A program made the position numbers and the translations under genes. Under the pieces are notes generated by a model. That model was not told where the DNA came from and ran no database searches. It worked only from the letters and a program-made list of their open reading frames with translations. Source: Deltaproteobacteria bacterium (GTDB lineage Bacteria > Desulfobacterota > Syntrophobacteria > Syntrophobacterales > Syntrophobacteraceae). From it: a stretch of 64,000 bases of DNA. Of this stretch, positions 1 to 64,000 are shown one piece after another. The stretch is from contig JAJYDE010000002.1 of the NCBI GenBank assembly GCA_021777755.1, forward strand, positions 1 through 64,000. Reading direction: 5' to 3'. How positions within the stretch are numbered: the stretch's first letter is position 1; every line of letters begins with the position of its first letter.

Positions 1-1
1 A

Positions 2-985
2 AGCCTGGACGGCATGCCTACCGATTGGCACCTGGTCCATCTTGGCAGCCGCGCCGTTGGCGGAGCGGCCCTGGTGATGGTCGAAGCAACCGCGGTGTCT
101 CCCGAAGGGCGCATATCGCCCGCGGATTCCGGCATCTGGAGTGGAGACCACGCCCGGGCCTTCAAACGCATCACCGCCTTCATTCGGGATCAGGGAGCGA
201 TCCCTGGCATCCAGCTTGCCCACGCCGGCCGTAAAGCCGCAACCGATCTGCCCTGGCGGGGAGGAAAACCGCTAACCAAGGCCCGGGGCGGATGGCTTCC
301 CGTCGGCCCCAGCCCCGTTGCCTTCGATCAAGACTCCCGGACTCCCCGCGAAATGACGCCCGAAGACCTCGAGGAGGTGACCGCACAATTTTTGACTGCG
401 GCCCGGTACAGTTTGGAGGCGGGGTTCGAAGTCCTCGAACTGCACATGGCCCACGGATATCTGCTCCACGAATTCCTCTCGCCGCTTTCCAACCAGAGAA
501 CCGATGAATTCGGCGGCTCCCTTGAAAATCGAATGCGCTTTCCCCTGCTGGTCGCCGAAGCCCTCCGGGACGCCTGGCCCGGACATCTGCCCTTTTTTGT
601 CCGCCTCTCCTGCACCGACTGGGTCGAAGAGGGATGGGATTTCGCTCAATCGGTGGTGCTGTGCCGTCGCATGAAAGCCCTCGGGGTGGACCTCATAGAT
701 TGTTCAAGCGGCGCTCTTGTGCCTTATGCCAAAATCCCCGCCGGCCCCGGCTTCCAGGTTCCCTTCGCGGCGGCACTGAGAAACGAGGTGCAAATAGCCA
801 CGGGGGCCGTCGGCCTCATTACCGATCCGGCCCAGGCCGAGCAGATAATCGTTACGGGCGCCGCGGATGCCGTTTTGCTGGGACGCGAATTCCTGCGCGA
901 TCCTTACTGGCCGCTTCACGCCGCAAAGACGCTGGACGTCGATCTGCCGTGGCCCCGGCAATATCTGCGGGCCAAACCCGCCTGA
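2..985 (+). CDS. NADH:flavin oxidoreductase, Old Yellow Enzyme family (YqjM-like), 5' end outside window
   Basis: This is an FMN-dependent ene-reductase of the Old Yellow Enzyme family, which reduces activated C=C bonds with NAD(P)H. The frame is open from base 2 (SLDG precedes the Met at 14), so the true start lies upstream and the N-terminal FMN-binding strand with its usual Cys is missing from view. About 328 codons are visible, nearly full length for the class. The segment LHMAHGYLLHEFLSP carries the His-x-x-His pair (about residues 144 and 147 counted from the Met at 14) that binds substrate in the YqjM subgroup. The C-terminal segment ADAVLLGREFLRDP is the usual end of the FMN phosphate site. 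The family is clear; the physiological substrate cannot be read from sequence. The cupin gene follows 38 bases downstream and may be co-transcribed. Confidence 0.93.
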   Translation, partial: SLDGMPTDWHLVHLGSRAVGGAALVMVEATAVSPEGRISPADSGIWSGDHARAFKRITAFIRDQGAIPGIQLAHAGRKAATDLPWRGGKPLTKARGGWLPVGPSPVAFDQDSRTPREMTPEDLEEVTAQFLTAARYSLEAGFEVLELHMAHGYLLHEFLSPLSNQRTDEFGGSLENRMRFPLLVAEALRDAWPGHLPFFVRLSCTDWVEEGWDFAQSVVLCRRMKALGVDLIDCSSGALVPYAKIPAGPGFQVPFAAALRNEVQIATGAVGLITDPAQAEQIIVTGAADAVLLGREFLRDPYWPLHAAKTLDVDLPWPRQYLRAKPA

Positions 986-1023
986 GCGCGACTTCGAACA
1001 AAAAATCAAGTGAGGAATGCCCG

Positions 1024-1386
1024 TTGAGAGCCGAAGTATTGAAAAAGGACGCAAAAAGCGAATTTGAAACCCCGGAGCGCTGCCATATCCTCGAGGTGGC
1101 AAACGATTCGGGCGATGAATCGGTCTCCATCGCCCGCGCCAGAATCGGCGCGGGAACCGTAACGGCTTTGCACTCCCTCAGGGGCGTGGCCGAAAGATAT
1201 TTGATAGTCTCAGGAAAAGGCCGGGTCGAACTTGGCGGAAAATCCATCGAAGTGTGCGAAGGCGATGTGGTGAGAATTCCCCCCGGCCTTTCCCAGCGCA
1301 TCGCAAATATCGGCGAAGACGAACTCGTCTTCTACTGCATCTGTACGCCGCCCTTTCGGCGGGACTGCTACCAGCGCCTGGAATAA
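1024..1386 (+). CDS. Small cupin-domain protein
   Basis: A single-domain cupin of 120 residues. I chose the TTG at 1024, preceded by a GAGGAA-type ribosome binding site 8-9 bases upstream; the frame is open further upstream only because it overlaps the flavin oxidoreductase. The two cupin motifs are visible: the first around ALHSLRGVAERYLIVSGKGRVELGG and the second around GDVVRIPPGLSQRIANIGEDELVF. In the first, the usual metal-binding H-x-H is reduced to a single His followed by Glu, and the second has Gln instead of His, so metal binding is uncertain. Such proteins often bind small ligands or act as isomerases. The C-terminal CTPPFRRDCYQRLE segment is typical of this group. No specific substrate is suggested. 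Confidence 0.8.
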   Translation: MRAEVLKKDAKSEFETPERCHILEVANDSGDESVSIARARIGAGTVTALHSLRGVAERYLIVSGKGRVELGGKSIEVCEGDVVRIPPGLSQRIANIGEDELVFYCICTPPFRRDCYQRLE

Positions 1387-1421
1387 AACCGGCACGAAGA
1401 CCGATCGTGGTGTTTCACTCT

Positions 1422-1925
1422 TCACCTCGACATGATAAAACGCTTTATCCGCTCATGCAGCAGGAAAATAAAATCCATCTCCGCCCCGTTCACCTCCTGG
1501 AGCCGAAGACGCATTTCAGGCGGGATCGTTTTCTGCAACTTTTTGCATAGATAGTTGATGCATAATATCTCACGGGCGCTCAGACGGCACCCGCCTTCGC
1601 CCAGAAAGAAGCAGCTCCCGGAAGAACTTCGAAAATCGGGCAGCCTTACGCCGAGCAAAAGGTTTATCAGCAAAAGCTCGGGACTGTATGTGTTCTCTAT
1701 TCCCGCGCCGCAGCAGCTCCCCCCCTCCTCTTCCTCGCAGACTTTGCACTCCTTCGCGACTCCCGAGCTCAGGCACAACTCGCTCGAAGCCGCCACCCTT
1801 GCCGAAAGCTCCCCAAGCCCCGCCGAAATCTCCGGGTCGCTCTTCAGCGCCTCGCCCCACCTGTCATGGAGCTTGTTGGCGATTGCTATCTTTTCACTGA
1901 TCGTTTGTCCGTCTCGAAGATCCAT
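1422..1925 (-). CDS. Cysteine-rich hypothetical protein (metal-cluster type)
   Basis: A protein of 167 residues starting at the ATG at 1925, right after the stop of the sigma54 activator at 1934; an alternative GTG start at 1934 would overlap that stop. The N-terminal half is helical and charged. The C-terminal half is rich in Cys: CKVCEEEEGGSCCGAG, then SCFFLGEGGCRLS and ILCINYLCKKL. The order CxxC, CC, C...GC, C...C resembles YkgJ-like cysteine clusters that bind zinc or iron-sulfur, but I cannot assign it firmly to that family. Gene order and tight spacing indicate it is co-transcribed with the upstream activator. The function is unknown. Confidence 0.65.
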   Translation of the reverse strand: MDLRDGQTISEKIAIANKLHDRWGEALKSDPEISAGLGELSARVAASSELCLSSGVAKECKVCEEEEGGSCCGAGIENTYSPELLLINLLLGVRLPDFRSSSGSCFFLGEGGCRLSAREILCINYLCKKLQKTIPPEMRLRLQEVNGAEMDFIFLLHERIKRFIMSR

Positions 1926-1933
1926 AACTCGCA

Positions 1934-3469
1934 CTATTTTCTGATGTTCAGTTTTTTCATCCTGGAATCGAAAGTCGACCGGTTCACCCCCGCCTCCTTT
2001 GCCGCCCGCGTCACATGCCATCTATTCTTTTCAAGAAGATGAAGGACATACCGGCGCTCGAGTTCCTCCCAGGAACATCCGTCAAACATGCACGCCTCCG
2101 CGCCCCCTGCCGCGCCGTTCATCCCTTCGCCTCGAGCCGGCTTTTCCTCCTCGGCCCGGCGCGGGGCGGCGCAAATGAAATGATGGGATAAATCCTCTCC
2201 GGCTATAATCTCCCCCGGGGTGATAACCATGATGTGCTTGACAAAGTTTTCGAGTTCCCGCACGTTTCCCGGCCACTCGTAGTCGAGAAGAAACCGCAGC
2301 GCCTCTGCGGAAAACCTCTTGCGCGCGGTCCCCAACCGCAGGGCCTCCCTGCTCAAAAAATGTTCGAGAAGAAGCCCTATGTCCTCCGGCCTCTCCCGAA
2401 GAGCGGGAACACGCAGCGGCAAAACATTCAAACGATAGAACAGGTCCTCGCGAAAATTCTCCCGCCCGATTTCACTTTGCAAGTCCCGGTTGGTGGCCGA
2501 AATGATCCTTACGTTCACCTTCCTGGATCGTGAGGTTCCAATCGGCTTGATCTCCCCCTCCTGGATCACCCGCAAAATCTTTGCCTGCAGGGGAAGTGGC
2601 ATGTCCCCGATCTCATCGAGAAAAACCGTCCCCTCGTTTGCCGACTCGAAAAGCCCCGGCTTGGCCTTAAGCGCCCCGGTGAAAGCACCCTTCTCATAGC
2701 CGAAAAGCTCGCTTTCAAGCAAACTGTCCGGAATGCAACTGCAATTCTGAGCAAGAAAGGCACCCCCGCTCCTTCCACTCAGCCGGTGAATCTCCCTGGC
2801 CAAAAGTTCCTTTCCCGAACCGCTCTCGCCTGTGATCAGCACCGGGAAATCCGTTCTCGCATACTCCCCCGCCCGCTTTCTTACCGCAAGCAAAGCAGCG
2901 CTGCGCCCGACCATGGACTCCCGGTCGCTTATCGCTTCCAGAGTCTGCCGCAATTTGCGGTTTTCCTGCGCCTGCCTCGAAAAGGCCAGGGAATTGCTTA
3001 AAGCGATCGATCCGATGTCTATCAGTTGCTGCAAAAGAGCCAGATAGCCCTCTTCGAGATTCAAAGATTTTCCGCCCGCGCTCGTATCGATCAGCTGAAC
3101 CGCCCCGTAGACCTCACCGCTTGTCAGCAAAAGAGGAAAACAGAGTATGAGTCTGCTCTTTATGTCGATATTTCGCTCAGCCTGCCAAAAATGTCGGGCG
3201 TCCTTGCCGGCTTCGGCGACCGTCATCTTGCCGTTCTCGATAACCCAGCCCACAATGCTGCTTTGGCCAAAACCGATGGTCATCGACTTTATGCTCTCAC
3301 TTTGCGCTCCCACGGCCTCGATGCACGTATAGCCCTTTTCACTGCGAACCCAAAGAGATCCCCGCTCGACGTTTTGAAGATCGAGCAGTGCGGACAAAAA
3401 TTTGCTCTGCAGCCTCTCGGGATCGAGTTCTTCTGATACGGCCCGATAGAAATCAAACGGTTTGTCCAC
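1934..3469 (-). CDS. Sigma54-dependent transcriptional activator with N-terminal GAF domain
   Basis: A NifA/NorR-type enhancer-binding protein of 511 residues. Domains in order: a GAF sensor domain (about residues 15-165), a linker helix, an AAA+ sigma54-interaction domain with Walker A GESGSGKE (214-221), the RNA-polymerase contact loop GAFTGA (261-266) and Walker B around GTVFLDEIGD (280-289), then a Fis-type helix-turn-helix at the extreme C-terminus (RAAKEAGVNRSTFDSRMKKL). All key AAA+ elements are intact, so it should hydrolyse ATP and open sigma54 promoters in response to a ligand or redox signal sensed by the GAF domain. It sits upstream of the Cys-rich gene in one transcription unit. 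No adjacent sigma54 promoter was identified, so its target is unknown. Confidence 0.95.
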   Translation of the reverse strand: MDKPFDFYRAVSEELDPERLQSKFLSALLDLQNVERGSLWVRSEKGYTCIEAVGAQSESIKSMTIGFGQSSIVGWVIENGKMTVAEAGKDARHFWQAERNIDIKSRLILCFPLLLTSGEVYGAVQLIDTSAGGKSLNLEEGYLALLQQLIDIGSIALSNSLAFSRQAQENRKLRQTLEAISDRESMVGRSAALLAVRKRAGEYARTDFPVLITGESGSGKELLAREIHRLSGRSGGAFLAQNCSCIPDSLLESELFGYEKGAFTGALKAKPGLFESANEGTVFLDEIGDMPLPLQAKILRVIQEGEIKPIGTSRSRKVNVRIISATNRDLQSEIGRENFREDLFYRLNVLPLRVPALRERPEDIGLLLEHFLSREALRLGTARKRFSAEALRFLLDYEWPGNVRELENFVKHIMVITPGEIIAGEDLSHHFICAAPRRAEEEKPARGEGMNGAAGGAEACMFDGCSWEELERRYVLHLLEKNRWHVTRAAKEAGVNRSTFDSRMKKLNIRK

Positions 3470-3629
3470 CCCTGATTCTCCGCTAAATAAGCCGGACAGG
3501 CGGCGGCTTCCCCTCTCGGAAAGCTCAAACGATGCGCCAGGCCCTTTGAATTAGCCGCCGTTGCCCGAAATATGAACGGCCTAATCCATCGCATGTCTGC
3601 TCCAAGAGGTCAAGATGGAAAAAGCCGGA

Positions 3630-3917
3630 CTATACCGAACACTCTCCGGCGTACCCAAACCAGCCCTTTCCCCTTATTTCCCCAATAGTCTCGATCGCCT
3701 CCGGACCCCCGTTGTTATACTCGGCCACAATCCTGTGAACACTCGATTCCGATAGCCCCGTGTGCCGGGCGATTTCGGCCAGAGGCCTTGGATCGACCAG
3801 AAGATTGTATATGACCAACCATTTTTGAAATCTCAAAAATCCCGAGGACATCCGCATCTTCAGCTTGATTTCCTCCACGGAAAGATAGGCTGCCACGTCC
3901 GATCCATTCATCCTCAT
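3630..3917 (-). CDS. Small helix-turn-helix protein (IS630/winged-HTH type)
   Basis: A 95-residue protein with a good start: GAGGAG lies six bases before the ATG at 3917. The middle, PLAEIARHTGLSESSVHRIVAEYN, is a clear helix-turn-helix, followed by a short wing-like GGPEAIETIGEIRGKG. This arrangement resembles the N-terminal DNA-binding domain of IS630-type transposases and of small stand-alone regulators. No transposase catalytic part follows, so it is either a free-standing regulator or a domesticated domain. It is divergent from the response regulator at 4458 and in the same orientation as the sigma54 activator. Confidence 0.7.
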   Translation of the reverse strand: MRMNGSDVAAYLSVEEIKLKMRMSSGFLRFQKWLVIYNLLVDPRPLAEIARHTGLSESSVHRIVAEYNNGGPEAIETIGEIRGKGWFGYAGECSV

Positions 3918-3924
3918 GCTTCAC

Positions 3925-4457
3925 TCCTCGCGTCCTTGATATACGTACTTAAATGAATTCCACCTGCTTCTCACGCACACTTATATTGGAAATAGCATGC
4001 AACATGAATGGAGTGATTTACCTATAGAACCCTGCATTGCGCCGTATTTTCAAATTCCACGGCCCTGGCAAATCATGGCCAAATATGCAAACCCCGGCCT
4101 CATCGACCGCCCCCGATCCCGATTTACGCGATGCCCCATCTGCCAACGATACGGTAGACCCGTTAATACATGGTTTGCAGTAATCGCGGGGGAGCCGATA
4201 TCATACCCTGGTTAACCCGAAAGGGATATTTACCTAAAGTTTGCAAAACACTGGTAAATTTTACCGACTTGAAGTAGAATGGAGTTATAGTTGGTTTTGT
4301 TTGTGAACCGGCTATCCGGCAGGCCATTTTTTCCCTTTCGGTTTGCCCGAAGTCGCGTTCCTGTCAAGATTCATGTCAGGCCAAGCCGGACCGGATTCAA
4401 AATCGAGACCCACCGGGGAACCGGTTCTCGCTCTCCATCTCAGGGAAGGTTTAGCAC
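3925..4457. other. Divergent intergenic region, no gene seen
   Basis: About 530 bases between the HTH gene (minus) and the response regulator (plus). Short open frames here have no recognisable motifs and no good ribosome binding site. The region probably holds both promoters; the only structure I see is a perfect palindrome at 4253-4265. Confidence 0.6.
4253..4265. promoter_or_regulatory. 13-bp perfect palindrome, possible operator
   Basis: GGTAAATTTTACC is a perfect 6-1-6 inverted repeat, with a further copy of TTTACC about 20 bases upstream (around 4229-4234). It lies about 190 bases before the response-regulator start. It could be a binding site for the neighbouring HTH protein or for a global regulator; this is inference only. 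Confidence 0.3.
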
Positions 4458-5114
4458 ATGCCGGATACAAAAAGGATCGTGATCGCCGAAGATCATACCA
4501 TTTTGAGAGAAGGATTGCGGATGCTTCTTTCCTCCAATCCCGCCTTCGAGGTCGTTGGCGAAGCCAGGGACGGGCTCGAAGCCATCCGCCTGGTCGACTC
4601 CATGAAACCCGATCTGATCCTCATGGACCTCTCCATGCCCAGAATGAATGGAGGGGGGGCAATTCCGGAAATTAAAAAACAGAGCCCTTCAACGAAAATT
4701 TTGGTGTTGACGGTCCACAAGACCGAAGAACACATCCTAACGGCTCTTGAGACCGGCGCCGATGGCTATGTCCTCAAGGACGCAACCCACGGGGAATTGA
4801 TGCTGGCCATCGATAATGTTTTCTCGGGCAAAAGCTATCTGAGTCCCGGCATTTCCGAAAAGGTCATCGAGGGCTATCTCGAGGGGCGAAAAAACATCAA
4901 GTCCTCCAGTTCCTGGGACACTCTTACGCAGCGCGAACGTGAAATCTTGAAGATGATCGCCGAAGGCTACAGAAACAAGGATATCGCCAATTATTTGTGC
5001 ATAAGCGCCAAGACGGTTGAAAAACATCGCGCCAATCTCATGAAAAAACTCGATCTCCACAGCGCCTCCTCACTGACCGCCTTTGCCATGGAGAAGGGGC
5101 TTATAGCCAAATAG
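4458..5114 (+). CDS. NarL/FixJ-family response regulator
   Basis: A 218-residue two-component response regulator. The receiver domain has the acidic pair E10-D11, the phosphoacceptor Asp at about 57 in DLILMDLSMP, and the conserved Lys in GYVLKDA. The C-terminal LuxR-type helix-turn-helix is plain: LTQREREILKMIAEGYRNKDIA then LCISAKTVEKHRANLMKKL. An AGGGAAGG ribosome binding site precedes the ATG. No kinase is adjacent. The NarX-like kinase at 28795 in this window has the right type of dimerisation domain to partner it, but linkage is not shown. It may regulate the downstream gspA-like gene, 35 bases away. Confidence 0.95.
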   Translation: MPDTKRIVIAEDHTILREGLRMLLSSNPAFEVVGEARDGLEAIRLVDSMKPDLILMDLSMPRMNGGGAIPEIKKQSPSTKILVLTVHKTEEHILTALETGADGYVLKDATHGELMLAIDNVFSGKSYLSPGISEKVIEGYLEGRKNIKSSSSWDTLTQREREILKMIAEGYRNKDIANYLCISAKTVEKHRANLMKKLDLHSASSLTAFAMEKGLIAK

Positions 5115-5149
5115 GCACCCCCGATTTTCGAACTTAAGCCGGCAGAGCC

Positions 5150-6172
5150 ATGTACAGAAGATACTTCGGCCTTAAAAGATCGCCTTTTTCGATCGCCCCG
5201 GATCCGCGTTATCTCTACATGAGTCCGCAACACAAGGAAGCCTTGGCTCATCTGCTCTACGGAATTCGCAGCGAGGGGGGCTTCGTACTGCTTACCGGAG
5301 AAGTCGGCGCGGGCAAGACCACCATTTGCCGGCGCATTCTGGAAACCCTCAGCAAAAACATCGTCGTTGCCTTTATCATCAATCCCACCCTCTCGGTCGA
5401 GGAACTGCTCGCCGCGGTGTGCGACGAATTCGGCTTGGCCTATCCGCGAAAAGCAAACGTCAAGGCTTATGTGGACCGCATAAACGAGTTCCTTTTGGAA
5501 CTCAACGCCGGCCGCAAAAAAGCCATCCTTCTGATCGACGAGGCGCAAAACCTAAAAGATGAGGTGCTGGAGCAAATCCGGCTTCTGACCAATCTCGAGA
5601 CCAACGAACGAAAGCTCCTTCAGATAATTCTCATCGGCCAGCCCGAACTTCGCGACAGGCTCGCCCGGCCCGACCTCAGACAACTCTCGCAGCGCATCGT
5701 GGCGCGTTGCCATCTCGACGCGCTCTCAAGGTCCGACATTTTTGGTTATGTCCATCACAGGATCGCGGTAGCTCGCGGCGGGCGCCCCAAACAGGACGCT
5801 CCCCCCACCGCCGAGCCCGCCCTGTTTTCCAGTAGCGCCCTGAATAGCCTGTATGTCTGCAGCGGAGGCATTCCAAGGCTGATCAACCTCATTTGCGACC
5901 GCGCCCTTCTTGGCGCTTTTGTTCAGCACAAGCAAATCGTTGACAAAAAAACGCTCCTGAGGGCTGCCGCGGAGGTCCTCGGGCGCCGCCCGCCCGAGGA
6001 GGGGCGAAAATGGAAGATCGCTCTTGCGGCCGCCTTTCTTGCCTGTGCATGGCTGGCGTTTTTCTACGTCTTCTTCAATCACTTCGGGCCCCCGCAAACC
6101 TTCCTCGCCGGGAAAGCCGGGATTGTCCGTGGCGCGCCACCTGCGAAAGCGCCACCCGAGCCCTCGTCCTGA
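5150..6172 (+). CDS. GspA/ExeA-type AAA ATPase
   Basis: An inner-membrane ATPase of 340 residues of the ExeA/GspA family, which with GspB helps assemble the type II secretin through peptidoglycan. Walker A GEVGAGKTT is at residues 50-58 and Walker B AILLIDEAQNL at about 126-136. The opening MYRRYFGLKRSPFSIAPDPRYLYMS is characteristic of the family. A single hydrophobic segment (IALAAAFLACAWLAFFYVFF) near residues 285-305 anchors it in the membrane. Unlike full ExeA, the periplasmic C-terminus is short (about 35 residues) with no peptidoglycan-binding domain. The GspB-like gene follows 45 bases downstream. Related ATPases also occur in exopolysaccharide loci, so the exact machine served is inferred. 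Confidence 0.9.
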   Translation: MYRRYFGLKRSPFSIAPDPRYLYMSPQHKEALAHLLYGIRSEGGFVLLTGEVGAGKTTICRRILETLSKNIVVAFIINPTLSVEELLAAVCDEFGLAYPRKANVKAYVDRINEFLLELNAGRKKAILLIDEAQNLKDEVLEQIRLLTNLETNERKLLQIILIGQPELRDRLARPDLRQLSQRIVARCHLDALSRSDIFGYVHHRIAVARGGRPKQDAPPTAEPALFSSSALNSLYVCSGGIPRLINLICDRALLGAFVQHKQIVDKKTLLRAAAEVLGRRPPEEGRKWKIALAAAFLACAWLAFFYVFFNHFGPPQTFLAGKAGIVRGAPPAKAPPEPSS

Positions 6173-6217
6173 GACTCGGCAAATACTGTTGGCATAGAAA
6201 GCAAACGGGGTCCGGAC

Positions 6218-7120
6218 ATGTCCTACATTCTAGATGCACTGAAAAAATCCGAGCAGGCGCGCCGAGGAGCCAGAACCAACCGGGATTTCGAAGCTCCGCC
6301 AGAATCGGCGCGACACGGCTCTCGCACCTCCGCGAATTTGCCGCGGTGGCTCTATCCCCTGGCCTTCATCGGGTTGGTAAGCCTGGCCGTTTTCATCTTC
6401 CGGGCCGTCCCCTGGCAAAACGGGGCTCCGCCGCCCAAAGCCCGTCCGCCAGCCCGCGGCAGCGCCGCGGCGCCTCCTGAAAGCACCCGCGGGACCGATA
6501 CCGTCCCGGCCAAGGCCGCCTCGCCCCCCCCGAGACCTTCCAACTGCGAGAAAACCCCCGATATTTCACCGGGAGGTCCACCGGCGCCGCAAGTAATCGC
6601 CCCCCCGCGGCCGACCGCAACCGTTTCGCCGCATCCTTCGCCGGCCGCGGGGCAGGCGCTCGGCCGTGTTGATATTACCCCCCGCAAGCCCCGGCCCCTC
6701 CAACCCCCTGACGCGGTTCCCACCCCCAAAACCGCGCTCGCCAAGAAAACCGCGGATTTAAAGGCCCTGCTTCAAAAGCAGGCCAACCATGCCCCGAAAA
6801 CCGCGGAACCGGCCGTCAGCGGGCAGGACCTCGTCCGTCCCGGGGCCTTGACCGGATCGGACTTCTCGGAGTCGCCCGCCCCCGCGGTGCCGTCCATGAG
6901 CAGGCTTCCCGCCCAAGTCCTTTCAACCCTTCCGCCCATTTCGGTGTCCATGCTGGTTTATTCCGATCGGCCAGCGGACAGGTTCATCTACGTCAACGGG
7001 TCCAAAAAGCATGAAGGAGACGAGGTTTCCGCGGGCCTCAAGCTGGTGCGAATTACCCGCGACGGGGCAATATTCACTTACCTGGGGCGGCGGTTCTACA
7101 AAGGCGTGCTTGGAAACTGA
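6218..7120 (+). CDS. gspB: GspB-like general secretion protein
   Basis: A 300-residue bitopic protein. The N-terminus MSYILDALKKSEQARRG is the hallmark of GspB/PulB-type proteins. One transmembrane helix follows at about residues 45-62 (WLYPLAFIGLVSLAVFIF), then a Pro/Ala-rich periplasmic linker of roughly 150 residues, and a C-terminal GspB domain (SVSMLVYSDRPADRFIYVNG to TYLGRRFYKGVL) that resembles a pilotin/secretin-binding fold. With the upstream GspA-like ATPase it forms the pair known to insert the secretin. No other type II secretion genes lie in the window, so the rest of the system must be elsewhere. Confidence 0.88.
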   Translation: MSYILDALKKSEQARRGARTNRDFEAPPESARHGSRTSANLPRWLYPLAFIGLVSLAVFIFRAVPWQNGAPPPKARPPARGSAAAPPESTRGTDTVPAKAASPPPRPSNCEKTPDISPGGPPAPQVIAPPRPTATVSPHPSPAAGQALGRVDITPRKPRPLQPPDAVPTPKTALAKKTADLKALLQKQANHAPKTAEPAVSGQDLVRPGALTGSDFSESPAPAVPSMSRLPAQVLSTLPPISVSMLVYSDRPADRFIYVNGSKKHEGDEVSAGLKLVRITRDGAIFTYLGRRFYKGVLGN

Positions 7121-7145
7121 AAACCGTGGGGTAGGAGGAAACTAT

Positions 7146-7532
7146 TTGAGAGTCCGTACCTTTATAATGCTCGCCCTGGTGATCATATCCATTTGCTTGT
7201 GGAAAAATCGGGAGCAGCGGGAAAAGCTGGCTGTCTGGGTCCATGATGTGGCGCTACGTATTGATCCTCCTTCGGCGGCTGATCGCAAAAAAGAGTTGGA
7301 GCGTCTTGTAGTCGAACTCGACACCAATGAAAGGCTGCTTTCCACACTCGAAGAGCAGAGGAAACAGATAGCCGCCTCCCACTCGTTCTATTGTCCCATT
7401 ACCAAACAGCGCAGCGGGGTCCACTTTCTAAACGACCCACGTCCCGCTCTTCGCGAAAAAATAGAAGGACTCCAAGCCAGGATAAAAAAATTGGAACAGG
7501 AGTCGAGTGCCGCTGCCGGAGCAGGCCACTAG
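7146..7532 (+). CDS. Small membrane-anchored coiled-coil protein
   Basis: A 128-residue protein starting at TTG 7146, preceded by a strong GTAGGAGG site; the frame is open upstream but overlaps gspB. An N-terminal hydrophobic helix ([14 protein letters not shown]) is followed by long heptad-like helices around [25 protein letters not shown] and [17 protein letters not shown], with a short Cys-containing segment ([11 protein letters not shown]) between. It looks like a bitopic periplasmic coiled-coil protein. It lies 25 bases downstream of gspB in the same direction, suggesting a role in the same secretion or envelope process. I do not recognise the family. Confidence 0.65.
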
Positions 7533-8572
7533 AATCCCTGGCTCGCGTCGAGTCCCCTGATGTTGGCGTGCAGTTCCTTGGTTTTCTCCCTCCGGGCAAG
7601 GTCCCGGTCCCTTCCGATCCGGTCCAGTTCACTCCGGATCGCGGCCAAAGCCGGATCGTCATACGGCCTGCGCTCCCGGTGCGCGTCCAAAAGGCGCCGG
7701 TAGCAGGAAGTCATCCGCGCAACGAGTTCGGTTGCGTATTCTCTTCCCTGCATCTTGAGCGTGTGGATACCAAGGTCCATGTAATCCCAAAGTTCCTTTC
7801 CGTTTATTACGAAGGCCACGTTCGGATGCAGCCTGATCCGCGAGTTGATTTCCTCTATCCTTTCCTCTTCCACAAAGCGTTGCCTGAGCACTTTCCGCCG
7901 CTGCTCGTCGCTCAGCAGGCAAAGCCTGAAACAACTCCCGCTTCGATCGGGCGAACCCTCGTATTCGACTATTTCGTTTCCATCTTCATCCTGATGGATG
8001 CGCTTGATATAGCTGTCGCTTATCAATTCGTGAAAAACACAGTTCCCGACTCCGCCCACACACCTGTTGCCGTGTATCAGCACCTCGGTGGAAAGCCCGA
8101 GCCGGTCGGCCGATTGTTTGAAAGCCTTGAGTTTTGCCGGCGTGTCGATTTCGGTGGAGGCGACGATCTGGCTTGCGCCAAACCCCTTGTAGCGCTCCAT
8201 TTGGGCCGCCGTCTGAATATTGCATCCGACGCTCGCATGGATGGTGAACCCCGGGAACCTGTCCCTTGTAAGCTCCATAACCCCGGGTGTTTTTACAATG
8301 ATTCCCCCGGCACCGCAGGAGGCATATTTCTCGATTTTTGCGAGTACCAGCGGCCATTTTTCGACCGGGACCTCGGTGTTTATGGCAACCCGGATTTTGC
8401 CTCCGAATCGAGCTGCAATTTCGATCGCCTCGCATATCTGCGAGTCTTCGAGTTCCCAGGCGCATTTTCTTCTGCTAAACCCCTTCGCGCCAACATAGAC
8501 GGCTTCCGCACCGGCGGCAAAAGCCCTTTCCACCATCGGCAAGCTGCCTCCGGGCGCCAACAGCTCGTTCAT
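7529..8572 (-). CDS. Peptidase U32 family protein
   Basis: A 347-residue member of the U32 family. Many members are now known to be iron-sulfur/prephenate-linked tRNA or ubiquinone hydroxylases rather than proteases. Evidence is the opening [33 protein letters not shown], the barrel segment [16 protein letters not shown], and the Cys region [19 protein letters not shown] with two further Cys in [17 protein letters not shown] precedes the ATG. The final four bases overlap the end of the convergent coiled-coil gene. The four conserved cysteines could hold a 4Fe-4S cluster as in TrhP/UbiU-type proteins. The substrate is unknown, and protease activity should not be assumed. Confidence 0.88.
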
Positions 8573-8780
8573 GGCCCCTCCCTTTCGTGCACCGCATTGA
8601 ATGATTGGAAGTCCACAAGCACGATCTCTTTATTCTATCCACCTTTGGGCAAAACGTCCACGTTTTGCTCCTCGCTAAAGCCGCCAAGGTGATCGTCGAG
8701 GCTTCGCCCGCAGGTCATCGGACTCCGAGGGCGGCCGCTTCAATCCATTTCGTCCGCCTTCCCGGTTGCCGGTCTACGGC

Positions 8781-9581
8781 TCAGTCCGGTAAGGCACGTG
8801 TGACGGTCAAAGCATGGACCTCACCGGCCCCGCCCCTTTTTTTCAAGACCCTCGCGCATTCGCTGAGCGTCGTGCCGGTCGTGAAAACATCGTCTATCAG
8901 AAGGATTCGCCGGCCGCGCACTTTACCGCTGTCCGCGATTTCAAAAGCTCCCTTGACGTTTTTTAGCCGCTCGCCTCGTTTTAGGCTCGTTTGCGGCTGT
9001 GTCACGTTTTTTCTAAACAGCGCGCAAACACTGACCGGCGTCTTTATCTTTCGCCCCAACTCGCCGGCAAGCACCCCGGCCTGGTTGAACCCCCTTTGAC
9101 GCAGCCGTTTGATATGAAGGGGCACCGGAACGATGAGATCCGGAACGGCGATCCCCCATTGCCCGTAGGCCTCCTCCAGCAGTTCCACAAGGCAGGGCGT
9201 CCATTTCAACTGCCCCCCGAATTTAAACTGGTGTACTCGGGTGCGAACCGTCCCCGTATGGATGACGGCCGATCTTGCGGAATCGAAATGAAAACCCGTC
9301 ACGAGGCAATCGCCGCAAAGATGGTCCGATGAGGTGGAAGAATCAGGGAAAGGTCTGCCGCATCCCGGGCAAAGTGGAGGAGCTATTCGCGCAAGACTCT
9401 CCCGGCACGGACCGCACCAGGACCCCCGGGAAAGACTCCCCAGCCTTTGGCACTGCGCGCAACTGCGTGGAAGGCACAAGTCCGCGATGGCCGAACAGGC
9501 AAATTCAAGCCCCTGTCCGATAGCCCCGAGCACCCCGCGGATGGCGGCCCCGCGCCGCCCGCCCCCTGATAGAACTCTCAC
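8781..9581 (-). CDS. ComF family phosphoribosyltransferase-like protein
   Basis: A 266-residue protein. I chose the GTG at 9581, which overlaps the stop of the upstream TPR gene (GTGA), rather than a longer frame running back into that gene. The N-terminus has ComF-type zinc-ribbon cysteines: CLPRSCAQC, WCGPC, CPGCGRPF and CGDC. The C-terminal half is a type I phosphoribosyltransferase fold with the PRPP loop ILLIDDVFTTGTTLSEC. ComF homologues support DNA uptake in competent bacteria, although most members are of unknown function. It is the last gene of the SpoIIE-STAS-Mla operon, an unusual position. Confidence 0.9.
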   Translation of the reverse strand: MRVLSGGGRRGAAIRGVLGAIGQGLEFACSAIADLCLPRSCAQCQRLGSLSRGSWCGPCRESLARIAPPLCPGCGRPFPDSSTSSDHLCGDCLVTGFHFDSARSAVIHTGTVRTRVHQFKFGGQLKWTPCLVELLEEAYGQWGIAVPDLIVPVPLHIKRLRQRGFNQAGVLAGELGRKIKTPVSVCALFRKNVTQPQTSLKRGERLKNVKGAFEIADSGKVRGRRILLIDDVFTTGTTLSECARVLKKRGGAGEVHALTVTRALPD

Positions 9582-10444
9582 CCGCCGCCCCCACCGGCCC
9601 TCGCCTTCCCGGCCGACCTCGAACTCAGTTCCCGGTAGACCCCGCACAGCTCCCGCTCGCACAAAGCAGGCGGCGCTCCGGCCTTTTTGGCCATCTCCAG
9701 GGCCTTTTCCGCTCTTTTCAATTCCCCGTTTTTGAAAAGCAAGACTCCAAGCCGCAAATTGACATCGCCCGAAGAGGGTCCAAGCTTATCGGCCTTTTCA
9801 AGCATCCCCTCGGCCTGCTTCCTCTTGCCCGTTGCAATAAGAATATTGGCCGATCGCAGGTACGCCTCGATATCGGAAGGATCATATATCGAGTCCCTGT
9901 CATAGTCCAGCAGGGCCGCCCTCGTATCTCCCCGCGCCTCCGCGATCTCACCCAAGCCGAACCAACCGTTGGCACATCTCGGATCCTTTTTTACGGCCCG
10001 CTCGAAAAGCTTTGCCGCCTCCTCGCTTCGCCCCCGTCTTAGAAGAAAAAATCCGTACTGGCCGGTCGAGGCGCACCCGCCGCCCTCAATTCCAACGGCG
10101 CGCAGATGGTACTTTTCAGCCTCACCCGGCCGCCCGCGCTTTTCCATGATGGACGCAAGATTTGACCATGCGGGCGAAAAACCGGGGTCCTGCGTGATTA
10201 TCTGCCGGTAGAGCCGTTCGGCCCGGTCAAGTTGGCCTTCGTCCTGGTAGATAACCGCCAAATTGAATTTTGGCCGCAAATCAGCGGGACGCAGTCGGGC
10301 CGCCTGCCTGTAGTCCTTTACGGCTCTTTCCACATGCCCCATTCCGTATTGTTCGACCCCTCGGTTGTAGGGACTTTCGGGTCCCGCGGCACAGGCTGAA
10401 AGGAGCAGCAGAAAAACCGCTAAAAGTGCGCTATTGCTTGCCAT
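9578..10444 (-). CDS. TPR-repeat lipoprotein of the Mla operon
   Basis: A 288-residue predicted lipoprotein. The signal peptide ends in a lipobox LSAC at residues 15-18, so the mature protein would be acylated at Cys18. It is followed by about seven tetratricopeptide repeats (for example YNRGVEQYGMGHVERAVKDY and ANGWFGLGEIAEARGDTRAALLDY). The start overlaps the end of mlaD by 14 bases and the stop overlaps the ComF start, so it is translationally coupled to both. By position it is a candidate periplasmic or outer-membrane partner of the MCE protein, taking the place of the auxiliary lipoprotein found in the second Mla locus. That role is inference. Confidence 0.88.
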   Translation of the reverse strand: MASNSALLAVFLLLLSACAAGPESPYNRGVEQYGMGHVERAVKDYRQAARLRPADLRPKFNLAVIYQDEGQLDRAERLYRQIITQDPGFSPAWSNLASIMEKRGRPGEAEKYHLRAVGIEGGGCASTGQYGFFLLRRGRSEEAAKLFERAVKKDPRCANGWFGLGEIAEARGDTRAALLDYDRDSIYDPSDIEAYLRSANILIATGKRKQAEGMLEKADKLGPSSGDVNLRLGVLLFKNGELKRAEKALEMAKKAGAPPALCERELCGVYRELSSRSAGKARAGGGGG

Positions 10445-11411
10445 AAGGCCCTATCCTGCCCTTTTGCCTCCACCGGGCGCCATTTGCGCCATCATCGACT
10501 TTGCCGTCCGATTTCCATACCACCTTCCAGGGATGAAGCCTCAGGTCCTCGCTCAAAGCCTCCAGGTTGCGGGAGGTCTCGTTCAAATGCTCAAGAATGG
10601 AGTCCATATTGGCTTTGTTCGAATCAACGACCGAGTGGACGCCCTTAAGGGTTTTCCGTGCCTCCACCAATCCCTTGCCGGCCTGCCCCATCGTCTTTGT
10701 CACCGCATTGCCGATCGATCCCATGCGCTTTTGCAATTGCTTGTTTGTGCGGCGCACTTCCGCGATAAGGGTGACAAGCTGATCGCCGCCGTTTCCGGTG
10801 ATCTTTTTCATGTTCTTCATGATCGGCCCGAGGTCGGCCGTACTTTTTCTCAATTGCACTATGAGACCGTTCGCGTTCTGGACCGTCTGTTTCAATTGGT
10901 AGTCGTTTCGAACCTCGCCGACAAGCTGCTTTGCCTGCCCGACGAGTTCAACCAGGCCTGTTGCCACTTTTCCGCCGGTTTCTATGATTTGGGAAATTGA
11001 AGCCGGGCTTTTGCCCTCCAGCACGGCGCCCGAAGCCAATTCAGGTGACCCCGCCGACCCCGGGCTTATCTCCACGTATTTCGACCCCATCATACCGAGA
11101 TCTCTAATCTCGGCACTGGAGTCCTTCCTCACCCGGGCCTCGGGTGAAATGTCCACCGTTACCGCGATGCGGTCGGCCACCCCCCTGGCGATCCGGATGC
11201 TCTTCACCTGCCCCACGTCAAATCCCGCCCACCGTACGGGCGCTCCCTCCGCTATGCCGTCCGAATACCGGAAAAGTATCGTGAGCGACTTTTGCCGGCT
11301 CCACAGGGAGCGCACCCCGCCCACCACAAAAAGGGCTGAAACCAAAAAAATGAACGAAATCAAAACCACCAACCCGACTCTTATATCCGAACGAAAAACC
11401 TTCATCTCCAC
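10431..11411 (-). CDS. mlaD: MCE/MlaD-family protein (Mla locus 1)
   Basis: A 326-residue MCE-domain protein, the periplasmic lipid-binding component of an Mla-type ABC transporter. One N-terminal transmembrane helix (VGLVVLISFIFLVSALFVVGG) is followed by the MCE domain (ILFRYSDGIAEGAPVRWAGFDVGQVKSIRI to SKYVEISPGS), then a long helical C-terminal tail (about residues 150-300) with coiled-coil character. That tail is longer than in E. coli MlaD. The GTG at 11411 has AGGA seven bases upstream. The gene lies nine bases after mlaF and overlaps the TPR lipoprotein gene. Confidence 0.93.
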   Translation of the reverse strand: MEMKVFRSDIRVGLVVLISFIFLVSALFVVGGVRSLWSRQKSLTILFRYSDGIAEGAPVRWAGFDVGQVKSIRIARGVADRIAVTVDISPEARVRKDSSAEIRDLGMMGSKYVEISPGSAGSPELASGAVLEGKSPASISQIIETGGKVATGLVELVGQAKQLVGEVRNDYQLKQTVQNANGLIVQLRKSTADLGPIMKNMKKITGNGGDQLVTLIAEVRRTNKQLQKRMGSIGNAVTKTMGQAGKGLVEARKTLKGVHSVVDSNKANMDSILEHLNETSRNLEALSEDLRLHPWKVVWKSDGKVDDGANGARWRQKGRIGPYGKQ

Positions 11412-11420
11412 TTTTCTTTC

Positions 11421-12227
11421 CTAAATATCGAGCAAATCCTCGAGATAATCCCGGCTCGACTGGCGAAGCGGTATGGGACCATCCGGCCTGCCGTTTATGA
11501 ACTGCTGGACCAGCGGATCGCACGAGTTTCGGATTTGATCTGGTGTTCCTTCGGCAACCACTTTCCCGCGGAACAGCACCACCATCTTGTCGGCGATCAT
11601 GAAAGCGCTGCCGATATCATGGGTGATGACAACCGAAGTTATGCCCATCCGCTTGCTCAAGTCCAGGATGAGCTGACTGATGACCCCTGTCACCACCGGA
11701 TCGAGCCCCGAGGTGGGCTCGTCGTAGAAAACGATTTCCGGATCCAGCGCAAGGGCGCGAGCCAGGGCCACTCGCTTTTGCATTCCACCGCTTAGCTGAG
11801 CGGGCTTCAGATGCTCGAAGTCGCGAAGCCCGACAAGCTCGAGCTTCATTTTGACCATGACGCCGATGATCTTTTCATCGAGTTTGGTGTGCTCCCGCAA
11901 CGGAAGAGCAATATTGTCGTGAACGCTCAAGGAATTTAGCAGCGCACCCATCTGGAAAAGCATTCCGAAACGCTTGCGATACCCGTCCATCCGGTTTTCG
12001 TCAAACTGCGTCATGTCCTCTCCCCCGACCAGGATTTGCCCCGAATCGGGGCGAATGACTCCGATAAGGTTTCGAAGAAGGGTGGTTTTTCCGCAGCCGC
12101 TTCCGCCCATGACAACGAATACGCTTCCCCGCTCGACGGCAAGGTTTATCCCTTCCAGGACCGCCCTGCCTTCGAAGCTCTTGCAGAGGTTTTTGACTTC
12201 AATCAGCGTTTCCAGACCCAGCCTCAC
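11421..12227 (-). CDS. mlaF: Mla-type ABC transporter ATPase (locus 1)
   Basis: The 268-residue ATPase of the lipid transporter. I chose the GTG at 12227, which overlaps the mlaE stop as GTGA. The motifs are complete: Walker A GGSGCGKTT, signature LSGGMQKR, Walker B IVFYDEPTSGLD and the switch His in VITHD. The long C-terminal extension FINGRPDGPIPLRQSSRDYLEDLLDI is typical of MlaF/MkL proteins, where it contacts partner subunits. It should drive MlaE together with MlaD. In E. coli MlaF also binds the STAS protein MlaB; here a STAS gene lies in the same operon. Confidence 0.95.
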   Translation of the reverse strand: MRLGLETLIEVKNLCKSFEGRAVLEGINLAVERGSVFVVMGGSGCGKTTLLRNLIGVIRPDSGQILVGGEDMTQFDENRMDGYRKRFGMLFQMGALLNSLSVHDNIALPLREHTKLDEKIIGVMVKMKLELVGLRDFEHLKPAQLSGGMQKRVALARALALDPEIVFYDEPTSGLDPVVTGVISQLILDLSKRMGITSVVITHDIGSAFMIADKMVVLFRGKVVAEGTPDQIRNSCDPLVQQFINGRPDGPIPLRQSSRDYLEDLLDI

Positions 12228-13017
12228 ATGAAAACGTAAAAAATGGCCGTAAAAAGACAATCGGCAAGAATTATGCTTATGAGCGAGGTCACAACCGAAA
12301 TCATGGTCGCTTTGCCCACGCCCTCCGAGCCGCCCTTCACCGCGAAAGCCGTGTAGCAGCCCACCATGGCTATTATGGCGGCAAAAACCACGCTTTTGCC
12401 AGCCCGCTCATTATGTCTTTTACCAGCAAAGCGTTGATCGTATCGTGGATATAGAGCGTAGGACTTATGCCTATCGCCAGAGTCCCCACGAAATAGCCCC
12501 CCGCCATGCCGATCACATCCGCTAGAACCGTCAGGCACGGCAGCATCACCATCATGGCCAAAAACCGCGGCACAACCAGGTAGGCCACCGGAGATATGGC
12601 CATCACCTCAAGAGCGGTTATCTCCTCTGTCACCATCATCGTGCCCAGTTCGGCGGTAAAGGCCGCGCTCACCCGACCGGCAAGCACGATGGCCGTCAAC
12701 AGAGGGGCCATTTCCCGAGTGAGCGCCACCCCGGCAAGACTTGCCGCGTAGTTTACCGCCCCCAATTCCTCCAGTTGATAGGCCGTCTGGAGCACCAGGA
12801 TGACGCCGATCACAAAGGAAACCAGGGCCACGATGGGCACCGATTTAACCCCCACCTCGTCCATCTGGGCAATGGCCGACCTGAGCCGCAGGGGCCTGCC
12901 CTGGAAGGGTTTTACGAGCGTCCATCGCATCGTTTCAGCAAAAAAACAGGATATGCCCGTCAAGTGCCGCAAAAATAGTATCGCCCGGCTTTCCCCGGAT
13001 TCCGCGGTCGCACTCAC
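12224..13017 (-). pseudogene. mlaE: MlaE permease (locus 1) with an apparent single-base frameshift
   Basis: The MlaE permease spans the whole interval but in two frames. From the GTG at 13017 (overlapping the STAS stop) the frame reads normally to KDIMSGLAK and then ends early with AWFLPP. The shifted frame continues exactly with SVVFAAIIAMVGCYTAFAVKGG to the stop at 12224. Adding one A in the AAAA run at about 12391-12394 restores a full 264-residue permease. The rest of the protein is well conserved (TREMAPLLTAIVLAGRVSAAFTAELGTM). This is either a base-calling error in a short homopolymer, a real recent mutation, or programmed -1 slippage. Everything around it in the operon is intact, which favours a functional locus. 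Confidence 0.85.
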
Positions 13018-13358
13018 CGGCCCTTTTCCCCCTCGATCAACCCGGCTACATCGGGGGACATCTCGAAAATACTCTTAAGATGAGCCAGATCGAAGATCGC
13101 TTCGACTTTGGGGCAGGCGCCGGCCAGAGAAAACCGGATCCCGGTCTTTCGCGACATCTGCAGCGATTCGACGAAAGTGGCTATCCCCGAACTGTCGATA
13201 TACCCAACATCTTTTAGATCCACGATGATGTGCGAGACATTCTCCCGAAATAATGGAAGTAAAACCTTCCTCACCTCGGGTGAAACACTCATGTCCAGGT
13301 CGCCTCCAAGCGACATCACCAATATGTCCGGATTTATTTCATCGATTTGAACGTTCAA
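13014..13358 (-). CDS. STAS-domain anti-anti-sigma-like protein
   Basis: A 114-residue single STAS domain. I take the TTG at 13358 as the start, with CAGGAG about eleven bases upstream inside the end of the kinase gene. The phosphorylation loop reads D55-S56-S57-G58 (VGYIDSSGIATF), matching the SpoIIAA/RsbV pattern in which the second Ser is phosphorylated. Upstream lie the matching kinase and PP2C phosphatase; downstream, overlapping by GTGA, lies mlaE. It can therefore be read either as a partner-switch antagonist or as the MlaB subunit of the transporter. I think it is plausibly both (inference). The second Mla locus has its STAS domain fused to MlaE instead. Confidence 0.92.
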   Translation of the reverse strand: MNVQIDEINPDILVMSLGGDLDMSVSPEVRKVLLPLFRENVSHIIVDLKDVGYIDSSGIATFVESLQMSRKTGIRFSLAGACPKVEAIFDLAHLKSIFEMSPDVAGLIEGEKGR

Positions 13359-13360
13359 CT

Positions 13361-13798
13361 TTATGATTTCTCCTGTGCGGAAATAAATTTCACAAGCTTT
13401 AAAACCATGCCCTCGCCCGGCCGGCAATCATACTCCAACTCGTCTACCGCCGATCGGATAAAGTGCAATCCGAGCCCTCCAGGGCGCAGATCGGAAAAAT
13501 CGCGACCTCGAAAGCCGCTCGGCTCTCCACCGGTGCCGAAATCTTCAATCGCGATCTCCAGGCGGTCGGCTTGCCCCGTGAAGCTGATCTTGATTCTTCC
13601 GTCCCGACGATTGCCGTAGGCATGCCGGATGACATTGGTGCACGCTTCGTCCACGGCAAGCACGAGTCTATCCGTTTGCTCGGCGCAAAGCCCGGCAACC
13701 GAGCAGATCTTGTCCGTAAGAGCCCTTATGGCCGCCATCAGGGCCGGCTCCGAAGGAGATTCCAAAACGACTGGGCCCTTGAAACCCGCTCCGCTCAA
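13361..13798 (-). CDS. RsbW-like anti-sigma-factor serine kinase (HATPase_c)
   Basis: A 145-residue GHKL ATPase of the SpoIIAB/RsbW type. The TTG at 13798 overlaps the stop of the phosphatase gene (TTGA); a longer upstream frame is only the shadow of that gene. The N box is DEACTNVIRHAYGNR, the G1 box EDFGTGG and the G2 region GGLGLHFI, all intact, and there is no histidine phosphoacceptor. Proteins of this type phosphorylate a STAS partner and sequester a target, classically a sigma factor. No sigma-factor gene is nearby, so the target may instead be the Mla transporter or another protein. Confidence 0.92.
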   Translation of the reverse strand: MSGAGFKGPVVLESPSEPALMAAIRALTDKICSVAGLCAEQTDRLVLAVDEACTNVIRHAYGNRRDGRIKISFTGQADRLEIAIEDFGTGGEPSGFRGRDFSDLRPGGLGLHFIRSAVDELEYDCRPGEGMVLKLVKFISAQEKS

Positions 13799-15144
13799 CC
13801 GCGCCCCCCGTATTCGACCAGTACCAGCGTAATGTCGTCGCTCTGGGGGCACCCCCCCACAAACTGCGAAAGCCGCGCCGATATGCGAGACAGCGACGCC
13901 TCGGCCTCCGAACTTCCGGCCCGAAGACAGCTCTCCATGCCCTCCAGTCCCAGGAAATCCCCGCAGCCGTTTTTTGCCTCCATCAGGCCGTCGGTATAGA
14001 GAAGAACGCACGAACCGGGGGCGAGCGACATACTTTCGGATGCATAATGCTGATCGGGAACAATTCCCAGCGGAGGCCCACCACCCCCGCTCAAAATATC
14101 GAATTTTTGCCCCGCGCTGTTCCAGACAACCGGCGGAAGATGTCCGGCATTGACATAAAATGCCTCGCCGCTGTTTCTACTTAACACCATGTAGAGAACT
14201 GTTACGAACATCCCCCGGCAGCTCCGCTCGCAAACGCGGTCGTTAATGCGCCGCATCAGCCTCTCGGGGTCCTTTTCCCGAAGCGCGAGAAGCTGAAAAT
14301 CCGTGGTGAACCTGGCCATGAAAAGGGCCGCGGGAACCCCTTTCCCCGAGACATCCCCGATAAGGATGCCCAAACGATCCTCATCGAGCGGTATGAAATC
14401 ATAAAAATCGCCCCCGATCTCCCTTGCGGGCTGATAGCGGGCGCTAAACCTGAATCCATCGAGATCGGGCATGGCGCTCGGCAAAAAACTCGACTGAACG
14501 CTTTTTGCAAAGGCCAGATCCTGCTCGATCTGCCGATTGCGCAGGATCTTTTCGTGCAGCCGGGCATTTTCCACCGCAACCGCGGCGTTGGCGCACATAA
14601 GACTAAGAGTCTCCCGGTCCTCCCCGGTAAAAATCGAACCGTCCAATTTGTTTATGACCTGGGATACCCCGATCACCCTGTCCTTGATTTTTAGCGGCAC
14701 GCACAGAATACAACGGGTCAGATAGCCGGTCATCCGGTCGAAATCGGGGTTGAACCGGCTGTCAAGGTAGGCGTCCGGGATCAAAAGAGGCTCGCCGCTC
14801 TCAAGGACACTGCCGGCTATCCCCTGCCCCCGGCCGATTCGCATTCCCCTTTCGAGCTTATGGGCAACCGGCCCCTGCGCCACCTCGAACACCAGTTCGC
14901 CGCTCTTTTCATCGACCAGCATGAGACTGCACGCCTCGGCTTTTAAAATCGAGCGCGAGGTGGTCATGATGTTTTCGAGCACCTGGTCGAGTTGCAGGCT
15001 CGAATTTATGAGGCCGGATATCCGAAAACACTCTTTGAGGCTGCCAAGGCGCGCACGCATCCTTTCGACGGCCTCGCAGCCGCCGGCAAAACCGGCTTCG
15101 CATCCATAATCCGGCTCGTCATGGCGATTGTGTTCAATTTTCAT
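13795..15144 (-). CDS. GAF-domain PP2C/SpoIIE-type serine phosphatase
   Basis: A 449-residue phosphatase that heads the operon. A GAF domain covers about residues 45-195 (SLMLVDEKSGELVFEVAQG to VIGVSQVINKLDG), followed by a linker helix and a SpoIIE/RsbU catalytic domain (about 220-445). The metal-binding acidic motifs are present: GGDFYDFI, GDVSGKGVPAALF, YTDGLMEAKNG and SDDITLVLVEY. It should dephosphorylate a phospho-STAS protein, most likely the one encoded two genes downstream. The GAF domain would be the input. The gene's stop overlaps the kinase start, so phosphatase and kinase levels are coupled. Confidence 0.95.
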   Translation of the reverse strand: MKIEHNRHDEPDYGCEAGFAGGCEAVERMRARLGSLKECFRISGLINSSLQLDQVLENIMTTSRSILKAEACSLMLVDEKSGELVFEVAQGPVAHKLERGMRIGRGQGIAGSVLESGEPLLIPDAYLDSRFNPDFDRMTGYLTRCILCVPLKIKDRVIGVSQVINKLDGSIFTGEDRETLSLMCANAAVAVENARLHEKILRNRQIEQDLAFAKSVQSSFLPSAMPDLDGFRFSARYQPAREIGGDFYDFIPLDEDRLGILIGDVSGKGVPAALFMARFTTDFQLLALREKDPERLMRRINDRVCERSCRGMFVTVLYMVLSRNSGEAFYVNAGHLPPVVWNSAGQKFDILSGGGGPPLGIVPDQHYASESMSLAPGSCVLLYTDGLMEAKNGCGDFLGLEGMESCLRAGSSEAEASLSRISARLSQFVGGCPQSDDITLVLVEYGGRG

Positions 15145-15633
15145 GAAATCACGATGTGCATGAGGTGGCCAATAATAGCTTTAACTACGCGGAACCATTA
15201 TGAGCGCCCGGAAAGAATCTGTCAAATACCCCGGTAAAACAGAGTACCTGACCCCTCGCGGCTCGAAAATTCGTAAAGACATCCGCCCGAGGATCGGCGA
15301 GAACCGAAATGTTCAATCTGAAAAACTAAAACCAGCGGGAAGTTCAAACCCTCCCGCCATCCGGCCAGGCCATCCGATAATCCATACCATGTGATCAGCG
15401 CCGGCAAAGGCTCCCGTCGCTTCTTACACAATATGGGGCGGATTATCCGACGACCCTGCCCGACTCTCCCGCCCGCCGCCCCCTTAAAAAGGCTGAAAAA
15501 CGACGATTGGAGAACCCCGTCTGTACATCGCACAAGGACGATGATGGCGGGCAACATTACGCTCTTGCTCACCCTGGCCATTTAAAGGCCCGGCGGTTTC
15601 CAGATGTAAAATGTAAAGGGCGTCCCCTATTTT
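15145..15633. other. Spacer between operon start and Tn3 relic, no supported gene
   Basis: About 490 bases. A minus-strand frame of about 119 codons (15222-15581) exists but shows no motif, odd composition and no good ribosome binding site, so I do not call it. The region should contain the promoter of the SpoIIE-Mla operon and the deletion breakpoint of the truncated transposase gene. Confidence 0.5.
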
Positions 15634-15733
15634 CTTCGCTGAAGGTGTAGTAACGGATCAATTCGTCTTGAGCGCCGGGTAAAGCCAACAGATTTTCCCT
15701 CTCGGCGGCGGAGAGGATCGAGCGACGGGGCAT
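15634..15733 (-). pseudogene. tnpA: Tn3-family transposase N-terminal fragment
   Basis: Reading leftward from the ATG at 15733 gives [20 protein letters not shown] then [14 protein letters not shown], the conserved start of Tn3-family TnpA. AAGGAG precedes the ATG. Similarity stops abruptly at about 15634, after which the frame runs through unrelated sequence to a stop at 15569. About 33 of the roughly 1000 residues remain, so the gene is dead. It points away from the passenger genes and resolvase, and marks the deleted left part of the transposon. Confidence 0.85.
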
Positions 15734-15893
15734 GCATACTCCTTCTTATAAACGTAGGTTTGTGATAAACCCGCCAAGGCAACCAGCGTGGCACGACAAA
15801 TCAAGATATTGTAATTCTCGAAAATAGTTCTTGAAACTCTATTCTTTATTCCATAGCATCACAACGAGTTTCGCTAAAATAGCGAGGTGCATC

Positions 15894-16294
15894 TTGAAAG
15901 TCTCTCTACGTCAAATTCAAGGCCCATGGGATAACGGGTGGGTACTAGACAGGCACACCCTGCATAGCATTTATCTCGGGGACGAACCCGCCAGCCTGTC
16001 ACCTAAGTTGCCAACGAACTGGGCGCACTGGTAAAGGTGCCAGTCTTCAGCAATATATTGTTAAAGGCCGCCAACGGAACCTCCCTCAAGAACTTGAACA
16101 CCAAGAAGGAGAAGGTCGAGGCCATTGGCAACAGCTTCAGCGTTAACGATGCAATCACGAACAATGGAAAATGGAACGTACTTGTCGTCGATGACCTATT
16201 CCATACCGGGGCCTCAATGGAGGCTGCTTGCAATGTGCTGCGAACATATTCCAAGGTGAGAAATATCTACGTCGCCGCACTGACGTGGAAATAG
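15894..16294 (+). pseudogene. Phosphoribosyltransferase gene with internal deletion and nonsense codon
   Basis: The N-terminal part reads (from TTG 15894, after GCGAGG) LKVSLRQIQGPWDNGWVLDR, HTLHSIYLGDE. The C-terminal part, in another frame from about 15992, reads QPVT-stop-VANELGALVKVPVF and ends with the PRPP motif VLVVDDLFHTGAS and VAALTWK at 16294. The central region of perhaps 60-70 residues that full-length relatives have between these parts is missing. The join at about 15990 changes frame, and a TAA (16004-16006) stands where relatives would have a sense codon. The gene is broken. It was a passenger of the Tn3 element and is paired with the SLOG-like gene that follows 10 bases later. 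Confidence 0.75.
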
Positions 16295-16304
16295 AGGAGA
16301 AACC

Positions 16305-16928
16305 ATGCGAGTTTTCATCGCCGGTTCAATGAACATTAAGCACCTTGATCCGAAGGTTAAGGAGCGCATCGACAATATCGTGGCCCAAGGCTTTGAGGTC
16401 GTTGTGGGCGATGCCGATGGAGCCGATACGTCCATCCAGCAACACCTGTTCAACTACGGTACGACAAAAACAACTGTCTTTTGTAGCGGTGAGCGGCCCA
16501 GGAACAACGTGGGCCACTGGCCAGTTCAGCGTGTCGAAACAAGCCACTCGCAGGGGTCGCGTGCGTTCTTCACCGCAAAGGACATTCGCATGGCCGAATT
16601 GGCAGACATTGGGCTGATGATCTGGGACACGAAGAGCACGGGCACACTCAGCAACGTCATAGAACTGCTGGCACGCGAGAAAAAATCCGTCGTCTTCGTG
16701 AATAAGGCTAAGGTCTTCAAGAACATTGCGAGTGTCGAGCATCTCGAAGAACTACTCTCGTTTATGTCTGAACACGCCAAGCGGAAGGCCGATGAGAAGA
16801 TCAAGCTATTCAACCGGATCAATGCGCTAAAGCACAGGCAGATATCGATGTTCATTAACAAATGCAAAGGATTTGCTAACGATGTTGATCGGCTACGCCC
16901 GTGTTTCGACGCAGGATCAGAACCTTGA
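16305..16928 (+). CDS. SLOG/nucleotide-binding-fold passenger protein
   Basis: A 207-residue protein with GAGGAG before the ATG. The N-terminal MRVFIAGSMNIKHLDPKVKE and VVVGDADGADTSIQQHL form a Rossmann-like nucleotide-binding core of the SLOG/DprA-like type, with a second half MIWDTKSTGTLSNVIELLA. Such folds bind nucleotides or nucleotide-derived signals. The last 23 residues (after LKHRQISMF) run into the recombinase gene in another frame, and its original stop seems to have been lost. Its former partner, the phosphoribosyltransferase gene just upstream, is broken. Base composition here is visibly less GC-rich than in the neighbouring operon, consistent with transfer. Confidence 0.7.
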   Translation: MRVFIAGSMNIKHLDPKVKERIDNIVAQGFEVVVGDADGADTSIQQHLFNYGTTKTTVFCSGERPRNNVGHWPVQRVETSHSQGSRAFFTAKDIRMAELADIGLMIWDTKSTGTLSNVIELLAREKKSVVFVNKAKVFKNIASVEHLEELLSFMSEHAKRKADEKIKLFNRINALKHRQISMFINKCKGFANDVDRLRPCFDAGSEP

Positions 16929-17439
16929 GTTGCAGCAGGAAGCCTTGTCCAAGACTGGGTGCCAGAGGGTTTTTGAGGACAAAGTAAGCGACACACGAGC
17001 CGACCGGCCCGGCTTGACCAAGGCGATGGAAATGCTGCGCGAGGGCGATACACTGGTGGTCTGGAAGCTGGATCGCTTGGGCCGTAGCGTCAAGCAATTG
17101 TTCGATCTGGTCGGCGAACTGCACAAGCAGGGCATCCAATTCAAGAGCTTGACCGACGCCATTGATACCGGCACGCCATCTGGCCGATTCTTCTTTCACG
17201 TTATGGCCAGCCTCGCCGAGATGGAACGTGAGCTCATCGTCGAACGCACCCGCGCTGGGCTGGATGTAGCCCGTCAGCTTGGCCGCAAGGGCGGTCGCAA
17301 GCCCAAGATGACCAACAGCAAAATCGAGTCGGCCAAGAAGCTGCTAGCCAGCGGCACTCCTCCGAGGGATGTGGCCAAGAACCTGGGCGTGTCAATTCCA
17401 ACGCTGTACCGTTGGGTGCCTGCCTCTGCGCACGCTTAA
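16882..17439 (+). CDS. tnpR: Serine recombinase (Tn3-type resolvase/invertase family)
   Basis: A 185-residue serine recombinase. Start ATG 16882 gives MLIGYARVSTQDQNLELQQE with the catalytic Ser in ARVST. The catalytic Arg-rich segments KLDRLGRSVKQL and ASLAEMERELIVERTRAGL are intact, and the C-terminal helix-turn-helix reads GTPPRDVAKNLGVSIPTLYRW. It is full length and probably active. Its stop is inside the right terminal inverted repeat, exactly as expected for the end gene of a compact Tn3 derivative. It overlaps the end of the SLOG-like frame by 47 bases. Confidence 0.95.
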   Translation: MLIGYARVSTQDQNLELQQEALSKTGCQRVFEDKVSDTRADRPGLTKAMEMLREGDTLVVWKLDRLGRSVKQLFDLVGELHKQGIQFKSLTDAIDTGTPSGRFFFHVMASLAEMERELIVERTRAGLDVARQLGRKGGRKPKMTNSKIESAKKLLASGTPPRDVAKNLGVSIPTLYRWVPASAHA

Positions 17440-17471
17440 CGTGCTATTATTTCCGTTTCCTGAGCAGACCC
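17434..17471. repeat. Tn3-family terminal inverted repeat (right end)
   Basis: Read on the minus strand the 38 bases start GGGTCTGCTCAGGAAACGGA and continue AATAATAGCACGTTAAGC, matching the Tn3-family terminal repeat pattern (GGGG, CTCAGAAAACGGAAAA, AGCACG). It overlaps the tnpR stop codon. No matching left repeat is found because the left end with most of tnpA is deleted, so no target duplication can be identified. Confidence 0.85.
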
Positions 17472-17564
17472 ATAGTTGCAAAACCGGGGATACAGCTCTT
17501 CTGTGGATTTTGTCCTTTCAGCACCATCCCCCAGCCCTGTCTTGAATTCTACCCGATGAAATTT

Positions 17565-18317
17565 CTACACCCCGTCGCGCCAGGTTGCGATTTTCCCATG
17601 AAAGCGGCGCGGATCGTTTTTCAAAATGGCGACCAGAGCGCGCGCCGGGACTTCCGCCGACAGAATCTCCCCCTTTCTTTTAAAAGCTGAAAATTCCTCC
17701 CGCAGCCGATCGGCCCCCTTGCCCGCGGAGTTGAACACACCGCGAACCATCGGCGTATCGACCACCCCGGGACGAAACACCATGGAGACGACCTGCGGGG
17801 TCTCGGCGGCAAGCTGGCGCACAAGATGCTCCTCGGCGGCTTTGGCGGCGCAGTAGGCGCCCATTCCCGGCATGACCCTCTCGGCGGCCCCCGAGCCGAA
17901 AAAAACCGCCACACCTCCGCCCGATTCGATGAGCCGCGGAAAGGCCGCCCTCGCCATCTCGAAGCTCGCCGTTACGCTTGCTTCGAATATTTCCCTGAAC
18001 TTTTCCGCGCAAAGCTCATGGACCACGGGCCCCGGGCCAAGAACACCGGCCGCGTGAATAAACCCGCGGAAGTTTCCAAGGCCGAGCGCCTTTTCCACAA
18101 GCGCCTCCGAACCCCCCGCCGCCTGCGCAGGCCCTGCCACAACCTCCACCCGCGCACCCTTTTTTGCGCATTCCTCCCCGATCCGTTCGAGAGCTTCCTT
18201 GCCCCGGGCATTCAAAACAAGCCCGGCCACCTCGGAGGAAAGCTCAAGGGCCAAAGCCCTGCCCAACCCCCCGGAGGCCCCCGTCAGTATGAAAGTCTTG
18301 TCCGCAATCGAGCTCAT
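17565..18317 (-). CDS. Short-chain dehydrogenase/reductase
   Basis: A 250-residue NAD(P)-dependent classical SDR. The cofactor motif TGASGGLGRALALEL is at the N-terminus, the structural Asn region is replaced by FIHAAGVLGPGP, and the catalytic Tyr-x3-Lys is YCAAK with Ser at GSGAAERV. I use the ATG at 18317, which has AAAGGAG six to seven bases upstream. It is closest in look to the benzil-reductase-like SDR group. The substrate cannot be inferred, and it stands alone between the transposon relic and glgB. Confidence 0.9.
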   Translation of the reverse strand: MSSIADKTFILTGASGGLGRALALELSSEVAGLVLNARGKEALERIGEECAKKGARVEVVAGPAQAAGGSEALVEKALGLGNFRGFIHAAGVLGPGPVVHELCAEKFREIFEASVTASFEMARAAFPRLIESGGGVAVFFGSGAAERVMPGMGAYCAAKAAEEHLVRQLAAETPQVVSMVFRPGVVDTPMVRGVFNSAGKGADRLREEFSAFKRKGEILSAEVPARALVAILKNDPRRFHGKIATWRDGV

Positions 18318-18474
18318 TCTTTTCTCCTTTCGCTCCAAAGCTTTAGTTGAAGTTAATCAGCAGCGATTGCTCCCACGGCTTTTTGTCGTTTGCATTCCCG
18401 CGCTAAAATCTTTAGATTGAACGGGATTTATGCTCGAGGGCCTCCAAACATCCTGATCGCGGAAGGAATAAAGC

Positions 18475-20406
18475 ATGGGAAACCCCGTCGTCAGCCACGG
18501 CTTCAGTCTGCTAACCGAGCACGACTCCTATCTTTTCAAGGAAGGCAGCCACTTCCGGCTCTATGAAAAGCTCGGATCGCACCTGGCCACCGTCGCCGGA
18601 AAGCCGGGCGTCTATTTCGCGGTGTGGGCGCCCAACGCCGAAAGCGTCTCGGTAATAGGGGATTTCAATTTCTGGGATAACCGCGCCCATCCACTGGCGC
18701 CCAGATGGGACGGCTCTGGAATCTGGGAAGGTTTTATCACCGAACTCGGGCAGGGAGCCATATACAAATATCACATCGTCTCCAGGGAAAACGGCTACAG
18801 TGTCGATAAGGGCGATCCGTTCGCCAGGCACTGGGAAACGCCCCCCAAAACCGGTTCCATTATCTGGGAGACCGATTACCAATGGAACGACGCCACATGG
18901 ATGGCCGGAAGGGCGAAAAATAACGCCCTGGATGCCCCCCACTGCGTCTACGAACTCCATCTGGGCTCCTGGATGCGCTCCCCCCAAGACCCCGACCGCT
19001 GGATGAGCTACCAAGAGATCTCCGAACACCTTCCCGGGTACATAAAAGAGATGGGCTTCACCCATGTCGAATTTCTTCCGGTCATGGAGCACCCCTTCTA
19101 CGGTTCCTGGGGCTACCAGACCACCGGCTACTTCGCTCCCACCTCCCGCTACGGTACGCCCGGGGATTTCATGCACCTCATCGACGTGCTGCACCAAAAC
19201 GGAATCGGCGTCATTTTGGACTGGGTTCCCTCGCATTTCCCGAGCGATGAATTCGCCCTCACATTTTTCGACGGCACATACCTTTTCGAACACCAGGACC
19301 CCCAGAAAGGCTTCCACCCCGAGTGGAACAGCTACATCTTCAACCACGGCCGCTACGAAGTGCAGGCCTTTCTCATCAGCAGCGCCCTTTTCTGGCTCGA
19401 CAAGTATCACGCCGACGGACTGCGGGTCGACGCCGTGGCCTCGATGCTCTACCTCGACTACGCCCGAAAAGAGGGCGAATGGACCCCCAACATGCACGGA
19501 GGCAAGGAAAACCTGGAGGCGATCCATTTCATAAAACGCTTCAATGAAGCCGTCTACACCCAGTTTCCAGACGTCCAGACAATCGCCGAGGAATCCACCT
19601 CCTGGGCCATGGTGTCAAGACCCGCCTACCTCGGAGGCCTCGGGTTCGGCATGAAGTGGAATATGGGCTGGATGCACGATACCCTCGACTATTTTTCCAA
19701 AAACTCCATCTTCAGAAAATTCCATCAAAACCTTCTCACCTTCAATCTCTGGTATGCCTTTTTCGAAAATTTCATCCTTCCCCTCTCCCACGACGAAGTA
19801 GTCTACGGCAAAGGATCGCTGCTGCGTAAAATGCCCGGTGACGACTGGCAAAAATTCGCCAATCTCAGGCTGCTTTTCGGCTACATGTTCGGCCAGCCCG
19901 GCAAGAAACTCATCTTCATGGGGGGTGAAATCGCCGACTGGAACGAATGGTACCATGAAAGAGGCTTGTGCTGGCCTCTGCTCGAAAACCCCGCCCACAG
20001 GGGAATCCAAAACTGGGTCCGCGACTTGAACCGCACCTATTGCCGCGAACCCGCGATGCATCAACTCGACTTCAGCCCGGAAGGCTTCGAATGGGTCGAC
20101 TTCCGCGACGCGGACTCAAGCGTGATCGCCTTCCTGAGGAAACCCTCGACCAGCGGGGCCGGCCTGATATTTGCCGCCGCAAACTTCACCCCGGTGCCCC
20201 GCGTCGGCTATCGATTCGGTGTCCCCGCCCCCGGCCACTGGAGCGAAATCCTTAACAGCGACGCAAAGGACTACGGCGGCTCGGGCTACGGCAACTTCGG
20301 CGGCCTCGAAGCGGCCCCCGTCCCAAGCCATGGCCATCCGTTCTCTCTTTCACTGACTCTGCCGCCGCTTGGCATGGTGTTTTTCAAAAACGAAAACAGG
20401 GACTAG
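18475..20406 (+). CDS. glgB: 1,4-alpha-glucan branching enzyme
   Basis: A 643-residue GH13 branching enzyme that introduces alpha-1,6 branches into glycogen. An N-terminal CBM48 domain (VYFAVWAPNAESVSVIGDFNFWD) is followed by the catalytic barrel. The catalytic residues are visible: nucleophile Asp in DGLRVDAVASMLYLDY, acid/base Glu in TIAEESTSW and transition-state Asp in LPLSHDEVVYGKGS. The C-terminal all-beta domain ends in FSLSLTLPPLGMVFF. It lacks the extra N-terminal N1 module of the E. coli enzyme, as in many short GlgB. GGAAGG precedes the ATG. No other glycogen genes are adjacent. Confidence 0.97.
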   Translation: MGNPVVSHGFSLLTEHDSYLFKEGSHFRLYEKLGSHLATVAGKPGVYFAVWAPNAESVSVIGDFNFWDNRAHPLAPRWDGSGIWEGFITELGQGAIYKYHIVSRENGYSVDKGDPFARHWETPPKTGSIIWETDYQWNDATWMAGRAKNNALDAPHCVYELHLGSWMRSPQDPDRWMSYQEISEHLPGYIKEMGFTHVEFLPVMEHPFYGSWGYQTTGYFAPTSRYGTPGDFMHLIDVLHQNGIGVILDWVPSHFPSDEFALTFFDGTYLFEHQDPQKGFHPEWNSYIFNHGRYEVQAFLISSALFWLDKYHADGLRVDAVASMLYLDYARKEGEWTPNMHGGKENLEAIHFIKRFNEAVYTQFPDVQTIAEESTSWAMVSRPAYLGGLGFGMKWNMGWMHDTLDYFSKNSIFRKFHQNLLTFNLWYAFFENFILPLSHDEVVYGKGSLLRKMPGDDWQKFANLRLLFGYMFGQPGKKLIFMGGEIADWNEWYHERGLCWPLLENPAHRGIQNWVRDLNRTYCREPAMHQLDFSPEGFEWVDFRDADSSVIAFLRKPSTSGAGLIFAAANFTPVPRVGYRFGVPAPGHWSEILNSDAKDYGGSGYGNFGGLEAAPVPSHGHPFSLSLTLPPLGMVFFKNENRD

Positions 20407-20462
20407 ACGGCTCGCGCCAATAGGGGGCGGACCGAACAAAAGGAGCCCACCCGCCTTATCGG

Positions 20463-20885
20463 TCAATGCACGGCGGTTCCGGGCCCGGACCGGATCCTGT
20501 GCCACAGGGCGAAGGATGCCTCCTTTACGGCTTCCAGCACCACCCGAACCGCGCCGGCTATCTCTTCCTCCTTCGCCCCCTTTACGATCTGGTGCTCGGC
20601 TATCTTCAAAGACCTCTTTTGCGTGATCGCCTCCAGAATACCGCCGCACTCGCGGTCCCGCGTGACATCGATGCCCTCGGCAAACAAGAAATTGACCAAC
20701 TCCCCTCCATCGGTCACAATGAACAGATCCTCTCTTTCCCCCACCCTGCGCACATGCACCTCGATCCGCTCATTGTCGGGAAATACCCAGTCGGTTCTAA
20801 TCAAAAACCCGCCGCCCGTCGGCGAAACATCCCAACCTTGAAAAAAATCCTCCGCAAGCGCCTCTAAAATTTCATTTTCATCCAT
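20463..20885 (-). CDS. DUF1828-like hypothetical protein
   Basis: A 140-residue protein starting at ATG 20885, which has GGGAG at the right distance. The central part (FLIRTDWVFPDNERIEVHVRR and LFIVTDGGELVNFLFAEGIDV) has the pattern of DUF1828 proteins: a beta-rich unit with the TDGG motif, followed by a helical C-terminus. DUF1828 genes are often found in prophages and near restriction or defence genes. Here it is alone, convergent with glgB. Function unknown. Confidence 0.65.
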   Translation of the reverse strand: MDENEILEALAEDFFQGWDVSPTGGGFLIRTDWVFPDNERIEVHVRRVGEREDLFIVTDGGELVNFLFAEGIDVTRDRECGGILEAITQKRSLKIAEHQIVKGAKEEEIAGAVRVVLEAVKEASFALWHRIRSGPGTAVH

Positions 20886-21297
20886 CCGCATTCTCCCGGG
20901 TCAAAGTGTGTGATTTTGCTTTCTTGATCCAATAAGTAACAAATTTGACTCATTTGCGCGGCGTGAAACATTTTCGTAACATGCCCGCCCCCTACTCGGA
21001 AAAAAACTATCAGCCCGCGGGCGCATTTTGATTGTCCCAAACCCCCTTATTTCAGTATCTTATCGCCCGGCGCGAAAAACCCTCGGGAATCATCTCCCTG
21101 TCGGGGCTCCGTTGGCCTGAAACCTGCTCAATAAATTCCACGTCACCGTGCAGTAAGCTCCATCAGGACTATAATGGCACGGGAAAAGCGGTGCCGGTTT
21201 ACCGGAGCGAGGCGGGCTCTTCATGCCGTGCGACCTGGACACGCCGAAAAAAAGAACCGACCTATTCTACAGCTTTAATCATGAAAGGGGCAAATCA
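20886..21297. other. Intergenic region upstream of porin gene
   Basis: About 410 bases with no supported gene. It holds a sigma54-like sequence at 21175-21189 and presumably the promoters for the porin gene and the DUF1828-like gene. Confidence 0.5.
21175..21189 (+). promoter_or_regulatory. Possible sigma54 (-24/-12) promoter element
   Basis: TGGCACGGGAAAAGC has a perfect -24 element (TGGCAC) and a correctly spaced GC at -12, but AA instead of the usual TT before the GC. It is about 110 bases upstream of the porin start. Weak candidate only. Confidence 0.25.
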
Positions 21298-22176
21298 ATG
21301 CGTTCGATCCGAATCACAAAAACCCGTCCATTTCCGCTTCTGTTTCTGACCCTTTTTTCCTTCCTGACCTGCGCGGTGCTTTCGCCCGCGGCGCGCGCAG
21401 ACGATTCGAGCGTGCCAACGGGCAGCTTTTCCACCGATATTCTGAGCCAGTACATTTTCCGAGGTCTGGCCAACAGTGACGGCAGCGCCGTCATCGAACC
21501 CTCCTTCACGGCCACCTGGGAAGGCTTTTCCGCTAATATCTGGGGCAACTTCGATACCTCGCGCCACAGCGCCAATTCTTTTCTGCCCATGGGAAACGAG
21601 GAGGGCAACTCCAAATGGAGCGAGACCGATTTCACCTTTTCCTATACCAAGGAGCTCGCCAAAAATTTTTCGGTGCTGATTGGAAACGTCTACTACGGCC
21701 TTCAGTCTCCCTTGGGCTATGGCCCCTTTTTAAACCAGGATGAAGACGAACTCTTCGGCGGGGTGAGCTACAATTTCCCGTGGCTTACGGTGGCCTTTAC
21801 AACTTACGGCGAGGTCATCCATTCCTATGACGAGTATTTCGAACTCGACCTGAGCAAGGTCATTCCGGTCCCCTTTCTCGATTGGGTGTGCAAGGGAACC
21901 ACTCTCAACCTGGGAACAAGCTTCGGCTACCTCATTTTGAACCACGACACCAACACGCTGGCCCTGGACGGCAGAACCGGGAGCTTTTCGGATTTCGACA
22001 CCTGCCTTTTGGACGCGGCCTTGGCTTTCCCGGTCAACAAATGGCTGTCGGTTTCACCTAAAATCGGCCTCTGGCTGCCGCTTACGAGCAAGGCCAATGA
22101 TTACCTGGAAGCCAATTCGCTGGATCAGAAGGCAATTCACTTCTACGGCGGCATCAATCTGACCGCCACTTTTTAA
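21298..22176 (+). CDS. Outer-membrane beta-barrel protein, putative porin
   Basis: A 292-residue secreted protein; ATG 21298 is preceded by GAAAGGGG. The signal peptide (FPLLFLTLFSFLTCAVLSPAARA) ends near residue 35. The mature protein consists of alternating amphipathic strands (GSFSTDILSQYIFRGLANSDG, FSANIWGNFDTS, NFSVLIGNVYYGLQ) and ends with Phe (GINLTATF), the classic outer-membrane terminal strand. The opening SQYIFRG is similar to TorF/TIGR02001-type putative porins. The transported substrate is unknown. A stem-loop lies 31 bases after the stop. Confidence 0.8.
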   Translation: MRSIRITKTRPFPLLFLTLFSFLTCAVLSPAARADDSSVPTGSFSTDILSQYIFRGLANSDGSAVIEPSFTATWEGFSANIWGNFDTSRHSANSFLPMGNEEGNSKWSETDFTFSYTKELAKNFSVLIGNVYYGLQSPLGYGPFLNQDEDELFGGVSYNFPWLTVAFTTYGEVIHSYDEYFELDLSKVIPVPFLDWVCKGTTLNLGTSFGYLILNHDTNTLALDGRTGSFSDFDTCLLDAALAFPVNKWLSVSPKIGLWLPLTSKANDYLEANSLDQKAIHFYGGINLTATF

Positions 22177-22207
22177 AAGTCGCGAAAAACGGGGGCAAGC
22201 CTCCTCG

Positions 22208-22236
22208 GAATGCCGGTCGCAACGCGTCCGGCATTC
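22208..22236 (+). terminator. Stem-loop after porin gene
   Basis: GAATGCCGG and CCGGCATTC form a perfect nine-base-pair stem with an eleven-base loop. No T run follows, so it may be a weak or factor-dependent terminator or a mRNA-stabilising hairpin. Confidence 0.5.
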
Positions 22237-22331
22237 TGGCGGGGCCGCCCCCCTCCGGCAAATCTCACCTCTTTCCGACACCTTTTATCCTGCCGCCCTC
22301 ATTCCCGCCGAAAAAGTTTCGGTGAACTTTC

Positions 22332-22350
22332 AATCATTATCATCATGATT
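22332..22350. promoter_or_regulatory. Fur-box-like 9-1-9 palindrome
   Basis: AATCATTAT-C-ATCATGATT is a 9-1-9 inverted repeat with eight of nine positions matching, close in layout and sequence to the iron-regulator Fur box. It lies about 95 bases upstream of the FecR-domain gene. Control by Fur is an inference. Confidence 0.4.
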
Positions 22351-22443
22351 ATTGTATTGCAAATTGGCCGCCGGTGATAGCGCGGGACCGGCAGCGGGGC
22401 CACGGCCGCCCACCGATTCGCTCTTCCGGAAGGAGTAAAGCCC

Positions 22444-24666
22444 ATGCACAGTCAAATGAAACGATGGGGCTCGGCTCTCATCATCCTTGCAGCCTTCGCC
22501 ACTTTATCGCCGGCAGCCAGGGCAACGGCACCGCAGGCTCAGGTCCTTGTCGGACGCATCTCCTTCATCGATGGTCAGTTGCTCAGATATGTCCCGGAGA
22601 TCAAGGACTGGGTCCTTGTCAGGCGGAATTCTCCCTTCGGCTTGAATGACGCTCTGTATTCGGGCGATTCCGCCAGGGCCGAATTCATTTTCCCCAACGG
22701 CCTGCTGGCCAGGATCGGTTCCGGAACTCAAATCCAGCTGATCGCTATCAAGGAAAACGCCTCTGAAATAGACCTGGCCTCCGGAATTGCGCGCTTTTAC
22801 AACCGCAACCCCGAGGGGATGCTCAAGGTCACCACCCCCTTTGGCTATATCCTCGCTCAACCCGGTTCCATATTCGATCTCTACGTCGGTAACGATTCGG
22901 TTGAAGCTATCGATCTGAACGGGCGGATCGACTACATTCAGCAAAGCGACAATTCCTCCTATGAACTCACCCCCGGCGGGCCATCCATTATCGCCGATGC
23001 CAGTCGGGTTTCAAGCGGCGACGCCGCGGTTGACGCGACCTGGGACGACTGGAACACCGAACGTGATTCCCTGCTTGCAAAAAGAATCGATGAAGACAGA
23101 AACGGCCAATCCTTCAGATACCTGCCCCCTCAGCTCGCTTATGACGCCCCGGACCTGGACCGGGCCGGCAGATGGGAGCGGGTCAACTACCAGGGACAAT
23201 ACCGCCAATTCTGGCGGCCGACCGGCGTTTCAAGTTCCTGGCAACCCTTTACTGTCGGCAGATGGACCGACTACTACGGAGATCAGGTCTGGGTGCCCGA
23301 CGAACCCTTCGGCTACGTGACCAGCCATTACGGCAACTGGCTCCTCGTCAACGGCGGCTGGTACTGGGCGCCGCCGGTCCCCGTCGGAGCAGCCGTTTCG
23401 GGCCCCGACCTCGCTTTTGGCTGGTATCCGGGCAGGGTCGCCTGGATAGGGTCGGGTCAAGATATCGGCTGGGTGCCCCTGGCCCCCGATGAACCCTACT
23501 ACGCCCGTCATTACTGGGGTCCGGCCGCTGTCGTGGTAAGCGCCGCTCAGGCCGTTCCCATCGCCATAGCCGGCCTTGCGTTCGCCTCCGCCGCGGTGAT
23601 AGTGCCCCAGAGCGCCTTCTATTCGGTTAACAACTACAGTTCCGTTAGAGTCACAAATATCAACAAAACGACCATAATCAACAACTACCACGCCGCGCCG
23701 GTGGTAAACAACAGGGTTTTCAAAAACTATCGCAACACCAACGCCAGATTCAATTTTGTCAATGAGACCCCGACGGTGAAACCCTATGTTGCCGTAGACA
23801 AAAGAATAATAAAAAACAACGAGGCCGCAAGCGCCGCGGCTTCGAAACTGACGGCCTCCACGCTAAGGCGCTCCGCCAACTCCGCAAAGCTGGCAAAACC
23901 GATGCCCGGGGGGACTGTGCCTCCCCCGGCGAAGCTCACGACCAAACTGGTTCCGGCAAACCAGGCCAAAGCGCCACAAAAGCAGGTTAAGTTCAAAACA
24001 CTTTCGATAAAGACAAAGACCAAACCCGCGAAAAGTTCGGCAGCCGCCCGACCCTCGGCGGCAAAATCGCCTGTCCGTGAGATCGCACCCCCCGCCCATG
24101 GTGTAACCCGACCGCCACCCGGGGAAACGGTGCCAAAACCCGTTCCGCACCCCGGACCGGCGCCCCGTCCTCCGGCAACGCGCCCCGCGCCTCCCGGGCG
24201 GGAAGTCCGGCCCCCCGCCACGCACCCCGGACGTCCGAGCCCGCCCCTACCGCCCGAAGCGCGTCCCGCACCTCCCGGCAGGCAAACACGACCACCCGGG
24301 ACGCGCAACGCACCCGAAAGGCCCGCCGAGCGCCCGCCCGCCATGCGCAATGTACCGCACGGGCGGCCGCCTCGTCCCCATCCGCCGGCGACGCGCCCCG
24401 CGCCCCCAAGACAAGAAGTCCGCCCCCCCGCCATGCACCCCGCACGCCCGGGACCGCCCCGACCGCCCCGGCCGCCCGAGGCGCGTCCCGCGCCTCCAGC
24501 AAAGAAAACAGCTCCGCCTGCTGTGCGCAACGCACCCGCAAGGCCCGCCGAGCGCCACCCCGCCATGCGCAATGCACGGCCCAAGCCCCCGGCCCGCCCC
24601 CATCCGCCCGCGGCCAGGCAGCCCCGGCCAGGGGAAAAAGGGCAACCTCCCGGCCAGCTCCGCTAA
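22444..24666 (+). CDS. FecR-domain exported protein with duplicated Pro-rich C-terminal tail
   Basis: A 740-residue exported protein; GAAGGAG lies just before the ATG. A signal peptide (ALIILAAFATLSPAARA) is followed by a FecR-like domain (about residues 35-160, LVGRISFIDGQLLRYVPE to LAQPGSIFDLYV), then a Trp/Tyr-rich region (about 230-370: WRPTGVSSSWQPFTVGRWTD, WVPDEPFGYVTSHYGNWLLV) typical of DUF6600-type proteins, and then a long Pro/Arg/Ala-rich tail. The tail contains two tandem units of about 71 residues. The FecR-like domain here is not an anti-sigma factor: there is no cytoplasmic part and no adjacent ECF sigma gene. It is probably periplasmic or surface-exposed, with a cell-wall-spanning tail. 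Confidence 0.85.
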   Translation: MHSQMKRWGSALIILAAFATLSPAARATAPQAQVLVGRISFIDGQLLRYVPEIKDWVLVRRNSPFGLNDALYSGDSARAEFIFPNGLLARIGSGTQIQLIAIKENASEIDLASGIARFYNRNPEGMLKVTTPFGYILAQPGSIFDLYVGNDSVEAIDLNGRIDYIQQSDNSSYELTPGGPSIIADASRVSSGDAAVDATWDDWNTERDSLLAKRIDEDRNGQSFRYLPPQLAYDAPDLDRAGRWERVNYQGQYRQFWRPTGVSSSWQPFTVGRWTDYYGDQVWVPDEPFGYVTSHYGNWLLVNGGWYWAPPVPVGAAVSGPDLAFGWYPGRVAWIGSGQDIGWVPLAPDEPYYARHYWGPAAVVVSAAQAVPIAIAGLAFASAAVIVPQSAFYSVNNYSSVRVTNINKTTIINNYHAAPVVNNRVFKNYRNTNARFNFVNETPTVKPYVAVDKRIIKNNEAASAAASKLTASTLRRSANSAKLAKPMPGGTVPPPAKLTTKLVPANQAKAPQKQVKFKTLSIKTKTKPAKSSAAARPSAAKSPVREIAPPAHGVTRPPPGETVPKPVPHPGPAPRPPATRPAPPGREVRPPATHPGRPSPPLPPEARPAPPGRQTRPPGTRNAPERPAERPPAMRNVPHGRPPRPHPPATRPAPPRQEVRPPAMHPARPGPPRPPRPPEARPAPPAKKTAPPAVRNAPARPAERHPAMRNARPKPPARPHPPAARQPRPGEKGQPPGQLR
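24178..24610 (+). repeat. Tandem duplication of about 213 bp within the FecR-domain gene
   Basis: The unit starting at 24178 (TRPAPPGREVRPPATHP...) recurs at 24391 (TRPAPPRQEVRPPAMHP...), a shift of exactly 71 codons. Both units contain EARPAPP, RNAP-RPAER-PAMRN and PHPPA in the same order. Each unit is itself made of shorter RPAPP/RPP repeats. Confidence 0.8.
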
Positions 24667-24696
24667 TTCAGTCGCGGCGCGCTTGGCTTCATAAAA

Positions 24697-24745
24697 GAAA
24701 CGGGCCGCCCGCCCCCCGACACGGGGGGGCCAGACGGCCCGTTTC
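24697..24745. terminator. Bidirectional stem-loop between convergent genes
   Basis: GAAACGGGCCG and CGGCCCGTTTC form an eleven-base-pair stem, with a GC-rich loop and A/T flanks. It lies between the converging FecR-domain and acyl-CoA synthetase genes, and the A/T ends of the stem could serve both directions. Confidence 0.75.
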
Positions 24746-24795
24746 GATCCCGGTTCACAAGATCGACTGCAACTCTTCATTCTTGCGGTTGCGGA

Positions 24796-26568
24796 TTATT
24801 TCTTCTTCGCCGATGAACTGAGTTCCGGAAAATCCTGATAGAAATATTCTTGAACACCCTTCTGCTTCTTTTCCTTGTTTTCCTGCTCCGAGGCCCTCAA
24901 CTGAACTCGCCTGATCTTTCCGCTGATCGTCTTGGGAAGCTCGGGCACGAATTCGAGTATGCGCGGGATCTTGAACTTGGCAAGCACCCTTATGCAATGT
25001 TGAAACAGATCCAGGGCAAGTTCGCGCGAAGGCTCCACGCCCGGCCTCAACACCACGAAACCCTTTACCAGTTGCCACCTCTGGGGATCGGGGCTGCCGA
25101 CCACGGCCGCCTCCACAACCGCCTCGTGCTCCACAAGAGCGCTTTCCACCTCGAAGGGGCCAACCCGGTAATCCGATGACTTGATCACGTCGTCGGCACG
25201 GCCAACGAACCACCAATACCCCTTATCGTCGAAAGATGCCCTGTCGCCGGTAAAGTAGAAGTCGTTGACGAAAACCGACTTCATCTTCTCCTCATCGCCC
25301 ACGTAGCGGTCGAACAATCCCAGAGCGCGCCACCGGTTGAGTTTGACCACGATGTGTCCGACTTCGCCGGCCTTGGTGATCTCATTGCCCTCATCATCGG
25401 CAAGCCCGACGTCATAGAGAAAAGAGGGACGCCCGAAGGATCCGGGGAGAATTTTCCCCTTGAGCCACGGGGGGTTTCCTATCATGGCGGTCGATTCGGT
25501 TTGGCCGTAAAAATCCCTGATCTCGGTCCCCGTGAATTTTTTCCATTTCTGTATGATTTCGGGATTTAGCGGCTCGCCCGCGCTCAGCGATTCCCGAAGA
25601 GATCCGAAATCGAACTGTGCCAGGTCGAGCAGCATGAAGGCCCGCCAGGCCGTTGGCGGAGCGCAGAAAAGGTTCACCTTGTATTTTGCTATGGCGCCCA
25701 GATATTTGCCCGTGTCGAACTTGCTCCCGTAATAAAACCCGGTCGTGGTCGCGCCCAGGTTGAGGGGGGAGAATAGACAGCTCCAGGCCCATTTGGCCCA
25801 GCCGGGCTGGCTCAGGTTGTGGTGAACGTCCCCCGGTCTTACTCCGATCATATTCGCGGTTGAAAGATGGCCGACCGGGTAGGAGGCCGCCGTATGGGCC
25901 ACCCGTTTGGCAAGACCCGTTGTGCCCGAGGTAAAAAAGCACAAGATGATGTCGCTGCTCTTCGTATTGGCCGCCTCGGCCGCGGGCTGTTCCCGGCTGA
26001 TCACTTCATAGCTTTCCCACCCTTGCGCCTTGCCAAGCACGATCTTGACCTTGGCGCTCGCACCAATGTTTTTGAGTGCCTCATCGATCAGCACGGCCGA
26101 TTTTTCATCAGCCAAAATCGCCTGCGGCGGGTAGCTCTCGAAACGGTACTCGAGTTCCCTCACGGTCATGGTGTCCGCCGTTGGCACGGCCACCATGCCG
26201 CCCTTGATGTTCGCTATGTTGCTAAACCAGGTCTCGGGAACCGAAGGGGCCATCATATAAAAACTGTCACCCTGCCCGACTCCGCGCGACCTCAAGAAAT
26301 TAAGGCACCTGTTGGACTCCGCGGCCAGTTCCGCGTACGTGAAACGACGCTCGACGCCCGTGTTCAAATCCACCCACAAGAGAGCCAACTGGTCCCCTCG
26401 CTCCTTGACGTGCATCCCTTCGAAGATTTCAGAGGCCCAATTGAAATGGACAGGCATTTCCATCTCGTTAAGCTTGGTAAAGACCGCCTGAGATGCGGCG
26501 GCCTTCTTTTCATCGTCATTCATGGCGTTTACGGCCATCATTTCCCTGTAAATGTTCTCAAGGCCCAT
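24796..26568 (-). CDS. AMP-forming acyl-CoA synthetase
   Basis: A 590-residue ANL-family enzyme that activates a carboxylic acid to its CoA thioester with ATP. I use the ATG at 26568, preceded by AGGAGG; the longer frame lacks a good site. The phosphate loop is FFTSGTTGLAKRV, with Ala where most members have Pro. A5 is DFYGQTES, the A7 region is YFTGDRASFDDKGYWWFVGR and the catalytic C-terminal Lys is in TISGKIRR. The overall pattern fits acetyl-CoA synthetase/medium-chain or aromatic acyl-CoA ligases. In a syntrophic or sulfate-reducing bacterium it could activate fatty or aromatic acids. The extreme C-terminus is Lys-rich. The substrate is not determined. Confidence 0.93.
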   Translation of the reverse strand: MGLENIYREMMAVNAMNDDEKKAAASQAVFTKLNEMEMPVHFNWASEIFEGMHVKERGDQLALLWVDLNTGVERRFTYAELAAESNRCLNFLRSRGVGQGDSFYMMAPSVPETWFSNIANIKGGMVAVPTADTMTVRELEYRFESYPPQAILADEKSAVLIDEALKNIGASAKVKIVLGKAQGWESYEVISREQPAAEAANTKSSDIILCFFTSGTTGLAKRVAHTAASYPVGHLSTANMIGVRPGDVHHNLSQPGWAKWAWSCLFSPLNLGATTTGFYYGSKFDTGKYLGAIAKYKVNLFCAPPTAWRAFMLLDLAQFDFGSLRESLSAGEPLNPEIIQKWKKFTGTEIRDFYGQTESTAMIGNPPWLKGKILPGSFGRPSFLYDVGLADDEGNEITKAGEVGHIVVKLNRWRALGLFDRYVGDEEKMKSVFVNDFYFTGDRASFDDKGYWWFVGRADDVIKSSDYRVGPFEVESALVEHEAVVEAAVVGSPDPQRWQLVKGFVVLRPGVEPSRELALDLFQHCIRVLAKFKIPRILEFVPELPKTISGKIRRVQLRASEQENKEKKQKGVQEYFYQDFPELSSSAKKK

Positions 26569-26818
26569 AATGAAATCCTCCTGTCGCCGGCTAGAGTGGT
26601 GAAAATCCTTGAAAAGTGCGGCTACATTGTAGCCATGCCATTGATCCTGTTCTATCACGGAAAAGATGCCCGTCAAGGATTTTCTGCCCCTGCCCGTGCC
26701 TTTGGCATGAGTCTTGGTCAAAACTATCCGGATTTTACCTCTTTGCCGTTTTCACTTTTGCTCTTTTGCTGCTAGAATTCGCAACCGAAAAAGATTCGGA
26801 AGAAAGGACAAACACCGC

Positions 26819-28504
26819 TTGCTGATCAGCCTGGCCATCCATAATTACGCCATAATCCGCGACCTCGAAATAAGCTTCCATCCCGGCCTGAATGTGCTCT
26901 CGGGCGAGACGGGGGCGGGCAAATCCATCCTGGTGGGAGCGCTAAACCTGATCCTTGGCGCGCGCGCCTCCATCGAGATGGTCCGCACGGGCGCCCCCGA
27001 AGCCGCGGTGGAGGCGGTAATGCAACTGCCGCCGGGTTCGGCCGGCGCCCGCTGTCTCGACAAATGGGACATCGAGAGCGATTCCGAGCTGATCATTCGC
27101 AGAAGCATCTCCAGGAGCGGCAGGAACAGGGTGTTCATAAACGACCAAAGCGCTTCGCTCCAGCAACTCCAGCAGCTTTCTCCCCTTCTTATCTCCATCT
27201 GCGGACAGCACGAGCATCAGTTTCTCCTCGATCCCGAAACCCACCTGGGCCTTCTCGACACCTTCGCAAACCTTGAAACCGATTGCTCCGAGGTGCGCTC
27301 CCTCTACGAAGCCTGGCGCGAAAACCGTGAAAAACTTGCCCGGATGCGGCAGGAAAGGCAGCAAAGAGAGTCCCGGATGGACTTTCTACGCTTTCAGCTC
27401 CAGGAACTCGAATCGGCGAAGATCCTGCCAAACGAGGACAGCGAACTTCAAAGGGAGCGCGACCTTCTGAAAAACGCCGCCACCCTCGCCCATGCCTCTC
27501 AAAAGACCGTAGCCACCATCTATGCCGAAAAGGGCTCGGTTTTGGAACGACTGGCCGAGGTGGAAAAAGACCTCGGTTCGATCCTGGCCTTCGATCCCTC
27601 CCAAAGCGGCCTTTCCGAATATCTCAAACAGGCCCGCATCAACCTCGAAGAAATGGTGCATGCCCTGAGGCTCTATTGCGAACGGATCGTCTCCGACCCC
27701 TCGCGGCTTTCCGCGGTCGAAGAACGGCTTGCGCTTTTGGGAAAACTGGGCAAAAAATACGGCCCGGGTGCAAACCAGATGCTCCAAAAGCTCGAAGAAC
27801 TGCGCCGGGACGCGGGAGAAGGAGAAGAAGCGAGTCTTTGCGAAGAGCAACTCGAAAAAAAAATCGAATCTCTTCGCGCCGCCTACCTGGAAAAAGCCCG
27901 GGGCCTTTCGCGAAAACGATTTGATGCCGCCCAAGCCCTTTCCGGCGAAGTCCGCGCCAACCTTGCCGATCTCGATATGGCTCGCGCCCGCTTTCGGGCG
28001 CAATTTTTCGAACCCGACGGCAGTGAGCCGCCGCTTTCTCCCTCGGGCATCGACCGCGTCGAATTCCTGCTTTCGGCAAATCCGGGCGAAGACTTGAAGC
28101 CCCTGGCCAAGGTCGCCTCGGGAGGAGAACTCTCGAGGGTCCTTCTGGCCTTGAAGGGCCTTCTCGGCGGCAAAGGAGATGCGCAAACGCTTATTTTCGA
28201 CGAAGTCGACGCCGGAATCGGCGGCAAAGCCGCCGAGCTTGTCGGTATTCAACTCGCCAAACTCTCCTTGCGCCACCAGGTGATCTGCATCACTCACCTT
28301 CCGCAAATCGCCTGCTACGGCAAATGGCACTATGTCGTGAAAAAACAGGCCGAAGGAGACCAAACCCACTCGTCCATCCGTTTGCTCGGCGAATCGGAGC
28401 GCCCCGAGGAAATCGCCCGCATGCTCGGCGGCGTCTCCATCTCCACCAAGGCCAGGGACCATGCCAGGGAACTTCTCCAGCGAGGCGCCGGGGGTCCCGC
28501 TTGA
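26819..28504 (+). CDS. recN: DNA repair protein RecN
   Basis: A 561-residue SMC-like ATPase for double-strand break repair. The TTG at 26819 (after AAAGGA) gives LLISLAIHNYAIIRDLEISF, the usual RecN opening; the frame is open further up without start signals. Walker A is GETGAGKS, followed by long coiled-coil arms from about residue 150 to 370. The C-terminal ATPase half has the signature VASGGELSRVLLALKGLL and Walker B TLIFDEVDAGIGGKAAELVG. Length fits the family. Divergent from the acyl-CoA synthetase gene. Confidence 0.97.
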   Translation: MLISLAIHNYAIIRDLEISFHPGLNVLSGETGAGKSILVGALNLILGARASIEMVRTGAPEAAVEAVMQLPPGSAGARCLDKWDIESDSELIIRRSISRSGRNRVFINDQSASLQQLQQLSPLLISICGQHEHQFLLDPETHLGLLDTFANLETDCSEVRSLYEAWRENREKLARMRQERQQRESRMDFLRFQLQELESAKILPNEDSELQRERDLLKNAATLAHASQKTVATIYAEKGSVLERLAEVEKDLGSILAFDPSQSGLSEYLKQARINLEEMVHALRLYCERIVSDPSRLSAVEERLALLGKLGKKYGPGANQMLQKLEELRRDAGEGEEASLCEEQLEKKIESLRAAYLEKARGLSRKRFDAAQALSGEVRANLADLDMARARFRAQFFEPDGSEPPLSPSGIDRVEFLLSANPGEDLKPLAKVASGGELSRVLLALKGLLGGKGDAQTLIFDEVDAGIGGKAAELVGIQLAKLSLRHQVICITHLPQIACYGKWHYVVKKQAEGDQTHSSIRLLGESERPEEIARMLGGVSISTKARDHARELLQRGAGGPA

Positions 28505-28794
28505 CCGGCGCCAACCCCCGAAAACCGCCCCCCGGATGGTTCGCTCAACCCTGCTTCTAAAAAAACTTTTTTTAACCAAAAGGGCACAAGTGAGGCCCTG
28601 CGCCCCTTCCGTGGCCATCTTGCCGGTTCGCGCCATACATGGTATAAACCGCCAGTTTCAATTTTCCGACTGTTCCAAACTTGTGGATTTGCCGCTAAAT
28701 TTTTTCCCCGAGTTCATGATTTCGACCTGCTGATGGCATAAAAGCGAGCTGTGGATGCAGCCGGCGGATTCTTTTTTCATACCGGTGAAATCGC

Positions 28795-31266
28795 ATGATC
28801 TGTGAACGAAGACGCCCGTTTTGGCGCCGCTACCTGGCGGCCTTTCTTCTGGCCGGCATCGCCGCCCTCCTGCGGTGGCGGCTAATGGGAGTTCTCGACT
28901 TCCGTCTCATTTTCATAACCTTCTACCCCGCGGTTGCAATGGCGGCCCTCTACGGAGGCCTCGGCCCGGGTTTGCTCACAACAGCCCTGTCAACCCTTCT
29001 GGCCGCCCATCTCCGGGTGATATCCTCCCCGGACTTCGCCCTGGCGAAGTTCGCCAACGAGATAGGTGCATCCGTATTCATCTTCATCGGCGCCCTCATC
29101 TCCTATCTGGCCGAAGTGGCGTCTCGAAATGAGGCACAGGCCGAATTCGAGGCCAAAGAGCAACGCAGACTCTCCGCCGAATGCCGGAGCGCCGAGATTT
29201 CTTTGCGGGAAAGCGAAGAGCGGCTGCGCATTTTCATCGAGTATGCTCCCGCGCCCCTTGCCATGTTCGATCTTCAGATGCGCTATCTCAGCTACAGCCG
29301 CAAATGGCTCGCCTCTCTAAACCTCGAAGAGCATGATCTGCACGGCCTCTCGCACTACGACGTATGCCCCGAAATTCCCGAGCGGTGGAAGGAGGGCCAC
29401 AGGCGGGCACTGGCCGGGCAGGTGTTGCGTTCCCAGGCCGAACGGTGCACCAGGCCCGACGGCACGACCCAATGGTTCCATTGGGAAGTGCGCCCGTGGC
29501 ATGATTCGTGTGGCCATATCGCGGGCATTGTCATTTTCAACGAAGATATAACGGAGCTTAAGAAAAAAGAAGATGAACTTCGCAATCTCAACCGGACCCT
29601 CCGGGCGCTGAGCGATACCATCCGGGCGACAATGCACGCCTCGCGGGTCTCCGACCTTGTAACCACGGTCTGCCGCATTATTGCCGAGGACTGCGGCTAC
29701 CCGATGGTGTGGATCGGTTTTGCGGAAAACGATGAGAACAAGACAGTAAGATTCGTGGCCCAGGCCGGACTCGATGAAAGCTATCTCGGAAATATAAGGA
29801 TCACCTGGTCGGATACGGAATTGGGCCGCGGCCCGGCAGGCACCGCCATCAGGACCGGAAAGCCGTTCGTGTGCGCAAATATGGCCACGGATCCCTGCAT
29901 GCGGCCCTGGCGGGAGAAGGTGCTCTTGCAGGGCTATGCCTCCTCCGTTTGCCTTCCGCTAAATGCCGACGGCGCCACCATCGGCGTGCTCACGATTTAT
30001 TCCAGGGAACCCGATTTTTTCCCCGACCATGAAGTGAAGCTTCTTGCCGAGTTGGCCGACAACCTTGCTTTCGGAATTGACGGCCTGCGGGTCCGCCTTG
30101 CCCGGCAGGAGGCCGAAAGGGGGCTCAGGGAAAGTCGGGTGCGACTCGACCTCGCGCTGCGATCGGCCGGGATGGGCGCCTGGTACTGGGACACTACCGC
30201 CAATACCCTCTACTTCGACGAACAGGCCAGGGATCTGCTGGGTATGGACCGGGCGACATTCACCGGCCCCATGGACGAGGTCTTTGGAGCCATCTATGCC
30301 GATGACCGCCAAACGGTTCGAAGAGCGCTGAGTAGAACCTTGAAGCAGGATGCGCCCTTCGAGATCGAACACAGGGTCGTGCGCCCCGACGGAAAAATCA
30401 TCCACGTCGCCGCAAGGGGCAAAGTCGCCCGCGACGGCCAGGGACGACCGGAAAAACTGAACGGAGTCCTTTGGGATATCACCGGGCGAAAGAACATGGA
30501 AAACGAGCTTCGCAGGTCCCATGACGAACTCGAAATACGCGTGGCGCGCAGAACTTCCGACTTGGAATCGGCCAATGAAAAACTTCGCCAGGTGCCTTCC
30601 ATGCTCATCGAAGCCCAGGAGAGCGAAAGACAGCGGCTGGCCATCGAGTTGCACGACTCCGTCGGGCAAACCATCGCCGCCCTCAAATATCGCATCGAGC
30701 ATGTGATCACCAGCATGGAAAAACGCAACTGGCCCCAGGCGCTCCAACTCCTGCGCCAGTTCGTTCCCGTTCTCCAACGTTCCCTTGATGAAACCAGAGC
30801 GATCTATATGGGCCTCAAACCCACCATCCTCACCGAGCATGGCATTCTCGCCACCCTGGATTGGTACCGGCGGGAACTTCTCGCACTCTATCCCGACCAC
30901 CATATCGAACTGGAAATCGGGATCGAAGAAAAAGATATCCCCGAACACTTGAAGATCGCAATTTTCAGAATCTCGCAGGAAGCCCTCAACAATAGCTTCA
31001 AACACGGCAAACCCGAGTGGGTGGATGTCCGTCTTTGTCTAAATAACGGGGCCATCGAACTGGAGATAAGCGATGACGGGGCGGGAATGGACCTCGACCG
31101 CATCATGAAATCGCCCGAGGCAAAAAGTCTGGGCCTGATAGGAATGCGGGAAAGGGCCGAACTGACCGGAGGCCAATTTCATATCCAGTCGATTCTAAAC
31201 GAAGGCACGACCGTCAAGGCCTTCTGGCCGGCCCCTGGCAAAACCGCGGTCTACTCCACGATGTAG
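28795..31266 (+). CDS. Membrane sensor histidine kinase (DUF4118-PAS-GAF-PAS-HisKA_3)
   Basis: An 823-residue sensor kinase. The N-terminus has four hydrophobic segments of the KdpD/DUF4118 type (YLAAFLLAGIAALLRWRLM, YPAVAMAALYGGLGPGLLTT). Then come a PAS domain (about 140-265), a GAF domain (about 290-435), a second PAS with PAC (about 450-570), and a NarX-type dimerisation domain with phosphoacceptor His620 in ELHDSVGQTIAAL. The C-terminal ATPase has EISDDGAGMD and SLGLIGMRERAEL. HisKA_3 kinases act on NarL-type regulators; the orphan regulator at 4458 is of that class, but they are 24 kb apart. The ligand is unknown. Confidence 0.94.
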   Translation: MICERRRPFWRRYLAAFLLAGIAALLRWRLMGVLDFRLIFITFYPAVAMAALYGGLGPGLLTTALSTLLAAHLRVISSPDFALAKFANEIGASVFIFIGALISYLAEVASRNEAQAEFEAKEQRRLSAECRSAEISLRESEERLRIFIEYAPAPLAMFDLQMRYLSYSRKWLASLNLEEHDLHGLSHYDVCPEIPERWKEGHRRALAGQVLRSQAERCTRPDGTTQWFHWEVRPWHDSCGHIAGIVIFNEDITELKKKEDELRNLNRTLRALSDTIRATMHASRVSDLVTTVCRIIAEDCGYPMVWIGFAENDENKTVRFVAQAGLDESYLGNIRITWSDTELGRGPAGTAIRTGKPFVCANMATDPCMRPWREKVLLQGYASSVCLPLNADGATIGVLTIYSREPDFFPDHEVKLLAELADNLAFGIDGLRVRLARQEAERGLRESRVRLDLALRSAGMGAWYWDTTANTLYFDEQARDLLGMDRATFTGPMDEVFGAIYADDRQTVRRALSRTLKQDAPFEIEHRVVRPDGKIIHVAARGKVARDGQGRPEKLNGVLWDITGRKNMENELRRSHDELEIRVARRTSDLESANEKLRQVPSMLIEAQESERQRLAIELHDSVGQTIAALKYRIEHVITSMEKRNWPQALQLLRQFVPVLQRSLDETRAIYMGLKPTILTEHGILATLDWYRRELLALYPDHHIELEIGIEEKDIPEHLKIAIFRISQEALNNSFKHGKPEWVDVRLCLNNGAIELEISDDGAGMDLDRIMKSPEAKSLGLIGMRERAELTGGQFHIQSILNEGTTVKAFWPAPGKTAVYSTM

Positions 31267-31634
31267 GTCGCACACGCGTCTTCGGATTCCCACGCGGTGA
31301 CGCTGTAAAGTCGCCGGTCGCCGCTGTCGAATTTCGCGGAGAGTTTGGCGAAAAGAAACCGGGTGATATTTTCCGACGAAGGATTGTTGGTCGAAAAAAA
31401 AGGTATTTCATTTAGATACCTGTGGTCCATTTCTTCAAGGACGCTTCTTATCTCGGCTTTTACTTCCCCGAAATCGACAAGGACGCCGTTTTTCTGGAGC
31501 ACCTTCCCCCGAAGTACAACCTCCACTTTCCAGTTATGGCCGTGCAGGTTTTCGCACTTTCCGCGAAACTCCCGAAGATTATGCGCTGCGGCAAAATTGC
31601 TCAGAACTTTTATTTCGAAAAAACCCTGTTCCAA
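31251..31634 (-). CDS. queD: 6-carboxytetrahydropterin synthase / PTPS family (QueD-like)
   Basis: A 127-residue enzyme of the 6-pyruvoyl-tetrahydropterin synthase family. In bacteria QueD makes 6-carboxytetrahydropterin for queuosine. The TTG at 31634 has GGGGGA upstream. Zinc ligands and the catalytic Cys are visible: the first His in SNFAAAHNL, and GKCENLHGHNW with the catalytic Cys and the other two His. The catalytic Glu/His partners are in DHRYLNEI and PSSENITRF. Its last 16 bases overlap the end of the kinase gene on the opposite strand. No other queuosine genes are adjacent. Confidence 0.9.
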   Translation of the reverse strand: MEQGFFEIKVLSNFAAAHNLREFRGKCENLHGHNWKVEVVLRGKVLQKNGVLVDFGEVKAEIRSVLEEMDHRYLNEIPFFSTNNPSSENITRFLFAKLSAKFDSGDRRLYSVTAWESEDACATYIVE

Positions 31635-31854
31635 GGAAAATCCCCCTCTTGCTGTCAAATTTGGCGGCCTTCGCCCGAGGCTTTTCAGCCCCGGATGATT
31701 TAACCAAAGGGGCTCCCGTTGTCAAACTCAAACCTGCAAAACCCGAGGAATTCCTTCCCTTGGATTCGCCGCGTCCCCGGGAAGGAGACCCGCCGACGGC
31801 CCACGCCAATTTTATTGACTTGAAAACCGATTTGAGTTACAAAACCTTTCTCCA

Positions 31855-31927
31855 GGCGGTGTAGCTCAGGTGGTAGAGCATACGGCTCATATCCGTAGCG
31901 TCCGGGGTTCGAAACCCTGCACCGCCA
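31855..31927 (+). tRNA. tRNA-Met (anticodon CAT)
   Basis: A full cloverleaf: acceptor GGCGGTG pairs with CACCGCC, D arm GCTC/GAGC, anticodon stem TACGG/CCGTA with loop CTCATAT (anticodon CAT), T arm with GTTCGAAA and discriminator A. CCA is not encoded. It is most likely elongator tRNA-Met; a lysidine-modified tRNA-Ile2 with the same anticodon cannot be fully excluded. The degraded accessory island begins right after it. Confidence 0.93.
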
Positions 31928-32123
31928 CTCTTCAATGTACTTTCCAGTTGCTTGCGTTGACCTCGAACGGTGACACTTTCGGGGTCGGCGCATGGCAACT
32001 TACCGCGAATCCAAAAATATTTCCGGCTTAGCCCTCGGGCAATATTCCTTCTTCTTTCGCATAAAATCCCCTTAATTCCTCAGAAGATACTCGGGAAGGA
32101 ATTTTTCGGTGACGACCCGAAAC

Positions 32124-32711
32124 TCACGGAGCCAGCACTTCGTGAATATTCGTCGCCACCTTGAAATCAACCCCCAGCGCCTTGAAGTGAGCTTTGCCGC
32201 AATCGATTTTGCGGTTTTCGATCTCCCGGCGCTTGTCCCGCTCATGCGTGCTCTTGCTTTCTCGAACGAGATAGAGCTTTTCATCGTTTTCTGTAACCAC
32301 AGCCCAGTCGGGGTTGTAATTGCCAAGCGGCGTTGGAATGACGAACCAACGCGGCAGTTTACAAAAGAATTTGACGTTCTCGTTTGAGTCGAGCTTTTCC
32401 GCTATCTCCCGCTCGACTTCGGAATCGAAGGGGATGTGGTCATATGGCGTCCGGTCGCCCTTGCTCCGCACTTCATAGAGGCGGGAAAGATATTCTTCGA
32501 TCTCCTTTTCCTCGAACAGCCTCATTTCATAGTACTGGCCATCGAGCTCTTCGTACTTTATGCCGTCCACGATCATTTCATGAAGCGCCCCGTTTATCAG
32601 CCTGGCCGTCTCGGTCAAAAACGCCCGCGGATTGATCGTGAACTCTTTGAGACGCCCCGACCGGGTCAAAATCTCCACAAACGTGCCGCGCGTCAGCTCC
32701 GTTTCCCGTTG
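32124..32711 (-). pseudogene. Type III restriction enzyme (Res) C-terminal fragment
   Basis: About 195 codons that match the C-terminal part of type III restriction endonuclease subunits: ETELTRGTFVEILTRSGRL, PFDSEVEREIAEKLDSNENV and the PD-(D/E)xK-like nuclease motif NYNPDWAVV...LYLVRESKST. The helicase two-thirds is absent and similarity begins abruptly at about 32711, with unrelated sequence upstream. It is a remnant without the partner methylase and cannot restrict DNA alone. Confidence 0.8.
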
Positions 32712-32949
32712 CGGATGGGCCAGACTCTCATGTACGGTTCCGTTGAAGCACAGTGGGGCGTTCCCCGGCAATTCCCGGAGCTGTCATGGCTTCCCGAGGA
32801 GCCAAGCGATAAAATGGTCGCCGATCATGCCTGTGAAAATACATCCCTGACTCCGCCTTGAATAATGTCCCGCGATGGTTATATTGGAAAATCGCACAAT
32901 ACTGTGCCAGCGGGGACACTCAGGCGCTCAGGCCATGGAGGAATGCGGA

Positions 32950-33556
32950 ATGCCTCTCGCAAAGGACCTCGCATCATTCGTTTCGAAAACTTCCCATGAA
33001 GGCTTATCCGAAAAGGCCCGGCCGCAACTCAAGCCGAGAGCACCGGACGGTCGGGGCGCTCGACGGAGGTCCGGTGAGGCTGGTGAGACAGCAGGCCGAG
33101 GATTTCCGCGCAAAGCCCTATTGCACTCCAATTGGTGGACAGCGCACCTCTTCCGCTCGCGCGGCCTTTTACAACAGCGCCCTGGTGCGCTATTTCGATT
33201 TCAGTGACAGCTATCCGGCCAAAACACGAGACCTGCCCTCCCCGGCGATAATTCAGGGGCCGTCCTTACCGCCTCCGAATATGCCGGGGTAAAAGGAAAA
33301 GATTTTTCGACCGGGCTTGCCGTCGCTTATCAGTTCCAATGCCATTGCCATAAGCGGCGCGGCGTTCAATGCCCTCAGGGTCACGAGGACGGCGGCGCTG
33401 TCCAACGGGAAAGGGCTGGCTTATCCGAACACCGCCTTTCGCGCCACCCATGCCGCTTTTCTTGCCATGCGCGGGATAACGGGGCCCGCTGAAGTGTTTG
33501 AAGGAAACAAGGGCTTCATGGAATCCATTTCGGGTCCATTCCCGATCGACTGGTAG
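32950..33556 (+). pseudogene. MmgE/PrpD family (2-methylcitrate dehydratase-like) broken gene
   Basis: Three frame pieces in order reproduce an MmgE/PrpD protein. From ATG 32950 (with GGAGG upstream): MPLAKDLASFVSKTSHEGLS, EKARPQLKPRA. A frame change then gives GALDGGPVRLVRQQAEDFRA and ARAAFYNSALVRYFDFSDSY. After a large internal deletion: NAIAISGAAFNALRVTRTAA, LSNGKGLAYPNTAFRATHAAFLAMRGITGP, VFEGNKGFMESISG, to about 33556. Roughly 200 of 450 codons remain. The pieces are well conserved, so the loss is fairly recent. It lies upstream of the ABM-family gene. Confidence 0.75.
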
Positions 33557-33746
33557 GATGAGGACCCGGAGCGTCGGCACATTGTCCTGCTCGAATGCCT
33601 CAGGTCGGGCATATGGGGCGCCAAGAGTCCGTGGGGGCGAGTTCCAGCCTATAAAGAATCATTACCCGGAAGCAGCGCGCATTGCCAGGGCGGTTGGGGG
33701 GGCGATCCTGTTTGCGGCTGTTTTCCCTTTTCGTGGAGGCGACGCT

Positions 33747-34037
33747 ATGTTTGTGGTCTTGATTTCTTTCCCTGCCATAAAAGCAGGCAAGGATGCGGAG
33801 TTTCGCCAATGGTTCGCCAAATCGAACGAGACGTTTTCTCATTACGAAGGTTTTATCCGAAGGAGGCTGGTCAAGCCGATAAAGGAGGGTAACCACGTCG
33901 CCATAGTTGAATTTGAAAACCAAGAGGCTTTCGACGCGATGCATGGCAGCCCCGACCACGATATTGCCGGTGAGCATGCAAGGCCTTTATTCGACTGGAC
34001 CCCCACACCTCGTTTCTATGAAGTGCTCATCGGATAG
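33747..34037 (+). CDS. Antibiotic biosynthesis monooxygenase (ABM) family protein
   Basis: A 96-residue dimeric alpha-beta barrel protein: MFVVLISFPAIKAGKDAEFRQ, WFAKSNETFSHYEGFIRRRL, HVAIVEFENQEAFDAMHGSPDH. The ATG is preceded by GTGGAGG. The pattern (self-contained ferredoxin-like fold, Phe/Trp-rich ligand pocket) fits ABM/YgiN-type small oxygenases or heme-binding relatives. It is 150 bases upstream of the nitric oxide reductase gene in the same orientation and could be co-expressed as a stress-related protein, but this is only positional. Confidence 0.7.
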   Translation: MFVVLISFPAIKAGKDAEFRQWFAKSNETFSHYEGFIRRRLVKPIKEGNHVAIVEFENQEAFDAMHGSPDHDIAGEHARPLFDWTPTPRFYEVLIG

Positions 34038-34187
34038 GCCGTGTCGGTCAACCACCCCGATTGCGGCGCTCACTGCCGGCGAATGCAACCTCGGGGAGGG
34101 CAAATGATTATCCCGACTCATCAGGCGTCCTTCCCACAATGGAACTTTTACCTGTAGAGCCGAAATACGAGCAAGGAGGGAACTTTT

Positions 34188-36518
34188 ATGACAAACGTCA
34201 CGCCCGGCTTCACCGCCGCTCCCGATTGGCAGCGCTCCCCGCAGGATCGCGTATCGCGCGTGCTGATTATCGTTTTGCTTGTGGTAGTGGCAGGCTGCTG
34301 GTCCTCGATGATCTGGGGCACTTACAAGACCTATCGAGAGGCCCCGCCCTTGCCGGCCAATATCGTTGCGGACAATGGGAGCACAATCATGACCCGGGCG
34401 GACCTGGTGGCCGGCAAGGCGGGGTTTCAGCAGGCCGACCTCATGGACTACGGCAGCTTGTATGGCATGGGCTCCTATTTCGGCGAGGACTATACGGCCA
34501 AGTACCTGGTTATGCTGGGACTGGATACCGAAGAGCGGATCGCCCGTTCGCGCTACGGCAAGGCAATGGGCGCCCTCACCGCGGATCAACGCGCTGCGGT
34601 AAAGGCCGCTATGCAAAAAGCTCTCCAGGGTGTGGACCTCACATCCTCCACCGTGGCCCTTCCTGATTCGGTTGCCGGCGCCATTGAACTTACCCGCCGC
34701 GGCATCGTCGATCGCCTTCGATCTCACAAGTTCGAAAAGGGCTGGACGCGCGCTTACAGCCTGAGTCCTCTAAAGCGGAAACAGACTGCGGATTTCCTCA
34801 TATATTCGGCGTTAACCACGGTGGCAAGGCGTCCCGGCAAAACATTTTCGTGGACTATCAACTGGCCCTACGAGCCGCTGGTGGGCAATCGGCCCACCGC
34901 CAACACGTTTATCTGGACCTGGATTTCACTGACCATCGTTTTCTTCGGCATCGGCTTCGTTGTGGCGGTCTTTCGTCTGTTCATCGAGCGAAGCGGTCCC
35001 GATGAGACCTATGAACCCTTGCTTGCCGGCTTTCCCGAGCTCACACCGAGCCAGAAGGCGCTCTGGAAGTTTTTCGCGGTGGCGGCCCTGGTGTTGCTGG
35101 TCCAGATCGGCGCCGGTGCGCTCTTGGCCCACTATTACGTGGAACGTACAGGTTTCTACGGGCTTCCAATCGACAAATGGCTCCCGTTTGCCTTCCTGCG
35201 GTCTGTGCATTTGCAAACGCCCATCGTCTGGATAGGCGTCGCCTGGATCGCTGCCGCGCTGTTCCTTGCCCCCAATATCGGGCGCCGTGAACCGGCCGGC
35301 CAACGCCTGCTGGTGAACCTGCTTTTCTGGGTAACGCTGGCGATCGTTGTTGGCGGGTTGCTGGGGGACTATCTCGGAATCATGGGCGTAATCCGGCGCG
35401 GCTGGTTCTGGGTCGGAAACCGTGGCCTATCTTACCTCGAATTGGGACGTCTTTGGCAGATACTCTTTTTTGTGGGACTGCTGGCGTGGAGTTTCATTTT
35501 GCTGCGCGCCATGTGGCCGACCCTCAAGAGCGCGGTGCGTGGCGGGTCCCTCTACAGCCTGTTCCGCGCCGAGCATCTTCTGTGGTACAGCACCCTGGGC
35601 GTTGCCGTGATCTACGCGTTCGGCATGATCCCGCTGACCGGGCCCGGAGGTTCTTTCACGATCACCGACTTCTGGCGCTGGTGGGTGGTGCATCTTTGGG
35701 TGGAATGGGCATTCGAGCTGTTTGCAGCGGCGATCACCGGCTATTTCCTGCTGGCACTGGGACTGGTCTCCCGGCAGTTGGCCGAGCGCGCCATCCTCTT
35801 CGAGTGGATTCTGATCCTGCTCAGCGGCATCCTGGGAACCGGGCATCACATGTACTGGGCGGGTGAGCCCGACATCTGGATCGGCCTGGGCAGCGTGTTT
35901 TCCTTCCTGGAGGTGCTGCCGCTGTTCCTGCTGGTCCTGGAGGCCATTGAACAGCGCCGCCGCATCGGGGAAAAACGGAATTTTCCCTACACCCTGGCTT
36001 ACCTCTTCATTCTGGGCTCGGCCTTCTGGAACTTCGTCGGGGCGGGCGTCTTCGGCGGGGCCACCATCAACGCCCCCCTGGTAAACTACTATGAGCACGC
36101 CACCTTCCTGACATTGAACCACGCCCATACGGCCATGTTCGGTGCGTTCGGCATGCTCGCAATCGGCTTGATCTACCTGTGTCTGAGATACATGGCGGGC
36201 GACCGCGCGGCATGGAGCGACAGGCCGGGCATATGGGCTTTCTGGCTGTACAACGCCGGGATGGTGCTCTGGATCGTTCTCAATTTTTTCCCTGTGGGAT
36301 GGGCTCAACTGGCCGCTGTTTATTCTCACGGCCTGGCCCGTGCCCGGAGTCTGAGCTTCTATAACACCACCCAACTGTGGCAGTGGCTGCGTATGCCTGG
36401 CGACATCGTTTTTGCAATCGGCGCCCTTGTCATGGCGATCGACTTTATAGCCAAGGCCAGACCTTTGCTGGATCGGAACGCACGCCTCAAGACCGCTTCC
36501 GACGATCAGGCTTCTTGA
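34188..36518 (+). CDS. norZ: Quinol-dependent nitric oxide reductase, single-subunit (qNOR)
   Basis: A 776-residue membrane protein that reduces NO to N2O using quinol. An N-terminal helix and a periplasmic extension (residues about 45-240) replace the NorC subunit, followed by 12-13 transmembrane helices of the heme-copper oxidase type. The active-site residues are in place: VVHLWVE with His502 and Glu506, GTGHHMYW with His553-His554 for FeB, and NHAHTAMFG with the heme ligands. The residue after Glu506 is Trp (HLWVEWAFE), where typical qNORs have Gly (HLWVEG). AAGGAGG precedes the ATG. It is intact but lies in an island of broken genes, suggesting horizontal gain and a role in NO detoxification. 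Confidence 0.95.
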   Translation: MTNVTPGFTAAPDWQRSPQDRVSRVLIIVLLVVVAGCWSSMIWGTYKTYREAPPLPANIVADNGSTIMTRADLVAGKAGFQQADLMDYGSLYGMGSYFGEDYTAKYLVMLGLDTEERIARSRYGKAMGALTADQRAAVKAAMQKALQGVDLTSSTVALPDSVAGAIELTRRGIVDRLRSHKFEKGWTRAYSLSPLKRKQTADFLIYSALTTVARRPGKTFSWTINWPYEPLVGNRPTANTFIWTWISLTIVFFGIGFVVAVFRLFIERSGPDETYEPLLAGFPELTPSQKALWKFFAVAALVLLVQIGAGALLAHYYVERTGFYGLPIDKWLPFAFLRSVHLQTPIVWIGVAWIAAALFLAPNIGRREPAGQRLLVNLLFWVTLAIVVGGLLGDYLGIMGVIRRGWFWVGNRGLSYLELGRLWQILFFVGLLAWSFILLRAMWPTLKSAVRGGSLYSLFRAEHLLWYSTLGVAVIYAFGMIPLTGPGGSFTITDFWRWWVVHLWVEWAFELFAAAITGYFLLALGLVSRQLAERAILFEWILILLSGILGTGHHMYWAGEPDIWIGLGSVFSFLEVLPLFLLVLEAIEQRRRIGEKRNFPYTLAYLFILGSAFWNFVGAGVFGGATINAPLVNYYEHATFLTLNHAHTAMFGAFGMLAIGLIYLCLRYMAGDRAAWSDRPGIWAFWLYNAGMVLWIVLNFFPVGWAQLAAVYSHGLARARSLSFYNTTQLWQWLRMPGDIVFAIGALVMAIDFIAKARPLLDRNARLKTASDDQAS

Positions 36519-36540
36519 CCGGCGGTTCAAATCAAACGGC

Positions 36541-36564
36541 GTCCGGGTGGTGAGTCACCCGGAC
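36541..36564 (+). terminator. Stem-loop after nitric oxide reductase gene
   Basis: GTCCGGGTG and CACCCGGAC form a perfect nine-base-pair stem with a six-base loop, 22 bases after the norZ stop. There is no T run, so it is a probable but weak terminator. Confidence 0.6.
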
Positions 36565-36948
36565 CCGGCCTCTTGCCCGGGATTGGCGACACTCAGGCCC
36601 AATACCCGGGCCAAAGCCGTCTATGTTTGGAGCAACGAGCGGAAGAGGCCGGTTGTGGGCTCGGCTTGGCCTCCGCGCGCCTTGAGCGCATCGGCTGCCA
36701 ATGAGCGCTGGCAGCCCCGCGGCACGGCTTCGGCGCACATCCGCGAGACATTGCTTTTCGCCGCCGGGTCGGTCCAAGAGGACCCGGATTCTTTGGGGTT
36801 TTTTCCGCAACCGAAGTTGGCCAGGCAAACGCCTCGCCGTATCCGAACTTGCGGTCATAACCGAGGGACCCTGAGCGGCCGGACACGTAATGTACGTGGT
36901 GGGCACGGTTGAGATCACCTCATAGGGGGAACCTTCCACCGGGGTAAG
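36565..36948. other. Accessory-island spacer, no supported gene
   Basis: About 380 bases with open frames on both strands (for example 36547-36912 plus and 36532-36939 minus) but no recognisable motif, no ribosome binding site and low-complexity Arg-rich translations. Probably degraded sequence between norZ and the IS66 remnant. Confidence 0.5.
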
Positions 36949-37266
36949 TCATCCGAGAAGTGAGGGCAACGGCTCCCGCCGCATGAACGCGCCAATGAGG
37001 TGAGAGAGGAACCGAAAAGAATTCTTCTGCCGCATCTGGCGGGTTCGAATAACGGCGAGGGTTCTTTCAGTGAAACGCTCTGCGTCGGGGGACCGGTTCC
37101 CGAAGCTTATTTTTCGCCATTGCACAGCGGGCCGGCTGGCACGCTCAGCCACGTTGCCGGTTGGCTCGATACCCTCAACGCGCAAGAAGGTGAAAAGATT
37201 GTCCCAAGTTCTTAAGGGAACCGGCGGCGCGTCTTCTATCACCTTTGGCGGAACTGAAGACGACAC
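36949..37266 (-). pseudogene. IS66-family transposase C-terminal remnant
   Basis: The translation contains WDNLFTFLRVEGIEPTGNVAE, RASRPAVQWRKISFGNRS, RFTERTLAVIRTRQMR and FLSHLIGAF, ending in PLPSLLG. This is the conserved end of IS66 TnpC transposases (E-PTNN-AER-LRP-V-WRK-SFG). Only about 85-100 residues of roughly 500 remain, with no upstream transposase region or inverted repeats visible. It marks the right border of the accessory island. Confidence 0.8.
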
Positions 37267-37481
37267 GGATTAAGGAAGATGACCTGCGTCTTCTCCCGGC
37301 CGGTTCCTTCCCCCGAATATCCTTAAATACCGCAATTTCCAAGCCCCGCAGCCCGAAACACAGCCTTTTTTTCTTGAAAACCGGACGATAATACTTTAGA
37401 AATTAACGGAAATTCGCTATATTGACGACCTTGGACCCTGGCGGGCTGTGGGCGGAAGGCGCAAGGAAAGGAAGAGTTTTC

Positions 37482-37769
37482 ATGACTTTGACCAAGGCTC
37501 AGATTGTCGAGAACCTGTTTGCCAAAAATATCTTCACAAAAACCGAATCGGCCGAGATCATCGACACCCTGTTCGAAATTGTGAAAAACACCCTCGAAAA
37601 AGGTGAAGACGTCCTGATAAGCGGTTTTGGCAAATTCAGCGTAAAAGGCAAAAACCAACGCAGAGGACGCAATCCGCAAACCGGCGACCCCATCATTCTC
37701 TCCCCCCGAAGCGTGGTGACCTTCAAATGTTCAGGCGTTCTTAGAGAAAAAATCAACGAAGGCGGTTAA
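37482..37769 (+). CDS. Integration host factor / HU-type DNA-binding protein
   Basis: A 95-residue HU/IHF-family protein that bends DNA. The ATG at 37482 has AAGGAAAGGAAG upstream. The opening MTLTKAQIVENLFAKNIFTK and the arm region GFGKFSVKGKNQRRGRNPQTGDPI are typical; the SGFGKF and RNPQTG motifs are intact. The latter part (LSPRSVVTFKCSGVLREKIN) is closer to IHF-alpha than HU, which has a VPAFK pattern there. It is 21 bases upstream of the STAS-MlaE gene, so it may be the first gene of that operon. Confidence 0.92.
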   Translation: MTLTKAQIVENLFAKNIFTKTESAEIIDTLFEIVKNTLEKGEDVLISGFGKFSVKGKNQRRGRNPQTGDPIILSPRSVVTFKCSGVLREKINEGG

Positions 37770-37790
37770 CTCGCTCGAAAGGATGCTTTC

Positions 37791-38915
37791 TTGGAAAGAG
37801 GATTACCCTTTGAAACGGGAAGATCCTCGGGGGGAGAACTCCTCGTATCCGTCAAAGCGCCTCTCACCTTCGAAAATGCCGCTAAAATCTGGGAAGGCGT
37901 AAACACCCTCATCACTGGACACGACAATGGCAGGCTCGTGTTCGACCTTGCCGGCGTCTCAAAGGTGGACAGCGCCGGCGTGGCATTGCTGCGCTCCCTC
38001 GAGCGCCTTTGCAGCCGCAGGGGCATCGAGTTGCGCCTCCAGTCCGTTGATCCCTCCATCCGACATTTTCTGGATTATTTCGAGGCCGGAGCGCAGGAAC
38101 CTCGTCCCTGCCCGCCCGCTATCGCTCCGATAGCCCGCCTGGGCGCCTTCCTTCTCGATCGGGCAATCGAACTGCGGGAATTCGCAAGCTTTTGCGGCTC
38201 GGTCCTTGCCGCTTCGATTCGCTGCGTGCGCCAGCCCCGGCGGTTGCGCTGGAGGGAGTGCCTCTATTATTTCCAGTTGGCCGGCTCGGATGCCATGACC
38301 ATACTGTTTCTTTTCACTTTCCTCCTGGGCGTGGTGATGGCTTTCCAGGCCGCAGTCCAGCTCAAACTGTTCGGCGCCAATATCTATGTTGCAAACCTGG
38401 TCGGCCTCGCTCTTTCCCGCGAACTTGCCCCCGTTTTTACCGCCATGCTTCTGGCCGGCCGATCGGGCTCCTTTTTCGCCGCCGAAATCGCAACCATGAA
38501 AGTGGGCGAGGAACTCGACGCCCTCACCGTCATGGGCTTCGACCTCACCGAATTCGTAACCCTGCCCAAAGTCCTGGCCCTGATGCTCGCGGCACCCCTT
38601 TTGACCATGTGGGCCAATTTTTCCGGAATCCTGGGGGCGATCCTCGTCTCGGGCATCTCTTTGGACCTCACCCCTTACGCCTTCATGCATCAGGTCTACA
38701 CGGCCCTCACCTTCGCCGATATCGCCGGGGGGCTTCTAAAAGCCGAGATCTTCGCCGTTCTGATAGCCCTTGTGGGCTGCTTTCGCGGTTTTCAAACCAC
38801 CATGGGCGCGGACTCGGTCGGGCGCCAGACCACCGCCGCGGTTGTGTCCGGACTTTTCCTCATAATTTTCGCCGACGCGGTGCTGACTGTCCTTTTCTAT
38901 TTGCTTGGCTGGTAG
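37791..38915 (+). CDS. STAS-MlaE fusion permease (Mla locus 2)
   Basis: A 374-residue protein with two parts. The N-terminal 100 residues are a STAS domain (LLVSVKAPLTFENAAKIWEG, VFDLAGVSKVDSAGVALLRS) in which the position phosphorylated in RsbV-type proteins is Ala after DS. The remainder is a complete MlaE permease (FLLGVVMAFQAAVQLKLFG, SRELAPVFTAMLLAGRSGSF). A TTG at 37791 with GGA upstream is used as start. In E. coli the STAS protein MlaB is separate; here it is fused, so the subunits MlaB and MlaE are one polypeptide. It forms a transporter with the following mlaF, mlaD and lipoprotein genes. Confidence 0.93.
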   Translation: MERGLPFETGRSSGGELLVSVKAPLTFENAAKIWEGVNTLITGHDNGRLVFDLAGVSKVDSAGVALLRSLERLCSRRGIELRLQSVDPSIRHFLDYFEAGAQEPRPCPPAIAPIARLGAFLLDRAIELREFASFCGSVLAASIRCVRQPRRLRWRECLYYFQLAGSDAMTILFLFTFLLGVVMAFQAAVQLKLFGANIYVANLVGLALSRELAPVFTAMLLAGRSGSFFAAEIATMKVGEELDALTVMGFDLTEFVTLPKVLALMLAAPLLTMWANFSGILGAILVSGISLDLTPYAFMHQVYTALTFADIAGGLLKAEIFAVLIALVGCFRGFQTTMGADSVGRQTTAAVVSGLFLIIFADAVLTVLFYLLGW

Positions 38916-39053
38916 ACCGCCTCACCGCGCATCCTTGCAAAAAAGCAAATTTCCCGGTGCGAAGCTCCCCGACCGTTCTTATATTGCCGATGATCCGGTC
39001 GCAGATGGCGCCTTCACCACCGCCCACCCGGACTTTGACCGGAGGCACTTGCC

Positions 39054-39839
39054 GTGACTTCACCGACAGATCCCGAAACCCGGTACGCCATTTCCGTCCA
39101 AAACGTCTCTTTGTTCCACGGAGAAAAGATGATACTGGAAAATATCAACTTTTGCGTCGAACAAGGACGGATTGTAACCATTTTGGGAGCCAGCGGCTGC
39201 GGCAAGACAACTCTTCTGAAAGGTCTTGTCGGGCTGCTAAAACCCGCCGAAGGCCGCTTCGAGCTCTACGGCAAAGACATCTCGGCTCTCCACGCCCGCG
39301 GATGGCTCCAGTGGGCACGCAAAAGCATCGGCGTGCTTTTCCAGTCGGGAGCCCTCATAGGCTCCCTCACTCTTTCGGAAAACGTCGCCCTTCCGATTCG
39401 CGAATTTTCAAATACTCCGGGACAAATAGTCGATGAGATCGTACGGTTGAAGCTCGCCATGGTTAGACTCGGGGGCTACGGAAACTACTACCCCGCCGAA
39501 CTTAGCGGCGGCATGAAAAAACGGGCCGGTCTGGCCAGAGCCCTGGCCCTCGATCCCAATATCCTTTTTTGCGATGAACCAACCGGCGGCCTCGACCCCG
39601 TCATATCGGCCGAAATCGATAATCTGCTACTCGAACTTAACCATATCCTGGGCATCACCATGGTGGTCATTACCCACGACCTGCCCACCATCATGGCCAT
39701 TTCCGACTGGTCGATCATGCTCGATGGCGATGCCCGGGGCATTGTGGCCACCGGTCCGCCAAAAGAAATGGAAAAAAGCCCCGATCCGCGAGTCCGCGGC
39801 TTTTTCCGCAGGCAATCCCCGGGGGCGAAAACCGGGTGA
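39054..39839 (+). CDS. mlaF: Mla-type ABC transporter ATPase (locus 2)
   Basis: A 261-residue ATPase starting at GTG 39054 with GGAGG upstream. Walker A is GASGCGKTT, signature LSGGMKKRAGLARAL, Walker B ILFCDEPTGGLDP and switch His VITHD. It ends in GFFRRQSPGAKTG and lacks the long acidic C-terminal tail of the locus 1 MlaF. That tail is what contacts partner proteins in E. coli, so the two ATPases may be regulated differently. A 138-base gap separates it from the permease gene; mlaD follows 12 bases later. Confidence 0.94.
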   Translation: MTSPTDPETRYAISVQNVSLFHGEKMILENINFCVEQGRIVTILGASGCGKTTLLKGLVGLLKPAEGRFELYGKDISALHARGWLQWARKSIGVLFQSGALIGSLTLSENVALPIREFSNTPGQIVDEIVRLKLAMVRLGGYGNYYPAELSGGMKKRAGLARALALDPNILFCDEPTGGLDPVISAEIDNLLLELNHILGITMVVITHDLPTIMAISDWSIMLDGDARGIVATGPPKEMEKSPDPRVRGFFRRQSPGAKTG

Positions 39840-39851
39840 GAAAGGAACTTC

Positions 39852-40841
39852 TTGGCCAGAACCGTCAATACATACAGGCTGGGCCTGTTCGCCCTGATCA
39901 GCCTGGGACTCCTTGTCGGCACGGCACTCTGGCTGAAGGCGGCCTTCTGGTTCGAAAAGACGAAAGAATATGTCACCTATTTCAATGTCTCGGTAAAGGG
40001 GCTTCAAAAGGATTCTCCGGTCGACTACCTGGGAGTGCCGGCGGGCCGTATACAAGCTATTCAAATCGCCCCCGACGGCCGGCTTATCGAAGTGCTGCTC
40101 GATCTCAAGGCCGGCTTTCGGGTCGATTCGGCCGTTTGCGCTCAGCTCCACGTTCAGGGGCTGACCGGTCTAAAATACCTGGAGATCGACCCGGCTCCTC
40201 AAGACTTAAACCGGCTGACTCCCCGGTTGAACTTCGCCTCCCCCTATACGGTCATAAAGTCTTACCCCTCGGAAATCGATGTTCTCCAACTGCGTCTTGA
40301 CAACCTCTATTCGCGTTTGATGGCCCTTGATCTGCCGGCACTTGCCCACTCGTGGGGAAAGACCTCCAGGCTTGCCAACAACATCCTGCTCCAACTGGGG
40401 GCCAGTTCGCCCCGAGGCGGCGACATCCAGGCGACTTTGGTTTCCCTGAAGCATGCCTCCCAAGATGCCGAAGCCCTTTTATCGACACTTTCCCGCGCCG
40501 TCACCCCCAAACAGGTCGCGGGCAGTCTCGCCGATCTTGGCGCCTCTTTGGCAGCGACCCGAAAAATTACGCAAACCTTGAAAAAACAGGTCGCGGCCCT
40601 GCCCCCGGGCACACTGCGAAACCTCTCGGGCCAAATTGAGAAAACACTTGGAGCCGGAAACGCCGCTTTTTCAGGCTTCGGAGAAAAAATAAACAACTCG
40701 GCCTGGCTTCTCGATAACGACCTGCGGGAACTGGGCAATCTCATTGCCCTGTTGAGGTCGTTTACCCGAAATATCAGCCGTCAGCCAAACAGCCTGATCT
40801 TTCCCGTAAAACAAAGCACTGACCCTTTTGGCGGCAAATGA
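39852..40841 (+). CDS. mlaD: MCE/MlaD-family protein (Mla locus 2)
   Basis: A 329-residue MCE protein. The TTG at 39852 is preceded by AAAGGA. One N-terminal transmembrane helix (LGLFALISLGLLVGTALWL) and an MCE domain (YFNVSVKGLQKDSPVDYLGV, AGRIQAIQIAPDGRLIEVLL, LKYLEIDPAP) are followed by a long helical tail (about 140-320). It shares architecture but little detailed sequence with the locus 1 MlaD. The stop overlaps a longer version of the next gene's frame, but that gene's better start is 48 bases later. Confidence 0.93.
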   Translation: MARTVNTYRLGLFALISLGLLVGTALWLKAAFWFEKTKEYVTYFNVSVKGLQKDSPVDYLGVPAGRIQAIQIAPDGRLIEVLLDLKAGFRVDSAVCAQLHVQGLTGLKYLEIDPAPQDLNRLTPRLNFASPYTVIKSYPSEIDVLQLRLDNLYSRLMALDLPALAHSWGKTSRLANNILLQLGASSPRGGDIQATLVSLKHASQDAEALLSTLSRAVTPKQVAGSLADLGASLAATRKITQTLKKQVAALPPGTLRNLSGQIEKTLGAGNAAFSGFGEKINNSAWLLDNDLRELGNLIALLRSFTRNISRQPNSLIFPVKQSTDPFGGK

Positions 40842-40888
40842 ACCGGAGGTGCCCAAGAGCGCGCCCCCCCCCCGGGAAGGAGGACGGC

Positions 40889-41575
40889 ATGACGGACGCA
40901 TATGAAAATGGTGCGGGGCAACCCTCGACGGCGAGCCTTCTGTTTTGCCTGTTGTGCGCTTTCCTGGTCTCGGGATGCCTCCATTCGCTTTTCCCGGCGC
41001 AAGCCCCTCCGCGGTATTTTCGGATCGACTACCCTTTCCAGCCATCCAATTGCGCGGCTCCCTTGCCTGCAACCCTGCGCGTCTGGCCTTTCAGCGCCTC
41101 GCCCCCCTATGATCGCGAGCAGATGATCGTGACTTCCCCCGGTCTCCAGGTCGGCTTTTCATCACATTATCAGTGGATCGCCCCTGCCGGGGACATGGTC
41201 GCAAACGCGCTCATGCGTGACCTGTCGGTGGGAAAAGTATTTGAAAGTGTGGCCCCCGCGGGCAGTTCCATGCCTGCGACATATGGTATGAGCGCACAGA
41301 TCTATCGGTTCGATCTCGAAAAAAACCGCACCTCCCCTGGCGCCGTGCTGGACCTTCAAATCAGTTTGTGGCGGGAAAAACCTCGTGACATTATTTTTCG
41401 GAAACATTTCCATTATCGCAGTCCCCCCTTGAAGTCAAACGATCCGGAAGAGTTCGCCGAGGCCATGTCGGCGCTTGTAGCCAAACTCTCCCTGGACCTT
41501 AGAAGCCGCCTGTGCGCTCTCAGGCAAGACAGCTCGCATCCAATCGGTGGCTTACGTGTTCGACCTGGCGTTTGA
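40889..41575 (+). CDS. ABC-transporter auxiliary lipoprotein (PqiC/DUF330-like)
   Basis: A 228-residue predicted lipoprotein; ATG 40889 has AAGGAGG five bases upstream. The hydrophobic segment [14 protein letters not shown] ends in the lipobox VSGC. The rest ([60 protein letters not shown]) resembles ABC-type transport auxiliary lipoproteins of the PqiC class that work with MCE transporters at the outer membrane. It completes the locus 2 transporter. Its last 56 bases overlap the end of the DnaA-like gene on the other strand. Confidence 0.82.
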
Positions 41576-42572
41576 GCTTGCCGTCTTTTTCCATCGATTT
41601 GGTGAGATCGTTTACAGCGTAGAGCACCGAACTGTGGCTCCGCTTGAAGCATTTTCCTATCGATTGAAGAGATTCGCTCGTGTAGCGCCGGCAAAGATAC
41701 ATCCCCACCTTTCGCGCCGCCGCCAGCTCCTTGCGCCTCCTGGGAGACTGCAAGTCCTCCACCGAGACGTTGAAAGTGGCGCACACTATCTGCTGGATGT
41801 GGTCGACCGTGATCTTGGGCAGACGATCCAGCATCGTCTCGGTGAGTTGCCGCGCCAGATCGAGCGTCACAGGCAGTCCCTGGATGTTGGATTTGGCCAG
41901 TATGCCGATCAGGCAACTCTCCAGTTGCCGGATATCACCCATCACACGCTCGGCCAGAAAATGGATGACCTCTTTTGGCAGACGAGCGTTTTCCGAAAGA
42001 GCCTTCTTGCGGATGATCTCTATCCGGGTCGTCAAGTCGGGCGGATCGATGGGGGCCGCCAGGATGCCGCTCAACCTCGACTGCAACTCCTTGCTAAGCT
42101 TCGGGATGTCTCGGGGGAATGCGTTTCCGGTGTAAAGGATTCTTTTGCCCCGGCACATCAGCTCGTCCAGCGTATAGACCAGTTCATCCTGGACTTTTTC
42201 CTTGCCGCTTAAAAACTCGACTTTTTCCAGAATCAGCACGTCGCAGTCATTGCGGAACTTGCTCTTGAATCCTTCGATATTTCCGTTTTTCAACGAAAAA
42301 ATCATCTCGTTTGCAAATTGCTCCGCCGTCACATAATGGATCCTCTGCTCGGGGGCCTGCTTGCGTATGTAGCTGCCAACCGCCTGCGACAGGTGACTTT
42401 TTCCAAGCCCGGTCATGGAAAGAATGTAGGCTGAATTGTTGTAGAGCTGCTGGCCGCACGCCAGCCCCCGCGCGGTGGCAAAAGCCAGCTCATTGGAGGT
42501 CCCCACCACGAACTGATCGAAGGTGAACCGGGGATTGAAAACCGGTCCCGAACGTTTGATGAGATCACTCAT
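41520..42572 (-). CDS. DnaA-like protein, AAA+ and DNA-binding domains (split gene, part 2)
   Basis: A 350-residue protein with DnaA domains III and IV. It starts at the ATG at 42572, two bases after the stop of the domain I gene. The opening [20 protein letters not shown] is DnaA-like. Walker A is [13 protein letters not shown] with Ser in the first Gly position. The Walker B region reads [18 protein letters not shown], with Glu116-Lys117 where DnaA has Asp-Asp, so ATP hydrolysis is probably lost. The C-terminal helix-turn-helix [14 protein letters not shown] replaces the usual RDHTTV DNA-contact residues in part. It is probably a paralogue or regulator of replication rather than the initiator. 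Confidence 0.85.
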
Positions 42573-42574
42573 CC

Positions 42575-42874
42575 CTATCTGCCTGGGAATCGCGGCTTCA
42601 ACCGCTTCCCCCCCGCTTCCTCGGGCTCCGGCGAAACAGAGCTGATCTCGTAGCCCAGCCGCCGCACCGAAGGAAAATATTCCCTCACCACCCCCACAAG
42701 TTTCGGTTCCAACTTCTCCCGCAGCCACTCGATGTGGAACCGGTTCCTACACCCCAGCGCCGCCGTCTCACCTTCCAGCCCCAGAAACTCGATCGATGAA
42801 ACCCATAGATCGTACTGTCCCTTCGACAGGCATGATTGCAACCTGCTCTTGATTTCCTCCCAGATCTGATCCAT
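42575..42874 (-). CDS. DnaA domain I-like protein (split gene, part 1)
   Basis: A 99-residue protein from ATG 42874 with GGAAG upstream. [60 protein letters not shown] matches DnaA_N (domain I, for oligomerisation and DnaB loading). The stop at 42575 lies in what would be the linker (domain II). A shift of frame would join it to the AAA+ part, but the AAA+ part also has its own well-placed ATG right after the stop. So the gene is either split into two cistrons or frameshifted. Confidence 0.8.
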
Positions 42875-43399
42875 GTTTTCTTCCCGCACCCCGAAAGAAA
42901 AAAATAGTTTCCATTTAAGGGCGCAAATGCCCCCAACGCCTACGCCCTCTCCCTGAAACACACAGGAGCTGAAAGTGAAACGGAATTAGAAGATGTCTAT
43001 CTCGGAAAGATTTTGGTTAAGCCCCTCTTGGTGAGATGGGTTTTAGTGAATCCTGTCTGATTCGTCAAAGCTGATCCTGCGAGTTTTGACCCGGAATAGT
43101 GAATTTCGATTCAGGCAAAAATAGATCAAGGATGAGCGCCCCTTAGCCTTTGCCATGCTTTAACTGCCTGAAACAACATAACATTTTAAAAAATCGCCTT
43201 TCCCCTGAAATATCGGAGACCTCCCCGGATCCTGCCTTTCATTAGCAAAAGCTACCGGTTGGTCGATCTCGACATTCCGCCCGTTTTCTCAAATTTTTGC
43301 AAATATCGACCTCCACCAAACCATTCCCGGACCTCCCGCTTCCGCAAACCCCGCCCCGGCACCATATTGCATCCATCACCTCAATCCCCGATTTCGCGG
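42875..43399. other. Intergenic region upstream of the split DnaA-like genes
   Basis: About 525 bases with no supported gene; short plus-strand frames at 43259-43533 have no motifs. I see no run of DnaA boxes (TTATCCACA-type) or AT-rich unwinding element, so I do not call an origin. The promoter of the DnaA-like genes should be here. Confidence 0.5.
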
Positions 43400-43552
43400 C
43401 TAGTCTCCGAACAGCTCCCTTTCAAGGCCGACAATTATCAAAAACCCGGCCAGAAACAGTGCGCAAACGCCCTGAACCGGATGCGTGCCGATCTGTAAAA
43501 AACCGGTCACCCCAATCACGATCCCCGAAATGATCCGAATCATACCAGCCAT
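43400..43552 (-). CDS. 50-residue two-helix membrane protein
   Basis: A short gene with GAAGGGGG eight bases before the ATG at 43552. The product begins MAGMIRIISGIVIGVTGFLQ, has a small hinge (IGTHPVQG) and then VCALFLAGFLIIVGLERELF, ending with GD. Two transmembrane helices with a polar turn and a charged C-terminus make a plausible hairpin membrane protein. I do not recognise a family. It is likely real because of the good ribosome binding site and coherent hydrophobic pattern. Confidence 0.6.
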   Translation of the reverse strand: MAGMIRIISGIVIGVTGFLQIGTHPVQGVCALFLAGFLIIVGLERELFGD

Positions 43553-43822
43553 GTGTCAGTCCCCCTTCACCACTCGACCACAGCAAGTTGCATTCCAGTT
43601 GTGGCTGGAACCCCGCCCGCTCTGGAAGCACTCCCTTGGGCGAAGCGTTCACGCTAATGCGGCCACCCGTGATCCTGACGGTATTTCGTAAAAATTTGTA
43701 TATGATAAAAATTTGGATGCGAGGAGATCATTGATGCGCGGGACAGGCGTGGTCCGCGATCGACGGATAGCGGCCCCGCCGCCCTGCCTTACGGAAGCGA
43801 CACCAGACTTCAAACCGCGCTC

Positions 43823-43856
43823 GGGAGGGCCCGCGGCACCGGCTGCGGCCCCTCCC
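43823..43856 (-). terminator. Stem-loop after DUF3795 gene
   Basis: GGGAGGGCCCGC and GCGGCCCCTCCC form a twelve-base-pair stem with one mismatch and a ten-base loop, directly after the stop of the DUF3795 gene. No clear T run; a probable terminator. Confidence 0.55.
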
Positions 43857-43862
43857 GCGCCT

Positions 43863-44354
43863 TCAGTCAAGATCGAGTTCGGCCTTGCACCGGTTGCATC
43901 TTGCAGCCCCGCGGAAAACCTTGTTGCCGCACTTCGAACAGGTATGGCGGGCCTCTTCGTCCTCGACCCACTTCAGGGTTCCAACTTCGCGACGATGGGC
44001 AACGGCCCGCAAAATGACCTTTTTGCCTACGGTCATGGGGAAATTCTCAATAAGCCGGCAGGGAAATTCCTCACATTCGTGGCAGCCCGTGAAGCCCTTT
44101 TTTTTCGTGCAGTCCCGTATCTCGCAGCGGCTGCAATGCATGAACCGCTCTTCCGAAAGGCAGCCGCGGCACCGGATGTCTTCCACGCTCAAATTCTCGC
44201 TGCCCGGCAAGGTCCCCTTGCCCTCGATTTCCCCCTTATAGAGGCTCACCAGCCGTTCTTTGAATTTCCGGTTCCCGGCCCGGTCGGCGATATAAATCGC
44301 GCACACACCGCAATACAAACCGCAAGGGGCTAAAAGATCCGAATTTATTTCCAT
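43863..44354 (-). CDS. DUF3795 zinc-ribbon/Cys-rich protein
   Basis: A 163-residue protein with many Cys: LLAPCGLYCGVCAIYI at the N-terminus, IRCRGCLSEERFMHCSRCEI, CTKKKGFTGCHECEEFPC, and a C-terminal zinc ribbon TCSKCGNKVFRGAARCNRC. The first block is the DUF3795 signature (APCGLYCG-C). These proteins are common in anaerobes and may hold metal or iron-sulfur clusters; the function is unknown. It lies just upstream in coordinates of proS (15 bases apart, same strand), so it is translated from the end of the proS transcript. Confidence 0.85.
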   Translation of the reverse strand: MEINSDLLAPCGLYCGVCAIYIADRAGNRKFKERLVSLYKGEIEGKGTLPGSENLSVEDIRCRGCLSEERFMHCSRCEIRDCTKKKGFTGCHECEEFPCRLIENFPMTVGKKVILRAVAHRREVGTLKWVEDEEARHTCSKCGNKVFRGAARCNRCKAELDLD

Positions 44355-44369
44355 ATCAAATCCCTCCCT

Positions 44370-46115
44370 TCATCCCTCGTCCATGTAGGGTAAGTTTTCA
44401 ATCGAAGGCGCAAGCCGCTTGAAGATGGCCTCCAGAGTGGCCTCCAGCTCGCTTTCAGGACAAATTTTCACCTCGCCGGTTTGCCTTATTTTGATTTCCA
44501 CCTCACCGCTCTTTTCGAGCTTGCGGCTGACTACGAGCCTTACCGGAATGCCGATCAGATCGGCGTCCTTAAGCTTTACTCCGGGAGATTCGCCCCGGTC
44601 GTCATAGAGGATCTCCCTTGCGGCCCCCAGTTTCGAATAGAGCCTCTCGGCCATGGCCACAACCTCCGGCTGGTTTCCAAGCTGCGACAGGATGATCTGG
44701 TAGGGGGCGATGGAAACCGGAAACTGCATGCCGCCTTCGTCATGCCATTTTTCGATAACCGAGGCGAGAAGCCTTTCGACCCCTATCCCGTAGCAGCCCA
44801 TCACCACCCGGTTGGGCGCCCCCGCGCCGTCCAGATAGGTCACATCCATCGAGTCCGCGGCGGTGTACTTGGTCCCGAGTTTAAATGTGTGCCCCAGCTC
44901 GATCCCGCGCTTTATCCGCAGCTCGGCCCCGCCGCAGGCGGCGCACCGGTCGCCCTCGCGCACCTCCGAAATGTCGGCCCTCTCTTTAACTTCGAAGTCG
45001 CGGCCGGCAAGCACGTTTTTCAAGTGCATGTCTGGCGCGTTGCCACCCGCGATATAAAGCGCGCCACCCGTTATGGCGGTATCAAACACCACCCGCATCC
45101 CGTCAACACCCACCGGGGAAAGAAATCCCGGATTCAGCCCCTTTTCCAAAAGCGTCTTTTCAGGCGCATAGTCAAGATGGACCGCCTTGAGATGGCCGGC
45201 GAGCTTGGTCACCGATACGTTGAAGTCGCCGCGGACAACGGCCAGAACCGGGCTGCCATCGGCGATGTAGGCCACGGTCTTGAGAAAATGTTTCTCCGGG
45301 GCGCCGAAAAACCCCATCAGATCGGCGATCGTTTTCACCCCTGGCGTCGAGACTTCCTCCATGGCGAGGGGCTCGGCGCATGGTGTGCGCTCGGCCTTGA
45401 CCCCGACGGCCTTTTCCGTGTTCGCCGAATATCCGCACGCCGGACACAGGACGAAATGGTCTTCTCCATGGGCCGATTCGAGCATGAACTCGTGGGAGCC
45501 GCTTCCGCCCATGATCCCCGAATCGGCCTCGATCGGCGTCGATTTCAGCCCGCAGCGGGCGAAGATGCGCAGATAGGCGTTGAATATCCGCGGATAGTAA
45601 ACATCCAGATCCGCGAAATCAGGATGAAAGCTGTAGGCGTCCTTCATCTGGAATTCGCGCACCCGAAGAAGCCCCGCGCGCGGGCGAGCCTCATCGCGGA
45701 TCTTGGTCTGGATCTGATAGAGCATGACCGGCAGATCGCGGTAAGAGCGCACGAACTGCTTGGCCATATCGGTCACCACTTCCTCGTGAGTCATTGCGAG
45801 CACGAATTCGCGCTCCCTGCGATCCTTGAACCGAATGAGTTCCTCTCCGATATTGAAAAACCGTCCGGTCTTCTTCCAAAGCTCGGCGGGGTTGACCACC
45901 GGCATGGTCACTTCCATACCCCCGATGGCGTCGAGTTCCTCGCGAATGATCCCTTTGATCTTCTCCACGGCCCGATGCCCCAACGGCAGGAGCGAATAGA
46001 GCCCGGCCGCAAGCGGATATACGAAGGACCCCCTCAGAAGGAAAATGTGCGACGGGGTCTCAGCCTCCTTGGGCGCTTCGAAAAGGGTGTGAATAAAGGC
46101 TTGTGAATAGCGCAT
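44370..46115 (-). CDS. proS: Prolyl-tRNA synthetase
   Basis: A 581-residue bacterial-type ProRS that charges tRNA-Pro. Start ATG 46115 gives [20 protein letters not shown] with a GCGAGGC site before it. Class II motifs are present: motif 1 in [20 protein letters not shown], motif 2 in [20 protein letters not shown], motif 3 in [20 protein letters not shown]. Between motifs 2 and 3 the editing domain (INS) is complete (residues about 220-400: [20 protein letters not shown]). The C-terminal anticodon-binding domain ends in [16 protein letters not shown]. It is full length with nothing unusual. Confidence 0.97.
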
Positions 46116-46213
46116 CTTTTTGCCTCGCAAAGTAAGTTATCAGTTTTTCAATTATTTCGAAATCTTTCGGATTTCCCGCGCACAAACGCTCGGGGCCGGG
46201 CTTTCGCTCTCTA

Positions 46214-46242
46214 TTGATTCATCCGCCCCACAGTGATTATAG
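46214..46242 (+). promoter_or_regulatory. Possible sigma70 promoter of hsp20-htpX
   Basis: TTGATT, a 17-base spacer and TTATAG (46237-46242) lie 70 bases before the hsp20 start; an alternative -10, TATAAT, follows at 46243. No CIRCE element or clear heat-shock sigma sequence was seen. Confidence 0.4.
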
Positions 46243-46311
46243 TATAATGCTGAAAAATGTACGAGTGTGTAGACAACTCGCAAGCGCTGTTAAAGATACT
46301 CGGGAGGCCTG

Positions 46312-46770
46312 ATGACCGGAGAAAGCGGCAGAAAAGATTTTATCGATGAACTGAAGGCTATGAAGCAACGGATGGAAGACATCTTCATGCGCAGTTTCGA
46401 CCCGGGAGCCGAGCGGCGCGACAAGGACCGGACCGAAGATGACTGGACGCCCCGGGGCGACATCGTGGATGCGGGAAAAGAGCTTGTCTACTCCCTGGAT
46501 CTTCCGGGAGTCATGGAACACGATATCCAGGTCGAATGCAAAGATGATCGGCTCTGGATTTCCGGGCTGCGAAAAGACGATCTTCCGGAAGGAGACTCCA
46601 TACGGGTCGAAAGACCCAAGGGCTCCTTTTCCAGGGTGTTCAAATTCCCCTGCCCGGTCGACGAAGATGCCATCCAGGCGGAGTTCAAAAGAGGAGTGCT
46701 CAAGATAAGCGTGCCCAAAAGCTCGCCCGGATGCCGCGCGCGCCGCATCGAGGTGCGGGAAGTCGAATAA
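46312..46770 (+). CDS. Small heat-shock protein Hsp20
   Basis: A 152-residue alpha-crystallin-type chaperone that holds unfolded proteins. CTCGGGAGG precedes the ATG. The crystallin domain runs from about residue 50 (GDIVDAGKELVYSLDLPGVM) to 145, with RPKGSFSRVFKFPCPVDEDA and the conserved AEFKRGVLKISVPKS (the A-x-x-x-n-GVL motif). The helical N-terminal arm is short. The C-terminal RRIEVREVE contains a modest I-x-V-type anchor. It is 21 bases upstream of htpX, so the pair forms a stress operon. Confidence 0.94.
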   Translation: MTGESGRKDFIDELKAMKQRMEDIFMRSFDPGAERRDKDRTEDDWTPRGDIVDAGKELVYSLDLPGVMEHDIQVECKDDRLWISGLRKDDLPEGDSIRVERPKGSFSRVFKFPCPVDEDAIQAEFKRGVLKISVPKSSPGCRARRIEVREVE

Positions 46771-46791
46771 CCCCATAAGGGAGTGTTCCAC

Positions 46792-47637
46792 ATGATCGGG
46801 AGTAGAATTAAGACCACTTTGCTGCTGGCGGTGCTTACCGCCGTGCTCATCTGGATCGGGGGGATGTTTGGAGGCCGGGGAGGCATGTTTGTCGCCTTCC
46901 TGCTGGCTATCGTCATGAACGGGGCAAGCTATTGGTTTTCTGATAAAATCGTGCTTGCCATGTACCACGCTCAACCCATCGAGGAATTCCAAAACCCGCA
47001 GCTTTTCCAAACTGTTAGGGAACTTGCCGCCGAGGCCGGCCTGCCCGTGCCCCGGGTCTATGTGATTCCCCAGCAAACCCCCAACGCCTTCGCCACGGGC
47101 AGAAACCCCGAACATGCGGCTGTAGCGGTAACCGAGGGCATACTGCGCATTCTCACCCCCTCGGAGCTAAAAGGCGTCCTGGGCCATGAACTGGGCCACG
47201 TGAGAAACCGCGACATTCTCATAAGCTCCATTGCCGCAACCCTTGCCGGAGCGATCATGATTTTGGCCAGTATGGCCCGCTGGGCCGCGATTTTCGGCGG
47301 CTTCGGAGGCAGAGACGACCGGGAAGGCGGTATTTTCGGCCTCCTCTTTACGGCCATTCTCGCTCCCGTTGCGGCCACCATGATCCAACTCGCCATATCC
47401 CGGAACCGGGAGTATCTTGCCGACCAAACCGGCGCCCGCCTCTCCCATAACCCCGAGAGCCTTGCCCGCGCTCTGGAAAAGCTCGAGGCTTCCTCCAAAC
47501 GCCTTCCCATGGACGCCAGCCCCTCGACCGCCCATATGTTTATCGTAAACCCCCTTTCGGGAAAAACCCTGGCCGGTCTATTCAGCACCCACCCCCCGAT
47601 CGAGGAACGCATCCGGAGGCTTCGCTCCATGCATTGA
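46792..47637 (+). CDS. htpX: Membrane zinc metalloprotease HtpX
   Basis: A 281-residue M48-family protease for membrane-protein quality control. I use ATG 46792 (AAGGGAG nine bases upstream) rather than the GTG three codons earlier. Two N-terminal transmembrane helices ([19 protein letters not shown] and [19 protein letters not shown]) precede the catalytic HELGH motif ([17 protein letters not shown]) and the third zinc ligand Glu in [13 protein letters not shown]. Two further hydrophobic segments lie around [19 protein letters not shown] and [19 protein letters not shown]. The ending [14 protein letters not shown] is typical. It is full length. Confidence 0.95.
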
Positions 47638-47810
47638 GCGACCGTGCAATTTAGCCCGCGAGCCGAGCCCGCGAGCTTGACACCGGGGCCAAATTCCGCT
47701 ACAGATATGGAGAAAATCAGGCTTCCGAACTCTAACCGGCCTGTCCTTTCCTTCGAGGTTTTTTGGAAATTCCTGGATAAGCATTCTAAACGGCGCTTCC
47801 GCGCGTCTAA

Positions 47811-49163
<1,353 letters not shown>

Positions 49164-49451
49164 GAACGTCCGGCCGGCCGCAACCCGCGGCCAGCCTCCC
49201 CTTGCAATCCCGCCAAAATATATTGTCGGGAACCCCGCACTTTTTCACCGCCCGTCATTGTGGATTTTACCGTCACCCGCGCGGTCATAAACGAGTCGGC
49301 CAGTTTGGCGCCCCGCGGCATTCATGGGGCCGGTGCCAATCGTCGGCACCGCGAAGCTCATTCGCCCCCCTTTTCCGCAAAGCCATAATGGGGGGTGGGG
49401 GGGATTTCGGGTCTTTTTCACCCGGCAGGCTTCCTTCCGCGGGTAAGCCAT
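49164..49451. other. Intergenic region between purA and the dsr operon terminator
   Basis: About 290 bases without a supported gene. A short GC-rich inverted repeat just after purA (around 49170-49190, GGCCGG / CCGCGG-type) may assist termination of the purA transcript. Confidence 0.4.
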
Positions 49452-49483
49452 AAAAAAAACCCGCACCGGTTACCCGGCGCGGG
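49452..49483 (-). terminator. Strong intrinsic terminator of the dsr operon
   Basis: On the minus strand: stem CCCGCGCCGG, loop GTAA, stem CCGGTGCGGG, followed by eight T. Ten base pairs with one G-T pair. It sits 69 bases after the dsrP stop and ends the dsrMKJOP transcript. Confidence 0.9.
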
Positions 49484-49551
49484 CCTTACATCCACCACAT
49501 ATCCGTTGCGCCTCACAACCCCGCAAGGGCCGGCGGCGCGAAGACTTACAA

Positions 49552-50709
49552 CTATCCCTGGACCTCTTCCTTGACCGATACGGCGATCTTGTAGAGGATC
49601 GTCAGCACGAAAAACCCGGTTGCCCACACACCGGCGACAATCATCAACTCGGGCAGAGTCGGTGCGTACTGATGGACCTGGCCGAACATGTTCGGAATGA
49701 AACCGCCAATGATCAAGCCGACCCCCTTGTCGAGGTACATCGAAAAGAATACACAGCAGCAGGCGGCGACGAGAAGCTTTTCATTCTTGCGGACATTGGG
49801 GTGCAAAAGCAGTGCAACCCCGGCAACGGCCAAAATCACGAAAAGCCACATGAAAGGCACGAGCGCATGTTTGCCGTCAAGTCCGACGAACAGATATTTC
49901 AGGCTTTCCATATGCCCCGGGATTTGGCTGTAAAAAGCGGTGAAAACCTCCAGGATCACGAAGAAAACACTGATCAGCATGGCGTAGGTGACAATCGTTA
50001 GCAGCTTGTCGATAGCTTCCTTGCCCGGATCGAATTTCGTGTACTTCTTGACGATAAGAGCAAGCAAAATCAAAAGCGCGGGACCCGAACAGAAGGCCGA
50101 AGCCAAAAATCGCGCGGCCATGATGGCGGTAAGCCAGTACTCTCTTCCGGGAAGACCCGCGATGAGGAAAGCCGTAACCGTGTGAATGCTCACTGCCCAG
50201 GGAATGGACAGATAGATCAGCGGCTTTACCCATTTGGGGTAATGAGTCCCCTTTCGCTCCGCCTCCAAAACGTTCCAGCCGATCAAAATGTTGAGCAGAA
50301 GATAGCCGTTCAAGACCACCACGTCCCAGAAAAGCATGGACCACGGCGTGGGGTAGAGCAAAACGTTCAAAACGCGCATCGGCTTGCCAAGGTCGACCAA
50401 AACGAAGGTAACGCACATGATAACCGCTGCGATCGCCAAAAATTCACCCAGGATGGTGATTCTGCCAAAAACCTTGACGTCATGGATGTAGTAGGGAAGC
50501 ACCACCATGACGGCTGAGGCGGCCACACCGACGAGGAAGGTAAACTGGGAGATGTAGAGCCCCCAGGAAACGTCCCTGCCCATCCCGGTAATCATGAGGC
50601 CGTTTTCCCACTGAGTAAGGTAGGCGATAAAGCCAAGCCCCATCAGGATTGACAGGCCCCCCAGTAGTCTTTTGTATCCAGCGCTTCCGCTAAGTGCTCT
50701 TTCAAGCAT
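49552..50709 (-). CDS. dsrP: DsrP, NrfD-like integral membrane subunit
   Basis: A 385-residue NrfD/PsrC-family membrane protein with about ten transmembrane helices, the quinone-interacting subunit of the DsrMKJOP complex. ATG 50709 (AAAGGAG eight bases upstream) is preferred to the TTG two codons earlier. Segments include MITGMGRDVSWGLYISQFTF, FGRITILGEFLAIAAVIMCV and SMLFWDVVVLNGYLLLN, then SIPWAVSIHTVTAFLIAGLPGREYW, the usual NrfD loop. It is the last gene of the operon, 28 bases after dsrO. Confidence 0.96.
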   Translation of the reverse strand: MLERALSGSAGYKRLLGGLSILMGLGFIAYLTQWENGLMITGMGRDVSWGLYISQFTFLVGVAASAVMVVLPYYIHDVKVFGRITILGEFLAIAAVIMCVTFVLVDLGKPMRVLNVLLYPTPWSMLFWDVVVLNGYLLLNILIGWNVLEAERKGTHYPKWVKPLIYLSIPWAVSIHTVTAFLIAGLPGREYWLTAIMAARFLASAFCSGPALLILLALIVKKYTKFDPGKEAIDKLLTIVTYAMLISVFFVILEVFTAFYSQIPGHMESLKYLFVGLDGKHALVPFMWLFVILAVAGVALLLHPNVRKNEKLLVAACCCVFFSMYLDKGVGLIIGGFIPNMFGQVHQYAPTLPELMIVAGVWATGFFVLTILYKIAVSVKEEVQG

Positions 50710-50737
50710 GTTCAACTCTCCTTTGACTACTCTAGCC

Positions 50738-51517
50738 TCAGATCAGATAGTAAACGCCGGGCTTGGTCCCGAGTTCGGGTTTGCGCCTGATGGAATAGCG
50801 AGAAGCAAGCGCCTTTCGCAGTTCGGAATTCGGATCGTCCAGGTCGCCAAAAATAAGCGCCTTGTCCTTGCACGCCTCGACACAGGCGGGGATTTTGCCC
50901 ACGGCAAGCCGCTCGACACAAAAGTCGCACTTTTCCACAACTCCGCGGTCCCTGGTCGGGTAAGCGGGATTGATCTTCTTTATGAAAGGCCGCGGATCCC
51001 TCCAGTTGAAACTCCTCGCACCGTAGGGACAGGCCGCCATGCAGTACCTGCAGCCGATGCAGCGGTGCATGTCCATCATCGTAATGCCGTCGGGGCTTTT
51101 AAAGGTGGCCTGGGTCGGGCACACCCGCACGCAGGGAGCATTCGTGCAGTGGTTGCAAAGAACCAGGAAAGGCTTGTCTTTCACCTCTTCGGGCTCCAAC
51201 TCGTTTTCCATGTCGGGGAAAGCGTTTTGGTACTTTTCGTTCCAAAGCCACTTCACTTCCTGCCTTTTCACCGGAATGTCCGGAATATTGTGCGCCCAGT
51301 CGCAGGCCAGGATGCAATCCTTGCACTCCTTTTTCTCCGCCTTCCAGCACTTCTTGACATCGATGGCCATGGCCCACCGCTTGGCATGACTTGCCTGGGG
51401 ATTGGTCAAAAATTTGGTCGCATGAGATTTGGCAAAGGCATCGGCAACTTCAAGGGAACTCAACCCCAGCGCGCACAAGCCCCCGATCTTCAAAAAATCC
51501 CTTTTGCTCTTATCCAT
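50738..51517 (-). CDS. dsrO: DsrO, periplasmic iron-sulfur subunit
   Basis: A 259-residue ferredoxin-like protein that passes electrons between DsrJ and DsrP. ATG 51517 overlaps the dsrJ stop (TGATG) with AAGGAG upstream. The N-terminus DKSKRDFLKIGGLCALGLSS resembles a twin-arginine signal but has Lys-Arg in place of the twin Arg. Cysteines for four 4Fe-4S clusters: CKDCILAC, CNHCTNAPCVRVC, CIGCRYCMAAC, CDFC and CVEACKD. Length and motifs match DsrO. Confidence 0.96.
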   Translation of the reverse strand: MDKSKRDFLKIGGLCALGLSSLEVADAFAKSHATKFLTNPQASHAKRWAMAIDVKKCWKAEKKECKDCILACDWAHNIPDIPVKRQEVKWLWNEKYQNAFPDMENELEPEEVKDKPFLVLCNHCTNAPCVRVCPTQATFKSPDGITMMDMHRCIGCRYCMAACPYGARSFNWRDPRPFIKKINPAYPTRDRGVVEKCDFCVERLAVGKIPACVEACKDKALIFGDLDDPNSELRKALASRYSIRRKPELGTKPGVYYLI

Positions 51518-51972
51518 CACTTGCTCTCCTTGTGGACCATAGCGACTTTACCGGCGCCAGGCTTTTTCTCGCTGGGCACTACGTGGCAACTGAAACAGTA
51601 GGGGTCGGTCGCCTTGTCCAGGCCGGCAAAATTATGGCACCTGTCGCAAAACTGTGCCTTGTTCGAATGGCATCGGAAACACTCGGTCTCGAGGCTCATT
51701 TCATATTTCTTGCCGCTTGGCGCCACGTAAACCCTTTTGCCGTAGCGAACCACCTCGGTCCTCCAGACGTTTAAGAGCTTCATGTGCTCGGTGATCATCT
51801 GAGCCTTGGGCAGGATGCAGTGCTTGCTCATCATGGCGTCTATGACCGGAGTGTTGAGGCTGGGATTGGCGGGCGCAACGACCTTCCCGTGATCGAACCA
51901 TATCGGGAAAGTCGCCAGCACGCCAAAAACGAGCAGGCCGACAAGGATATATTTCCCATCATATATCTTCAT
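51517..51972 (-). CDS. dsrJ: DsrJ, triheme cytochrome c
   Basis: A 151-residue membrane-anchored cytochrome with three CxxCH motifs: CFRCH, CDRCH and CFSCH. An N-terminal helix (YILVGLLVFGVLATFPIWF) remains as anchor. DsrJ is the periplasmic heme subunit of the DsrMKJOP complex. The start overlaps the end of dsrK by 14 bases and the stop overlaps dsrO. Nothing unusual apart from the short length, which is normal for DsrJ. Confidence 0.96.
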   Translation of the reverse strand: MKIYDGKYILVGLLVFGVLATFPIWFDHGKVVAPANPSLNTPVIDAMMSKHCILPKAQMITEHMKLLNVWRTEVVRYGKRVYVAPSGKKYEMSLETECFRCHSNKAQFCDRCHNFAGLDKATDPYCFSCHVVPSEKKPGAGKVAMVHKESK

Positions 51973-53578
51973 TCTCGTTATCCTCCATTCCTGGCAGAGG
52001 TTCGCCGCGCAGGTCGGTGGTCCTCTCTGTTTCGCCTTCCATCACCAGGGCGTTGCCCACCAGCTCGTGAAGACCGTAGACGGTAACATCGGGGACCCAG
52101 TAGTTCATGAGGGTCGGAAGGGCCGCACGATCGATGGCGCAAATGCAGGACAGAGCGTTTACGCCGAATTTTTCGTGAACGTGGCGCACCGCGTTGGCCC
52201 GCGGAAGACCGCCGCGCATCCTCATCTCCATGAACTCGTCGTTGTTCAAACCCGAACCCGAACCGCAGCAAAAGGTCTGCTCCCGGATGGTGTTGGGCGG
52301 CATCTCGTAGAAATTGTTGCAGACGTTGTTCAATACGTAGCGCGGCTCATCGAAAAAGCCCATTCCACGCGCCGTGTTGCACGAATCGTGGTAGGTCATC
52401 ACCAGGTTGTCGTTTCGGCTCGCATCGAGCTTCAACTTGCCGTTTTTGATCAGATCGGCCGTAAACTCCACGATGTGAATCATCTTTGTGGAAGCCGCAT
52501 TGTCGAACCGCGTGCCGGTAATCGGGGATTTGGGCACTTCCATAAAGTCGGCCGGACCGTTAACCGTATCCATATACTGGTTGATGACCCGCCACATGTG
52601 GCCGCACTCCCCGCCGATGATCGATTTTACCCCCAGCCTTTTCGCCTCGGCATACATCTTCGAATTTAGCCGCTTCATCATCTCGTGGGAGGTGAAAAAG
52701 CCGAAGTTTCCACCCTCCGAAGCATAGGTGCTCCAGGTGTAGTCGAGCCCTATCTCGTGGAAGAGCATCAAATATCCCATCAGGGTGTATGTGCCCGGAT
52801 CGGCGAAAACGTCGCCCGAAGGCGTAACGAACAAAAACTCGGCCCCCTTGCGGTTGAATGTGGGCTCGACCCTTATTCCGTTTACCGCCTCGATTTCATC
52901 GACGAAAAAGTCGATCATGTCTTTGAAGGCGTGCGGCTGAATCCCCAGGTGGTTTCCGGTCTGATAGCAGTTGGCTGCCGGCCCCGCGATCCAGTCGATG
53001 TTGCAGCCGATCAGGTTGAGCAGTTCGCGCCCGATGATCGTAAACTCCGCCGTATCGATCCCGTAGGGGCAGAAAAGCGAGCAGCGGCGGCATTCCGTAC
53101 ATTGGAAAAAGTACATGAACCATTCTTTGATCACGTCTTCGGTAAGATCGCGGGCGCCAACCATTTTGCCCATGATCTTTCCGGCAAGGGTAAATTCCTT
53201 GCGGTAGACCGATCTCAGAAGCTCCGCCCGCAGAACCGGCATGTTCTTCGGATCTCCCGACCCCAGGTAGTAATGGCACTTGTCCGCGCACGCCCCGCAG
53301 CGCACGCATATGTCCATGAAAACCTTGAGCGTGCGGTACTTGTCGAGCCGCTCCCTCAGACCTTCCAAAATGATGTTTTTCCAGTCCGCGGGCAGTTTCC
53401 AGTCCTCGTCCATCGGGGACCATTCCCTGGGGTTTGCCAGCCCGAGGACCTTCAGGTTCTTTGCCTTGCCCGGATAGCTGAAATTTCCGGGCCTGAAAAC
53501 TGCCGGCGTGTCCATCCAATCCGTTTTCGGAAGAACGTGCTGCAGTTCGAGTTCGCTTGGTTTGGGGACCTTAGCCAT
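51959..53578 (-). CDS. dsrK: DsrK, HdrD-like catalytic iron-sulfur subunit
   Basis: A 539-residue cytoplasmic protein related to heterodisulfide reductase HdrD and proposed to act on DsrC. GAGGAG precedes the ATG. Two 4Fe-4S motifs, CVRCGACADKC and CTECRRCSLFC, are followed by two CCG-type regions: one around HDSCNTARGMG and the complete C-C-G motif in QTFCCGSGSGLNNDEF. These hold the noncubane cluster. It is 97 bases from dsrM. Confidence 0.96.
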   Translation of the reverse strand: MAKVPKPSELELQHVLPKTDWMDTPAVFRPGNFSYPGKAKNLKVLGLANPREWSPMDEDWKLPADWKNIILEGLRERLDKYRTLKVFMDICVRCGACADKCHYYLGSGDPKNMPVLRAELLRSVYRKEFTLAGKIMGKMVGARDLTEDVIKEWFMYFFQCTECRRCSLFCPYGIDTAEFTIIGRELLNLIGCNIDWIAGPAANCYQTGNHLGIQPHAFKDMIDFFVDEIEAVNGIRVEPTFNRKGAEFLFVTPSGDVFADPGTYTLMGYLMLFHEIGLDYTWSTYASEGGNFGFFTSHEMMKRLNSKMYAEAKRLGVKSIIGGECGHMWRVINQYMDTVNGPADFMEVPKSPITGTRFDNAASTKMIHIVEFTADLIKNGKLKLDASRNDNLVMTYHDSCNTARGMGFFDEPRYVLNNVCNNFYEMPPNTIREQTFCCGSGSGLNNDEFMEMRMRGGLPRANAVRHVHEKFGVNALSCICAIDRAALPTLMNYWVPDVTVYGLHELVGNALVMEGETERTTDLRGEPLPGMEDNENEDI

Positions 53579-53675
53579 TGCTTATATAGCTCCTCAGATA
53601 ATGATATAGGTCGAATAGGTCCAACTTGGCCCTATGACTCGATAGCGCGACGGCCGGCGAGCCGCTCGGCCAAGA

Positions 53676-54701
53676 CTATGAATCGGCCGTAGCCTTCGGG
53701 GCTGGCTCCAGTTCTTTATCCACGGGCAGCCCGACCTCCACCATCTTCTCCCTGAAATGATCTTCGTATTCAGCGTACGAGTGGACTTTGACCGGGTAAT
53801 TCCACGGATTCACATGTCGCCGGATCCGGTTGTCATTGGGCAGATTACGCGTCGGGCTCATAAAGATTCCACCCGCGTGCATCAGCTTGCTGAAGGGGAA
53901 ATATGCAAACAGCGTACACACCAGAAAAAAGTGAACGAAGAAAATGGCGCCTATCCCCGCCGGCACAACCGGATGGAAGGAAATGAGCCCCATTACCATG
54001 GTCTTGACTTTAATCAGATCCACCTTGAAAAAATAACGGGTCAGAATGCCCGTGGTTCCGATGGCAAAGAGCAAAAAGAGCGGAAAATAATCCTGCGGAA
54101 GCGAAATGTAGCGCACCTGCGGAATGATGAGCCGCCGGATGATCAAGTATGTCACCGCCAGCATGAAAAGCCCGTCGGTGATGTAAATACCGGGCAGCCC
54201 GACCTGGAGTAAACCGTCAAGCCTTTCGATGCCCTGGACGAATCCGGGAACAGGCTCGGTGAAAAAGCGCAAATGCCTGAGTAAAATCACCAGGAAGCAG
54301 TAGTGAAACACAAGCCCGGCAAGCCACAACCATTTCTCCCACTGGTAGAAAAGCCTGTGACCCTTTTCCAATTCGAATTTCGTGTTGCGGAAAAGCGAAC
54401 GGAATAGAAACACCTCCAGGGCCATCCGAACGACGGTCTGCCCCTTGGTCGAAGGATTGTCGAACTTGGCGTGCTTTATCCAGGGAAGCGATTTTTCCTG
54501 GCCGCCGGTGGTGGGTATCCGGAAGGGAACGGGCGCTCGCCCCCACTTGAGAACCCTGTAAACAACCCCACCCAGAAACAATAGAATTGCCAGATACGGC
54601 ATGGTTACGCCGAAAAAATGAGAGAGCCCGCCGCCCGAGACTCCGATGAAAGCAGCCAGAATGAGACCAACGACTGCTGCTAGGGAAAATTTGATGCCCA
54701 T
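53676..54701 (-). CDS. dsrM: DsrM, NarI-like membrane cytochrome b
   Basis: A 341-residue membrane cytochrome b subunit of the DsrMKJOP complex, related to NarI. CAGGAGG precedes the ATG. Hydrophobic helices include LAAVVGLILAAFIGVSGGGL, YLAILLFLGGVVYRVL and WLAGLVFHYCFLVILLRHL with the heme-ligand His, then GIGAIFFVHFFLVCTLFAYF with the second His pair. It ends in a charged cytoplasmic tail. It carries electrons between menaquinone and DsrK. Confidence 0.96.
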   Translation of the reverse strand: MGIKFSLAAVVGLILAAFIGVSGGGLSHFFGVTMPYLAILLFLGGVVYRVLKWGRAPVPFRIPTTGGQEKSLPWIKHAKFDNPSTKGQTVVRMALEVFLFRSLFRNTKFELEKGHRLFYQWEKWLWLAGLVFHYCFLVILLRHLRFFTEPVPGFVQGIERLDGLLQVGLPGIYITDGLFMLAVTYLIIRRLIIPQVRYISLPQDYFPLFLLFAIGTTGILTRYFFKVDLIKVKTMVMGLISFHPVVPAGIGAIFFVHFFLVCTLFAYFPFSKLMHAGGIFMSPTRNLPNDNRIRRHVNPWNYPVKVHSYAEYEDHFREKMVEVGLPVDKELEPAPKATADS

Positions 54702-54742
54702 TTACCAAACCTCCTGAAAATAAACGGTGAATGCCCGCCACA

Positions 54743-55252
54743 CTACTCGCCAATGATTAATTGCGCCCTCTCAAGAAGCCGGCGCGTGTTACTTTTCATC
54801 TCTGTAATCTTTATCTCGAACAGGCTTTCCCTGCAGCGCGTGTAGACGTCGAACGCAAGAAGGCCCATCGCCTCCACTTTCCCCTCGAACTCACGCAAAT
54901 CCCCCATCTCCATCTCACCCTCGGCCAGCTCCTCTTCGAGAATCTCTTCAACCAGCTTTTTCAGGCCGAAAATAAAACCAAGGGCCTCGGAGGGCGAAAA
55001 ACTCTGCACCGCGCGCACCCTTATCACCTTGTCGAGCAGAGGCGCCAGGGCCTCTGCCCTGTTTTCCCCCAAAAACTCGTCGAGGATTTCCCCGATTGCC
55101 GCCTTGAAAGTCTGCCCGACCGGATTGGCGAACGGGTCGCTTTCTTTTTTGAACAGCCGTACGGTTTGCTGCGGATACGTGCACGCCAGCAGATCAAACC
55201 ACTTTTGGCTGATTTCTTCCCGGTGTTTTTTAAGATGGTGTTCTATGGCCAT
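54743..55252 (-). CDS. RsbRD-type N-terminal domain protein upstream of dsrM
   Basis: A 169-residue, mostly helical protein, MAIEHHLKKHREEISQKWFD then FANPVGQTFKAAIGEILDEF and FSPSEALGFIFGLKKLVEEI. The pattern of helices with the opening HREEI-KW resembles the RsbRD N-terminal sensory domain. It lacks the STAS domain of RsbR. It lies 41 bases upstream of dsrM and in the same direction, and is most likely the first gene of the dsr operon. A sensor or chaperone-like role for the complex is inference. Confidence 0.8.
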   Translation of the reverse strand: MAIEHHLKKHREEISQKWFDLLACTYPQQTVRLFKKESDPFANPVGQTFKAAIGEILDEFLGENRAEALAPLLDKVIRVRAVQSFSPSEALGFIFGLKKLVEEILEEELAEGEMEMGDLREFEGKVEAMGLLAFDVYTRCRESLFEIKITEMKSNTRRLLERAQLIIGE

Positions 55253-55800
55253 GTCTTACCCGTGGTATACCGCGGGGCGGCAAACCGACTATGATCAGCG
55301 CGAAATTCACACTCTGCGCGACTACGCCTGCGAAAGTTTACGAAGCTCCCCGCAGCAACCCCGCGGTCTCATTCGATTAGTTTCGATAAAAGCGCGTCTT
55401 CCCTGGAGATTCGAATCTGATTTAACTCGGCCACCCCGAAAGGTCAATTAAAAATGCCAGTCATATTACCCGGATAGCGCCCGCGCATGCCGAAAAGCGA
55501 GGAGAAAAATCCCGCCCTCCCTATCCTATGCCAAGGAGCGGACATTTCACAATTGCTCAATGTCTGCCGGCCCCCCGCACCGCAATTACACGAGACGCTC
55601 CAATAGCACGAACAAGCTTGGATTTCAACATCTAATCACCCTTCGCCAAAGCTGCCGTCCCGCTCCGGCCGGGCTTGGTGAAAATCACCACTTACTCGCC
55701 CCGAGCCTTTGTTGCGCCCCGCCCGTCTCCATTTTTTCCTCCCGGGGGATGACTTTTCCAACAATTTATTGCATATATGGTGCACAGAGGGAGAAACCAA
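55253..55800. other. Divergent intergenic region upstream of dsr operon
   Basis: About 550 bases with no supported gene. It should carry the promoter for the RsbRD-dsrMKJOP operon and the promoter for the VOC gene. I did not find a convincing -35/-10 pair or an operator palindrome by eye. Confidence 0.5.
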
Positions 55801-56397
55801 TTGTTTGGACTAAAAGGCATCCATCATCTGGCAATGGCTACGCGGGACATTGAGACCACGATTCGCTTCTGGCGCGATCTTCTCGGCATGCGGCTCGTCG
55901 GAGGTCTCGGCAAAAGCGGTTACAAACTCTACTTCTTTGAAATTTCACCCCGAAATTATATCGTTTTCTTTGAATGGCCAAACGTTGAACCCGTACCCGA
56001 AAAGGACCACGGGACTCCTGTGTCCGGCCCGATGGTCTTCGACCATGTCTCTTTCGCCGTCGAAAATTTCGATTGCCTGTGCGCCCTGCGACAGACCCTG
56101 GAAGAAGCCGGCTTCTGGGTTTCCGACGTGATGGATCACGGCATCATTTACTCCGTCTACTCCTTCGACCCCAACGGAATTCCGATAGAATTCAGCGCTT
56201 CGGTCCCCGGTGCGGACCTTGGCGCATCCCCCGCCCTTGTCGATACCGCGCCGCCTCCGGCCGCCCTCGAGGGCACAGAACCCGTTACGGGCATTTGGCC
56301 CGGTGTCCGCAAACCCCTTGCCCGAAGCGACTGCGATCCCTTTCCGGGTGAAGGTCGCGAACTTGTCGACGGGTCGAAAAAAAACTGGTTCAAATAA
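55801..56397 (+). CDS. Glyoxalase/VOC-superfamily protein
   Basis: A 198-residue protein. I prefer the TTG at 55801, with AGGGAG eight bases upstream, to the ATG eight codons earlier. Two paired beta-alpha-beta modules are visible: LKGIHHLAMATRDIETTIRF (first metal His) to NYIVFFEWPNVEP (Glu), and MVFDHVSFAVENFDCLCALR to SVYSFDPNGIPIEFSASVPG. His, Glu and a second His/Glu set could bind a divalent metal. The C-terminus (after residue 150) is an extra Pro-rich segment. The substrate is unknown. The protease gene follows after 29 bases. Confidence 0.85.
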   Translation: MFGLKGIHHLAMATRDIETTIRFWRDLLGMRLVGGLGKSGYKLYFFEISPRNYIVFFEWPNVEPVPEKDHGTPVSGPMVFDHVSFAVENFDCLCALRQTLEEAGFWVSDVMDHGIIYSVYSFDPNGIPIEFSASVPGADLGASPALVDTAPPPAALEGTEPVTGIWPGVRKPLARSDCDPFPGEGRELVDGSKKNWFK

Positions 56398-56426
56398 ACC
56401 TGCATCAAAGCTTTGGGAGGCATTTT

Positions 56427-57632
56427 GTGAAAAGGATTTGTTTTTTCCTGCTGATCTTTTGCGCGCTCATCACCTCACCTGTTTTCTGCCGCGCGGACAA
56501 CTCCGCTTCGCTCCTTTCCTCAGGACGGGCCATTGTTGCCCCTGGCGCGAAGACAACCTTGCCCTTCAAGCTTGTCGGCCACCTGATCATCGTCCAGGCA
56601 AGCGTTGACGGCTCGGCTCCAAACTGTACCTTCGTCCTGGATACGGGCTCCATTACCGCCTTGACCAGCCGGTTCGCCGCTCGACTCGGCCTCCCTATGG
56701 AAGGGCAATGTAGAGCCCGGGGGGTTACGGGGGCGGCCGACCAGGTTTGCCTTACCCGTTTGAAAAGCCTCTCCCTGGGTGGCTTCAAAGCCCAAGATGT
56801 TTCCGCCGTAGTCTTCGATCCCCATTTCCGGCAAAGGGCGGGAATCCGCATCGACGGTTTTATCGGCTCCAATTTTCTGCGATTTTTCAAGGTTGAAATC
56901 GATTACCACAGAAAACTTCTCACGCTCTCAGACGGCGCCACCCCGCTGGCCGCGGTTCCCGGCGGAGTCATTGTCCCGATCGGGCTCGACTGGCAGAGCG
57001 CCTTCGTCCCACAGATCGCCACCCGGTGCGGCAATACCGCTTTCACGGCCGGGGTGGATACCGGCCTCTATGATTCCGTGTCCATCCCGGGCGCCTTTTT
57101 GGACAGGGCCAACACCGATGCGCAACTCGTTGGAACCGGCGCGATGGGCAGCGGAAATTTCGGCAACATGGACAAGGCCAGGCTCGTGCGCCTGAACAAC
57201 CTGGACATAGGATCGCTTAGAGTCGGAAAGGTCGTAGCCACCACGCAGTCGGGGCAGAAATACGCCCTCATCGGCTACGGGCTCCTGTCCCACTTCGCTG
57301 TGACCATCGACTACCCCGCCCGAAAGATGCTTTTGGTTCCCGCGCCCGAGGCGAAGCCTCTCGACAACCTCTACAGCACGGGCCTCGCGGTGGGTCGCGA
57401 TAGCGCGGGCAAAACCTTTGTGTCCGGCGTCTGGAAGCCCTCGCCCGCCGCAAATATGGGACTTGCTCCCGGTGAGCGGATCATCACGGTCGACGGCAGA
57501 CCCGCGGACGCCTACACGCTCCAGTGCCTGCAAAAGCTCCTGTTCGATGACGCCATACCCGATGTGGTACTCTCCGTTAGAGAACCGTTCGGAGAAAAAA
57601 ATTTGACCATCGGGAAAAAGTGTCTCTTCTAG
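56427..57632 (+). CDS. Exported retropepsin-like aspartyl protease with PDZ-like C-terminus
   Basis: A 401-residue exported protein; GTG 56427 with GGGAGG upstream. The signal peptide (ICFFLLIFCALITSPVFCRA) precedes two aspartyl-protease-like halves: FVLDTGSITALTSRFAARLG (DTGS, first catalytic Asp) and FTAGVDTGLYDSVSIPGAFL (DTG, second), an arrangement like pepsin-type single chains or fused retropepsin halves. A PDZ-like segment near the C-terminus (SPAANMGLAPGERIITVDGR) could bind substrate termini. It is probably periplasmic. Similar proteins are common in Desulfobacterota, but their substrates are unknown. Confidence 0.87.
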   Translation: MKRICFFLLIFCALITSPVFCRADNSASLLSSGRAIVAPGAKTTLPFKLVGHLIIVQASVDGSAPNCTFVLDTGSITALTSRFAARLGLPMEGQCRARGVTGAADQVCLTRLKSLSLGGFKAQDVSAVVFDPHFRQRAGIRIDGFIGSNFLRFFKVEIDYHRKLLTLSDGATPLAAVPGGVIVPIGLDWQSAFVPQIATRCGNTAFTAGVDTGLYDSVSIPGAFLDRANTDAQLVGTGAMGSGNFGNMDKARLVRLNNLDIGSLRVGKVVATTQSGQKYALIGYGLLSHFAVTIDYPARKMLLVPAPEAKPLDNLYSTGLAVGRDSAGKTFVSGVWKPSPAANMGLAPGERIITVDGRPADAYTLQCLQKLLFDDAIPDVVLSVREPFGEKNLTIGKKCLF

Positions 57633-57648
57633 TTTAAACGGTTTGCCA

Positions 57649-58032
57649 TCACCCCGAACACGGCGCGCCTTCGTAAACGCCGGCACAGCAGGGATACGCG
57701 ACCGGCGGGCAATCGCAGTCTATGTCATGGCTGGAAGGACAGCTGTCGCCGCCAATGGCCTTTTTTACACCCGGCCGTCGGGACGGAGGATCGTTTGCCC
57801 CAGTGGCGGGCGGTGAGTGAAACGAACACGCAACCGCGGGGCAGCCAAAATCCCGACCCGGCTCCCAGGTCCCCATCCATCTATTGTCCGAAGGGCCGTT
57901 AAACATCCGCACCGCGCTAAGACCATCCATCCAGCCGCATTGCGCCCTGGCGGCACCGGTCGAAAACATGGGCGACAAGACCACTGAAATAATCAGCATA
58001 AAAGTCGAAAAAACCAATCTCGATTTGGCCAT
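57649..58032 (-). CDS. Small exported Cys-rich protein
   Basis: A 127-residue protein from ATG 58032 with GGAGT upstream. A signal peptide (LVFSTFMLIISVVLSPMFST) ends near GAARA. The mature part has eight Cys spread over about 100 residues (QCGWMDG, FGCPAVACSFH, GDSCPSSHDIDCDCPPVAYPCCAGVYEGAPC), suggesting disulfides in the periplasm or outside. I do not recognise the family. It is convergent with the protease gene with only 16 bases between stops. Confidence 0.6.
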   Translation of the reverse strand: MAKSRLVFSTFMLIISVVLSPMFSTGAARAQCGWMDGLSAVRMFNGPSDNRWMGTWEPGRDFGCPAVACSFHSPPATGANDPPSRRPGVKKAIGGDSCPSSHDIDCDCPPVAYPCCAGVYEGAPCSG

Positions 58033-58448
58033 GAAGATTACTCCATACAAAAACCATGGGCTTCCTTATTATACTAAGAAGCCCGGCCGATGCGATCAAT
58101 CGGCCATTGCGCCCCCGCAATGGCTTGCCCCCGATAATGCGCCGCTGAATCGACCACTTTGATCCCGGAGCAAACAGCCGGTCGTCGAGGCCGCAAGGCC
58201 CACACCCCGGGAAAGCACGAAAAACAAGGAAACGACCACGTTGGCGAATTTTTAGCTCGTCAGCGTCCGCAAACCCGTTCATATCGGAGGCCGGGGTAAG
58301 GTTTTCCTCCCTTTGAAAAAGGCGGCGCCCCGGTGTTGGACCGGCGGGAAAGCAGCCGAGCTCTTCCGAGCGCGGGGCTTAACAATTGACTTATTGCGAA
58401 AAAATTGCTACCTAGGAACCTTTGGGGATTCCTGGTTCTCAAAGCAGC

Positions 58449-58491
58449 CAGAAACAGATGCTGGCGCCGTAAGGCGCCTTTCATGTTTCTG
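58449..58491 (+). promoter_or_regulatory. Extended hairpin in the pyrR leader
   Basis: CAGAAAC/GTTTCTG and ATG/CAT form outer stems and GGCGCC-GTAA-GGCGCC the inner hairpin, 28 bases before the pyrR start. No U run follows directly. It could be an attenuator-like or PyrR-responsive leader structure, or only a transcript hairpin. Confidence 0.45.
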
Positions 58492-58519
58492 ATCTTCGCT
58501 TTCAAAGGCGGGCACTGAC

Positions 58520-59074
58520 ATGGGATTCGTCGACGGTCGCGTAATTATGGAAGCTGGGGACGTTCAGGCAGCGCTCGAACGTCTTTCGACAGAGATTATC
58601 ACATCGAGCAGGGACCCGCGGAAGCTTGCCCTGGTGGGCATTCACACCGGCGGCGTTTTTTTGGCCGGCAGGATTGCGGCCATAATCTCAAACAGGCTCG
58701 GCACGCCCGTGCCTCTTGGCTCTCTTGACATAACGCTCTACCGCGACGACTGGACCCGCCTGCACACCCAACCCGTGATCAAAGGAACCAATCTGCCATT
58801 CCGCATAGACGACCTGGAAGTCGTTCTGATTGACGATGTGCTCTTTACCGGCAGAACCGTCCGGGCCGCTCTCGACGCCCTGATCGACTACGGCCGCCCG
58901 ATCAGAGTGCAGGTGGCCGTGCTGGTCGACAGGGATCACAGGGAGTTGCCCATCTGCAGCCAGTTCGTAGGCATCGCACTGGACACCAGCCCCGAAGAAC
59001 AGGTGAACGTTTTGCTCGCGGAAAAAGATGGAGTCGACAAGGTCGTTGTCGAAAGACCCAATAGATCACGTTGA
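58520..59074 (+). CDS. pyrR: Bifunctional pyrimidine regulator/uracil phosphoribosyltransferase PyrR
   Basis: A 184-residue PyrR. In known cases it regulates pyr gene transcription by binding mRNA in response to UMP, and also has uracil phosphoribosyltransferase activity. The N-terminal RPRT segment (LALVGIHTGGVFLAGRIAAI) and the PRPP motif VVLIDDVLFTGRTVRAALDA are intact. The arrangement SLDITLYRDDWTR matches PyrR rather than other phosphoribosyltransferases. It stands alone with no pyr genes adjacent, so it would have to act in trans. tRNA-Gly follows. Confidence 0.95.
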   Translation: MGFVDGRVIMEAGDVQAALERLSTEIITSSRDPRKLALVGIHTGGVFLAGRIAAIISNRLGTPVPLGSLDITLYRDDWTRLHTQPVIKGTNLPFRIDDLEVVLIDDVLFTGRTVRAALDALIDYGRPIRVQVAVLVDRDHRELPICSQFVGIALDTSPEEQVNVLLAEKDGVDKVVVERPNRSR

Positions 59075-59168
59075 AAACCCCGCGCTTTATTGCGCCAGTC
59101 CAATTGCGAAATCGGTTCAATTTAGTCCTTACAAATTAGAGTTTTTTGTGTTAAACATGCCCTTTCGA

Positions 59169-59245
59169 GCGGGAGTAGCTCAGTTGGCTAGAGCATCAGC
59201 CTTCCAAGCTGAGGGTCGCGGGTTCGAAGCCCGTCTCCCGCTCCA
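59169..59245 (+). tRNA. tRNA-Gly (anticodon TCC), CCA encoded
   Basis: Acceptor GCGGGAG pairs with CTCCCGC, D arm GCTC/GAGC, anticodon stem TCAGC/GCTGA with loop CTTCCAA (anticodon TCC), T arm GGTTCGAAGCC, discriminator T and encoded CCA at 59243-59245. A region of accessory genes with a recombinase fragment begins just downstream, so this tRNA may have been an integration site. Confidence 0.93.
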
Positions 59246-59383
59246 ATAAAAGTAATAACATAAAACAAATCTCAATTTCCGCACCCGCACCCTCCCCCAC
59301 TCCATCCCCTGCCGCCGTAACCCTGAAGCTGCACGAACGAACGAACTGTCAAGGCCTAGCCCGTTCCGGTTGAAGTCGCAGTC

Positions 59384-60085
59384 TTGACAGCTCCTTCTTG
59401 CTCGTCCATGCCCGGAGGCAGCGACGGCGAGCCGCTATATGCAACCACTGAGTACGACAAACGAGACAGTACGGCGAACAACAAGTTGGGTCTGTGGTGG
59501 CATCGCCAGGATTACCGACTAGACTTGTCAGACCATGACTTCAGGCGTCGTCTGCTCGACTCCAGGCCCGGCACCGCAATCGCCCCTGAATCCGACTCGG
59601 CGTCCGAAGGCTCACTCCGGGAGACAGAATGTATCAATCCCTGGTGGCGTGATCCCAAATGCCAGGGGGAAGCTAATGCCATGCTGCTCTTAGGGTACGT
59701 CTTCCTGAAAAACAACGGTTTTCACAGGCGGTTGGACAATATCGGTACTCTCTTTGTCGGAGGTGATACCAGATACGGTCTTGGTAAAATATGCCGTTTG
59801 GAATGGCACGAGGAATCAAGTGACTTGTTCGTCTTTGGCAAAAGAGTTCGTCTGGATAGAGAGCATCCCGAAATAGAGAGCGACATTGTTTGGGGACATG
59901 CGTTGGATGAGGGCGGGCATCAAATTCGAGTAATGCATGGAGCGAAAGAGTTTCTTGGCGGATGGGATCCGGGCATCCCATGGAAAGGGGCGCTTACATG
60001 GGTACCCGGATCCTCTTTGGAAAATGCGGCCAACTGGAGCATTGATAGCCATGGGCGATGGCAGGCCGTTGAGGATAACGGATGA
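59384..60085 (+). CDS. RAMP-like (Csx10/type III CRISPR-associated type) protein, probably partial
   Basis: A 233-residue frame. The best family signal is in the middle: SLRETECINPWWRD, MLLLGYVFLKNNGF and NIGTLFVGGDTRYGLGKICR. This order (S-L-x-E-x-E-x-I-x-P, a hydrophobic strand, then L-x-x-GG-x-x-R-x-G-x-G-x-L/I) is the pattern of the Csx10/RAMP proteins of type III CRISPR systems. The N-terminus is weakly determined (TTG 59384 or later) and the usual N-terminal RAMP half is missing, so the gene may be truncated. No cas10, cas6 or CRISPR array is present in the window, so the CRISPR link is uncertain. Confidence 0.5.
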   Translation: MTAPSCSSMPGGSDGEPLYATTEYDKRDSTANNKLGLWWHRQDYRLDLSDHDFRRRLLDSRPGTAIAPESDSASEGSLRETECINPWWRDPKCQGEANAMLLLGYVFLKNNGFHRRLDNIGTLFVGGDTRYGLGKICRLEWHEESSDLFVFGKRVRLDREHPEIESDIVWGHALDEGGHQIRVMHGAKEFLGGWDPGIPWKGALTWVPGSSLENAANWSIDSHGRWQAVEDNG

Positions 60086-60100
60086 TCCATAAATAGAACG

Positions 60101-60397
60101 ATGAAGAGCTTTGATCCTGTTTTCGCGATCATCAACAGGATTGCCGCTCGTTTGATCTTGCATCCGGCGCTTTGTACGAGGGGCATGCAGGCGGTGATGA
60201 CGAAAGGTTCCCGCACTCCATGGACGCTCCCCGCCAGCTGGACGGTTCAAAAAATACCCACTTCTCGGGGAACCCTGCGCTCTCTCCTTCCAATCGGCTT
60301 CCGATCCGTTCGTAATCGATCCCTCGCATTCTCAAAGCTGATGACCTTTCCGGTTGCGCCGCAGATCGGACGGCATCTGCCCCCTCCGGGAATTTGA
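60101..60397 (+). CDS. Hypothetical small ORF after the RAMP-like gene
   Basis: A 98-codon frame, MKSFDPVFAIINRIAARLIL at the start, 15 bases after the RAMP-like gene and in the same direction. The opening is a little like the N-terminus of other RAMP proteins (F-x-x-x-x-R-I-x-x-x-L), but the second half is low in structure and Arg/Pro-rich. It may be the decayed start of a following RAMP gene or not coding at all. Ribosome binding site: none obvious. Confidence 0.25.
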   Translation: MKSFDPVFAIINRIAARLILHPALCTRGMQAVMTKGSRTPWTLPASWTVQKIPTSRGTLRSLLPIGFRSVRNRSLAFSKLMTFPVAPQIGRHLPPPGI

Positions 60398-60404
60398 TGA
60401 CCTC

Positions 60405-60647
60405 TCAGGCCGCGGCTTCTCCCGGCATTTCATAAATAGGAGCGGTGCGGACCGGTTCTCCTGGATTTTCCAACATCGCCTCGATGGCCTCGACCGTGGA
60501 AAGCGAGAGCAACACATCCCCGCAAACTGAGCAAACCTCGGCGGGTACGTTCTCGATCACGATCACGCGCTCCTGATATTTGACCGTATGCAAAATATGT
60601 TTCTTTTCGTATTCTCCAGGGCAGGAATTGATAGTACACTTTGTCAT
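60405..60647 (-). CDS. YgiT/MqsA-type zinc-finger antitoxin
   Basis: An 80-residue protein: MTKCTINSCPGEYEKKHILH, then VPAEVCSVCGDVLLSLSTVE. The C-x-x-x-x-x-C and CSVC pairs bind zinc as in the N-terminal domain of MqsA/YgiT antitoxins. It overlaps the stop of the toxin gene (ATGA). It lacks the C-terminal HTH domain of full MqsA, as is common in this type. It would neutralise the DUF4258 protein encoded just before it. Confidence 0.85.
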   Translation of the reverse strand: MTKCTINSCPGEYEKKHILHTVKYQERVIVIENVPAEVCSVCGDVLLSLSTVEAIEAMLENPGEPVRTAPIYEMPGEAAA

Positions 60648-60976
60648 TGCTTCATCCTTCTTTTAAAAGCGGTTTCCCGGTTTGGAGGCTTCGGCTCGTA
60701 TGTAGTAATGATAATCGCCTCCGGGTATCCGTATGTGCAGACCGTATGCAAATAGCGTCCGGTTTTCGCTTTGCCGCACACAAGGCGGCACGCTCCGCGT
60801 TTGTGGTCCGGGTAATCCTCGAGAAGAACGCAATCCGCCAGACTGCTAAGCAGTTCGGAAACCGTAATGTTTTCCTCAACCATCTCCCGGTGAGCGTGGA
60901 TGGTAAACTTGACGGCCCGGTCATCGACAAACGTCCGGATAGCTGTCCCGATTCGCCCTTTGTCACTCTGAGTCAT
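60644..60976 (-). CDS. DUF4258 toxin of a type II toxin-antitoxin pair
   Basis: A 110-residue protein with the DUF4258 pattern FTIHAHREMVEENITVSELL, CVLLEDYPDHKRGACRLVCG, YLHTVCTYGYPEAIIITTYE. DUF4258 proteins are related to RelE/MqsR-type mRNA interferases and are normally paired with YgiT-type antitoxins, as here. Its start overlaps the end of the recombinase fragment (ATGA), and its stop overlaps the antitoxin start. Toxic activity is inferred from the family. Confidence 0.8.
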   Translation of the reverse strand: MTQSDKGRIGTAIRTFVDDRAVKFTIHAHREMVEENITVSELLSSLADCVLLEDYPDHKRGACRLVCGKAKTGRYLHTVCTYGYPEAIIITTYEPKPPNRETAFKRRMKQ

Positions 60977-61461
60977 GCGCCAGTCCGTTCGTTAAGCTGT
61001 ATCACCTTCTTTTCTCCCCCGCTCATGGCCTGCCCGATAATGCTCCCGGCCAGATCGGAGGCCTTGCGCAATGCCTTGTCCCGAAGGTGGGCATATCTCT
61101 GCGTCATTTGCGGCGACTTGTGGGTCAGGAGCTTTTGCAGGGTGTTCATCGCCACTTCCCCGCTCGAAGCCAGCATCGAGGCGTATACGTGCCGGAGGCC
61201 GTGCAGCGCCCGGAAATTTTTAGGCAGGCCGGCCCGCTCCTTTATTTTGTTCAACTGCTTCTTGATGTCCGTCCGTTGTCGCCCCCCGCGACCGGGGAAC
61301 ACGTATTCGCTATTTTCGACTCGAGCATGGGAGAGAAGAAGTTCTCTTGCAGGCTCATTCAAGGGTATTTTCTGGTCGGCGCCGCACTCCCATTCCAGGA
61401 AATATCCCCCCTGGGAGACCGTCTTAAATTCGCTCCCGAACTCCCTTTGGCTCATATCCAT
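60973..61461 (-). pseudogene. Tyrosine recombinase (phage integrase) C-terminal fragment
   Basis: A 162-codon frame. ADQKIPLNEPARELLLSHAR, EYVFPGRGGRQRTDIKKQLN, and the catalytic ALHGLRHVYASMLASSGEVA (His-x-x-Arg-His), LLTHKSPQMTQRYAHL (His, nucleophile Tyr). The N-terminal core-binding domain and the first catalytic Arg are missing, so it cannot recombine on its own. The frame can start at ATG 61461 or at ATG 61455, the latter overlapping the vapC stop as ATGA. It lies in a run of overlapping genes, which raises the question whether the fragment was fused there by deletion. Confidence 0.8.
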
Positions 61462-61850
61462 TCAATTTGGACCAGGTGCGCAACCTTCTTGAACTCGGGG
61501 TCGCCGGTCACGACGGAAGCCTCGTATTTGAGCTCCGTGGCGGCGGCAAAGCAATCCGCGTAGGAAAGGGCGTGACGCGCCTTCAACTCGGCGGCGGACT
61601 CGATGATTTGCCAGGAGGCGGCGACTCTATCCACCGCGAGGGTGCAAAACTGCTCCAGGAATCGCCTGGCCGGTTCGACGCCCATTCTTCTCACGGTTAT
61701 GTAATAGACCTCTCCCAGGTTGATTTCGTTCACGTAGGCGCGTACATGCCCCTCTTCCGCCGCGCGCAGGAGTTCCTCCACCCGCTCCGCTCCCGCTTCG
61801 TCCTGGGCGAACTTCAATATGGCGTGGGAATCAAATGTGACGCTTTTCAT
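61452..61850 (-). CDS. vapC: VapC-type PIN-domain toxin
   Basis: A 132-residue PIN ribonuclease. Start ATG 61850 gives MKSVTFDSHAILKFAQDEAG, with first acidic Asp in FDSHA. The other acidic residues are in NEINLGEVYYIT (Glu), and SYADCFAAATELKYEASVVT with GDPEFKKV (Asp). All four PIN carboxylates are present, so it is probably active. It overlaps the antitoxin gene by 20 bases. Known VapC toxins cleave tRNA or rRNA. Confidence 0.9.
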   Translation of the reverse strand: MKSVTFDSHAILKFAQDEAGAERVEELLRAAEEGHVRAYVNEINLGEVYYITVRRMGVEPARRFLEQFCTLAVDRVAASWQIIESAAELKARHALSYADCFAAATELKYEASVVTGDPEFKKVAHLVQIEWI

Positions 61851-62079
61851 CGCAGGCGTCGTCCCTTCTTCTTTCATCGAGCAGCTCCGCGGCAAGGGAG
61901 GTCTCCGCCTTGAGCATTCCCCGCAAACCCTTCACGGGCTCCTCCGGCAACGGGACGATCTCCATGTGGTTTTCCACAATCCGGAGCAGCAATTTCCTGC
62001 CGGCTCCTATTCCCAGCTTTTCTCGAAACTCTTTGGGGATAACGATCTGACCTTTGGATGATGCTTTTACTATCGGCAT
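61831..62079 (-). CDS. vapB: AbrB/SpoVT-type antitoxin (VapB)
   Basis: An 82-residue swapped-hairpin AbrB protein. ATG 62079 gives MPIVKASSKGQIVIPKEFRE, KLGIGAGRKLLLRIVENHME; AGGAGG lies about ten bases upstream. The S-x-K-G-Q-I-V-I-P-K-E-x-R motif is diagnostic. The C-terminal part (LPEEPVKGLRGMLKAETSLA) wraps the toxin. It heads the string of overlapping genes vapB, vapC, recombinase fragment, DUF4258 toxin, YgiT antitoxin, all minus strand. Confidence 0.92.
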   Translation of the reverse strand: MPIVKASSKGQIVIPKEFREKLGIGAGRKLLLRIVENHMEIVPLPEEPVKGLRGMLKAETSLAAELLDERRRDDACDEKRHI

Positions 62080-62155
62080 GTTTATCTTACCTCCTTTCAC
62101 CCAATCCTACATTTACTGCCTCAGTATAACAAAAAATGGAGGCGCCGGCGAAAGA

Positions 62156-62966
62156 TCATGCCTTTTTCACTCGGGAAGAAAGCGGCCGGGCGTCTTCGTG
62201 GTCGAATCGTCTCTCGAATTCCGCCCATGCGGTTTCATAATCGGCCTCCCGGTCGCACTTGTCGAAGGGGGCAACATAGGTGATCGTTCTCTCCCGAGGT
62301 CCGCCCGGGAAGGGTGTCGTCCATGATGGTCCGGGAGACGGTCCCGCTCTTCCTGTTTTTGATGGGCTCCCACTCGGGCCTGGAAAAGCCGACGCCGGGG
62401 AGGCCCTTGCTTGCCGTGAACACGATGCGGCCGTTTTGATCGTACCAGGTGTCGGCCTCCTTTTGTCGAAGAACGGGGAACTGGACCCGGTAGATGGTCT
62501 TCAGTTCCTCCAGCGTAAGGCCCAATGCCATGGATGTGAGAACATCGATTTCGACGAGAGCCTGCCGGCGCTCGTAGTCGGTCCGTAGGGCGCAATTGCG
62601 GGTCCACTCGGGCGTGAGATTGGCGAATTTGGCGTTGTCGAGGCGGGGGTCGTCTTTGGTCCAGCGGTCTGAGCAAAAATCCTTTTTGAAAGCCTCCGCC
62701 CAGAGCTTGGCGAATTGAGTTGTAAGGAATGTAAGCATGAGCGTGCGGACCACCGAATAGGCACACATATTACTGGTTGATGGAAGTGGTAATTGTTTTG
62801 CCAAATCGTTTCGCAGATCGCTCTTACCTGTACTCTTTATAAAAAAATCGAACGGCAAAGACATCCATAGGCTCGCCAGGTAGAGTATCTTCGATGTATC
62901 GCGGAGCGCTTCGCTGAATACACTATCGCTATGGCCGGATTGAGGGGGTATTATTGAACCTTGCAC
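62156..62966 (-). pseudogene. Eco57I-like adenine-specific DNA methyltransferase, C-terminal fragment
   Basis: About 270 codons in two frames. From 62966: LPFDFFIKSTGKSDLRNDLA, CALRTDYERRQALVEIDVLT, SMALGLTLEELKTIYRVQFP, ADTWYDQNGRIVFTASKGLP. Then at about 62315 one G is missing relative to the conserved frame, after which the rest reads PRERTITYVAPFDKCDREAD, YETAWAEFERRFDHEDARPL to the stop at 62156. The segments match the C-terminal portion of large Eco57I/type IIG-like N6-adenine methyltransferases. The catalytic domain is missing upstream, so this is a remnant of a defence gene. The left boundary lies near 62990. Confidence 0.7.
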
Positions 62967-63427
62967 AGTCCTCTCGCCTGACTGACTGCTCTGCTTGTGT
63001 TTATAATAATATTCAGTAACGGAGCCCGGGCTCTACGCTCCCCGCCACTCTCTCAATCCACAACCCGTCCACACCTTTTTTCCCCTTCTGATTGCCGTTT
63101 CTATTGCCGCCCCTATTTGCCGCTTCTGGCCGCCGCTTTGCACCTCCAAACCCCTCCGTGATATAAAACCCCCCGCGGAGTCCACGGTTATCGGCGCCCG
63201 GGCCTTTCCACCCAAGCTCCCGATGACAAGGGTTCTTTGAAAACTGAATGTTCGTTCCACTCCTCCGACCGCCATCCGGACACCCTCGCCCCGAGGCCGA
63301 GGCGCCCCCAGGCACCACTGTTCACCCCGGCCGCGCTCGCTACACCATTTTTTCACCCGCCCCCCCGTTCTATCGCCTATTTACGCGCCTCGGTCCAATC
63401 CCCCCGTTTTTCGACCTTTTTCCCCTT
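62967..63427. other. Accessory-region sequence with no supported gene
   Basis: About 460 bases. Minus-strand frames at 63013-63356 are Arg/Gly-rich without motifs and I do not call them. The window border of the mobile region is not visible. Confidence 0.5.
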
Positions 63428-63541
63428 GCTGTTACCATGCTGTTCCTGTGCTGTTAACCATGCTGTTACCCATGCTGTTATCTCCGCTGTTCCCATGCTG
63501 TTCCCATGCTGTTCCCATGCTGTTATTCCTGCTGTTATTTT
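63428..63541. repeat. Array of ten GCTGTT repeats, period 11-12 bp
   Basis: GCTGTT starts at 63428, 63439, 63450, 63462, 63474, 63486, 63497, 63508, 63519 and 63531. The unit is GCTGTT plus a variable CCAT-like tail (GCTGTTCCCAT is repeated three times exactly from 63497). The spacing of 11-12 bases is close to one DNA turn, which is typical for iteron-like or cooperative protein-binding arrays. No gene is assigned. Confidence 0.75.
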
Positions 63542-64000
63542 TTACCCAATAATGCTTAAATACACGTTAAATCAGCATGATAGACAAATCAACAAAAAAT
63601 AAATTTTTCAATTATCAGCGCGCGACGCTCCCCGCATTGGCCGTAATTGCAAAACCGGCGATGCATGTCCTCCTTGAATTTGCGCCGGCCCCGCGCTCGC
63701 ACATCCCAAAACACCATCCGCTCGCAAACCAAATTCCCCACCGCCATCTTTCGCCGATTCAAAATGGCGGATTGCCCCCAGCCCCGCCCGCGCCATTTTC
63801 GCCTTGCCCGGAGGGAACAAAAAGAGTATTTGGTTTAAACACGACATGTGACGTCATGAAATGCGAGCGGTATACTTTTTGGGTGCTCATGGACAATCAT
63901 AGACGACATCAAATGTTTGCCGCCTCAAAACACCGCCTTCACTCCGGGGGGGGATTTCCCTGAGGCCTGCCGACAACTTGCCTGCAATCTCCAAACCGAA
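63542..64000. other. Window end, no supported gene
   Basis: About 460 bases. A plus-strand frame (63577-63963) and minus-strand frames exist, but none has recognisable domains. AT-rich sequence (TACCCAATAATGCTTAAATACACG and a run of T/A around 63530-63610) directly follows the GCTGTT array, which may matter if the array is an origin-type site. Confidence 0.4.

Follow-up and report, generated by a model that had tools for sequence, protein, structure and literature searches.

In the model derived from E. coli, the ATP bound to DnaA is hydrolysed after initiation, so that firing is limited to once per cycle (PMC5742627), and roles have been assigned to individual residues (E. coli DnaA numbering, transferred by alignment with that protein, is used throughout). 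Stable binding of the nucleotide depends on D269 (PMC4245941); R334 is required for ATPase activity, whereas functional initiation complexes form without it (PMC5742627); loss of R281 leaves ATP binding and oriC melting intact but prevents formation of a complex able to support helicase loading, and an R285A protein does not unwind (PMC8213410). In domain IV the contacts to bases of the DnaA box have been listed (PMC7561715), and D433, otherwise highly conserved, contacts position 7 (PMC8235120). Searches of the open-access literature found nothing relevant on a degenerate Walker B motif in DnaA, or on Syntrophobacter or Desulfobacterota origins.

The locus described here lies in a window (the whole stretch of DNA analysed) of 64,000 nucleotides from a Syntrophobacteraceae genome. 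Its DnaA has in common with the canonical proteins of E. coli, B. subtilis and T. maritima the domain order I-III-IV, the fold, and the Walker A Lys, R285, R334, R227, R399 and H434. In contrast to these, the type to which it belongs has EK or ER in place of the Walker B DD, Glu or Asp in place of both Q238 and R281, and neither D269 nor D433; the inferred origin has no TTATCCACA boxes, and dnaA lies away from dnaN. An AlphaFold2 model of the domain III-IV protein (mean pLDDT 89.5) found its best structural match in B. subtilis DnaA 8btg (Z 31.5 over 333 residues), at an rmsd of 12.9, indicating that the domain orientation differs. A further match, 8bv3, gave Z 31.1 and rmsd 1.1 over 234, and domain IV matched 1j1v, a complex with DnaA-box DNA, with Z 18.8 and rmsd 0.9 over 93.

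Other Desulfobacterota (Desulfocicer, Desulfobacterium, Thermodesulfatator and Desulfofervidaceae) carry an EE/ED-type DnaA, which shares with the window type a Walker A of the form S/A-[DE]-TGLGKS, the replacement of D235 by Glu, a variable sensor 1 and R281, and frequent occurrence as the sole DnaA. Unlike the window type, most of its members have an acid, Glu or Asp, at 236, position 238 is His or Gln, and the genomes that were looked at show no phased TTTTSRACA array; the window protein, with K236 and E238, shares E235 alone among these three positions. Hda has the AAA+ fold of the DnaA clade in common with the window protein (3bos, Z 20.8) but is an additional protein without domain IV, whereas the window protein has domains I and IV, does not accompany a canonical DnaA, and scores 79 against TIGR03420 (Hda; cut-off 194.8). 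E. coli DnaC, of the same AAA+ clade, illustrates the consequences for ATPase activity or coupling when the Walker B acid or the R281 equivalent is lost, through its mutants E170Q, which abolishes ATPase activity, and arginine-coupler R216 (PMC8213410). Those mutants are, however, engineered forms of a helicase loader, whereas the window protein is a natural sole initiator.

The dnaA gene and its interrupted frame

The window gene is read on the minus strand as two pieces (Table 1), the stop of the domain I frame lying two bases ahead of the ATG of the domain III-IV frame, an arrangement noted in the sequence-only reading and borne out by the open reading frames and Pfam matches. It is 1355 nt long; five congeneric genes are exactly 1356 nt, each in one frame, and the alignment places the missing base within a G7 run in the unconserved linker. 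Among the congeners compared, the split frame is found in the window assembly alone; dnaA of another genome (G001) is also broken, but through a run of N. The split is a one-base slip, i.e. a sequencing or assembly error or a very recent mutation, and an evolved split is unsupported. The sequence-only reading had offered just such a linker frameshift as its alternative, and its suggested comparison with relatives gave a divided answer, in that the EK/ER motif is conserved and the split is not.

Domain I, the AAA+ domain III and the domain IV helix-turn-helix belong to one gene, as seen from Pfam matches in both pieces and the uninterrupted congeneric frames; taken separately, the C-terminal piece scores under the TIGR00362 cut-off (330.5 versus 343.9 bits). 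Both halves are under purifying selection, which is strong in domains III-IV, with omega of 0.04-0.08, against 0.14-0.27 for domain I. The neighbours are chromosomal, i.e. mla-type ABC genes and proS, and the mla-type neighbourhood is stable, being also found in family f3 (L299).

Table 1. Features of the dnaA locus in the window (positions count from the first letter of the window)
Feature	Position	Strand	Basis
dnaA N-terminal piece: domain I and part of linker, 99 aa	42575..42874	-	Pfam DnaA_N, E 9.1e-11
dnaA C-terminal piece: domains III (AAA+) and IV, 350 aa	41520..42572	-	Bac_DnaA 2e-40, Bac_DnaA_C 2e-24
Linker G7 run, one base short relative to five congeneric genes	42610..42620 (approximate)	-	alignment; plus-strand cccccccg
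Walker A Lys, K178 equivalent, kept in 41/41	42399..42401	-	alignment
Walker B segment E-K-V-E: D235 to E, D236 to K, Q238 to E	42216..42227	-	alignment
Sensor 1 position, D269 to N	42123..42125	-	alignment
Box VII: R281 to E (42087-42089); arginine finger R285 kept (42075-42077)	42075..42089	-	alignment
Sensor 2 Arg, R334 equivalent, kept in 41/41	41928..41930	-	alignment
Domain IV motif RSHSSV: D433 to S, H434 kept, T435 to S	41622..41642 (bounds approximate)	-	alignment
Region upstream of dnaA, without a DnaA-box-like array	42875..43862	.	canonical and TTTTSRACA boxes, even at one mismatch

Copy number and identity

A search of the window genome (G000; 4.2 Mb, 95.8% complete) with the DnaA domains found one gene with both domains and no canonical DnaA elsewhere. 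Other PF00308 matches were rejected as short AAA+ frames of 273 and 293 aa, and a weak DnaA_C match as a 140-aa frame; at 96% completeness the chance of a second dnaA in this organism is small but not nil. At least one DnaA_C match occurs in 59 of 60 relatives, and within the Syntrophobacterales (families f1-f3) every genome has a strong match and normally one DnaA. All relatives in this order with a readable DnaA, named ones including Desulforhabdus, Desulfoferrobacter and Desulfacinum, have EK or ER, nearly always in their sole DnaA, and none of the order genomes searched, three single-contig ones (G015, G024 and G037) included, has a canonical one. The window protein is thus the sole or principal DnaA of its genome and, judged from sequence, the housekeeping chromosomal replication initiator, in keeping with the rule proposed in the sequence-only reading that the absence of any other dnaA would make this protein the initiator. 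Orthology, fold and sole occurrence place it as DnaA, and it is a variant because two features usually taken as defining, the Walker B acids and the canonical box, are missing.

Extra copies were seen in two places. Desulfacinum hydrothermale (L093, L095) has two DnaA copies, both EK, a third fragment with a piece of DnaA domain IV (L151, G028:C51:3806-3940) and two dnaN copies; this set may reflect either a duplication of recent date or the integration of an element. Genomes of family f5 (L147, L148, L149, L150, L154) have a second, very divergent DnaA with a DD Walker B (DN in L150), a Walker A of EGPPGLGKTH and an altered sensor 2. In one of them (G040) this second DnaA lies directly upstream of dnaN and an EE-type DnaA elsewhere, so that the two types coexist in f5.

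Conserved substitutions in domains III and IV

Alignment and conservation confirm the substitutions first picked out by eye, namely Ser (S52) for the first Walker A Gly, G172, and E116-K117 for the Walker B pair D235-D236; RSHSSV in place of the DNA-contact motif RDHTTV is likewise upheld by the alignment. EK or ER is present in all 41 Lys/Arg-type sequences, from the Syntrophobacterales and one sister family, with Lys at 236 in 32 and Arg in 9; being conserved in 41/41, the motif changes are not due to chance. The same 41 sequences all have Glu 235, Glu or Asp at 238 and 281, and Ser or Ala at 172, never have Asp at 269, and have lost D433, and all retain K178, R227, the R285 arginine finger, the sensor 2 R334, R399, R432 and H434. 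Among 57 other sequences (Desulfobacterota-type or comparison), position 236 is D, E, N or Q and position 238 is H, Q or P, so that an acid at 238 occurs in 41/41 versus 0/57.

In a DnaA tree computed without the Walker B columns, the 41 Lys/Arg-type sequences form one clade (SH-aLRT 99), distributed vertically over three families. Read against this tree, D235 to Glu is the older and widespread change, and the basic 236 with the acidic 238 arose once, at the base of the Syntrophobacterales plus family f6. The 236/238 pairing suggests a functional link, and is a suggestion rather than proof because it represents a single event.

Probable position of the origin and candidate boxes

GC skew was sampled in the three single-contig, complete genomes. 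Its sign changes at approximately 3.32 Mb in G015 (dnaN at 3.326), at approximately 3.36 Mb in G024 (dnaN at 3.354) and at 1.64-1.68 Mb in G037 (dnaN at 1.644; a later sample at 1.84 Mb is negative again). The skew minimum is thus at dnaN, and oriC at dnaA was rejected, dnaA lying 1.67, 2.14 and 0.79 Mb away, respectively. In G024 dnaA (C1, 1.215 Mb) is near the apparent terminus (skew sign change at approximately 1.15 Mb), whereas the gene usually lies close to the origin.

Upstream of dnaN there is a tandem array in 11-12 bp phase; its consensus is TGTYSAAAA, which reads TTTTSRACA on the opposite strand. Once defined on G024, G029 and G037, the pattern was tested on 31 further genomes of the order (G014, G018 and G022 included), which are relatives and not independent of one another; their dnaN-upstream regions contain 29 exact TGTYSAAAA matches, against 1.9 +/- 1.4 in shuffles, and 33 pairs lying 11 bp apart on the same strand, against 1.0. 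Background density is 0.05-0.09 per kb in sampled DNA of G015 and G024. For the canonical TTATCCACA box, the dnaN-upstream regions of the 31 genomes gave 0 exact occurrences and 4 at one mismatch, versus 3.5 in shuffles, i.e. no excess. The array of the window genome itself is short and diverged (GTGTCCACACAGTGTCGGCAAAATGTTTAAAAC; contig C44, L217 / L296, C44:65600-66050). The sequence-only reading had suggested a test for DnaA boxes next to dnaA, near 42875-43400; none were found there, the array being at dnaN on another contig, and regions upstream of dnaA in the window genome and 27 relatives show no enrichment (1 versus 0.9). A phased array was not evident in the sister family f6, which also has EK, or in the EE/ED genomes looked at.

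The box counts, together with RSHSSV for RDHTTV, argue against recognition of TTATCCACA-type boxes. A changed box is plausible because the base-contact residues D433 and T435 are altered; the putative box changes are at positions 3, 5 and 6, and their correspondence to the residue changes is not one to one. The array could instead serve transcription of dnaN.

In some f3 genomes the array forms two clusters, one between about -245 and -215 and the other between about -165 and -130, relative to the dnaN ATG. A 9-mer cluster at approximately 3.489-3.493 Mb of G015 C1 (L231) was rejected as an origin; it is a long array of a repeat that contains CGGTTCATCCCCACCCGCGTGGGGAACAC and looks like a CRISPR array. 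The dnaN of a Thermodesulfatator-type MAG (G066:C115:7220-8323, L346) has one in-frame TAG.

ATP hydrolysis and alternative explanations

From the cited residue roles, ATP should be bound less tightly by this protein, with assembly still proceeding through the R285 finger, and we infer that hydrolysis is poor, lost, strongly altered or at a rebuilt site, with a weak nucleotide memory. ATP binding without normal hydrolysis had been predicted in the sequence-only reading, and the residue pattern supports it. Hda was not found above cut-off in the 12 genomes searched, which makes clamp-Hda inactivation in these bacteria unlikely; a recurrent weak Hda-like match, checked in the window genome (C52), was rejected as a RarA-type AAA+ protein. 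DciA is present and is probably the helicase loader.

The least certain point is the fate of ATP hydrolysis, which may be lost or may have moved to residue 238. An initiator that still hydrolyses ATP, with Glu or Asp 238 as the new base or restoring the charge of the pocket, is the less likely case, though several points favour it: Lys or Arg at 236 is no proof that hydrolysis is lost, the acid at 238 accompanies it without exception and could take over, residue 238 directly follows the Walker B strand in the model, and R285 and R334 are invariant, the latter, whose best-known role in E. coli is in ATPase activity, counting against loss of hydrolysis. Against relocation, all 41 sequences come from one clade, so that the pairing may have arisen only once, changes are also present at sensor 1 and R281, and we know of no acid at position 238 in such a catalytic role among AAA+ proteins.

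Other alternatives concern the gene itself. A truly split gene, making domain I and domain III-IV proteins through translational coupling or slippage, is improbable: each of the two frames is intact and conserved, several congeners have a conserved Met at the position of the ATG at 42572, two bases past the stop, and the G7 run is a possible slippage site, but the assembly is one base short precisely at that homopolymer and the closest relatives all have one 1356-nt frame. The frameshift and the several altered catalytic positions might mark a decaying initiator, i.e. a pseudogene in a genome whose origin fires by DnaA-independent means; we give this almost no credence because the gene is under purifying selection (omega 0.04-0.08), and its functional residues are invariant over the order. 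The sequence-only reading chiefly proposed a paralogue acting as regulator of a canonical DnaA, or else an initiator of the plasmid/phage type. Degenerate motifs, a gene far from oriC and the second, DD-type DnaA beside dnaN in f5 genomes of the same class all fit such a protein, but we regard it as very improbable. The regulator is refuted because closed relatives have no other DnaA, there being no canonical one in the window genome or any order genome and the EK/ER protein being normally the only DnaA of relatives too; a plasmid or phage origin is at odds with the presence of domain I, the strictly vertical rather than patchy distribution across the order, and the stable mla-type chromosomal surroundings.

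Proposed mechanism and significance

We favour, with moderate confidence, the reading of the window protein as a sole, ATP-binding and filament-forming initiator, with hydrolysis lost or altered, acting at an array-type oriC at dnaN, and with the split due to an indel in the G7 run. In the mechanism we propose, ATP-DnaA would assemble at oriC adjoining dnaN, on the 11-bp-phased TTTTSRACA boxes, as a head-to-tail filament on origin DNA formed through the kept K178, R285, R334, AID-1 R227 and domain IV R399/H434. This filament would open the neighbouring AT-rich DNA, with subsequent hand-over to DciA and DnaB, and resetting would occur by nucleotide exchange, dilution or titration and not by Hda-stimulated hydrolysis. 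That initiation throughout the order proceeds without an ATP/ADP-DnaA switch, i.e. with loose ATP binding, no hydrolysis, no Hda-type reset, an origin uncoupled from dnaA and TTTTSRACA boxes in 11-bp phase, is possible, and we advance it tentatively.

The finding is stronger than the sequence-only reading stated: the order as a whole conserves, as its sole initiator, a DnaA in which the Walker B acid has been replaced, and the split is incidental. Cultivated members (Desulforhabdus, Desulfacinum and Desulfoferrobacter) make it directly testable, and the candidate box and origin would allow origins to be called where standard DnaA-box searches find nothing. With the Walker B acid, sensor 1 Asp and box VII Arg lost and the filament residues kept, the clade is a natural experiment on the need for hydrolysis, and this order of sulfate-reducing and syntrophic bacteria has probably lost or rebuilt the ATP 'off-switch' that textbooks describe for DnaA.
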